Positions 1-37,373 of a stretch of 37,373 nt of DNA are shown in pieces. This DNA is from an uncultured Opitutaceae bacterium. Lineage in GTDB: Bacteria > Verrucomicrobiota > Verrucomicrobiia > Opitutales > Opitutaceae. The notes beneath the pieces are model-generated. The model made no database searches and was not told the origin of the DNA. It was given only the letters and a program-made list of their open reading frames with translations. Within the stretch, counting starts at the first letter, position 1. Each line of letters begins with the position of its first letter. Where the stretch lies: NCBI GenBank assembly GCA_903862595.1, contig CAIOYO010000101.1, positions 1-37,373 of the forward strand, read 5' to 3'. Position numbers and translations under genes: made by a program.

Positions 1-207
1 GACCTCCTCGGGGTGGACGGTGTGCCCTGTGGCGGCGTGAGCGGCGACGATGTCTTTGAGGGAATCGCGGTTGCGCGAAGCGATCACCACGGTGGCACCC
101 GCGGCGACCAAGGCGTCGATCAAGGCGGGTCCGAGCAGTCCGGTGCCGCCGAATTGAACGACGACCTTGCCTTGCAGGGTCAGGGGGAGCGGAGCTTGGT
201 CAGACAT
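1..207 (-). CDS. SDR-type oxidoreductase, N-terminal part (cut by window edge)
   Basis: Only the first 69 codons lie in the window; the rest is to the left. The reverse-strand reading starts MSDQAPLPLTLQGKVVVQFG and has a Rossmann nucleotide-binding turn, GGTGLLG, at about residues 20-26, followed by a helix and VVIASRNRDSL, as in short-chain dehydrogenases/reductases. This fits NAD(P)-dependent oxidation of a sugar, sugar acid or aldehyde in the cytoplasm. The ATG at 205-207 lies just upstream of the TGA (200-202) of the preceding aldolase gene, so the reading frames overlap by 8 bases and translation is probably coupled. As the last visible gene of the leftward series 4292-1 it likely belongs to the same catabolic pathway. 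The substrate cannot be read, and the catalytic Tyr-Lys region is outside the window. Confidence 0.75.
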   Translation of the reverse strand, partial: MSDQAPLPLTLQGKVVVQFGGTGLLGPALIDALVAAGATVVIASRNRDSLKDIVAAHAATGHTVHPEEV

Positions 208-1021
208 AGGGGGAACGGACCGCAGGTTTCGTGGCGGCAGGCAGGGTGTCGATGTGGCCACGCAGGACATCGAGACGTTGTTTCGTGTAGCCGGAAAGTG
301 CGATCACGTCGGCGCCGATGCTGAAGACCCGGAAGCCCTCGTCGACCATCTCGGTGAACGGCGCGTAGAGGCCGGCGGCCATGCAGAACTTTCCCGAGGC
401 TTTGCACGCCGCGGCGACCCGGCGGCGGGCCGCGACGACCGTCGGATGATCGAGCTGGCCGACGTGTCCGATGCGGTGGCTGAAGTCGCCCGGCCCAAAA
501 AGGATGCCGTCGAAGCCCGGCACGGCGCAGATCTTCTCGACGTTCTCGAGCGCCTCCGGGGATTCGATCTGGAGAATGACGATCTTCTCGCGGTTGGAGT
601 GCGCCAAGTATTCGGGAGCTGGTACGAGGCAGAACTGGCCGTCGATGTTGCCGCCATCGAGGGCGCGGCGCCCGACCGGGTGAAAGCGCACCCAGTCGAC
701 GATCTGCCGCGCCTCGTCGGCGTCCGCGACGTGCGGCACGATGATGCCGGCGGCATCCATCTCGAACGGCTTGATGTAGTCGCTGTAACTTCCCTTGGCG
801 ACGCGCACCAGCGCGTCGATATTGTGGATTCGCGCGGCGCGGATTTGGTTCTCCAAACCGATCCAGTCGTTTGGCACGTGCTCCGTGCAGAGCCACACCC
901 CGTCGACACCGCAGAGACCGGCGATTTCCACGACCCGTGGGTCGGAAAGGTTGATCTTGAGCAGCGAGGGAATCTGGCCCTCGCGGAGAAGTCGGAGAAT
1001 GCGGCTGGGACGTAGTTGCAT
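200..1021 (-). CDS. HpcH/HpaI-family class II aldolase (2-keto-3-deoxy acid aldolase type)
   Basis: This 273-residue protein matches the metal-dependent pyruvate aldolases of the HpcH/HpaI family, which cleave 2-keto-3-deoxy acids to pyruvate plus an aldehyde (HpcH, GarL and RhmA are relatives). The expected active-site residues are visible: His48 in CTEH, Arg73 in LVRVAKG, and metal ligands Glu153 (LQIES) and Asp179 (FGPGDFS). Length is close to the usual 250-270. The ATG at 1019-1021 follows the upstream Gfo/Idh/MocA gene by 30 bases, and the 3' end overlaps the next gene by 8 bases, so it sits inside an operon. Together with the enolase-superfamily protein at 7751-8965 it suggests dehydration then aldol cleavage of a sugar acid. 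Family call is firm; substrate is inference. Citrate-lyase beta-like proteins share the fold but fit less well. Confidence 0.88.
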   Translation of the reverse strand: MQLRPSRILRLLREGQIPSLLKINLSDPRVVEIAGLCGVDGVWLCTEHVPNDWIGLENQIRAARIHNIDALVRVAKGSYSDYIKPFEMDAAGIIVPHVADADEARQIVDWVRFHPVGRRALDGGNIDGQFCLVPAPEYLAHSNREKIVILQIESPEALENVEKICAVPGFDGILFGPGDFSHRIGHVGQLDHPTVVAARRRVAAACKASGKFCMAAGLYAPFTEMVDEGFRVFSIGADVIALSGYTKQRLDVLRGHIDTLPAATKPAVRSPYV

Positions 1022-1051
1022 GAGGAAAGGTCTAGGGAGTGGCGGGAAACA

Positions 1052-2020
1052 TCAGCGCGGGCCGATCTCGGAGAGCGCGACCTCGCGACCGCCGGATTCT
1101 CGGCTGCGGATGCCGGCGATGACGAGCTTCATCAGCTCGACCGTCTCGCTGAAAGGGTAGGGGTGAACGCCTGAGCGGAGGTAGCCGATGAAGGCCTCCA
1201 GCTGGGCACGGAACGCGTAGTACGAATCGCTGGAGGCGGTCTGCACGCGGCCGGCCGTCCCGCAGAGCTGCAGCACGCCGAAGCTGCCGTACATATCGGC
1301 GGACGCGACCACGACTACATCAACCTCTCGGCGGTGGGTGAGGTGCACCACGTTGCGGGCGGCCGTGCCCGTGTTGCGCACGGTGAGGAAGCCGGGCCCG
1401 AGGATCGGGTAGACGGCCTCGAGTGCGTGGATCCCGTAGGTTTCCCAGCTCTTGGCCGTGGTGATGCTGACGAAGCGGAGGTCGCCGAGGTCGCGGGTCG
1501 AATGGCGGTAGGGCATGAACTCCTTCGTGTAGCGCATGCTGCTGGAGGACATGATGGGTAGGCCCTGCTCGACCCAGTGCACGAACGTCTTCAGGTCGGG
1601 CTCGTTGTCGGTGAGCGGCTTGTCGATGAAGACCGGAAGGCCGGCCTCTACGAAAGGCCTAGCGCGTTCAACGTGCTCGTGTCCGATGTCGGTGGCGATG
1701 ATCACCGCGTCGACATGCCCGATGACGTCGGTGGGCTTGTCAACGACGTGGGGAATGAGCGAGCAGCGGGCGACATGCTCGGCGGAGAAGCCGCCGTTGC
1801 CGGCGCAATGGATGTGGGTGACGCGCGCCCCGGGGATCGCGACCGTCGCGGCGGGCTCCTTGTTCAGGTAAGCGGGAATGCCCGGAAACGGACACTCCTT
1901 GGTCATCAGCTCGCGGTCATAACCGTTGAACAGGGCGCTCCAGGAGTACGGATGGCCGTTGCCAACCGTCGAGCCGAGCATGGCGAGACGGATGTCTTGG
2001 GGATTGCGGACGAGGGGCAT
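1052..2020 (-). CDS. Gfo/Idh/MocA family oxidoreductase
   Basis: This 322-residue cytoplasmic protein belongs to the Gfo/Idh/MocA group of NAD(P)-dependent dehydrogenases, which typically oxidise or reduce sugars, inositols and related polyols. Support comes from the N-terminal Rossmann strand (RLAMLGSTVGNG), the segment VDAVIIATDIGHEHVERA, and FIDKPLTDN near residue 133, the position of the family's EKP motif. Two points differ from a textbook member: the first glycine loop reads LGSTVGNG rather than GxGxxG, and the EKP motif is DKP. The C-terminal part has the usual sheet and ends after an arginine-rich tail. The gene follows the di-iron ferritin-like gene by 13 bases and precedes the aldolase by 30, so all are probably co-transcribed. 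Substrate is unknown. Confidence 0.85.
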   Translation of the reverse strand: MPLVRNPQDIRLAMLGSTVGNGHPYSWSALFNGYDRELMTKECPFPGIPAYLNKEPAATVAIPGARVTHIHCAGNGGFSAEHVARCSLIPHVVDKPTDVIGHVDAVIIATDIGHEHVERARPFVEAGLPVFIDKPLTDNEPDLKTFVHWVEQGLPIMSSSSMRYTKEFMPYRHSTRDLGDLRFVSITTAKSWETYGIHALEAVYPILGPGFLTVRNTGTAARNVVHLTHRREVDVVVVASADMYGSFGVLQLCGTAGRVQTASSDSYYAFRAQLEAFIGYLRSGVHPYPFSETVELMKLVIAGIRSRESGGREVALSEIGPR

Positions 2021-2033
2021 GAAAAAGAAAGGG

Positions 2034-3272
2034 TTACTCGACGTTGAGGGGTAGCTTGCCGGAGCGGTACTGGCTCTCCCAGACTTTGAGTGCGTCGGCG
2101 GTGTAGGTGTCGACGGAGCGCTTCTCGCCGATGTGACGGAGCATCTCCGGAAGCCAGCGGTGGCCGAAGCGCACGTGCTGCGTCTCGTCGGCGATGTCGT
2201 AGCGCACGAACTGCTCGCTCAAGCGGTCACCCGACTTCTCGTGAGCCTCGACGCGGCGATGGCGGTAGGGAAAGGCGTGGACCTCGTTGCCCATCGTGAG
2301 CATGCAATACTGCATCACCGGCGGGAACTGGCAGCGCCAGCGAAAGACCTGCAGGTACTGCGGACTCTGGAAGGGGTCGAGGCCGTTGCGGCGCATCCAC
2401 TCGTAGCCCATCAGGCAGTGCCGCACCTCGTCGTAGAGATGGCGTGCGCTGTCGAACTGGAACTCCCACGGCATGTCGCGCAGTCCGTAGAGCACGACGG
2501 CGACCGTCTCCGCCGCCAGCATCTCCGTGGAATAACGTTCGAACTCCTCAATGGTGTGGGCGCGGTAATCTTCCTCAGGGGGCATCACGGCAAAGTCGGC
2601 GCCACGATTGGTGAAGCGGGCGTCGCGGGCGGCCTCGCGCGGCGGGGTGAACTCCTGGCGCTCGGGCGGTGGGGTCGGCGCGGCGGCCCGAGGGCCGGTG
2701 CCGGACACGCCTCCGGAGGCGTCAAGGAGCGCCTGGACGTAGCGTTCCCACGCGGTGGCGGCGGCTGAGCCCGCGCCTTCCGCCTCGGCAGCGGTGAGCA
2801 GCGGGAGTACCCGTTCCTGCTGCGAGCGCAGATCGAGCAAGGCATGCTTGATCGCGTAGACGCTGGGCAGATCGCTGTTCGGGAACGTAGCGGTCTCGTG
2901 GTCCGAGAGTGCTTTGATCAGTGCCGGGAGAACGACCCGGTAGATGCCCCGGACAAGCGCGTGCTCGTCGGGCGCGTGGCGCAACTCGGCCGCCAGACGC
3001 ACGAACGCCGCGTCGTCGGGGCGCTGGAACGCGGGCGACTGGATCTCGCGCAGTCGCAGGTAGAGCGCGTTCACGTGCAATGCGCATTCCCAAATGGTGC
3101 GCCCCACCTCGCACTTCGTCTCGAAGTGCCCCAACGCCGGCATCCACCCGGCGAGGACCTGCATGATTTCGTGTTCGAGAAAGCGGTAGCGGTTGAGCAG
3201 CCGGCGATTGGCGTCGATCGGCAGGGTGACCGCAACCGGAGCCGGGGACGTGGAGTCGGGGAGTGAGACCAT
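2034..3272 (-). CDS. Ferritin-like di-iron protein of unknown function
   Basis: I do not recognise a named function. This 412-residue protein has two helical parts joined by a Pro/Ala-rich linker (about 185-212). The C-terminal part carries a full E...ExxH...E...ExxH di-iron carboxylate set: Glu255 (LAAET), Glu282/His285 (DEVRH), Glu330 (MGNEV) and Glu363/His366 (DETQH). The N-terminal part is also helix-rich and acidic/His-containing (LEHEIMQ, ETKCEVG, WECALH) and could be a degenerate ferritin-like repeat. No signal peptide or membrane segment is visible. It resembles uncharacterised ferritin-like proteins (DUF455/MiaE-like in style), so oxygenase, peroxidase or demetallation activity is possible. 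It lies between two Gfo/Idh/MocA genes, 6 bases after one and 13 before the other, implying a shared operon and a role with them. Di-iron site: fairly sure; function: unknown. Confidence 0.72.
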   Translation of the reverse strand: MVSLPDSTSPAPVAVTLPIDANRRLLNRYRFLEHEIMQVLAGWMPALGHFETKCEVGRTIWECALHVNALYLRLREIQSPAFQRPDDAAFVRLAAELRHAPDEHALVRGIYRVVLPALIKALSDHETATFPNSDLPSVYAIKHALLDLRSQQERVLPLLTAAEAEGAGSAAATAWERYVQALLDASGGVSGTGPRAAAPTPPPERQEFTPPREAARDARFTNRGADFAVMPPEEDYRAHTIEEFERYSTEMLAAETVAVVLYGLRDMPWEFQFDSARHLYDEVRHCLMGYEWMRRNGLDPFQSPQYLQVFRWRCQFPPVMQYCMLTMGNEVHAFPYRHRRVEAHEKSGDRLSEQFVRYDIADETQHVRFGHRWLPEMLRHIGEKRSVDTYTADALKVWESQYRSGKLPLNVE

Positions 3273-3278
3273 GGGAAT

Positions 3279-4292
3279 TTACGAAGTGACGTTGGCGCAG
3301 TGGACGCGAACGCCCTGGTCCGCCGACGCGAGGGCGGCGAGATTGAACCGGAGTGTCTGCTCGGCCGCCTCGAGGGAACAAAGCGCAGTCGGACGTCCCT
3401 CCACGAGATCGAGGAAGCGATTGGCCTGCACGATGAAGAAGGTGTCGCGCTCCGCCGGGGGCATATCCTTCCACGTCCACGTGGTCTCGCCGAGGCGCTG
3501 GATGCCCCAGCGGCGCAGGTGGACCTCCATCCGCACGCTGCCGGCTTCCGCATTGAACTGCGTGAAGGACTCGTTGGGCGCCTGGAACTGGTTCATTGTG
3601 TAGTTAACCAGCACGTCGCCATGGCGCGCACAGAGGTTGATGGTGTCTTCGACCGTAACGTGGGCGAGCACCTGGTGGGCGCAGTCGCAGTACAGCGAGT
3701 CGGTCGGGCCGATCACACTTTCCATCCAGTTTGCGACGTGGGTGAGGCCGTCTTGGATCGCGCCGCCGCCGGTGGCTCGATCCTTGTAGTACGTCTTGTA
3801 GTATGGGACCGTGTGGGCCGGGCGGCAGGTCGGGAAGTGCTGGCCGCTGCTGTGAACCACCTGCTTGACCGCGCCGATGCCGCCGCCGCGGATGAAGTCT
3901 CGGACCTCGGAGTAAAGATCGTAGGAGTGGAGAACGTAGGCGACCGCGACACGCAGGCCTTTCGCGTCGCGGAGCTGGCGCAGTTCGGCTACTCCTGCGA
4001 ACGACTGCGAGAGCGGCTTCTCGATCAGGGCATGGCAGCCCGCTTCCAAGGCCTGGCGGGCCATTGGCACGTGCAAATGCGCCGGGGTGCAGATCACCAC
4101 CACCTGATGGCGTCCGGACGCCAACTCTGCCTTCCAGTCCGTGGCGGTCTTCACCCCGTAGGTTTGCGCCAGCGTAGCGAGGAGCGGTTCGCTGGTATCG
4201 CAGGCCGTGACGTGGGCGCGACCTGTTTTCTGAAAGCAGCGAAGGTGCCGTTCACCGATGCTGCCGCAACCGACGACAAGGACGGAAATCAT
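3279..4292 (-). CDS. Gfo/Idh/MocA family oxidoreductase
   Basis: A 337-residue NAD(P)-dependent oxidoreductase with a clear N-terminal Rossmann loop VVGCGSIGERH, the strand VVVICTPAHLH, and the family motif IEKPLSQS near residue 93. The second domain contains the substrate-side segment GGGAIQDGLTHVANW. The frame stays open for 76 more codons upstream, but that extension is Arg/Ser-rich and lies over the divergent regulatory gap. The start at 4290-4292 (MISVLVVGCG) puts the first beta strand at the N-terminus as usual for the family. It is the first gene of the leftward series, so its promoter should lie in 4293-4547. It probably oxidises or reduces the compound imported by the divergently transcribed receptor; the substrate is not readable. 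Confidence 0.87.
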   Translation of the reverse strand: MISVLVVGCGSIGERHLRCFQKTGRAHVTACDTSEPLLATLAQTYGVKTATDWKAELASGRHQVVVICTPAHLHVPMARQALEAGCHALIEKPLSQSFAGVAELRQLRDAKGLRVAVAYVLHSYDLYSEVRDFIRGGGIGAVKQVVHSSGQHFPTCRPAHTVPYYKTYYKDRATGGGAIQDGLTHVANWMESVIGPTDSLYCDCAHQVLAHVTVEDTINLCARHGDVLVNYTMNQFQAPNESFTQFNAEAGSVRMEVHLRRWGIQRLGETTWTWKDMPPAERDTFFIVQANRFLDLVEGRPTALCSLEAAEQTLRFNLAALASADQGVRVHCANVTS

Positions 4293-4364
4293 GAGCTCAG
4301 GAGTAGGAGAGTGGGAGTAATGTTCAAGACGAACGAACAGAGCGGCAGGGTGCCATCGATCGCG

Positions 4365-4372
4365 GTGTATAC
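4365..4372 (+). promoter_or_regulatory. Candidate operator site A (GTGTATAC)
   Basis: The octamer GTGTATAC, continuing to TGTATACA (4366-4373), is a perfect 8-base palindrome in its core. It lies about 75 bases upstream of the start of the leftward oxidoreductase gene, a plausible position for an operator. An inverted second copy is at 4505-4512. The binding protein is not known. Confidence 0.35.
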
Positions 4373-4504
4373 AAGAGGATTTTCGGATTCCGGCTCCTGC
4401 GAGGGCCTCTTCTCTGCGGTTTGCCGCGCGCTTTCTTTGCAAGGTCGATCGACGACTGCCGCCCGTCGCTTTCGATTTGACTCCCCAAAAGAGAGGGTGA
4501 ATTC

Positions 4505-4512
4505 GTATACAC
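4505..4512 (-). promoter_or_regulatory. Candidate operator site B (GTGTATAC on the minus strand)
   Basis: GTATACAC on the plus strand is the exact reverse complement of site A. It ends 35 bases before the receptor ATG at 4548, where a repressor could block transcription start. The pair, one near each divergent gene, is what makes chance less likely. Confidence 0.35.
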
Positions 4513-4547
4513 GCGCCCACTGATACCCGTCATGGCGCAGCAAACCT

Positions 4548-6737
4548 ATGAACCAAATCACCCGTCGCAGCGCTTTCGCGCGCCGCGCCTGTCAGATCGT
4601 CACCGCGCTGGCTGCGGTTTCCGTAGCGGCTAACGCTCAGACCACCCCCGCAGCCTCCTCCGGCCCGAAGGAAGAGGTCGTGGCGCTATCGAAGTTCGAA
4701 GTCTCAACCACGCAGGGCAAAGGCTACGTGGCGACAAATGCCGCCAGCGGCTTCAAGACCAACCAAGAGCTCATCAAGATCCCGCAGTCCGTTACGGTTG
4801 TAACGCGCGACTTGATTGACGACATTGGCGCCACGCGGACCTCCGACGTGCTGCAGTACGCCGGCGCGTCGCAATTCTACCGCGGCGAGTCCATCCGCCT
4901 CCGCGGTGCGCGCACGCTGAATCCCTACATGGACGACGCGATCGAGAACGTGCCGTACAGCGACAACGTCAACATCGACTCTTACGAAGTCATCCGCGGT
5001 CCGGCGGGCGTACTGTACGCGAATGCCGGCGTGGCAGGCGTGGTCCTCAAGTCGACCAAGAAGCCGCTGCCGTACTCGATGAACAAGGTCAGCTTCTCCA
5101 TCAAGGACTGGGGTCAGCATCGCACGGAGCTCGATTCGACCGGTCCGGTCGGCAATCTCGGCGACGCCAAGGTGTCGTACCGGGTCGCTGCTGCCTACCA
5201 GGATGGTGATGCCTACTTCAAGAACGTCGAGGATCAGCGCTTCGCGGTGCATCCCACGATTCAGGTCGACCTGAAGAACACCACGGTGCGTGCCGCGATC
5301 GACTATGTCGACGTCACCAGCATCGCCGGTGGACAGAACTTCGTGATGCCGGACGGCAAGCTCTACGTCGGCGCGGGTCGCAATGAGGCCTACTATCCGA
5401 AGGGCGTCATGGAGAATCACAAGCAGGAGCGCCAGCGCCTCGCGATCCTCCATCGCTTTGGCGATGGCTGGGAAGCGAAGTTTTCCGCGTCTCACCTCAA
5501 GTACGTCCGCCACGGCACCAATGTGCTGCCGAACAACCTGAATCTCCAGACCGGCCTCTTCAACCTGTTCGCCCGTCGTAACTACCAGCGCCAGGAGAAC
5601 TGGGTGGTCAACGGCGACGTGCTGGGTAACTACAACATCGGCCCGATCGCCAATCAGAGCGCGGCCGGGTTCACCCTGACCGACGAAGTCAACCGTGCGT
5701 CGTTCCTCAACAACGCTGGTTTCGGCGTGCAGGGCTTCCCGATCGCCAATCCGCAGATGGACCGGGTCGTCGTTCCGACGTATGACTCCTACGGCCCTCC
5801 CTCCGCCGTCGGCAGCTGGACGAACAATCGTCGCTCGACCTACTACTACCAGCACCAGGCTGACCTCATCAAGGACCGCCTCATCGTCGTCGCCGGCGTG
5901 AGCGCTGCAGGCCTCCAAATCAACGACGTGCCGGCGGTCACCGCCCGCACGACGGCCGGTGGCACCCGCATCGTGAACTTCGATGAGAACCTCCGCCGCA
6001 TCGGTGTGGTGGTGAATGTCACGAAGGAGGTCGCTCTCTACGCGCTCGACTCGACGACGTTCGCCCCCCAGGGCAACAGCAATACCCGTGACATCAACGG
6101 CGTGCTGCTCCCGGCGCAGGTCGGCTCGGGCAAGGAATACGGCCTCAAGACGTCGCTGTTCGACGGTCGTCTCTCGGCCACGCTGGCGAGCTTCGAGATG
6201 GAGCTCACCAATGTTGCCGTGCTGCAGGGCGGTCTGAGCCCGATCACCAGCCAGCCGTTCTTCATCGCCAGCGGTCTCCAGATCCAGAAGGGCTGGGACG
6301 CGACGATCGCGTACTCGCCGATCCCGGAGTGGCAGATCCTCGTCACGGCCTTCGATGGCTCGGTCAAGGATCAGAACGGCGCGACCGTGAACAACACGTA
6401 CGACAACATGTACTCGTTCTTCACGCGCTACGAATTCAGCCAAGGCAGCCTGAAGAACTTCAGCTTCGGCGGCGGCGGTTCGAAGACCGGTGGCAACATC
6501 TTCACCAGCCTCGGCGGTTACACGTTCCCGACGGGCGTGACGCCGGCCCCGATCACGCTGGAGTCGGTCTGGAACATGACCGCCTTCGCGGCCTACAAGA
6601 TCAACAAGAACTGGACGGTGCGGATGAACATCGAGAACCTCCTCGACAAGACGTTCGCGCTGGGTGCGCAGACGCCGATCTACGTCGACGCGGCTCCGCC
6701 CCGGACGTTCCAGTTCAGCGCGGTCTACAAGTTCTAA
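4548..6737 (+). CDS. TonB-dependent outer-membrane receptor
   Basis: This 729-residue protein should form an outer-membrane beta-barrel importing a ligand with energy from TonB-ExbBD. It has a cleavable signal peptide (RR-containing n-region, hydrophobic stretch to about residue 30, ANAQ), then a TonB-box-like EEVVALSKFEV near 46-56. The plug domain follows, with KIPQSVTVVTRDLIDD, SIRLRGARTLNPYMDD and EVIRGPAGVLYANAGVAGVV. The barrel ends in a phenylalanine (QFSAVYKF), the usual outer-membrane assembly signal, preceded by MNIENLLDKTF. It is shorter than many Opitutaceae receptors (commonly 800-1100 residues in my experience), with no visible break. It is transcribed away from the oxidoreductase operon and is closed by a strong hairpin at 6804, so it is probably expressed more strongly than the genes behind it. 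The ligand is likely a carbohydrate by context; a siderophore cannot be excluded. Confidence 0.93.
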   Translation: MNQITRRSAFARRACQIVTALAAVSVAANAQTTPAASSGPKEEVVALSKFEVSTTQGKGYVATNAASGFKTNQELIKIPQSVTVVTRDLIDDIGATRTSDVLQYAGASQFYRGESIRLRGARTLNPYMDDAIENVPYSDNVNIDSYEVIRGPAGVLYANAGVAGVVLKSTKKPLPYSMNKVSFSIKDWGQHRTELDSTGPVGNLGDAKVSYRVAAAYQDGDAYFKNVEDQRFAVHPTIQVDLKNTTVRAAIDYVDVTSIAGGQNFVMPDGKLYVGAGRNEAYYPKGVMENHKQERQRLAILHRFGDGWEAKFSASHLKYVRHGTNVLPNNLNLQTGLFNLFARRNYQRQENWVVNGDVLGNYNIGPIANQSAAGFTLTDEVNRASFLNNAGFGVQGFPIANPQMDRVVVPTYDSYGPPSAVGSWTNNRRSTYYYQHQADLIKDRLIVVAGVSAAGLQINDVPAVTARTTAGGTRIVNFDENLRRIGVVVNVTKEVALYALDSTTFAPQGNSNTRDINGVLLPAQVGSGKEYGLKTSLFDGRLSATLASFEMELTNVAVLQGGLSPITSQPFFIASGLQIQKGWDATIAYSPIPEWQILVTAFDGSVKDQNGATVNNTYDNMYSFFTRYEFSQGSLKNFSFGGGGSKTGGNIFTSLGGYTFPTGVTPAPITLESVWNMTAFAAYKINKNWTVRMNIENLLDKTFALGAQTPIYVDAAPPRTFQFSAVYKF

Positions 6738-6803
6738 CGCACCTCCAGGGCTCGCTGGCTCAAGCATGATCCACGGCCCTGATCGTTTGCGCTGTTTGTG
6801 AGC

Positions 6804-6840
6804 AACGGCCGGAGACGCGAGTCTCCGGCCGTTCCATTTT
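6804..6840 (+). terminator. Rho-independent terminator after the TonB receptor
   Basis: A perfect 13-base-pair stem (6804-6816 with 6821-6833, AACGGCCGGAGAC / GTCTCCGGCCGTT) closes a GCGA tetraloop, a GNRA-type loop, and is followed by CCATTTT. It lies 66 bases after the receptor stop and 30 bases before the ATG of the next gene. It should separate the receptor from the downstream enzyme genes, or attenuate read-through into them. Confidence 0.8.
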
Positions 6841-6863
6841 CTGGGTTCGTCCCACCCCCCGCC

Positions 6864-7754
6864 ATGCCACCGCGTCGCCGCACTCCTCCACGCCACCAGG
6901 CGTCCGGGCCTGCCGTCGCATCGCGTCCACTCTGGCTCTTCGCCACGCTTTGGTCGCTGCGCCAGTATCCGACCGCAAAGCGCGAGTGGAGCTGGGAGCG
7001 CAAGTTCCAGGCGATCCGCGCGGCCGGCTTCGACGGGATATTCTCGCCGCCGAGGTCCGAGTTGGCGGACCGGGGCGACCTTCGTTACCTCGCGGTCACC
7101 AGCCTGGGTCCCGGCATGGACGCGGTCGCGCCGTTCCGCGCGGCCAAGGATCTGGGCGCAGTCGCCATCGACGTCCAACTCGGCGATTACGACTCGCCGT
7201 TGGCGGACATGGTGGAGCTGACCGCACACCTCGCTTCGGTCTCGCGTGACGTCGGGCTGCCGTTCGCCGTCGAGACGCATCGGGACACGTTCACGGAGAC
7301 GCCCGAGGCGACACTCGCCTTGGAACGGGGCTTTCGTGCGCGCACCGGGCACGTCCTGCCGCTCTGTCTAGATCACTCACACTTTGCGGTGGTTCGTCAT
7401 CTGGCCCCGGGAACGTTCTGGGAGCGCCTGCGCGAGCCTCGCGAACTGCTGGAGTCGGCGTCGCAGTTCCACCTCCGCCCGTTCAACGGTCACCATTGCC
7501 AGATCCCCGTGCTCGATGCGCGGGGCCGGCGCACCCCGGAGTACCGCGAGTGGCTGAACTATGCCCAGTCGCTTCTTGCGTACCTGAGGAATTCGCCCAG
7601 TCGCGATCCCGTGCTCGCGGTCCCGGAGCTCGGGCACGCCGCTCCGTCGTACGGCCTGAGCTGCTTTGGTGACACGTGGGCCGACGCCTGTGCCGTGCAA
7701 CGTGACCTGCGCGCCCGGTGGCGCGATCCCTCTCTTTCAGTCCTCTCCCCATGA
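6864..7754 (+). CDS. Xylose-isomerase-like TIM barrel protein (sugar isomerase/epimerase family)
   Basis: This 296-residue protein resembles the sugar phosphate isomerase/epimerase (AP endonuclease 2-like) TIM barrels. Visible features are WERKFQAIRAAGFDGIF near residue 45, LGPGMDAVAPFRAAKDLGA, and candidate metal ligands Glu137 (AVETHRDT), Asp170/His171 (LCLDHSHF), His203 (FHLRPFNGHH) and a glutamate in AVPELGH. The frame is open from 6798, but that start falls on the terminator hairpin at 6804-6833, so I use the ATG at 6864. No good ribosome site is seen. The stop TGA (7752-7754) overlaps the next ATG (7751) in ATGA, so translation of the two genes is coupled. A role in isomerising the imported sugar is inferred from neighbours; the exact reaction is unknown. 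Confidence 0.75.
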   Translation: MPPRRRTPPRHQASGPAVASRPLWLFATLWSLRQYPTAKREWSWERKFQAIRAAGFDGIFSPPRSELADRGDLRYLAVTSLGPGMDAVAPFRAAKDLGAVAIDVQLGDYDSPLADMVELTAHLASVSRDVGLPFAVETHRDTFTETPEATLALERGFRARTGHVLPLCLDHSHFAVVRHLAPGTFWERLREPRELLESASQFHLRPFNGHHCQIPVLDARGRRTPEYREWLNYAQSLLAYLRNSPSRDPVLAVPELGHAAPSYGLSCFGDTWADACAVQRDLRARWRDPSLSVLSP

Positions 7755-8965
7755 CCATCACTGACGTCCGCACCGTCCTCCTCACCGGACCGTGCACCAA
7801 CGACCCATTCCTCCGCGAGGCGCGCAAGCTGCGTAGCGCCGCGTTCATCGAGATTTTCACCGACGGCCCGCACACGGGATTGGGCGAGACCTACGCGGGC
7901 TACTTTTGCCCCGAAGCCGTTCCGGCCATCGTCGATTTCTTCAAGCCCATCCTCGTCGGCCAGAACGTTGATGACATCCCGGAGCTGTGGCGGCGCATGT
8001 ACCAGTGCGGAAACTTCTGGTGCCGCGTTGGTCTGGGCACGATCGTGATCAACGGCATTGAGGCGGCGTTGTACGATCTCAAGGGCAAGCTTGAGGATAA
8101 GCCGGTGCATGCGCTGCTCGGCGGCGCGAAGTTCGACCGCTTGCCGTGCTACGCCACCGGCGGCCCCAGCAACTACCCCAAGGAGAAGCTGGCCCGAAAG
8201 ATCGACCACTACTTCTCGCTCGGCTTCCGCGGAATCAAGGTCGGATCGGGTAGTTTCTCGGCGGAGAAGGGCTTCTATTCCCCTTCGGACGCGAAGGAGG
8301 CGGCGGACTTCGAGGCGGACAAGGCAGCGTTCATGCGGGCGCATGCCGGCAAGGATGCGTGGATCATGTTCGATGGGCACATGGGCAACAGCCCGCATCG
8401 CACGTGGGACCTCGAGGTGGCCACCGCAGTCGCACGCGCATTGGAGCCGTTCGACCTCTTCTTTCTTGAGGAGCCCCTGCACTACACCGACCCCTGGGGG
8501 TACGCGGAGCTGTGCAAGGCCACGACGGTGCCGATCGCTGGTGGCGAGTGCCTCACGGCGACCTATGAGTGGAAAGTTTTTACGAAGCAGGACAGCTTCG
8601 ACATCGGCCAACCCGATGCCTCCTTCACCGGAGGCCTCGGTGAGTTCATGGCTGTGGCGCGTTTGCTCGAAGAGCGTGGTCGCAAGATCGCGACGCATGC
8701 CTGGGGCGCGGGGGCATCGCTGATGCAGAATGTGCACGCCGGCTTTGCGGCGCCGAACACCTGTATCTTGGAAATCGCCCCTGACTACGCGGGGCTGCAT
8801 TCCGAACTGATCGATGGCGGCCTGGTGATTCGGGACGGCTATGCGCTCCCGCCTGACCGACCCGGCCTCGGCGTGGTGCTCACGGAGGAGACGCGGCGGC
8901 GCTACCCCTTCAAGCCCGGCAGCGGCGAATTCAACAGCGTACCCGGCAAGATTCTGCGCGACTGA
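7751..8965 (+). CDS. Mandelate racemase/enolase-superfamily protein, probable sugar-acid dehydratase
   Basis: A 404-residue enolase-superfamily member. The metal ligands appear as Asp208 (MFDGHMG), Glu240 (FFLEEPL) and Glu266 (AGGECLT). The acid/base pair of the mandelate racemase group is visible as Asp289 (GQPD) and His316 (ATHAWGAG). At the end of the second barrel strand the KxK motif reads Lys163-Val-Gly, so the second lysine is absent; I recall that acid-sugar dehydratases such as rhamnonate dehydratase rely on the His-Asp pair. It probably dehydrates an aldonic or uronic-type acid to a 2-keto-3-deoxy acid in the cytoplasm, which fits the aldolase at 200-1021. The upstream frame (from 7718) overlaps the preceding gene; the ATG at 7751 in the ATGA overlap is the better start. 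Racemase or cycloisomerase activity remains possible. Confidence 0.87.
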   Translation: MTITDVRTVLLTGPCTNDPFLREARKLRSAAFIEIFTDGPHTGLGETYAGYFCPEAVPAIVDFFKPILVGQNVDDIPELWRRMYQCGNFWCRVGLGTIVINGIEAALYDLKGKLEDKPVHALLGGAKFDRLPCYATGGPSNYPKEKLARKIDHYFSLGFRGIKVGSGSFSAEKGFYSPSDAKEAADFEADKAAFMRAHAGKDAWIMFDGHMGNSPHRTWDLEVATAVARALEPFDLFFLEEPLHYTDPWGYAELCKATTVPIAGGECLTATYEWKVFTKQDSFDIGQPDASFTGGLGEFMAVARLLEERGRKIATHAWGAGASLMQNVHAGFAAPNTCILEIAPDYAGLHSELIDGGLVIRDGYALPPDRPGLGVVLTEETRRRYPFKPGSGEFNSVPGKILRD

Positions 8966-8974
8966 GGACCAACG

Positions 8975-9985
8975 ATGAAGGTGCTGATCGACGTCCCGAT
9001 TGAGCCAGAGGTGCTCGCGCGTCTGCAGGAAAGCGGGCGCCACACGTTCGACGCCGTGGTACCGCCGGCGGAGGTGGAGCGTGAGTTGCCCGCGGAGCGC
9101 ATTTGCGACGCGGAGGTTCTGTTCTGCACGTTTCCACCCACGAACCTGCCGGACATGCCGGCGTTGCGCTGGATCCAGATCGCTTCGACCGGGTATTCTC
9201 AGCTCTTTCGTCACTCCCTGCCGACCCGCGGCATTCGGGCGACCAATAGCCGCGGCTGCTTCGACGTCCCGATCGCGGAGTGGAACATCGCGATGATGAT
9301 CAACCTCGCGCGGAATGTACGGCAGCTGATTCGGAATCAGGACGCTCGCGTTTGGGATCGCGGCGCGGTGTTTCAGCGTGAGATTCGCGGCCTGACGGTC
9401 GGCATCTGGGGCTACGGCGGCATTGGCCGCGAGACGGCGCGGCTGGCCCGCCACCTCGGTCTCAAGGTCCACGTGCTGGTGCGCGAAGGCGTGCGGCCGG
9501 CGGGTCTTGTTTACCAGGTGCCTGGCACCGGAGATCCGGATGGTACCCTGCCGCACCGCGTTTTCCGGTCCGGCGAGGAGAAAGCGTTCCTGTCTGGGCT
9601 GGATTTTCTGATTGTCGCGATGCCGCTGACGTCGGCTACGGAGGGACTGATCGGGGAAGCGGAGTTGCGGTCCCTGCCGCCTCACGCCTTCGTCCTGAAT
9701 CCGGCGCGGGGCGCGATCATCCGCGAGGAGCCGCTCGTACGGGCCTTGCGCGAAGGGTGGATTGCCGGAGCCGCGCTGGACACGCATTACCGCTATCCCA
9801 TGCCGCCGGAGCATCCCCTCTGGGGATTACCGAATGTCATCTTCACGCCACACATTTCCGGTTCGAGCCTCAGCCCGAACTTCCGGAGCCGGCTCTGGGA
9901 TATCTTTGCCTTGAACCTCGGTCGCTACGAGCGGGGAGAGCCGCTGCTCAACGAGCTCACGGCGCAGCAGTTGTCCGGCGCCTAG
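8975..9985 (+). CDS. D-isomer-specific 2-hydroxyacid dehydrogenase family protein
   Basis: This 336-residue NAD(P)-dependent dehydrogenase would interconvert a 2-hydroxyacid and 2-ketoacid. It has the split substrate domain (1-100 and the C-terminus) and a central nucleotide domain with GIWGYGGIGRETARLARHLG at 143-162. Of the Arg-Glu-His catalytic triad, Arg245 (NPARGA) and His293 (TPHISG) are present, but the glutamate position, 29 residues after the Arg, is Tyr274 (HYRYPMPPEHPLW in place of a V-F-x-x-E-P-L-P pattern). An extra loop lies near 175-200. It follows the dehydratase by 9 bases, so they share a transcript, and it likely acts on a pathway intermediate. The missing Glu may alter rate or reaction; a non-dehydrogenase role cannot be excluded. 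Confidence 0.85.
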   Translation: MKVLIDVPIEPEVLARLQESGRHTFDAVVPPAEVERELPAERICDAEVLFCTFPPTNLPDMPALRWIQIASTGYSQLFRHSLPTRGIRATNSRGCFDVPIAEWNIAMMINLARNVRQLIRNQDARVWDRGAVFQREIRGLTVGIWGYGGIGRETARLARHLGLKVHVLVREGVRPAGLVYQVPGTGDPDGTLPHRVFRSGEEKAFLSGLDFLIVAMPLTSATEGLIGEAELRSLPPHAFVLNPARGAIIREEPLVRALREGWIAGAALDTHYRYPMPPEHPLWGLPNVIFTPHISGSSLSPNFRSRLWDIFALNLGRYERGEPLLNELTAQQLSGA

Positions 9986-10152
9986 TTAGCCCACTCGGGG
10001 TTCGCCCACGCTTGCATTTGCTCGTTGGGGTGGCGGTCGCCGGCCACCGGGATGCGTTCGCTGCCGCTCGCTCATGGGTGCGTGTTCGGTCCCAGCGAGC
10101 CGCATTTGCCCTTGCGCCCGACGGGCCGCATTGCGCTGATGGAAGGCTTTCC

Positions 10153-11296
10153 ATGCTCGCTCCCGAGACCTTTTCCCACATCGAGAACATCAAGAAGCGC
10201 GCCGGCCACCTCTGGAGGTTTCTTTGACTGCGAACAAAAGCAGCGCGAAATCGAGGCGATGGAAGGCCAGATGGCCGCGCCTGGTTTCTGGGATAACAAC
10301 GACCGCGCGCAGAAGCACATCGCCAAGCTCAATGGCTTGAAGCGTGCGGTGCTTCCGGTCGTCGACTTCCAGCGCAAGCTCGCGGATGTCGCGGTGATGC
10401 TGGAGCTTCTCGACGCGGCATCCGAGGCAGAGAAGGACGTCTACGCGCGCGAGTTGGACCAGCAGGTCGCGGGCATGGTCACGGAGCTCGACCAGCTGGA
10501 AATCGCTTCGTTTCTCACGGGACAGTTCGACCGCAACAACGCGATTCTCTCCATCCAATCCGGAGCCGGTGGCACCGAGTCCAACGACTGGGCGGACATT
10601 CTCTTCCGCATGTACACCCGGTGGGCCGATCGGCGCGGCTTCACGGTCGAGGTACAGGACGTACAGGCCGGCGACCAAGCCGGCATCTCCCGGGCGACCC
10701 TGCTCATCAAGGGCGAGAATGCCTACGGCTACGTCAAGGCCGAGCGTGGCGTGCATCGGCTCGTCCGCATCAGTCCATTCGACGCCAATCAGCGGCGGCA
10801 CACCTCGTTCTGTGCGGTCGATGTGGTCGCGGAGATCTCCGACGACATCAAGGTGGATGTCCCCGAGGACGAGCTTCGCATCGACGTCTATCGTTCGTCC
10901 GGCAAGGGCGGTCAGGGGGTCAACACCACCGATTCCGCCGTCCGCATCACCCACTTGCCCACGGGTTTGGTGGTCGTGTGCCAAAACGAGCGCTCCCAAC
11001 TCAAGAACAAGGCCTCGGCGATGAGCATCCTGAAGGCGCGACTCTACGAGAAGCGCCTCGATGAGCAGCGCAGCGAGATGGAGCGATTCTATGGGGAGAA
11101 GGGCGAGATCGGGTGGGGGAGCCAGATCCGCAGCTACGTTCTTCAGCCTTACCAGATGGTGAAGGACTTGCGCACCGGCGTCAGCACCAGCGACACGCAA
11201 GGGGTGCTCGACGGCGACCTCGATCGCTTCATCACGGGTTGGCTGCGCGCGGGCTGTCCGCGCCACCGCAACAAAGACATCCAGATCGAGGAATAG
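10153..11296 (+). CDS. prfB: Peptide chain release factor 2, with programmed +1 frameshift
   Basis: RF2 recognises UGA and UAA stop codons and triggers peptide release on the ribosome. The gene is read in two frames: 24 codons from ATG 10153 reach an in-frame TGA at 10225-10227, then a +1 shift at CTT-TGA continues from GAC 10226 to TAG 11294-11296, giving about 380 residues, near the usual 365. RF2 identity is shown by the SPF codon-reading tripeptide (RISPFDANQ) and the catalytic GGQ loop ([15 protein letters not shown]). The frame after the shift is open from 10025, but nothing there resembles RF2, while the short first frame ([18 protein letters not shown]) does. Expression is autoregulated through the frameshift. 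The gene starts 167 bases after the catabolic cluster and is probably separately transcribed. Confidence 0.96.
10211..10228 (+). promoter_or_regulatory. prfB programmed +1 frameshift site
   Basis: The sequence TGG AGG TTT CTT TGA C contains a Shine-Dalgarno-like GGAGG just upstream of the slippery CTT and an in-frame TGA (10225-10227) followed by C. This matches the known prfB layout in E. coli (an AGGGGG element, then CTT TGA C). When RF2 is scarce the ribosome slips to read GAC and makes full-length RF2; when it is plentiful, termination gives a 24-residue peptide. Confidence 0.93.
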
Positions 11297-11325
11297 TCCC
11301 GCCGCCACCCGGCAAAGGGGAGGTT

Positions 11326-11356
11326 TTGGTTATCGTTCACAAGGAACGGGCTAATT
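11326..11356 (+). promoter_or_regulatory. Possible promoter with inverted repeat before a Gfo/Idh/MocA gene
   Basis: In the 113-base gap after prfB there is TTGGTT (11326-11331) and GCTAAT (11350-11355), 18 bases apart, a weak match to -35/-10 boxes. The spacer holds an inverted repeat CGTTC-ACAAG-GAACG (11334-11348) that could be an operator. Both signals are short, so this is only a suggestion. Confidence 0.22.
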
Positions 11357-11409
11357 CGGGAATGACAGGTCCGTGGCGGTGCGATTGAATGTCGTGAACC
11401 CCCTTCGCC

Positions 11410-12933
11410 ATGAGTTCCCCATTGACCCGCAAGCAATTTCTCCGCGCCTCGCTCTTGGGAGGCGCCGCCTCTCTCATCGCCGTTCCGGCCGGACTGCGTG
11501 CGCAGTCGGCCGCTTCGGCGAATCGCACGTCCGGGGCCAACTCGGACATCCGGGTGGCGGTGGTGGGTGTCCGGGCCCAAGGCGCCGGGCACATGAAGAC
11601 GTACTACCAGATGCCGGGCGCGCGGCTGGTGGCGATCTGTGATGCCGACGCCGAGATTCTCCAGCAACGGGCGGCCGATGCCGCCAAGGAAGGCATCACC
11701 GTTGCGACGTACCTCGACTATCGGAAGCTGCTCGAGGATTCGGGTGTCGACGCGGTGGTCATCGCCACCCCGAACCACTGGCATTCCCTGATGACGATCT
11801 GGGCGTTGGAGGCCGGAAAGGACGTTTACGTCGAGAAGCCTCTCTCTCACAACATTTGGGAAGGCCGTCAGGCCGTTGAGGCCGCCCGCTACTACAAGAA
11901 GCAGATCGTCCAAGCCGGCACGCAGAACCGCTCCTCGCTGGATATCCGCAAGGCGATGGAGTTCATCCGCTCGGGACAGATCGGCAAGATCACCAGTGTC
12001 CGGGGTCTGTGCTACAAGCGGCGCGAGAGCATCGGTCGCACGCAAGGGCCGCAGGCGGTTCCGGCGAGCATCAACTACGATCTGTGGACCGGTCCCGCCG
12101 ACCTCGTTCCGCCGCACCGCAACGGCGCCCGCGGTCCGGTGCATTATGATTGGCACTGGTTCTGGAACTACGGTGGTGGCGACATCTCGAACCAAGGCAT
12201 TCACCAGATGGACGTGGCCCGCTGGTTCCTCGGCGAGAACGGTCTGCCGCGCTCGGTTTTCAGCATCGGTGGTCGCTTCGGCGAGGCGGACGACGCGGAG
12301 ACGCCGAATACCGAGATCAGTGTCTTTGATTATCCAACGGCTCCCCTGATTTTTGAAGTACGCGGGCTGCCGATGCGCACGGGCATGAACGCCATGGACA
12401 ACTACCGCGGCGCGCGCGTGGGCGTGATCGTGCACTGCGAGGGCGGATACGTGCACATTTCCGAGGCGGGCAACGCCGCCATCTACGACGCTGCCGGCAA
12501 GAAGCTCGCCACGTACACCGAGGGCGGGCTGGCGGGGCACCGTGCCAACTTCATCGACGCGGTGCGCGCGCGGGACCAGTCGGTCGCTCGCGGGCACATC
12601 TTGAACAGCCATGTTTCCACCAATCTCTGCCATCTCGGGAACGTTTCCTACCTGCTCGGCCAGGAGCGCTCTTCCCCCGCGGTTGCGGAGGCGATCGCAG
12701 GCGACGCTCTGACGAAGGAAGCGTTTGGCCGCACGCTGGATCACCTCAAGGCAAACTCGATCGACGTGGGTACGACCCCGGTGGTGCTGGGTCCGCTCCT
12801 CACGGTCGATGCGGCGGGCGAGAAGATCGCCGGGCCGACCCCGGAGATCGCGGCGAAGGCGAACGCGAATCTCCTGATCAAGCGGACTGGACGGAAGGGA
12901 TTCACGGTTCCCACCTACGCCGGCCGCGCGTGA
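11410..12933 (+). CDS. Exported Gfo/Idh/MocA family oxidoreductase (Tat-like leader)
   Basis: A 507-residue oxidoreductase, longer than the usual 330-400 for the family. It starts with a leader of Tat type: TRKQFLRASLLGG then a hydrophobic stretch and AQSA near 35. The twin arginine is R-K here, a tolerated variant. The Rossmann domain follows (IRVAVVGVRAQGAGHMK, then AICDADAEIL), with VDAVVIATPNHWH and VEKPLSHNIWEG giving the family EKP motif. The substrate domain has DWHWFWNYGGGDISNQGIHQMDV, similar to many Planctomycetes/Verrucomicrobia Gfo proteins. Folded export would let it carry its cofactor to the periplasm. The extra C-terminus (about 440-507) ends without a recognised domain. It lies alone between prfB and convergent ffh, closed by a terminator. 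Substrate unknown; sugar or glycan oxidation is plausible. Confidence 0.85.
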   Translation: MSSPLTRKQFLRASLLGGAASLIAVPAGLRAQSAASANRTSGANSDIRVAVVGVRAQGAGHMKTYYQMPGARLVAICDADAEILQQRAADAAKEGITVATYLDYRKLLEDSGVDAVVIATPNHWHSLMTIWALEAGKDVYVEKPLSHNIWEGRQAVEAARYYKKQIVQAGTQNRSSLDIRKAMEFIRSGQIGKITSVRGLCYKRRESIGRTQGPQAVPASINYDLWTGPADLVPPHRNGARGPVHYDWHWFWNYGGGDISNQGIHQMDVARWFLGENGLPRSVFSIGGRFGEADDAETPNTEISVFDYPTAPLIFEVRGLPMRTGMNAMDNYRGARVGVIVHCEGGYVHISEAGNAAIYDAAGKKLATYTEGGLAGHRANFIDAVRARDQSVARGHILNSHVSTNLCHLGNVSYLLGQERSSPAVAEAIAGDALTKEAFGRTLDHLKANSIDVGTTPVVLGPLLTVDAAGEKIAGPTPEIAAKANANLLIKRTGRKGFTVPTYAGRA

Positions 12934-12937
12934 AGCG

Positions 12938-12957
12938 CGGGCGGCCATAGCCGCCCG
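12938..12957. repeat. Perfect GC hairpin downstream of the Gfo/Idh/MocA gene
   Basis: CGGGCGGC pairs with GCCGCCCG around a CATA loop, an 8-base-pair stem starting 5 bases after the stop codon. No T tract follows directly. It may protect the 3' end or add to the terminator just behind it. Confidence 0.55.
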
Positions 12958-12970
12958 AACTGAATCCTTC

Positions 12971-12996
12971 AGCCCGGCGGACGCGCCGGGCTTTTT
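12971..12996 (+). terminator. Rho-independent terminator between convergent genes
   Basis: AGCCCGGCG (12971-12979) pairs with CGCCGGGCT (12984-12992) around GACG, giving a 9-base-pair GC stem followed by TTTTT (12992-12996). It ends the rightward Gfo/Idh/MocA transcript four bases before the ffh stop on the other strand. In the leftward direction there is no U tract after the stem, so it is mainly a plus-strand terminator. Confidence 0.85.
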
Positions 12997-12999
12997 GGC

Positions 13000-14343
13000 C
13001 TAGAGCCCCGGCAGCCCGCCGCGGCCCTTCATGGCTTCCATCTGGCGCATCATCTTCTTTGCGCCACCGCCCTTGAACATCTTCATCATCTTCTGCATCT
13101 GCTGGAATTGCTTCAGCAGCTGATTGACCTCGACGACCTTCACGCCTGCACCATTCGCAATGCGCAGCCGCCGATTGCCGTTCAGGATATCGGGACGCCG
13201 GCGCTCCTGCTTGGTCATCGAGTAGATGATTGCTTCGGTCCTCGACAGGGACTTTTCGGCGTCACCCTCCAGCTTCACACCGCTCATTCCGGGCATCATC
13301 CCCAAGATGCTCTCCATCGAGCCCATCTTCTTGATCTGCTGCATCTGCGCCAGGAAGTCCTCGAGATTGAAGTCCGCCTTGCGGAGCTTTTCCGCCATTC
13401 GCTCAGCCTCGGCTTGATCAATGTTCTCCTGCGCCTTCTCGACGAGCGATACCACGTCGCCCATGCCGAGGATGCGAGAGGCAAGACGGTCTGGATGGAA
13501 AACCTCGAAATCGGCGGGCTTCTCGCCCGTGCCGATGAACTTGATCGGGACTCCCGTGATCGACTTGATCGAGAGCGCCGCGCCACCCCGGGCGTCGCCG
13601 TCCATCTTCGTCAGGACCAATCCGGTCAGCTGGAGTGCTTCATGGAACGCCCGGGCCACGTTGACCGCCTCCTGACCGAGTGCCCCGTCTGCGACCAGCA
13701 GGACCTCATCCGGTCGTACCTTCGCCTTCAGAAGGCGAACTTCCTCGATCAGATCCTGATCGATCTGCAGGCGCCCCGCCGTGTCAAAGAGGATGCAGTC
13801 ATTTCCGCCCGCCTGCGCGGCCGCCAATGCACGTTCTCCCAAAAGCGGGACGTCGCGGAGGGCGCGGTCGGCGAAGAAAGCGATCTCCTCCTGCCGCGCA
13901 AGAATCTCCAGTTGGTCAATGGCTGCCGGCCGATAGATGTCGCACGCGGCGACCAGCGGACGATAGCCGCGACGCTTCAGGAGGCGCGCGAGCTTGACGG
14001 TCGAAGTGGTCTTGCCGGAGCCGTGGAGGCCGACCAGCATGAGGCGCAGGGGCCGTGCCTCCGATAGGGCGGTGCTCCCGTCGCCGAGGAGCTTCGCCAG
14101 CTCGTCGTGGATGATCTTGACGATCTGCTGGCCGGGCGTGACTCCCTTGAGCACGTCCTGGCCGACGCACTGGGTCTGTACGCGCTCGGTGAACTCGCGG
14201 ACGACCTTGAAGTGCACGTCCGCTCCCAGAAGCGCGGCGCGCACTTCCTTGAGGGCCTCCGCCATGTTTTCCTCGGTGAGCTTGCCAAGGCCACGGAGGT
14301 TGCGGAGCGCGTGAGAGAGTTTGTCGGTGAGCGACTCGAACAT
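13000..14343 (-). CDS. ffh: Signal recognition particle GTPase Ffh
   Basis: Ffh (SRP54) binds signal sequences of nascent membrane proteins and, with 4.5S RNA and FtsY, brings ribosomes to the translocon. The 447-residue protein has the N domain (1-95), then the G domain with P-loop GLHGSGKTT (105-113), DTAGRL (187-192) and [10 protein letters not shown] (245-254). A methionine-rich M domain follows from about 325 ([31 protein letters not shown]), ending in a short Gly/Lys tail. The P-loop has His where Gln is common. An upstream extension of 20 codons is open, but MFESLTDKL at 14343 is the conserved family start. It is divergent from the DAHP synthase gene with 130 bases between. Confidence 0.97.
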
Positions 14344-14473
14344 CGGAGGGGGAAGGCTGTCAGACGCCAGCGGCAAATCGACGCAAAAAACGCCTCGCCG
14401 CAAGTCCGCCCGATCCGCCGCCGACTTCTGTCTGTCTTTTTTTTACCCGTGGCATAGGCTCCCCCGTAGTCCG
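14344..14473. promoter_or_regulatory. Divergent gap between ffh and the DAHP synthase gene
   Basis: These 130 bases must supply both start regions. A run of eight T (14437-14444) ends 29 bases before the DAHP synthase ATG; I cannot place convincing -35/-10 boxes or a leader peptide. No attenuator-like hairpin is obvious. Confidence 0.3.
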
Positions 14474-15529
14474 ATGATCCTGCCCAAGAACAACCGTCTT
14501 AGTCCCGATGAGCTGAACGAGGTCACCCAGATCGTAGGTGCCTTCGGCTGCCGCATCCAGCCGATCGTAGGTGCGGTGCGCACCATCTACGCGATCGTGG
14601 GTGATGAACGCGATGATCTGATGATCACGCGTCTGGAGGGGCTCTCCTACATCGATCGGATCGATAAGATCCAATCACCGTTCCGGCTGATGGACCGCCG
14701 GTCGGACTTGGCGACGCACCGCATCCGGCTGGGTGGTGTGACCTTGGGAGACGAACTCTTCATCATTGCCGGACAGTGCACGATCGATCCGAAAAACCCT
14801 TCTTTGCTTTACGAGACCGCGGCGGCGGTCAAGGAGGCCGGAGCTCATGTCCTGCGCGGTGGCGTCTGGAAGCCACGGACCAACCCGTACGCTTTCCAAG
14901 GCGATACGAAGTCACTCGATATCCTCATGGAGGCGCATCGCCGCACCGGTCTGCCAGTCGACGCCGAGGTGATGGACGAACCGCAGCTGCGGCTCGCGCT
15001 CGACGCCGGCGTGCACATGCTCCAAGTCGGCGCGCGCAACGCACTCAATTACTCGCTGCTGCGTGCGATCGGTCGCGCGGTGGCCGAGCGCGACACCGTG
15101 GTGCTGCTGAAGCGCAGCCTGCACATGGGGCCGATCAACGAGTTCCTTTCGGCCGCCGAGTACATCGCCTCATTCGGAAATCCGAACATCCTGCTGTGCC
15201 CTCGGGGCACGGCTCCGACTCTGGACGGCTACCGCAACCATCCCGACGAAAGCATCACGCCGCTGCTCAAGGAAAAGACTTGGGCCCCTGTCGTGGTCGA
15301 TCCGTCGCACTCCGTCGGGCGCGCCAGTTACGTGCCGGCGTGCGCGCTCGCCGCGATCGCCTACGGCGCCGATGGCCTGTGCATCGAGACGCACGTGAAG
15401 CCGTCCGAGGGTATTGGAGATGATCCGAAGCAGGCGCTTACGCCCGAGGTCCTTGCCGAAACAATCGTTCAAGCCCAGCAGCTGTGGAACCTCCGCCGGG
15501 CGTCACGCGTCGGGGCAGCCGCGTCCTGA
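14474..15529 (+). CDS. aroF: 3-deoxy-7-phosphoheptulonate (DAHP) synthase, variant active-site motifs
   Basis: DAHP synthase condenses phosphoenolpyruvate and erythrose 4-phosphate, the first step to aromatic amino acids. The 351-residue protein matches the Thermotoga/Bacillus type: an N-terminal ferredoxin-like regulatory domain (1-70) and a TIM barrel. Present are Cys102, RGGVWKPRTNPYAFQG (128-143), His279 in DPSHS, Glu305 in IETH and Asp316/317. Unusual are AGQC for the common AGPC, LLKRS for LLKRG, and LCPRGTAPTLDG where ERGIRTFE is typical, so the glutamate before Arg244 is a proline. The frame extends upstream to 14321, but the ATG at 14474 gives the family N-terminus. A double-ACT protein follows 30 bases later, likely co-transcribed. 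A DAHP-synthase-like enzyme using another aldose is an alternative. Confidence 0.88.
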   Translation: MILPKNNRLSPDELNEVTQIVGAFGCRIQPIVGAVRTIYAIVGDERDDLMITRLEGLSYIDRIDKIQSPFRLMDRRSDLATHRIRLGGVTLGDELFIIAGQCTIDPKNPSLLYETAAAVKEAGAHVLRGGVWKPRTNPYAFQGDTKSLDILMEAHRRTGLPVDAEVMDEPQLRLALDAGVHMLQVGARNALNYSLLRAIGRAVAERDTVVLLKRSLHMGPINEFLSAAEYIASFGNPNILLCPRGTAPTLDGYRNHPDESITPLLKEKTWAPVVVDPSHSVGRASYVPACALAAIAYGADGLCIETHVKPSEGIGDDPKQALTPEVLAETIVQAQQLWNLRRASRVGAAAS

Positions 15530-15559
15530 GCTTTCGTCGCCCGACCCCTTTCTTTCTCC

Positions 15560-16102
15560 ATGTCGACCACGCTCATTCTCACGGTTATCGGTAACGATCG
15601 TCCTGGTCTGGTCGAATCCATCGCGGCGGTGGTCGCCGCGCACGGAGGCAATTGGCTGGAGAGTCGGATGGCTCGGCTCGGGGGCCAGTTCGCCGGAATC
15701 GTGCGAATCGAGGTTCCGCGAGAACGGGAAGTGGCGCTGCGTGACGCACTGCGCGCCGGCGCCGCTCGCGGACTGAGCGTCACCGTGGCGGCGGGCGAGG
15801 CCACGCCGGTCGGTCTCCCAGGGGAAGCGGGTACGCTGCGGGCGCGGCTTGAGTTGGTCGGCCAGGATCGACCGGGCATCGTCCGGCAGGTCACCGCGGT
15901 CCTCGCCGCTCACGGTGCCAACGTCGAGGATTTCGTGTCCGGAACCGAGAGCGCCCCGATGTCGGGGGATCGGCTCTTTCGCGCGACCGCGCTCGTGGCG
16001 CTTGCCCCGCGGGCCGACCATGCCGCCCTGCGTCGGGCACTCGAGGAGATCGCCGGCGACCTCATGGTCGATGTGGACCTGCGGCCCGTCGAGGGCGCGT
16101 GA
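15560..16102 (+). CDS. Double ACT-domain regulatory protein (GcvR-like)
   Basis: A 180-residue cytoplasmic protein made of two ACT domains, each beginning with a strand and a D-R-P-G turn: GNDRPGLVESIAAVVAAHG (about 11-29) and GQDRPGIVRQVTAVLAAHG (about 100-118). ACT domains bind amino acids or related small molecules. The layout and length resemble GcvR, which in E. coli modulates the glycine cleavage regulator GcvA; no gcvA-like gene is in view. Here it follows the DAHP synthase gene by 30 bases on the same strand, so it may sense an amino acid and act on that enzyme or on expression of the pathway; this is inference from position. The stop lies 37 bases from the convergent mutS stop. Confidence 0.8.
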   Translation: MSTTLILTVIGNDRPGLVESIAAVVAAHGGNWLESRMARLGGQFAGIVRIEVPREREVALRDALRAGAARGLSVTVAAGEATPVGLPGEAGTLRARLELVGQDRPGIVRQVTAVLAAHGANVEDFVSGTESAPMSGDRLFRATALVALAPRADHAALRRALEEIAGDLMVDVDLRPVEGA

Positions 16103-16139
16103 TCGGCCTGGGGTCCGTGGGCCGCACGGCGCGAGCCCG

Positions 16140-18686
16140 CTACAGCAGGCTGAGTTGATCGTCGTCGGCGTCGCGGACCGCGATCTTCTTTCGCGGACGC
16201 GCGAGCGGGGCCTGCGCGGGCAGGGTCACGTTGGGCTCGTCTGACTCAAGCTTGGCGAGGATCGTCTTTGCGCGGTCGATGACCGCGAGGGGAAGGCCGG
16301 CCAGACGGGCGACTTGGATGCCGTAGCTGCGGTCGGCCGCACCTGGAACAACGCGGCGGACGAAGACGATGTCATCGTTCCATTCCTTGACGGCGACGGA
16401 GAAGTTCCGAAGGCGAGGGAGGTGCTTCTCCAGTTGCGTCAGTTCCTGGTAGTGAGTGGCGAACAAGGTGCGCGGCCCCTGACTTTCGCCCCGGTGGAGG
16501 TATTCCACCACGGACCATGCGATGGAGAGTCCATCGTAGGTCGATGTCCCGCGGCCAATTTCGTCGAGGACGATCAGCGAGCGATCGGTGGCGTGGTTCA
16601 GGATGTTCGCCGTCTCGTTCATCTCGACCATGAAGGTCGAGTTGCCGCGGGCGAGATCGTCATTGGCGCCCACGCGCGAGAAGATGCGGTCGACCAGACC
16701 GAGGCGGCAGCGTCGAGCCGGCACCCAGCAACCGACCTGGGCCAGTAGGGTGATGAGCGCGACCTGGCGGATGTAGGTCGACTTGCCTGCCATGTTCGGT
16801 CCGGTCAGCAGCGCGATCTGGGCCTCGCTCGCCGAGAGGTGAGTGTCGTTCGGCACGAATGCCCCGCTTCCTTCGCTTGCCCGGAGCATCTGCTCGACGA
16901 CCGGATGGCGGCCTTCCTCGATCTCGAGAGCGTCACCCTCGTCGATTTCCGGTTGCACGTAGCGGAAGTCGCGCGCGAGGTCCGCCCAACCGGCGAGGAC
17001 ATCAACCTCGGCGAGCGCATCCGCAGTCTGGGCAAGCGCGATTGACTCATCGAGAATCGCCTCGACCAGCTCGCCGAAGAGCTCCTTTTCGCGGGCGAGC
17101 GCATTTTCCTCAGCGTGGAAGATCTCCTTTTCCTTCTGCTTGAGGGCCTCGGTGACGAACCGCTCACCGTTGGCCGTGGTCTGCTTGCGGATGTAGTCCG
17201 GTGGTACGAGGTGCAGGTTCGCCTTGGTGATCTCGATGAAGTAACCGAAGACCGAGTTGTAGCGGACCTTGAGGCTGCGAACCCCGGTGCGTTGCTGCTC
17301 GGTGGTCTCCAGATCCGAGAGCCAGGTGCGGTTTCCCGAGGTGAGGGAGCGGAGGCGATCGAGCTCGGGATCGTGACCTGCGCGGATGAAGTTTCCGTCC
17401 AGTAGATCGGCGGGTAACTCGTCGGCGAGCGCACGGTGGAGGCGCTCCCGGAGATCGGACAGCTCCGCGATGCGGGTAGCAAACTCGGCGACGGCTGGAC
17501 CGAATGTCAGGAGAGCGGTGCGCAGCTCGGGCAACTGCAGCAGGGTGTCGCGGACGCCACCGAGCTCGCGCGGGTTGCGCAGGCGGTTCTGGAGGCGGCC
17601 GAGGATCCGCGGGATGTCGCGGATTTGCCCGAGCCGGTCGCGGAGGTCGGCCAGTGAACGGGGAGAAGCGAGCAGTTCGCCCACGAGGTGGTTTCGCCGG
17701 CGCAGTTCGGTGAGGTCGAGCGGCGGAGCGGCCAGCCACCGCTCCAGCAGACGGGCACCGGCGGCACTGCCGGTCCGATTGACCGCTTGGAGCAGGGAGC
17801 CGTCCCGCGTTCCGCGGATCGAAGAGAAGACCTCGAGATTGCGCAGCGTGGCAGGATCGAGCAGGAGGCTGCCCGCGCTTTGATACACCCGGAGAGACCG
17901 GAGGTTACCGGGCTCTGCGCGGAGATTCTCCGTCGCGTACTGCACCAGCGCGCCGGCTGGTCCGAGGCCGGCGTGTCCTTCGGCGAGACCGAAACCATCA
18001 AGGTTCAGGACTTGGAGCGCGGAGGCGACGACGCGCGCGCCCGCCGCCGGGTCGAACTGAAACGCGGGCAGCTCGGTGCAAAGCCGCGCGCTGCAGAAGG
18101 CGTGCAGTGCATGGCGACCCGTGTCGTCATGGGGTGCGGCGGCCCAGGCAGCGAGAGCTCCCTCGGGCAGCAGCAACTCCGTGGGGGCGAGCGCCGTGAG
18201 CACGGGGAGAAGTCGCTCGATGTCGGGCTCGGATGCGATCCGGAATTCTCCGGTGGAGAGGTCCAGCCACGCCGCATGCAGGCCGCCGCGGTCGGCGTGC
18301 AACGCGCCGAGGTAGTGGTTGCGTTGCGCGTCAATCTGATCTGCCGCAAGGGTGGTTCCAGGCGTGAGGATGCGTGAGACCGAGCGCCGCACCAGCTTTC
18401 CCGCCTTGGCGGGCTCCGACTGATCGCAGATCGCGACCTTGCGACCATGGGCGAGCAGCTTCGCGACGTAGGTGTCGAGTGCCTGTGCCGGAAGCCCCGC
18501 CATCGGGTGGTCGATGCGCTTGGTCAGCGTCAGCCCGAGCAAACGTGAGGCGACCACTGCATCGTCGAAGAAGAGTTCGAAAAAGTCGCCGAGTCGAAAC
18601 AGCAGCAGCGTATCCTTCGGCAGTGAGCGCTTCACGTCGAAGTACTGCTGCATCATCGGCGTGAGCTTTTCGACTTCCACGGACAT
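16140..18686 (-). CDS. mutS: DNA mismatch repair protein MutS
   Basis: MutS binds mismatches and small loops and starts strand-directed repair. The 848-residue protein has the N-terminal mismatch-recognition domain with GDFFELFFDDA (Phe35 and Glu37 at the F-x-E positions; the middle residue is Phe instead of Tyr). Connector, lever and clamp domains follow, then an ABC-type ATPase with Walker A GPNMAGKSTY near 630, Walker B LIVLDEIGRGTST, and FATHYQELTQLE. The C-terminus ends in DDDQLSLL, like the beta-clamp-binding tails of MutS proteins. Length is standard. The gene is preceded 48 bases upstream by a Gfo/Idh/MocA gene on the same strand. No strong ribosome site is visible before ATG 18684-18686. 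Confidence 0.97.
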   Translation of the reverse strand: MSVEVEKLTPMMQQYFDVKRSLPKDTLLLFRLGDFFELFFDDAVVASRLLGLTLTKRIDHPMAGLPAQALDTYVAKLLAHGRKVAICDQSEPAKAGKLVRRSVSRILTPGTTLAADQIDAQRNHYLGALHADRGGLHAAWLDLSTGEFRIASEPDIERLLPVLTALAPTELLLPEGALAAWAAAPHDDTGRHALHAFCSARLCTELPAFQFDPAAGARVVASALQVLNLDGFGLAEGHAGLGPAGALVQYATENLRAEPGNLRSLRVYQSAGSLLLDPATLRNLEVFSSIRGTRDGSLLQAVNRTGSAAGARLLERWLAAPPLDLTELRRRNHLVGELLASPRSLADLRDRLGQIRDIPRILGRLQNRLRNPRELGGVRDTLLQLPELRTALLTFGPAVAEFATRIAELSDLRERLHRALADELPADLLDGNFIRAGHDPELDRLRSLTSGNRTWLSDLETTEQQRTGVRSLKVRYNSVFGYFIEITKANLHLVPPDYIRKQTTANGERFVTEALKQKEKEIFHAEENALAREKELFGELVEAILDESIALAQTADALAEVDVLAGWADLARDFRYVQPEIDEGDALEIEEGRHPVVEQMLRASEGSGAFVPNDTHLSASEAQIALLTGPNMAGKSTYIRQVALITLLAQVGCWVPARRCRLGLVDRIFSRVGANDDLARGNSTFMVEMNETANILNHATDRSLIVLDEIGRGTSTYDGLSIAWSVVEYLHRGESQGPRTLFATHYQELTQLEKHLPRLRNFSVAVKEWNDDIVFVRRVVPGAADRSYGIQVARLAGLPLAVIDRAKTILAKLESDEPNVTLPAQAPLARPRKKIAVRDADDDQLSLL

Positions 18687-18734
18687 GAGAGCGGGGGGAG
18701 GACGGCGGGAAACGTACTGTCGGAGGCGTGGCGA

Positions 18735-19853
18735 TCAGTACCGCAACGTCACGCGGCGGCCCGTGCGGGCTGATTCGTAGATGCCCTCGATGATCACCAT
18801 GTCGCGCCGCCCCAGTGTCGCGGGTGTTGGAACCGGCGTACCCTGCCGCAGCGCGACGGCGAGCGCGTCGAGGTGCAACGTCTGTTGGCGGACCACGGGG
18901 TAGGTCAACGGCCCTTCATGAGTCCGCGCCTTCAAGCCGCGATAGCTGTAAGCCGGCTCCAGCTCGATCCAGCCGCGCGCCCCCTCGGCGCGGAAGCGAT
19001 TCATGTTGTCCGCATAGCTGGTGAAGAGGTCCGCACGCGCTCCATTCGCGAACTCCATCGTCCAATCCAGCGCCTCCTCCACGTCGACGAAGAGATCGGG
19101 ACGCTTCTTCGGACGCTCCCGCGCCGTCAGGGCCACGGGATCGGCTTGGGCGGCGAGGCAGGCTTCGTGAAGAGCATAGATGCCGACATCCATGAGCGGT
19201 CCGCCGCCGGCAAGCGCGCGCTCGGCGCGCCAGACCTTGCGACCCATGGTGAAGCCGAAGCCGCCGGACATCGCGAGGTACGGGCCGTCCGTGCCGGCCT
19301 GGGCCCGGCGGATCAACTCCTGGTGGTAGGGATCAAAGTGCAGCCGATAGCCCATCGTCAGCGAGCGATTAGCCGCGGTGGCCGCCGCCATCATCTGATC
19401 GCACTCCGCAACGGAGATCGCCATGGGTTTCTCGCAGATGACGTGCTTTCCGGCGCGCAGTGCGGCGATCGAATGCTCGGCGTGGAGTGAATTCGGGGTG
19501 ACCACGTAGACGAGCTCCGCTTCCGGGGCGTCGGCCATCCGGGCCATGTCGGCGTAGCTCCACACGTTGCGCTCCGGGAAACCGTGTTCACGGGCCCATG
19601 CTACGCCTTTGTCCGCCGAGCCGGTCACCACGCCGACGAGTTTGAGGTGCTGGGACTCCTGTATTGCGGGGAGCAATTCGCGGGTGGAATAGTTTCCGAG
19701 TCCCGCGAGGACGATGCCGATTCGTCGCGGCTCCGCTGCGGCGTTCAATGAGCGGGGCAGCATGCTGGCCGCCGCCGCAGCGGCGAGACCGGTCGAGGTT
19801 CGGGCGAGGAAACCACGGCGAGAGAGTGACGGCGAGGTGCGGAGGGGAAGCAT
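18735..19853 (-). CDS. Exported Gfo/Idh/MocA oxidoreductase (GFOR-like, Tat leader)
   Basis: A 372-residue oxidoreductase with a clear twin-arginine leader, SRRGFLARTSTGLAAAAAASM, with cleavage likely near residues 38-40. The mature part starts with the Rossmann domain (GIVLAGLGNYSTRELLPAI), then LVYVVTPNSLHAEHS and CEKPMAISVAEC, the family EKP motif. The region GGGPLMDVGIYALHEACLAA resembles glucose-fructose oxidoreductase (GFOR) of Zymomonas, a periplasmic Tat substrate with tightly bound NADP. The glycine loop here is GLGNYS rather than GxGxxG, as in GFOR-type proteins (GLGKYA-like). It lies 52 bases after the glutamate dehydrogenase gene and 48 before mutS, so the three may share transcription. 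Sugar oxidation in the periplasm is the likely role; the substrate is unknown. Confidence 0.87.
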   Translation of the reverse strand: MLPLRTSPSLSRRGFLARTSTGLAAAAAASMLPRSLNAAAEPRRIGIVLAGLGNYSTRELLPAIQESQHLKLVGVVTGSADKGVAWAREHGFPERNVWSYADMARMADAPEAELVYVVTPNSLHAEHSIAALRAGKHVICEKPMAISVAECDQMMAAATAANRSLTMGYRLHFDPYHQELIRRAQAGTDGPYLAMSGGFGFTMGRKVWRAERALAGGGPLMDVGIYALHEACLAAQADPVALTARERPKKRPDLFVDVEEALDWTMEFANGARADLFTSYADNMNRFRAEGARGWIELEPAYSYRGLKARTHEGPLTYPVVRQQTLHLDALAVALRQGTPVPTPATLGRRDMVIIEGIYESARTGRRVTLRY

Positions 19854-19905
19854 CGCGCGAGTGTGCGCGAAGGGCTGTCCCGGGCAAGCCGCAGCTTGTG
19901 CGGAA

Positions 19906-21180
19906 CTAGGGGAAAAGACCGCGGCTTTGCTTGGCCTCCGCCACTCGCCCGATTCCGAGGGTCAGGGCCGCTAGGCGGCGGCTGAATTTGAACTTCCGCC
20001 GCTGGTATTCCACGGACTCCTTGGCCTTGTCCAGCATGGCGAACAACTTCGTGAGCACCTCGTCGCGAGACCAGTAGAAATGCTGCAGGTTCTGCAGCCA
20101 CTCGAAGTAGGAGACGATCACCCCGCCCGAATTGCACAGGATGTCCGGGATCAGCTCGATGTCCCCCCGTTCGTCGAGGATGCGGTCCGCTTCGTTCGTG
20201 GTGGGGCCGTTCGCGGCCTCCGCCAGGATGCGGCACTGCAGACGTCGAGCGATCTCGGGTGTAATCACCCGCTCGATCGCGGCCGGAACCAGGGCGGTGC
20301 ACTTGAGGGTGAGCAACTCCTCGTTGGAGATCGCCGTACCTCCATCGAAATCCCGCAGGACCTTGTTGTAGCGTACATACTCCAGCGCCCGACGCACGTT
20401 GATGCCGTCGGCGTTGAAGAACGCCGCCGTGTGGTCGGAAATCGCCACGATCCTCGCGCCATACTGGTCGAGCGCGGCCGCCGTTTCCGCGCCGACATTG
20501 CCGAAACCCTGGATCGCGACGGTCGCTTGTCCGACGGGTACGCCAAGATCCTCGAGGTAGCGCTTCAGTAAGTAGGCGACCCCGGCGCCCGTCGCCTCCC
20601 GGCGCCCCTGAGATCCGCCGAGGGCGATCGGCTTACCCGTGACGATCGCCGGCTCAAGGTGTCCCACGTGGCTGGCATACGTATCGACCATCCAGCCCAT
20701 GATGGTCTCATTGGTGCCCATATCCGGCGCCGGTACGTCAACGTGTGGCCCGATGAACGGAATTAGTTCCTGCATGTACCGACGCGACAGGCGCTCGATT
20801 TCCGCGGTCGAAAGTTGCGCCGGATCGACGATCACGCCGCCCTTGGCGCCGCCGTAGGGGAGTCCGACGAGGGAGCACTTCCAACTCATCCACATCGCCA
20901 ACGCGGCTACTTCCCCGATGGTCACGCCGGGGTGGAACCGGATTCCGCCCTTGGACGGACCCGTCGAAAGGCTATGCTGTACGCGGTATCCCTCAAAGAC
21001 CGAGATCGATCCATCGTCCCGCCGAATGGGCAGGGACACCGCGAGGCAGCGCTTCGGCCATTTGGTGCGATCGCGGATCGCCTCGGGTAGGTTGATCGCA
21101 TCGGCGGCCAAATCGAACTGCCGACACGCCATGCGAAAGACGTCCGAGTTGTAAAGGGGAGAGACGATGACCTTGGACAT
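19906..21180 (-). CDS. gdhA: Glutamate dehydrogenase (Glu/Leu/Phe/Val family)
   Basis: This enzyme interconverts glutamate and 2-oxoglutarate plus ammonia, linking carbon and nitrogen metabolism. The 424-residue protein has the substrate domain with GPSKGGIRFHPGV (74-86), KCSLVGLPYGGAKGG (101-115, catalytic Lys113) and the key aspartate in VPAPDMGTNE (Asp153), then a nucleotide domain with AIQGFGNVGAET (222-233) and a final helix. The frame is open upstream to 21318, but the ATG at 21178-21180 has a GGAG about 12 bases before it and starts at MSKVIVSPL, a normal N-terminus. The 420-residue class is usually NAD-linked or dual; cofactor preference is not certain. It is divergent from the coiled-coil membrane gene and followed by an exported oxidoreductase. 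Confidence 0.94.
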   Translation of the reverse strand: MSKVIVSPLYNSDVFRMACRQFDLAADAINLPEAIRDRTKWPKRCLAVSLPIRRDDGSISVFEGYRVQHSLSTGPSKGGIRFHPGVTIGEVAALAMWMSWKCSLVGLPYGGAKGGVIVDPAQLSTAEIERLSRRYMQELIPFIGPHVDVPAPDMGTNETIMGWMVDTYASHVGHLEPAIVTGKPIALGGSQGRREATGAGVAYLLKRYLEDLGVPVGQATVAIQGFGNVGAETAAALDQYGARIVAISDHTAAFFNADGINVRRALEYVRYNKVLRDFDGGTAISNEELLTLKCTALVPAAIERVITPEIARRLQCRILAEAANGPTTNEADRILDERGDIELIPDILCNSGGVIVSYFEWLQNLQHFYWSRDEVLTKLFAMLDKAKESVEYQRRKFKFSRRLAALTLGIGRVAEAKQSRGLFP

Positions 21181-21312
21181 AGGGGCAGGGGACTCCTTCA
21201 GCTTGTCCTGCTTTCCCGCCTTGGCAAATCGCATCGGGTCCGCTGAGCGGGTCGCGGGTTGCTGATAGAAAGCGCGTTGCTGCGCGACAGTAGCGTGCTT
21301 AACTCCTTTGCG

Positions 21313-22719
21313 ATGCAATCGCTGTTGGCTCGGATCGTCGCACGGATCGCGGAGAAAGCGATGACCGTAGTGGTTATCGTCGGCCTCGGTGTCGGTGTAA
21401 GTGCGTTTTGGATCTTTGTCCGGGAGCAGCAGTTGCTTGAGCGCGATCGCTCGGTGAGGCAGCAGCAGATCGTCGCGGAGTTAGGACAGCAGGAGCTTCT
21501 GCGCGCCGCTGCGGAGGCCCAGATGGAGAAATTCGCGGCCCAGATCGCCGAGGAGGCAGAGCGGCTTGAGCGGGCCGCCAAGCTCGTTCAGACTCTGGCG
21601 GAGCTGGATACGTGGTGGCAGCGCTGGTTTGGTGACGCGGAGCAAGCGCGCCGCAACCGCGAGCGTGCGGATTCACTCCGGAGGCTGAGGGACGAGACGC
21701 AGTCCCGGCTCCGCGGTCTCGGTCACGAGCGCGCGGCGACCGTCGACCGGATCGCTGGCCTTCGCGCCAGCGAGGCGGACCTCCGCCGAGAATTGCGCGC
21801 CATCGAGACGGCCCAACCGGAGTGGGTACGGTACATGGTCCGCGGGTGGGAGAGGGCGCAAACCGGTCTGGTGATCGCGGTCGCCGCTTACTTGTTCGGA
21901 CCGAGCATCTGGAAGCTCGTAGCCTATTTCCTGATCGCTCCCCTCCTGGCGAGGGCCCGAGGAGTCCGCGTGGGTGATACGGAGGTCGCCGGATTATTCC
22001 CCGAAGCGCGGGGAGTGTCCGTCGATGTCTCGCTCTGGCCGGGCGAGCGTCTCGAGGTGCGGCAGCGTTTCTTGCAGGCGAGTGATGAGGGACTGACCCG
22101 GCGCACGCGCTTACTGCTGGATTGGCGGCATCCCCTGACCAGCCTCACGTCGGGGCTTGTGGAATTGACCGCGTTGCGCAACCAGCGCGCCGGCACAGTG
22201 GCGCGGATCACACTGGCCGATTCGCGTGCGGCGCAGCAGGAGCTGTGCGTGATCGAGGTGAGTGCCGGAAGCTCATTGGTCCTACGTCCACGGGCTCTGG
22301 TCGCGGTCATCACGCCGGGCGAGCAGCGCCTCCGGTTGCACGCGCGCTGGCTCCTCTCGCATTGGCTCTCGTGGGCGATGCTGCACTTCCGGATCTTCGA
22401 ATTACAGGGCCCTTGCCGACTCGTCATCGCCGGCACGCGCGGGGTTCGGGTGGAAACGATCGGCGGAACGGATCGACCTCCTGCGCGGCGTCGCATCAAC
22501 CGCGGCGCCGTGATCGGATTCAGCTCTGGTCTCGAGCATCGCGTGGCTCGGGCCGAGACGTTTTGGGCATACTATCGTGGGCACCATCCGCTTTGGGATG
22601 ATCTGTTCTTTGGATCCGGCACACTTCTGTGCGAGCAAGCGGGGCGCACGGGAGCGGACGCCAGTGAGCGCCGCTGGGGGGCGGCGTGGAATGGCTTTCT
22701 CCGCGCGATCGGACTGTAG
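21313..22719 (+). CDS. Coiled-coil membrane protein with C-terminal beta-rich domain, function unknown
   Basis: I do not recognise a named gene. The 468-residue protein has one membrane segment at about 17-36 (MTVVVIVGLGVGVSAFWIF), a long Glu/Arg/Gln-rich coiled coil at about 38-165, a second hydrophobic region at 183-212 that may cross once or form a hairpin, and a beta-rich C-terminal domain to the end. That domain (SLWPGERLEVRQRF; SSLVLRPRALVAV; WDDLFFGSGTLLCEQ) recalls AIM24/TIGR00266-like folds, but only loosely. The coiled coil would lie on the opposite side of the membrane from, or beside, the beta domain depending on topology. A TTG start at 21259 is possible, but ATG 21313 puts the membrane segment near the N-terminus. 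It is divergent from gdhA and ends 9 bases before the convergent uvrA stop. Confidence 0.7.
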   Translation: MQSLLARIVARIAEKAMTVVVIVGLGVGVSAFWIFVREQQLLERDRSVRQQQIVAELGQQELLRAAAEAQMEKFAAQIAEEAERLERAAKLVQTLAELDTWWQRWFGDAEQARRNRERADSLRRLRDETQSRLRGLGHERAATVDRIAGLRASEADLRRELRAIETAQPEWVRYMVRGWERAQTGLVIAVAAYLFGPSIWKLVAYFLIAPLLARARGVRVGDTEVAGLFPEARGVSVDVSLWPGERLEVRQRFLQASDEGLTRRTRLLLDWRHPLTSLTSGLVELTALRNQRAGTVARITLADSRAAQQELCVIEVSAGSSLVLRPRALVAVITPGEQRLRLHARWLLSHWLSWAMLHFRIFELQGPCRLVIAGTRGVRVETIGGTDRPPARRRINRGAVIGFSSGLEHRVARAETFWAYYRGHHPLWDDLFFGSGTLLCEQAGRTGADASERRWGAAWNGFLRAIGL

Positions 22720-22736
22720 TCGCGGACGTCAGTCCG
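22710..22736. terminator. Weak bidirectional hairpin over convergent stop codons
   Basis: CGGACTG (22710-22716) pairs with CAGTCCG (22730-22736) across a 13-base loop that holds the plus-strand TAG; the minus-strand TGA lies at its far edge. A GTC/GAC inner pairing is possible. No T tract follows on either side, so termination strength is doubtful. Confidence 0.3.
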
Positions 22737-25700
22737 CCGACACGAGCCGCTTGAGGTGCCGGTTGAGGTAAGGCGCCGTCGGGCTGGAGCGACGCGAGAG
22801 CAGGGCGGCAAGCGGACCGCTGAAAAGCAACCGGCCCCCGTCCGGTCCGCCGTCCGGCCCGAGTTCGACGATCCAGTCGGCCTCAGCGATCACATCCAGG
22901 TGGTGCTCGATGACGATCACGGTGTGTCCCTGTTCGACAAGGGCGTGGAGGACGCCGATGAGTCGCTCACAGTCACTGAGGTGTAGCCCGATCGTCGGCT
23001 CCTCAAGCAGGTAGAGATTGCGCACCGCGGTGCCGCGCGCGCGGTCTCGCACGCCGGGCAGCCCGGCGGCCAACTCGGAGACGAGCTTGAGCCGCTGTGC
23101 CTCGCCTCCAGACAGCGTAGGCGAGCTCTGGCCGAGCGAAAGGTACCCGAGGCCGCAATCGACCATCAGGCGGCACACCGCCGAGAGCGTCGCATGAAAG
23201 TCAAAAAACTCGACGGCCTCCTCAAAACTGAGCTGCAGGACTTCTCCGATGTTTTTTCCTTTCCAGCGGATGTCTGCCACCTCCGCTCCGTAGCGCAGCC
23301 CGCGACAGTCGTCGCAGGGTAGATAGGTCTCGGGCATGAACGCCATTTCGAGCCGAATCCGTCCGGCACCTTCGCAGGTGGGGCAGCGTCCGCCTGCGGT
23401 GTTGAACGAGAACCGGCTGGCGGTGTAGCCGCGGACCTTCGACTCCGGAAGCGTCGCGAAAAACGTCCGGATGACGTCGAAGATCCCGAGGTAGGTGGCC
23501 GGGGTCGATCGGGGAGTCTTTCCGATGGGGGACTGATCCACCTCCACCACGGAGCGGAATGAGGCCGCGCCCCGCAATTCCGCAAAGGTCGACTGAGCGT
23601 GCGGCGCAGCGGCCTTGCTGCGTCTTGCGCCACGTACGCGATCGACCCCTTCGGTCCGTGCCTGTTCCACGCCTCGCCCGATGAGTTCATGCACGAGAGT
23701 CGACTTCCCCGCGCCGCTGGGGCCGATGACGACCACGAGACGGGCGAGGGGGAGGGAGACATCGAATCCGCGGAGGTTCCGGGCGCAGGCGCCCGTGAGG
23801 GTGAGCCATTGTTTCGGATCGCGGGGCGAGGGCGGGAGGCGATACGCGCCGCGCGTGGGATGGGCGATGCCACGACGCAGGAGGCGACCCGTGACCGACG
23901 TGCTGGTCGCGCACACTTGGGCCGGAGGGCCCTCCGCGAGGATGCGTCCGCCGTGAATCCCGGCACCGGGACCGAGGTCGATCAGGTGATCCGCGCGAGA
24001 CATGAGTTCATCGTCATGCTCGACCACAAGGACCGAGTTCCCCTTGTCGCGCAGGCGTTCCAGGGTCGTGATCAAGCGTTGATTGTCGCGGGCGTGCAGC
24101 CCGATGCTCGGTTCATCGAGTACATAGAGCACCCCGGCGAGATTGGTCCCGAGTTGCGCCGCCAGTCGAATTCGCTGGGCCTCGCCGCCGGAGAGCGTGT
24201 CCGTCGGCCGGTCGAGCGTGAGGTACCCCAGGCCCACCTCGTCGAGAAAGCGCAGCCGCTCGCGAATCGGTGGCATGATGTCCTTGAGAATCAGACGGCC
24301 GCGCGCATCAAGCTTGATGCGGCTCAGGCTGCGGAGCAGTCCAGCGGGCGTCTCAGCGAGTAGCTCTGGGAGGGATTGCGGTGAACCGGCGCGCATCGGC
24401 AGGCGAACCGCACGACTCGTGCGATTCAGCCGCGCACCGCCGCAGTCGGGGCAGGGACTCCCTTCTCCGCTCACGTCGTCGGCCTGCTCCAACCCGAACT
24501 CGCGGAGTCGCCGGAGCGCTTCCTCCGCATCGTCGCCTCCGCCATCCTCGACCTCGAGCATCCATGGAAAGATTCGTCCATGGCCCCGGCACGATGGGCA
24601 CCAGCCACGAGGCGAGTTGTGGGAGAAGTGCTTGGGGTCGAGCTCCGGAAAACTCTCCCCGGTTTCGCTGTCCGTTCTCGTGGTGGAGAACCACGAAAGG
24701 ACCTCGCCGCGCGGGGTGAGGAGGAAGCATGCCCCCTTGCCGAGCCGCAGCGCCTCCGCGAGAGGGTCGCGGCCGCGCTCGCGGCGCCCCCCTTGGCGCA
24801 GGTCGGCGACTACGACCTCAATGTCGTGCTCACGATAGCGATCCAGTTTCTCGAAGGTCGACACGGGACGCAGTTGGCCGTCGACGCGCATGAGCTCATA
24901 GCCGTGGTTCGCAATCCATGTCGCGATGGGCTGGTGGTGCCCCTTCCGACCCCGCACCAAGGGCGCACAGAGGTAAAGGTGTGATGAGCGACGCGCCGGC
25001 GCCGACTGGGTTACGCGCGAGAGCAGCCGACGCAGTTGCGCCAAGCTCAGCGGCTCAACGGCGCGCCCCGTATCGGGGTGATGCTGGATCCCGACGCGCG
25101 CGAAGAGAAGCCGGAGGTACTGGGCCACCTCTGTGATCGTCGCCACGGTGGACTTGCGGGAGCCTCGGGTGACGCGCTGCTCGATCGCGACCGTGGGCGG
25201 GATGCCTTCGATGCGGTCGACTTCCGGGCGCGGCAGCTGCTCGACGAACTGACGCGCGTAGGGCGACATCGACTCCATGAATCGGCGCTGGCCCTCGGCG
25301 AATACGATGTCGAATGCGAGGGTCGACTTTCCTGAGCCAGACACCCCGGTGACCACGACCAGCTGGCGTTGTGGGATCTCGAGCGAGAGATCACGTAGAT
25401 TGTGCTCGCGAGCGCCCGCGATCCGCAGGACTCCCGAGGGTTGAGCGTGCTCCCTAGAAGCAGGCTGCCGGCGGTCCTCAGCCGGGCACGCACTTTCGAG
25501 TCCGAGCGCCGCGCGCAGGAAGGGCGATGTCGCGGTCGAGTGACCTGCGACGACTTCGGGCGCCCCTTCAGCGACCACCTGGCCGCCGTTCAGACCGGCT
25601 TCCGGGCCGAGTTCGATGATCCAATCCGCGCTTTTGAGGACATCCAGATTGTGCTCGATTACAATCATGCTGTGCCCGCGGTCGACGATCTGCTGCATCA

Positions 25701-28380
25701 CCGAAAGCAATCTCGCGACATCATGGCGATGCAGGCCCGTGGTCGGCTCGTCGAGCAACAACAGGGCCGGCGACCCCTCCGATCCGTCAATAGGTCCGAG
25801 GTACTTGATCAGTTTGAGGCGCTGAGCCTCGCCCCCGCTGAGCGTATTGAGGGGCTGCCCCAGAGTGAGGTAGCCGAGACCGACAGCGTCCAAGGCCTTA
25901 AGGCGCACCTGCACCTTGGGATGATCGGCGAACAGCGGCAAGGCATCGGACACGCTGGAGGCAAGGAGGTCCGCGACCGAGCGTTCGTTCCAAGTGATCG
26001 CGAGCACCTCCGGGCGGAAGCGACGGCCTTCGCAGGTGGGACAGGGAACAAACACGTCGGACAGGAATTGCATCTCCACCCGCTCGTAGCCCAGGCCGAG
26101 GCAGTGCTCGCACCGACCGTCACCGGCGTTGAACGAGAAACTGGAGGCACTGAGGCCGCGTTCCCGGGCCTCCGGAGTCGCTGCGTAGAGTTCACGAATC
26201 GTGTCCCACGCTTCCGTGTACAGTGCCGGATTCGAGCGGGGTGTCCGCGATAGCGGTGACTGATCGACAAACACCACGTCGGAGAAGTCAGTCTGCCCTT
26301 CAATGCGCTCAATCGCTGCGGCGTCGTCCGTGAACTGATGTCGCAGTGCCTGCAGGCCCTGGAAAAGAGCGTGGTCGAGGAGGGTGGACTTACCCGAACC
26401 GGAAACGCCGCTGAGACACACGAGACGCCCGAGCGGCACCGAGACATCGAGGGCCCGCAAGTTATGCTTGGTCACGCCGCGCAGGTGGATTCTTGGGGTT
26501 TCCGCGGTGACGCTGCGCCGCAGGGCAGGTGGTCGGAGACTGCGGCGTCCGAACAGGTAGTCCCCGGTGAGGCTCGCCCGATCGGTGACCAGATCATTCA
26601 AGCTGCCGGAGAACACCACCTGTCCGCCGCGCGAACCAGGCTCGGGACCGATCTCGATCATATGGTCGGCCGCCCGGATCATCGCCTCATCGTGCTCGAC
26701 GACGACGACGGTGTTCCCGACGTCGGTGAGACGACGCACAATCGCAATGAGTCGATCCACGTCGCGGGCGTGCAGCCCGACGCTGGGTTCGTCGAGGACG
26801 AAGAGCGTATCGACCAAGGATGTGCCGAGGCAGGAGGTAAGATTCACTCGCTGCACCTCCCCGCCGGAAAGAGTCTTCGAAGGGCGATCGAGCGAGAGGT
26901 AACCGAGCCCGACCTGTTGGAGGTAGCGGAGGCGCGTCACGATGGCCTCGAATGCGCTTGCGGCGGAGCGTTCGGTGACGAGGGCCTTGTCCTCGGTCAT
27001 CAACGGCAGCAGGGAATCCACGGGCAGCTGATAAAGCTGCGGCAGGGTGCGCCCGCGCCACTGCCAGCAAAGGGATTCCGGTTGCAGGCGGGCGCCGGCG
27101 CAGGCGGGGCAGGGGTTGTAAGCGCGGTAGCGAGAGAGAAAGACGCGGACGTGCATCTTGTACGTGCTCTTCTCGAGCCAGCGGAAGAACCCCTTCACGC
27201 CGTACCATGCTTTCGGCCACTCGCGGCCCGACTCGCCGTAGTCGGGCTCTCCGTCGACCACCAGCGCGCGATGCTCCGGCGAGAGGTCGGCGAATGGCGC
27301 GTCCACCGGGATGCCGCGGCTGCGGGCGAAGCGGATCAGGTCCTTCTTCGATTCGCCGTAGACCTCACCCTCCCAGCAGCGGATCGCTCCCTCGCTGATC
27401 GATTTCGAGCCATCGGGAATTGCCAGCCGGTAGTCCACCTCGATCACGCGGCCGAAGCCGCGGCACTGCGGACAGGCCCCGAGAGGCGAATTGAAGGAGA
27501 AAAGCGCGGGAGCAGATGCGCGGAACCGCTGGCCCGTGACCGGGGAGCGCAGCCCGCGACAAAACCTCCCGAGCTCGCCAAGACCCTCGGCCGCGAGCAC
27601 GCGGAGTTCCCCGTCACCAAAGTGGAGCGCGGTCTCCGCCGCCTCGACAAAACGCGCGCGCTCGCTCTCGGTGACGCGGAGGCGATCCTGCACGACCTCG
27701 ACCTCGCGGGCGCCCGTCAGCGGCTCGGCCTGTTGGAGAAGGTCCTCGATGCGGGAAACGGCGGGCTCGCCGTTCGCGCCACCGGCGACGATCACGCGCT
27801 GGTACGTCTGGCTCAGCAGGGAAGAAAGCACCTCCCGCCACGCCAGCTTCTCTGGACGGCGGACGCGGAACGTGACGAGGATGGTCTCGGACCGATGAGC
27901 GGCCGAAACGCGCTGCCAGATCGCGGCGGGATGATCGTCGTGGATCGGCAGACCGGTGGCCGGATCGTGCAGGTGGGCCACCTGGGCGAACCAGACTTTG
28001 AAGAAGTCTGTTAGCTCCGTCATCGTACCGACGGTGGAGCGCGAGGTCTTCACCGTGTTGGTCTGCTCGATCGCGATCGAAGGACGGATGTTCTCGATCG
28101 CGTCGACCTGTGGCTTGCTCAGCAGATCGAGGAACTGTCGCGTGTAGGCACTGAACGTCTCGACATAGCGTCGCTGACCCTCCGCGTGGAGCGTATCGAA
28201 GACGAGCGACGACTTGCCTGCACCGCTCAGGCCGGTGACCACCACGAACTTTCCGAGCGGGATATCGAGATCGAATCCCTTCAGGTTATTCTGCCGTACA
28301 CCGCGCAGCCGAATGCACTCGGGTCGAGTGCGCGGCTCGAGCGCGGAAGGTGGGCGGACGGAGGGAGAACGGGAAGCCAC
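22729..28380 (-). CDS. uvrA: Double-length (tandem) excinuclease ABC subunit UvrA
   Basis: UvrA finds bulky DNA lesions and loads UvrB in nucleotide excision repair. At 1883 residues this is two UvrA units fused in one frame; ordinary UvrA is about 940. There are four ATPase P-loops: GLSGAGKSS (50-58), GVSGSGKST near 655, GVSGSGKST near 1013 and GPSGAGKST near 1553. Four LSGGE signatures (LSGGEVQR, LSGGEAQR x3) are matched by Walker B segments VLDEPSVGLH, LLDEPTTGLH, VLDEPSIGLH and, in the last, LLEEPTIGLH. Zinc-type CPxC pairs occur in all four, but the first Cys pair of the NBD1 zinc module is missing in both units. The start is GTG at 28378-28380. It lies 31 bases after ybeY on the same strand, so it may be the end of the phoH-pgpH-ybeY operon. 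Confidence 0.96.
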   Translation of the reverse strand: MASRSPSVRPPSALEPRTRPECIRLRGVRQNNLKGFDLDIPLGKFVVVTGLSGAGKSSLVFDTLHAEGQRRYVETFSAYTRQFLDLLSKPQVDAIENIRPSIAIEQTNTVKTSRSTVGTMTELTDFFKVWFAQVAHLHDPATGLPIHDDHPAAIWQRVSAAHRSETILVTFRVRRPEKLAWREVLSSLLSQTYQRVIVAGGANGEPAVSRIEDLLQQAEPLTGAREVEVVQDRLRVTESERARFVEAAETALHFGDGELRVLAAEGLGELGRFCRGLRSPVTGQRFRASAPALFSFNSPLGACPQCRGFGRVIEVDYRLAIPDGSKSISEGAIRCWEGEVYGESKKDLIRFARSRGIPVDAPFADLSPEHRALVVDGEPDYGESGREWPKAWYGVKGFFRWLEKSTYKMHVRVFLSRYRAYNPCPACAGARLQPESLCWQWRGRTLPQLYQLPVDSLLPLMTEDKALVTERSAASAFEAIVTRLRYLQQVGLGYLSLDRPSKTLSGGEVQRVNLTSCLGTSLVDTLFVLDEPSVGLHARDVDRLIAIVRRLTDVGNTVVVVEHDEAMIRAADHMIEIGPEPGSRGGQVVFSGSLNDLVTDRASLTGDYLFGRRSLRPPALRRSVTAETPRIHLRGVTKHNLRALDVSVPLGRLVCLSGVSGSGKSTLLDHALFQGLQALRHQFTDDAAAIERIEGQTDFSDVVFVDQSPLSRTPRSNPALYTEAWDTIRELYAATPEARERGLSASSFSFNAGDGRCEHCLGLGYERVEMQFLSDVFVPCPTCEGRRFRPEVLAITWNERSVADLLASSVSDALPLFADHPKVQVRLKALDAVGLGYLTLGQPLNTLSGGEAQRLKLIKYLGPIDGSEGSPALLLLDEPTTGLHRHDVARLLSVMQQIVDRGHSMIVIEHNLDVLKSADWIIELGPEAGLNGGQVVAEGAPEVVAGHSTATSPFLRAALGLESACPAEDRRQPASREHAQPSGVLRIAGAREHNLRDLSLEIPQRQLVVVTGVSGSGKSTLAFDIVFAEGQRRFMESMSPYARQFVEQLPRPEVDRIEGIPPTVAIEQRVTRGSRKSTVATITEVAQYLRLLFARVGIQHHPDTGRAVEPLSLAQLRRLLSRVTQSAPARRSSHLYLCAPLVRGRKGHHQPIATWIANHGYELMRVDGQLRPVSTFEKLDRYREHDIEVVVADLRQGGRRERGRDPLAEALRLGKGACFLLTPRGEVLSWFSTTRTDSETGESFPELDPKHFSHNSPRGWCPSCRGHGRIFPWMLEVEDGGGDDAEEALRRLREFGLEQADDVSGEGSPCPDCGGARLNRTSRAVRLPMRAGSPQSLPELLAETPAGLLRSLSRIKLDARGRLILKDIMPPIRERLRFLDEVGLGYLTLDRPTDTLSGGEAQRIRLAAQLGTNLAGVLYVLDEPSIGLHARDNQRLITTLERLRDKGNSVLVVEHDDELMSRADHLIDLGPGAGIHGGRILAEGPPAQVCATSTSVTGRLLRRGIAHPTRGAYRLPPSPRDPKQWLTLTGACARNLRGFDVSLPLARLVVVIGPSGAGKSTLVHELIGRGVEQARTEGVDRVRGARRSKAAAPHAQSTFAELRGAASFRSVVEVDQSPIGKTPRSTPATYLGIFDVIRTFFATLPESKVRGYTASRFSFNTAGGRCPTCEGAGRIRLEMAFMPETYLPCDDCRGLRYGAEVADIRWKGKNIGEVLQLSFEEAVEFFDFHATLSAVCRLMVDCGLGYLSLGQSSPTLSGGEAQRLKLVSELAAGLPGVRDRARGTAVRNLYLLEEPTIGLHLSDCERLIGVLHALVEQGHTVIVIEHHLDVIAEADWIVELGPDGGPDGGRLLFSGPLAALLSRRSSPTAPYLNRHLKRLVSAD

Positions 28381-28411
28381 GCCTCAGAGGAAGCGAGGGT
28401 TCCACGAAAAC

Positions 28412-28984
28412 TCAACGCCTCCGGCGAGGCGTCGTCTGGAACGCCGGAATCGCCGCGTGCTGCCGGAGCAGCTGCAGCGCGCGGCGCTCTGCAAGTCGCA
28501 TGCGGCGCTTCCGTGCCGGAGCCAGATCGTCGTAGCCGGCAAGGTGGAGGAGCCCGTGGACGAGGTAGAGGCTAAGTTCCTCGGCAAAGTCCCGCCCCTC
28601 CTCGCGCGCGTAGCGGGCGGCGGTGTCGACCGAAACGCACACCTCGCCGGCCGTTCCAGCCAGAACATCGGCTTCGAAGGTGATGACGTCCGTCAGGCTG
28701 GGGTCGCCAAGGAAACTGCCGTGCAGTTCGGCAAGAGCCGCGTCGCTCAGAAAGACCAGCGAGAGCTCGCCCGCTGGCAGGACACTGGGGGGGGGGCCTT
28801 TCTTGGCGGCAAATTGCGCGCGCGCGCGGGCGCGGGCGTTCGGCAGCAAATGCGGGAGATCGGCCGGGAGCACCCGGAAGCCCTCATCGAGGACCGCCAC
28901 CAGCCGCTTGACTGCCGCACTCGGTACGCGGACGCCCGGGTGCCGGCGGGCGATCAACACCGACCGGATCGAATCCCTGCTCAC
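28412..28984 (-). CDS. ybeY: Endoribonuclease YbeY (rRNA maturation factor), variant zinc site
   Basis: YbeY is a zinc-dependent endoribonuclease that helps 16S rRNA 3' maturation and ribosome quality control. The 190-residue protein has LTDVITF (97-103) and the signature HGLLHLAGYDD (143-153). The third zinc ligand of the usual H-G-x-L-H-L-x-G-Y-D-H motif is Asp153 instead of His. An Ala/Arg/Pro-rich insert at about 50-66 (RARARAQFAAKKGPPP) is partly encoded by a run of ten G on the plus strand (28787-28796). The start is GTG at 28982-28984, sharing GTGA with the stop of the preceding pgpH gene, so translation is coupled. phoH and ybeY in one cluster is a common arrangement. Asp can bind zinc, so activity is likely kept. 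Confidence 0.92.
   Translation of the reverse strand: MSRDSIRSVLIARRHPGVRVPSAAVKRLVAVLDEGFRVLPADLPHLLPNARARARAQFAAKKGPPPSVLPAGELSLVFLSDAALAELHGSFLGDPSLTDVITFEADVLAGTAGEVCVSVDTAARYAREEGRDFAEELSLYLVHGLLHLAGYDDLAPARKRRMRLAERRALQLLRQHAAIPAFQTTPRRRR
28787..28796 (+). repeat. Ten-base G homopolymer inside ybeY
   Basis: A run of ten G on the plus strand (ten C on the coding strand) encodes Pro-Pro-Pro after a Gly codon. Such tracts are prone to replication slippage and to sequencing error. The frame is intact as given: sequence on both sides continues the same protein. Confidence 0.95.
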
Positions 28985-31338
28985 GAGGACGCCTGCGTCG
29001 GAACCTCGCCGGCGCTCGGAGACGGATAGGCGACGCGACTGTGCAGCATATTGAGCAGCGTGAAGTTGAAGCTGCTCTTGATGCGACTCAGCTCATCGAA
29101 GGTGAGCGGGGCCTCGTCCAGTTGGCCATCGGCGACGCTGGCGCGGACGACCTGCTCGATCATCTCGCTGAGATGCTGAGGCGTCGCACGTCGGATCGAG
29201 CGGGAAGCGGCCTCACAGACGTCGGCGAGGTGGATGATGGCACTTTCCTTGAACTGCGGCCTCGGGCCGTCGTAACGGTAAGTGGTCTCGCAAACCCGGG
29301 ACCCATCGCTGCCCTCCCGCGAGGTCAAGCGCGAGGGCAGAGGACGAGAAACCTCCTGCATCGCGCGGTGGAAGAAGTAGCGGATCAATGTCGTGCCGTG
29401 GTGTTGCTGGATGACATCCACCACCGCGCGGGGGAGCTTGTGCTTGAGGGCCAGATCGACGCCGTCCTTCACGTGTGCCTTGATGATGAGGGCCGAGAGC
29501 GACGGATTGGCGTCGTCATGCGGATTCACCCCATCGCGCTGGTTCTCGACGAAGTAGTCCGGCTTGGTCGTCTTGCCGATGTCGTGGAAAAGGGCGCAGA
29601 CGCGGGCCAGCAGCGGATTGGCACCAATCGCATTCGCGGCGTTCTCGGAGAGTTGCGCGACAACGAGTGAGTGGTGGTAGGAGCCCGGCGCCTCCAGCTG
29701 CATGCGGCGCAGCAAGGGATGGTTGAAATCGGTCAGCTCTAGCAGCGTGATGTCGGTGGTCCTGCGGAACAGGGCCTCGAGGACGGGCAGCAGCCCGACG
29801 ACCAGGATACCGGAAAGCAGCCCGGTGACGGCGCCGGCGGACATTTCCCCCAGCACGGTTGCGACGGGTAGACGGTCAACGACGCCGAGGAGCAGCGCGA
29901 AGCCGGAGACGGTCGCGCCGCCGAGGAGTGCGGCGCGCACGACGCGACCGCGCTTGCGGCTGGAGCGCGCGGCGAGGACCGCGACCATGGGACCCACGAA
30001 CGAGAGGACCAGCAGATCGAGCCGGTTGCCGTAGATCACCGCGGTGAAGATGGAGATCAGCAATGCGGTGAAGATCGCGGCACCGGAACTGACGAGGATC
30101 GCGACGATGAGCGGGGCGAGCGCGGTCGGGGCGAGGTAGGGCAGCAGGGAGCCGGCCTCGGGATTCTCGGCAAAGAAGGGCAGGGAACCGGCCGCGTGGG
30201 TGGCGCGCACCAGCACGAGGTTGGTCAGCACCGTGAGGGCGAGCAGGCCTAGCCGTGAGTTGCTCGTCAGTGTCTCCGAGTCCTCGAGGCGCAGGTAGAT
30301 GACACTCGCCAGCACCATCGCGAGCACGAGCAGGATGCGACCGGACAATTGCAGCCCGTCGTTCAGGCCGATGTTCACATCGGCGAGCAGAGCTCTCCGG
30401 TGCGCCTGCAGCGCCTCGTACTGCTCGGTGGTCACGTTCGATCCTGGCTCGACCAGCGTCTGGCCCCGTTCCACCTTCACCGTGACCGGCCGCAATGCCT
30501 TCAGGGCCTCCTGCTGCAGTCGTTCCGTCGCGGCCCGGTCATAGACGAGATTAGGCGCGAGACCGCCTTGGAAGATGCGGTAGAGCGCGAGCAGCGCCTC
30601 CCGGCCCAGCCCCTCCGCACCGAGATTAATGCGCAGGAACGTGTGGGCCTCCTCGAGGGACTGCACGGAACGCTGTGCGACCTCGCCATCGGGCTTGAGC
30701 ACCCGAAACACAGTCATACGCCCCTCGGTCTCCGCGCCCACGATGGCACCATCGTGGACGCCCTCCGCGTAGATTTCGCGCAGGACCACGAGCGAACTCT
30801 CCATCAGCTGATAGCGTAGCTTGGCATCACCGAGATCGAGGAACAGGGCGACGTGCTCAAGCCCGGCGCGATACGGCCCGCGCGCATTGAAGTCGTTCAC
30901 GATCGGCGCGAGCGCCGCGACCCGCAGCGTTCCCGGCGGGTGATCCTTCTCGAAGCGCTCAAGCGCATCCACCAGGTCGCGGATGGCGGAGTCGAAGCGG
31001 TGGAGTGCCTCTTGGTCGAGGCGGTAAACAGGCGGAGTCCGATCGCGCACCTGCTCGTTCTGCAGGCGGGTCCGCTCGGCGCTCTCGTACGTAAACGGGA
31101 CCGAAGCGGTGATGCGCACCGCCGCGCGTTGATTGGGCAACAGAAAGATGTCGTTGCTTGAGACCCCGACCGAGCTCACGAGCACGATCGCGGCCACCGT
31201 GGCCACGAAGATCAGGCCGGCAATGAGACGGCTGGTCTCCCATTGGTCCCAACGGGCCGACAGGCTGGCGGCGCGAAGCCGCTTGCGAGGCGCCGCCGCG
31301 CCGCCGCGCAGGAGCTTCAAACGATCAATGAGCGGCAT
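28981..31338 (-). CDS. pgpH: 7TM-HD membrane protein, c-di-AMP phosphodiesterase PgpH type
   Basis: This 785-residue protein fits the 7TMR-HD family whose studied member PgpH hydrolyses cyclic di-AMP. Order: N-terminal cytoplasmic part, membrane segment at about 38-58, an extracytoplasmic helical domain (about 60-325; FTYESAERTRLQNEQV, then YRLDQEALHRFDS), a block of several membrane segments at about 330-525, and an HD domain with SYHHSLVVAQLSENAA and LFHDIGKTTKPDYF (His-Asp near 584). Downstream DVIQQHHGTT holds further metal-ligand histidines. It sits between phoH and ybeY, the same order as in many Firmicutes and other bacteria. Stop TGA overlaps the ybeY GTG. Substrate by family knowledge; activity is not shown here. 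Confidence 0.92.
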   Translation of the reverse strand: MPLIDRLKLLRGGAAAPRKRLRAASLSARWDQWETSRLIAGLIFVATVAAIVLVSSVGVSSNDIFLLPNQRAAVRITASVPFTYESAERTRLQNEQVRDRTPPVYRLDQEALHRFDSAIRDLVDALERFEKDHPPGTLRVAALAPIVNDFNARGPYRAGLEHVALFLDLGDAKLRYQLMESSLVVLREIYAEGVHDGAIVGAETEGRMTVFRVLKPDGEVAQRSVQSLEEAHTFLRINLGAEGLGREALLALYRIFQGGLAPNLVYDRAATERLQQEALKALRPVTVKVERGQTLVEPGSNVTTEQYEALQAHRRALLADVNIGLNDGLQLSGRILLVLAMVLASVIYLRLEDSETLTSNSRLGLLALTVLTNLVLVRATHAAGSLPFFAENPEAGSLLPYLAPTALAPLIVAILVSSGAAIFTALLISIFTAVIYGNRLDLLVLSFVGPMVAVLAARSSRKRGRVVRAALLGGATVSGFALLLGVVDRLPVATVLGEMSAGAVTGLLSGILVVGLLPVLEALFRRTTDITLLELTDFNHPLLRRMQLEAPGSYHHSLVVAQLSENAANAIGANPLLARVCALFHDIGKTTKPDYFVENQRDGVNPHDDANPSLSALIIKAHVKDGVDLALKHKLPRAVVDVIQQHHGTTLIRYFFHRAMQEVSRPLPSRLTSREGSDGSRVCETTYRYDGPRPQFKESAIIHLADVCEAASRSIRRATPQHLSEMIEQVVRASVADGQLDEAPLTFDELSRIKSSFNFTLLNMLHSRVAYPSPSAGEVPTQASS

Positions 31339-31373
31339 GGCGCACGCACTCCCGAAGGAAGGAACCCGTTGAA

Positions 31374-31404
31374 GCTGAGTTGCAACTAATCAACACAACT
31401 CAGC
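31374..31404 (-). terminator. Hairpin between phoH and pgpH (attenuator or stabiliser)
   Basis: GCTGAGTTG (31374-31382) pairs perfectly with CAACTCAGC (31396-31404) around a 13-base loop. It begins one base after the phoH stop and ends 35 bases before the pgpH ATG on the minus strand. No U tract follows, so partial attenuation or mRNA stabilisation is more likely than full termination. Confidence 0.45.
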
Positions 31405-31405
31405 A

Positions 31406-32386
31406 TTATCCCACGTTTTCGTCGCTTTGGCCAATCGGGTTTTTGTAACGGTCGTAGGCTTCGATGATCTTCAAGACCAGCGGATGGCGGACAACGTCGG
31501 CACCGCTAAAGGTATGCAGGTCGATGCCCTCGATGCCTCTCAGGATCCGCCCGACTTCCACGAGTCCGCTCTGCTTGCTCCTCGGCAGATCGATCTGCGT
31601 GAGGTCGCCGGTGACCACCATCCGTGACTCCTCACCCAGGCGGGTCAGGAACATCATCATCTGCTCCGGGGTCGTATTCTGGGCCTCGTCGAGAATGACA
31701 AAGGCATTGTTCAGCGTGCGCCCTCGCATGTAGGCAAGGGGAGCGATCTCGATGACCCCTTTCTCGGTCAGCACGGAGATGTCCTTGGCGTCGAGCATGT
31801 CCTGCATCGCATCGTAGAGTGGTCGCAGGTACGGCAGGATCTTCTCGCGCAGGTCGCCGGGAAGGAAGCCGAGGGTTTCGCCGGCCTCCACGGCGGGCCG
31901 CGTTAGCACGATGCGCTGAATCTGATTCTTGAGCAGGAGACTGATGGCGTGGGCCACGGCGAGGTACGTCTTTCCGGTGCCGGCGGGACCGATCCCGAAC
32001 ACGACCGGATTGCGCATCATCGACTGGAGATAGAGTTTCTGGCCGAGGGTCTTCGGCACGATCGTCTTTCGCTGGGTGGTGATCACCAGCGGCTCGCCGA
32101 AGAGTCGACGGAGCGACTCGACCTCCCCGCGGGCGAGCGTTTCGACGATGCGAACGAAGTCGTTCGAGCGGATGGCGACGCCCTGAGTGCGCAGGTCGTT
32201 GAGAAAGCCAAAGAGCATCTCCACGCGCTTGACGTTCGCCTCCTCTCCTTCAATGCGCAGCCAGTCGTCGCGCGCGACGAGGGAAGCGTGGAGGAGGCGC
32301 TCCACGACGGAGAGATTCTCTTCGCGTCCTCCGTACAGCTGATTCAGGTGGCGCGGGGTGGGGTAGCGGAGCGTACTGATGGCCAT
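31406..32386 (-). CDS. phoH: PhoH-like ATPase (PhoH/YbeZ family)
   Basis: PhoH-like proteins are cytoplasmic P-loop ATPases linked to RNA metabolism and often work with YbeY. The 326-residue protein has an N-terminal KH-like part (20-100; RLLHASLVARDDWLRIEG), then Walker A GPAGTGKTY (133-141), VLTRPAVEAGETLGFLPGD (160-178), and Walker B FVILDEAQNTTP (229-240) with VVTGDLTQIDLP (257-268). The frame is open to 32623, but the upstream part is Ser/Pro-rich and overlaps the HIT gene; MAISTLRYPTPRHL at 32386 gives the normal length. It follows the HIT gene by 34 bases and heads pgpH, ybeY and uvrA, all on the same strand. Confidence 0.95.
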   Translation of the reverse strand: MAISTLRYPTPRHLNQLYGGREENLSVVERLLHASLVARDDWLRIEGEEANVKRVEMLFGFLNDLRTQGVAIRSNDFVRIVETLARGEVESLRRLFGEPLVITTQRKTIVPKTLGQKLYLQSMMRNPVVFGIGPAGTGKTYLAVAHAISLLLKNQIQRIVLTRPAVEAGETLGFLPGDLREKILPYLRPLYDAMQDMLDAKDISVLTEKGVIEIAPLAYMRGRTLNNAFVILDEAQNTTPEQMMMFLTRLGEESRMVVTGDLTQIDLPRSKQSGLVEVGRILRGIEGIDLHTFSGADVVRHPLVLKIIEAYDRYKNPIGQSDENVG

Positions 32387-32420
32387 GGCGGGCGCGAGAG
32401 GGGGAGAGGGCGAAGGTCGA

Positions 32421-32933
32421 TCAGGCCGAGCTGGACGAGAGCGCACGGGCCGCTTCGTCGAGCTTGCCCCAGGTGGCGTCGAGCGACTCGGGGAGGATGC
32501 GCGTATCTCCGAGCACTGGCATGAAATTGGTGTCGCCGGTCCACCGCGGGACGATGTGGGCGTGCAGATGATCAATGCTGCCGCCGGAGGGACGGCCGAG
32601 GTTGAAGCCGATATTGAATGCATCGGGCTTCATGACGACGCGGAGAAGGCGTTTGCCGAACGTGATCTCCGCCACAAGGTCCGCGCCTTCTTCCGCGGAC
32701 AGGGCCTCGAGGTCGTCCACCTCGCGAAACGGGATCGCGAGAAGGTGTCCCGGATTGTACGGGAAGCGATTCAGCATGAGGTACGAAAGCCGGGAGCGGT
32801 GCACGATGAGCGCCGTGCGGTCGTCTCCGAGTCTCGGCAGATCAGAGAAGGGGCGGGGCGTCTGTGGTTCCTTTGGCCCGGCGACGTACTCCATGCGCCA
32901 ATAGGGATGCAGAGAGGCGAAAGGGGACTCCAT
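32421..32933 (-). CDS. HIT family hydrolase
   Basis: A 170-residue histidine-triad protein. The conserved H-x-H-x-H is at 122-126 (SIDHLHAHIVPRW), with the middle His as nucleophile in the family, and HIT strands LIVHRSRLSYLMLNRFPYNPGHLLAIPFR precede it as two short stretches around residue 43 and 60. HIT proteins hydrolyse or transfer nucleotidyl groups, for example from dinucleoside polyphosphates; the N-terminal part with AGPKEPQ is like AP4A-hydrolase-type HITs. It is cytoplasmic and is the first gene of the leftward series leading into phoH. Substrate is not known. It is divergent from fabF with a 102-base gap. Confidence 0.9.
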   Translation of the reverse strand: MESPFASLHPYWRMEYVAGPKEPQTPRPFSDLPRLGDDRTALIVHRSRLSYLMLNRFPYNPGHLLAIPFREVDDLEALSAEEGADLVAEITFGKRLLRVVMKPDAFNIGFNLGRPSGGSIDHLHAHIVPRWTGDTNFMPVLGDTRILPESLDATWGKLDEAARALSSSSA

Positions 32934-33035
32934 GGGTGCGGCTGGGGATGCAATCCGGTGGAGCTCGGGAAGTCAAAGCCGGCCTGCCGCTCGCCGCTTG
33001 CGGAGTCCGGGAAAACTGCTTGAAGTGCCGGTTCG

Positions 33036-34379
33036 ATGAGCGCCTCTCCCTTCGCCCCTCCTCCCTCGTCCCAGCCTCGTCGGCGGGTCGTCATCACCGG
33101 CATCGGTGCTGTCACGCCGTTGGGCCTGACCGCCCCGGAGACGTGGGCCGGGATGGTGGCGGGGCGCTCGGGCATCGGTCCCATCACGCGCTTCGACGCG
33201 AGTCTGTGCAGTGCCCGGATCGCCGGTGAGGTGAAAGGTCTCGATCCGTGCCGCGCGCTGCCGGCGCCGCTCCATCCCCGCGGCGCGACCGGGGAGGCGG
33301 TCACGGCGGCCTTCACGCCGAAGGATCTCAAGAAGTTTGGCCGATTCACCCATCTCGGCGTCTGTGCCGCGGTGGAAGCTTATGCGGATTCCGGCCTCGA
33401 TTCAGCGCGGAGCGAGATCCCAGCTGAGCGGATGGGCGTCAACCTCGGCGTCGGCATTGGCGGGTTGCCCGAGATCGAGGCAATGCAGGAGACCTTCAAG
33501 TCCGGCGGATTCCGGAAGATTTCTCCGTTCTTCATCATCCAGATCGCCCCGAATTTGCTCTCCGGCCAGGCGTCTCTTCTGCTCAATCTGAGAGGTCCAA
33601 ACATGTCCATCGCGTCGGCTTGCGCGACGAGCGGCCATGCCGTGGGTGAATCGGCCGCGGCGATCGCCCGAGGGGACGCCGACGTGATGATCGCGGGTGG
33701 AGCGGAGTCCACGGTGACGCCTCTGGCCATCGGCGCCTTCGCTCAGATGCGTGCGCTATCGACGCGCAACGATGCTCCCGAGCGGGCTTCTCGCCCGTAC
33801 GACGTAGATCGCGACGGATTCGTTCTTTCCGAAGGTTCGGTCGTTTTCGTACTGGAGGAACTGGAAGGGGCGCGACGTCGTGGCGCAAAGATCTACGGCG
33901 AGGTCCGCGGCTACGCGGCGTCCGCTGACGCCTATCACCTTTCGTCACTCGCCGAGGGTGGCGAAGGCTCGCAGCGTTCGATGCGTCGCGCGCTGGAGAC
34001 CGCCGGCCTTGACCCGCAGGCGATCGACTTCGTCTCCGCTCACGCCACGTCGACTCCAGGCGGGGACGGCGAAGAGGCGGCGGCGATCGCCGCCGTGTTT
34101 GCCACGAACCTGTCGGGCCTTCACGTCACTGGCGTGAAGTCGATGGTTGGCCACCTGCTGGGCGGCGCCGGCGCGATGGGGCTGTTTGCCGCAATCCTCG
34201 CGATCCGTGACGGGGTGATTCCGCCGACCATCAACCTTGAGAACCTCGATCCCGCCGTGGCGGCACTGGGGTTGCAGATCGCGGCGAATCACGCGGTGCA
34301 CCGGCCGGTGCGCGCCGCGCTGGCTAACAGCTTCGGTTTCGGTGGCACCAACGCCTCAATCGTCGTGGCGGCGCTCTAG
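33036..34379 (+). CDS. fabF: Beta-ketoacyl-ACP synthase II (FabF type)
   Basis: KAS II condenses malonyl-ACP with acyl-ACP in fatty-acid elongation. The 447-residue protein carries the catalytic triad: Cys196 in IASACATSGH, His336 in SAHATSTPGGD, and His373 in VKSMVGHLLGGAG, plus Lys368. The C-terminus has NSFGFGGTNAS, a family hallmark. It is slightly longer than E. coli FabF (413) because of an N-terminal Pro/Ser extension and a loop at about 72-92 (ALPAPLHPRGATGEAV). The His motif is SAHATST rather than NAHGTST, a mild variant. No acpP gene is adjacent, so its partner lies elsewhere; a role in a specialised lipid cannot be excluded. Its TAG shares CTAG with the convergent rnc stop. Confidence 0.93.
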   Translation: MSASPFAPPPSSQPRRRVVITGIGAVTPLGLTAPETWAGMVAGRSGIGPITRFDASLCSARIAGEVKGLDPCRALPAPLHPRGATGEAVTAAFTPKDLKKFGRFTHLGVCAAVEAYADSGLDSARSEIPAERMGVNLGVGIGGLPEIEAMQETFKSGGFRKISPFFIIQIAPNLLSGQASLLLNLRGPNMSIASACATSGHAVGESAAAIARGDADVMIAGGAESTVTPLAIGAFAQMRALSTRNDAPERASRPYDVDRDGFVLSEGSVVFVLEELEGARRRGAKIYGEVRGYAASADAYHLSSLAEGGEGSQRSMRRALETAGLDPQAIDFVSAHATSTPGGDGEEAAAIAAVFATNLSGLHVTGVKSMVGHLLGGAGAMGLFAAILAIRDGVIPPTINLENLDPAVAALGLQIAANHAVHRPVRAALANSFGFGGTNASIVVAAL

Positions 34380-35128
34380 CGGGTCGTCGGACGGGCGGAG
34401 TCTTGCTTCGCGTTGCCGAGCAGGTTGCGTCGATGGGGGTTCTGCAGCGCCGCGCGGGCGGCCTCCTCTTCGGCGGCTTTCTTGGAAGGGCCTGACCCGC
34501 GTCCGATTTCCTCTCCCTTCAGCCTGACTGCGACCTCGTAGCGGCGATCGTGGTCGGGGCCCGTGGAGGCAATGACATCGTAGCTGAGGGCCTGGGTGCC
34601 GTAAGTCGGGTGCACCTGTTCCTGGAGTTGCCCCTTGGGATTTTCTTGGGGTGTATCTAATCCGATGAGACGCGGCCCGAGTTCGCCGTACCACCCGCGC
34701 ACCACGGCGCGGGCGGTTGACCAATCGGAGTCGCAGTAGATTGCTCCGACCAGAGCTTCGAGGGCGTCCTCCAGGGCGGCGTCCTTGTTGCGTCCGCCCG
34801 TCGCTTCCTCGGCAGGCGACATCCGTAGGGCGTCGGCCACGCGCAATTCTCGGGCTAACTGCGCCAGCAGGCTGCCCTTGGTGAGGGCAGCACGGCGGCG
34901 CGAGAGATCTCCTTCCCGTGCCTCGGGGAATGCCGCGAAGAGCTGCTCGCTCAGGGTCAGCTCCAGCACTGCGTCACCAAGGAATTCGAGCCGCTGGTTG
35001 GTCTCGAGGCCGCCGGTGCCCTCAGCGGCGCACGACACGTGCGTCAGTGCCTGCTCAATCAGGCGGCGGTCCCGGAAACGGTAGCCCAACCGCTCCTGCA
35101 AGGCATCGATGGTGGTGGGCGTGCTCAT
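34376..35128 (-). CDS. rnc: Ribonuclease III
   Basis: RNase III cleaves double-stranded RNA, including rRNA precursors. The 250-residue protein has the catalytic domain with NQRLEFLGDAVLEL (44-57; Glu48, Asp52) and DALEALVGAIYCD (121-133; Asp121, Glu124), and a double-stranded-RNA-binding domain from about 163 (NPKGQLQEQVHPTYG) to 228 (PSKKAAEEEAARAAL). The frame is open to 35215, but the ATG at 35126-35128 sits in ATGA overlapping the stop of the preceding permease gene, so I start there; it yields MSTPTTIDALQERLGYRF, a typical N-terminus. The 3' end overlaps the fabF stop with no room for a terminator. Confidence 0.96.
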   Translation of the reverse strand: MSTPTTIDALQERLGYRFRDRRLIEQALTHVSCAAEGTGGLETNQRLEFLGDAVLELTLSEQLFAAFPEAREGDLSRRRAALTKGSLLAQLARELRVADALRMSPAEEATGGRNKDAALEDALEALVGAIYCDSDWSTARAVVRGWYGELGPRLIGLDTPQENPKGQLQEQVHPTYGTQALSYDVIASTGPDHDRRYEVAVRLKGEEIGRGSGPSKKAAEEEAARAALQNPHRRNLLGNAKQDSARPTTR

Positions 35129-35919
35129 GAGCTGGCGCTCGTGTAGCGGCGCAAACCGCGATGAAACATGATGACTGCGAGCGAGAGCCACAGCGCCGCC
35201 GCTCCCGCGAGCCACAGGGCATGGTGCAGCTCGAGGCCGTGCCGCAGCGTCTGCGCCGGCACATTCGTCACGACCACCAACGGCAGACCGTAGACGAACA
35301 CGACCGAAGCGATGCCGCGCAGCGCTTCCCGTGGGAGCCGTGAGAACTCATTCAGCGCGAAGTACCCCCCCTCGACGCCCTTGGCGCTCTGGATCCAGAA
35401 CACCAGCGAGATGAAGAACAGGAGGGTCGCGTAGTGGATGGCCAACCCGCACAGAATCATTCCGGCGTAGATCACCCACTGGAGCGGTGTCGGGGAAAGC
35501 CCGAGCTGGTTGACCGCGTAAATCACGACGCCAAGAGCGATCGGGGCGTTGAGGAATCCGTCGAGATCGATCTTGCGGGTCGAGACCATGAACAGCACCG
35601 GCCCTGGCTGGGCGAGGAAGAAGTCGAAGGTTCCGGTCCGCACGTTGCGTCCCATTTCGAACAGGTTGGTCCAGAAGAAACCCATCAGGAGGCGCTGAAC
35701 CAGCAGGGAGGTTCCAACCAGTATAGCCATGTCCCAGGGTCCCCAGCCCGCAATCGACTCCGTGTGCTGGTAGATCACGCCGATCAGGCCGAGGTTCACT
35801 CCCATCCAGAACAGCTCCACCAGCGACCACATGATGAAGTCGCCGCGGAACATCATCGTTCGCACCATCGAGTAGCGGGCGCCGGCCAGCCAGATCCGGA
35901 TGTATTGTGCAGCGCGCAT
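35125..35919 (-). CDS. ABC-2 type transporter permease (DUF990-like)
   Basis: A 264-residue integral membrane protein with about six hydrophobic segments, starting MRAAQYIRIWLAGARYSMVR. Recognisable features are FRGDFIMWSLVELFWMGVN, the motif MGRNVRTGTFDFFLAQPGP and a final segment ALWLSLAVIMFHRGLRRY. This matches ABC-2 permeases of the PF06182 (DUF990) type, which usually work as a pair with one ATPase in export. Its partner is the next upstream gene, 16 bases away. No ABC ATPase gene is in the window, where one would normally be adjacent. The stop overlaps the rnc start in ATGA, so the two are translationally coupled. Exported substrate is unknown. Confidence 0.85.
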   Translation of the reverse strand: MRAAQYIRIWLAGARYSMVRTMMFRGDFIMWSLVELFWMGVNLGLIGVIYQHTESIAGWGPWDMAILVGTSLLVQRLLMGFFWTNLFEMGRNVRTGTFDFFLAQPGPVLFMVSTRKIDLDGFLNAPIALGVVIYAVNQLGLSPTPLQWVIYAGMILCGLAIHYATLLFFISLVFWIQSAKGVEGGYFALNEFSRLPREALRGIASVVFVYGLPLVVVTNVPAQTLRHGLELHHALWLAGAAALWLSLAVIMFHRGLRRYTSASS

Positions 35920-35935
35920 GACCAGAGCAGACGCC

Positions 35936-36742
35936 TCAGCCGCCGACCGCGGTGTGGCGTCGCAGGCCGCGCAGCCAGAGGAATTGCGCGACGCCGTAGA
36001 GAGCCAGAACCCAAAAGAGCTGGATCCCGAGTCCCTGAATCGCTGCCTCGGGAGTGGCGATGCGTCCCGTCAGCAGGGCCGCCGGGAAATACATTTGGTA
36101 GTAGTAGGGTAGGTACGACGAAAGTTCGTACAGCGGTGCGGGCAACAGATCCAAGGGGAAAACCTGGCCGCCGAGGATCGTCTCCACCGCCAGTGAAAGG
36201 ATGATGAAGGACTGAATCTCGAGAAACCAGAAGGTCAGTAGTCCGAAGCAGTAGGCCAGGGTGAATTGCAGGAAGGCAGAAAGAATCAGTGCGGGGACCG
36301 CGGCGACGTAGGTCCACGTCGCCGTTGGATACTCGAGGTGCGGCCAGAGGAGAGGGAGCGCGAGGAGCAGGGGGATCAGCGCGAGCGAGCCGGAGACGAG
36401 GCGCGCGGCGACGAAGATGCTGAAGCGGTAGGAGAAGTAGTGAATAGGCTTGAGCAGGAACTGATTGATCAACCCATTCCGGATCTCTTCGGAGACCTCG
36501 TAATCCTCGTTCATCGCGCTGATGAAGAACTGCAGCACAAGGATCGTGACAAAGTAGGTCAGCGTCTGGCTGAGGTTGAAGCCGGCCAACGATTCCTGAC
36601 CGCTGAACGCCGCGCCCCACAAGATGAAGACGTAGGCGAGGTGCAGCAGCGAGAGCGACGCGCGGACGGCGAAGTTCCAGCGGTAGACGAGATTGCCCTG
36701 CAGCCCCAGGACGAAGGCGTGGCGGTACTTGGCCAGCGACAT
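35936..36742 (-). CDS. ABC-2 type transporter permease (DUF990-like), paired
   Basis: A 268-residue membrane protein with about six hydrophobic segments. N-terminus MSLAKYRHAFVLGLQGNLVYRWN is amphipathic, followed by LLHLAYVFILWGAAF, and an EIRNGLINQFLLKPIHYF segment typical of the DUF990 ABC-2 permeases. The C-terminus ends in FLWLRGLRRHTAVGG, parallel to the RGLRRYTSASS end of its neighbour, showing the two are related. It begins 13 bases after parA and ends 16 before the second permease, so parA, both permeases and rnc look like one transcript. An ATPase partner must be encoded elsewhere or beyond the right edge. Confidence 0.85.
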   Translation of the reverse strand: MSLAKYRHAFVLGLQGNLVYRWNFAVRASLSLLHLAYVFILWGAAFSGQESLAGFNLSQTLTYFVTILVLQFFISAMNEDYEVSEEIRNGLINQFLLKPIHYFSYRFSIFVAARLVSGSLALIPLLLALPLLWPHLEYPTATWTYVAAVPALILSAFLQFTLAYCFGLLTFWFLEIQSFIILSLAVETILGGQVFPLDLLPAPLYELSSYLPYYYQMYFPAALLTGRIATPEAAIQGLGIQLFWVLALYGVAQFLWLRGLRRHTAVGG

Positions 36743-36755
36743 GTTTGAATGCGGC

Positions 36756-37373
36756 TCAGGACGCCGACTTCAACTGGAAGCGAGCGATCACTTCTTTGGC
36801 GAGGCTGCGGTAGGCGGAAGATCCGGGCGACAGGGGGTCGTAGGCGAAAATCGTTTTGCCGAAGCTCGGCGCCTCGCTGAGACGGATCGTGCGCGGAATC
36901 ACGCTGTCGAAAACCTTGCCGGGGAGGTGCTGTTTTACCTCCTCCACCACCTGTCGTGACAGATTGGTGCGGACGTCGTACATGGTCATCACCACACCGC
37001 CAAGTTCTAGATTCGGATTCACTCCCGCCTGCTTGATGCGTTCGAGATTGCGCAGGATCTGGCCGAGGCCCTCCAGCGCGAGGTACTCGCATTGCAAGGC
37101 GATGAGGAGAAAGTCGGCCGCGGCGAGACTGTTCATCGACAGCACGCCCAAGGAGGGGGGGCAGTCAATGATGATGGCGCGGTACTTTCCCGACGCTTGG
37201 ATCGGAGCGAGAGCCGTCTTCAGGCGCCCCAGATAGCCTTCGGCCCCCGCCAGTTCGATCTCGGCCGCTGCGAGGTCTTCCTCGCTGGGGAGAAGGAACA
37301 AGTTGTTGTACGCCGTGGGTACGATTTTTTCGATCGCTGCGCCCTCGCCACGGAGCGGTCCGTACAAGCTCGC
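36756..37373 (-). CDS. parA: ParA/Soj chromosome-partitioning ATPase, C-terminal part (cut by window edge)
   Basis: About 205 residues from the middle and C-terminal end are present; the N-terminal P-loop is beyond the right edge. Support: ASLYGPL at the edge, LFLLPSEEDLAAAEIEL, IIIDCPPSLGVLSMNSLAAAD with the Walker-A'-family aspartate, VMTMYDVRTNLSRQVVEEV, and VIPRTIRLSEAPSFGKTIFAYDP. These are the ParA/Soj signature regions in the right order. ParA segregates chromosome origins with ParB at parS sites in the cytoplasm. A parB gene is usually next door; none is on this side, so it may lie to the right. The gene is followed 13 bases later by ABC-2 permease genes. MinD is excluded by the RLSEAPSFG motif. 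Confidence 0.93.
   Translation of the reverse strand, partial: ASLYGPLRGEGAAIEKIVPTAYNNLFLLPSEEDLAAAEIELAGAEGYLGRLKTALAPIQASGKYRAIIIDCPPSLGVLSMNSLAAADFLLIALQCEYLALEGLGQILRNLERIKQAGVNPNLELGGVVMTMYDVRTNLSRQVVEEVKQHLPGKVFDSVIPRTIRLSEAPSFGKTIFAYDPLSPGSSAYRSLAKEVIARFQLKSAS

Follow-up and report, generated by a model that had tools for sequence, protein, structure and literature searches.

The gene at positions 2034-3272 of the window (the whole stretch of DNA that was analysed, 37,373 nucleotides from an uncultured Opitutaceae bacterium) is on the minus strand and encodes a protein of 412 amino acids that is predicted to fold into two ferritin-like bundles, of which the C-terminal one carries an invariant set of candidate metal ligands. 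We propose, with a probability of about one half, that this protein is an accessory O2-dependent di-iron enzyme that feeds a sugar-acid pathway, the metal, the O2 chemistry and the substrate being the parts that we infer.

The gene is the second of a minus-strand operon that runs GfoA, the DUF455-related gene, GfoB and an HpcH/HpaI aldolase gene (Table 1). The gaps are 6 bp upstream to GfoA and 13 bp downstream to GfoB, the very distances to two Gfo/Idh/MocA genes that an earlier note on this DNA had given. Most of the PDB relatives of the HpaI-type aldolase are aldolases of 2-keto-3-deoxy sugar acids or related ones. On the divergent plus-strand side there is, besides the genes in Table 1, a 2-hydroxyacid dehydrogenase gene (Pfam), and the TonB receptor gene is kept upstream in several relatives. 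The nearest NCBIfam models of the dehydratase at 7718..8965 are arabinonate, talarate/galactarate, galactonate and rhamnonate dehydratases, all below cut-off. The presence of an acid-sugar dehydratase and of a keto-acid aldolase among the operon neighbours is consistent with a sugar-acid route. GfoB is an unusual Gfo/Idh/MocA protein in that it leaves the Rossmann profile unmatched in its N-terminal part, and a search of the PDB by sequence gave no similar solved structure for it. The source genome assembly is 3.34 Mb, and the closest named relatives are Opitutaceae MAGs, for the most part from freshwater.

Table 1. Features of the window that bear on the DUF455-related gene
Feature	Position	Strand	Basis
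DUF455-related two-domain ferritin-like protein, 412 aa	2034..3272	-	PF04305 at residues 249-400; AF2 pLDDT 91.8
N-terminal ferritin-like bundle, residues ~14-195, without metal ligand set	2688..3233	-	structural alignment; weak profile match to C-domain
C-terminal ferritin-like bundle, residues ~236-404, ligand-bearing	2061..2567	-	AF2 alone pLDDT 86.6; VIA Z 13-14
E250, most likely first metal ligand	2523..2525	-	invariance
E255, codon	2508-2510	-	variable residue
E282xxH285, first ExxH	2418..2429	-	invariant; aligned to bacterioferritin E51/H54
E330, third-helix ligand	2283..2285	-	91/92; aligned to bacterioferritin E94
E363xxH366, second ExxH	2175..2186	-	invariant; aligned to bacterioferritin E127/H130
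GfoA, Gfo/Idh/MocA dehydrogenase, operon gene 1	3279..4292	-	PF01408 1.8e-21 + PF22725; ATG at 4292, stop 3279
GfoB, divergent Gfo/Idh/MocA protein	1052..2020	-	PF01408 2e-6
HpcH/HpaI-type aldolase	200..1021	-	PF03328 1.9e-26
TonB-dependent receptor, divergent	4548..6737	+	PF07715 Plug
Xylose-isomerase-like TIM barrel protein	6798..7754	+	weak AP_endonuc_2 match, 0.024
Enolase-superfamily acid-sugar dehydratase	7718..8965	+	PF13378/PF02746

Sequence family and predicted fold

The match to DUF455 (E 2e-6, 28 bits) spans only positions 73-225 of the profile and falls below the curated cut-off of 34.3 bits, yet the cut-off is passed by two orthologues (G140:C110 with 36.1 bits and G123:C487 with 35.2) and by two paralogues from the same genome (C220 with 47.3 and C238 with 42.9), and therefore, on these sequence scores, we file the protein as a divergent relative of DUF455 and not as a formal member. 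DUF455 was matched in all 43 aligned proteins. A canonical member, the very divergent L128 (156 bits), also has the E/ExxH/E/ExxH pattern and aligns with all six of E250, E282, H285, E330, E363 and H366, but the protein described here has about 200 further residues that make up its N-terminal bundle. The earlier note had named DUF455, MiaE and rubrerythrin as families to search, and it is the DUF455 relation, at its sub-cut-off score, that was found. Up to an E of 1, Pfam gave besides DUF455 just a sub-threshold EncFtn-like match, with the MiaE family absent; there was no Pfam match to rubrerythrin or to the ferritin family, and none to any NCBIfam model. The 412-aa sequence has no CxxC pair such as a rubredoxin FeCys4 domain would need. 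When the PDB was searched, the single sequence gave nothing up to an E of 10 and the full-length profile gave chance matches only, while with the C-domain profile the best match among solved di-iron proteins was a weak one to bacterioferritin (E 0.024). Our search of the literature for DUF455, or for a ferritin-like protein with Gfo/Idh/MocA genes, found no report of a function; one paper remarks that designed sequences could link DUF455 with a SCOP family and notes nothing more on it (PMC4520260). Di-iron ferritin-like oxygenases themselves are an already known kind; within reach of the searches made, a DUF455-type branch with two bundles and a link to sugar cassettes is an undescribed variant.

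For the full-length protein the AF2 model is all helices (pLDDT 91.8, pTM 0.91), and the C-terminal 200 residues folded alone gave a pLDDT of 86.6. By structural alignment with VIA, residues 13-194 lie on ferritin-like proteins with Z of 15-16, namely ADO (5ux2), the beta-type chain of T4moH (5tds_B) and bacterioferritins. The structural neighbours of the C-domain are mostly di-iron oxygenases, with Z of 13-14, rmsd of ~3.0-3.5 and 160-177 residues aligned: ADO (8fhc; Z 14.2, rmsd 3.3, 177 aligned), the alpha chain of the sMMO hydroxylase (Z 13.9), MiaE (2itb and 6zma; Z 13.3-13.4, a likeness that is structural only), T4mo, R2lox and VlmB, and a family missing from this aligner's listing is not thereby excluded. 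With a Z of about 13 one is close to the range in which helical bundles may align just through their arrangement, and Foldseek gave no E below 0.001 with the model of either the whole protein or the C-domain. For this reason the case for a ferritin-like protein is made on fold and ligands taken together. In the prediction, the C-terminal part is a four-helix bundle in which E, ExxH, E and ExxH are spread over four successive helices: E250 opens the helix 250-263, E282 and H285 are in 269-295, E330 is in 318-347, and E363 and H366 are in 350-380. The model and the structural alignment thus agree with what had been suspected from the letters, that two ferritin-like bundles are joined in one chain.

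By sequence the protein belongs to none of the known di-iron ferritin-like oxygenases (ADO, MiaE, the sMMO and T4mo hydroxylases, R2lox, AurF/CmlI/VlmB), with which it would share the fold of both domains and, in the C-domain, the pattern of ligands; it differs from them in being a single chain with one ligand-bearing and one ligand-free bundle, encoded in a sugar operon.

Candidate metal ligands and the ligand-free bundle

The earlier note had proposed a full di-iron ligand set made of E255, E282, H285, E330, E363 and H366. All of these residues sit at those positions, and the last five are invariant in 42 aligned relatives of 24-92% identity, so the ExxH/E/ExxH pattern is not a matter of chance. 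When 92 C-terminal domains were compared, E282, H285, E363 and H366 were present in all and E330 in 91. The first ligand did not stand: the position of E255 has 47 E, 39 D, 3 A and 2 K among these domains and E255 was rejected on conservation, whereas five residues earlier E250 is invariant, both in the alignments of relatives (A1 and A2) and in 90 of 90 domains with a residue there (the other two have gaps). In the alignment of the C-domain profile with bacterioferritin, E282, H285, E330, E363 and H366 fall exactly on chain residues 51, 54, 94, 127 and 130 (E51, H54, E94, E127 and H130), which are ferroxidase ligands of bacterioferritin. The first ligand of bacterioferritin is E18, 33 residues ahead of E51, and E250 lies 32 residues from E282 but E255 only 27. 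Since E250 is both invariant and at a bacterioferritin-like spacing, we are almost certain that it is the first ligand, and the candidate set, as corrected from the alignments, would be E250, E282, H285, E330, E363 and H366. The C-terminal bundle, as modelled, would hold a putative di-iron centre with these ligands.

This ligand pattern is common to ferroxidases, and with bacterioferritin as the best match among solved structures the protein could be a two-metal ferroxidase or a peroxide- or iron-handling protein that has no organic substrate and owes its place in the operon to stress during sugar oxidation. We consider this unlikely because different clades of the family have partners of their own (the GfoA/GfoB cassette, PhyH, URO-D or creatininase), which along with several paralogues per genome points to different substrates, and because in the annotated loci we recognised no gene for iron handling that recurs beside the family. 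Bacterioferritin also lacks the second bundle in the chain. Another metal or chemistry, either an Mn/Fe site such as that of R2lox, which is among the nearest structural neighbours, or a non-redox dinuclear site, seems to us very improbable, on the understanding that ligand sets cannot tell Fe/Fe from Mn/Fe.

The N-terminal bundle has no E/ExxH/E/ExxH set, and its conservation falls below that of the C-domain in all 42 pairs compared, the mean identity of N versus C being 65 versus 81% in orthologues and 20 versus 35% in paralogues; the reading of this half as a degenerate unit is borne out on both counts. Profile-profile comparison of the two halves put them in register over 115 ungapped columns (P 0.011, probability 3.8%) and set W61ECALH66 opposite Y280DEVRH285, which is suggestive of an internal duplication, although the argument rests mainly on the shared predicted fold. 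It is likely that the N-terminal bundle is a duplicated, degenerate copy. By analogy, it may be comparable to the beta-type subunits of bacterial multicomponent monooxygenases, which likewise have no ligands.

Gene neighbourhoods across the relatives

In a clade of 18 rows (support 95) the gene lies between GfoA and GfoB, usually with HpaI and SDR genes following. Its tight placement within this sugar-catabolic GfoA-GfoB-HpaI-SDR cassette, as had been claimed for the operon, is kept in about 18 genomes; in G107 (L057/L211) it comes after the SDRs instead. The cassette also occurs without the gene, with GfoA directly beside GfoB, in many Opitutaceae (for example G128, G094, G145, G124, G090 and G095), and among loci with GfoB orthologues of at least 71% identity the gene adjoins in about 14 and does not in 8. 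Of 20 paralogues, three distant ones (L067, L073 and L143) are within 7 kb of a cassette as against 0.03-0.08 expected by chance, a figure that is optimistic because catabolic genes cluster. On the tree the cassette label needs six changes, at least five of them forced by well-supported branches; as judged from this tree, other family members entered the same cassette separately.

That a cassette can be complete in other respects and yet do without the gene is what would be expected if the enzyme broadens the range of substrates, and the O2-dependent chemistry might be directed at a non-sugar part of the substrate (an O-methyl group, another substituent or an aglycone), thereby freeing the sugar for the cassette. 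Relatives that adjoin URO-D-like and PhyH genes fit with this, but no gene for formaldehyde detoxification or an aromatic pathway was recognised in the scanned neighbours, and we regard it as a minority possibility, somewhat ahead of a ferroxidase.

Outside the cassette, four orthologues (L037, L041, L047 and L050) are divergent to an AraC gene, and divergent AraC genes are found beside many members (27 neighbour cases). These cases could speak for a non-catalytic partner or regulator with a structural metal site, which would either act together with the divergent regulator, AraC or GntR, or scaffold the dehydrogenases. We think this improbable: all six ligands and several charged residues nearby are invariant, the ligand-bearing domain is in every pair the slower to evolve, and the cassette clade carries GntR and not AraC.

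A separate clade of 15 rows (L125, L130, L146, L147, L149, L151, L153, L154, L156, L157, L158 and L160-L163) has a PhyH gene immediately upstream in every case, in whose product the Fe/2-oxoglutarate residues H155xD157, H265 and R277 are invariant. This conserved module of divergent AraC, PhyH and DUF455-type genes in Opitutaceae has two genes of non-haem iron oxygenase type in tandem. Further members adjoin URO-D-like or creatininase genes. Among the recurrent neighbours are two large proteins without any Pfam match, at L063:2559-4028 (490 aa) and L125:1616-3943 (776 aa), that are possibly glycan-related. The family is patchy: a search with a single sequence found it in 74 of 150 Opitutaceae-family genomes and a stricter one in 34 of 387 genomes across the phylum, and none was found on the plasmids searched. 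COX1 is present in all 74 family-bearing genomes, but it is also present in 144 of the 150 overall, and as a test of O2 dependence this association (p 0.03) barely discriminates and is uninformative. Besides the gene described here, the genome of the window, G000, has as many as four other members of the family, on contigs C238, C220, C303 and C145, each in a different gene context and two of them cut by contig ends.

Proposed function

In the accessory di-iron enzyme that we propose, the C-terminal centre would bind iron and activate O2, and the ligand-less N-terminal copy might support the fold or a substrate channel, the part that beta-type subunits play in the monooxygenases of toluene and methane. 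The reaction would be an optional oxidative step on a sugar-derived substrate, such as a hydroxylation or the oxidative removal of a substituent, and the product would enter the GfoA-GfoB-HpaI-SDR route of dehydrogenation/reduction and then retro-aldol cleavage, it being understood that gene order by itself cannot name the substrate. We saw no ferredoxin or reductase gene that the cassette has for its own use, and for that reason a reaction of oxidase or dioxygenase type, or the use of general cellular reductants, has to be considered.

The earlier note had held that use of a di-iron site in sugar oxidation would be unusual. Since cassettes without the gene are common, the gene is not in the core route, and an accessory step is likelier than a step that oxidises the sugar itself. 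Nor would such chemistry be without precedent: myo-inositol oxygenase is a di-iron enzyme that uses O2 and acts on a sugar-like polyol, but it has the HD-domain fold with an unrelated ligand arrangement.

More tentatively, the family may be a new class of ferritin-fold di-iron oxygenases for sugar-type carbon sources, in which a DUF455 domain was duplicated into a catalytic and a ligand-less half, was taken up repeatedly by Gfo/aldolase cassettes and became paired, in a sister branch, with an Fe/2-oxoglutarate oxygenase. The conserved cassette gives DUF455 a concrete and testable setting in which cassettes with and without the gene are natural controls. Should the protein prove to be an enzyme that depends on O2, sugar catabolism in bacteria would gain a di-iron step of the ferritin fold, and part of the enzyme diversity in freshwater Verrucomicrobiota that degrade algal or plant glycans would be accounted for.

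Two other features of the window were noted. The prfB gene (RF2) at 10153-11296 on the plus strand has the usual programmed +1 frameshift and is ordinary: the frame from the ATG at 10153 ends ...WRFL-TGA at CTTTGAC, with TGGAGG ahead, and the listed ORF follows. On the minus strand, the ORF at 22729-28380 encodes a UvrA-like protein of 1883 aa, apparently with two UvrA-like halves in one protein.
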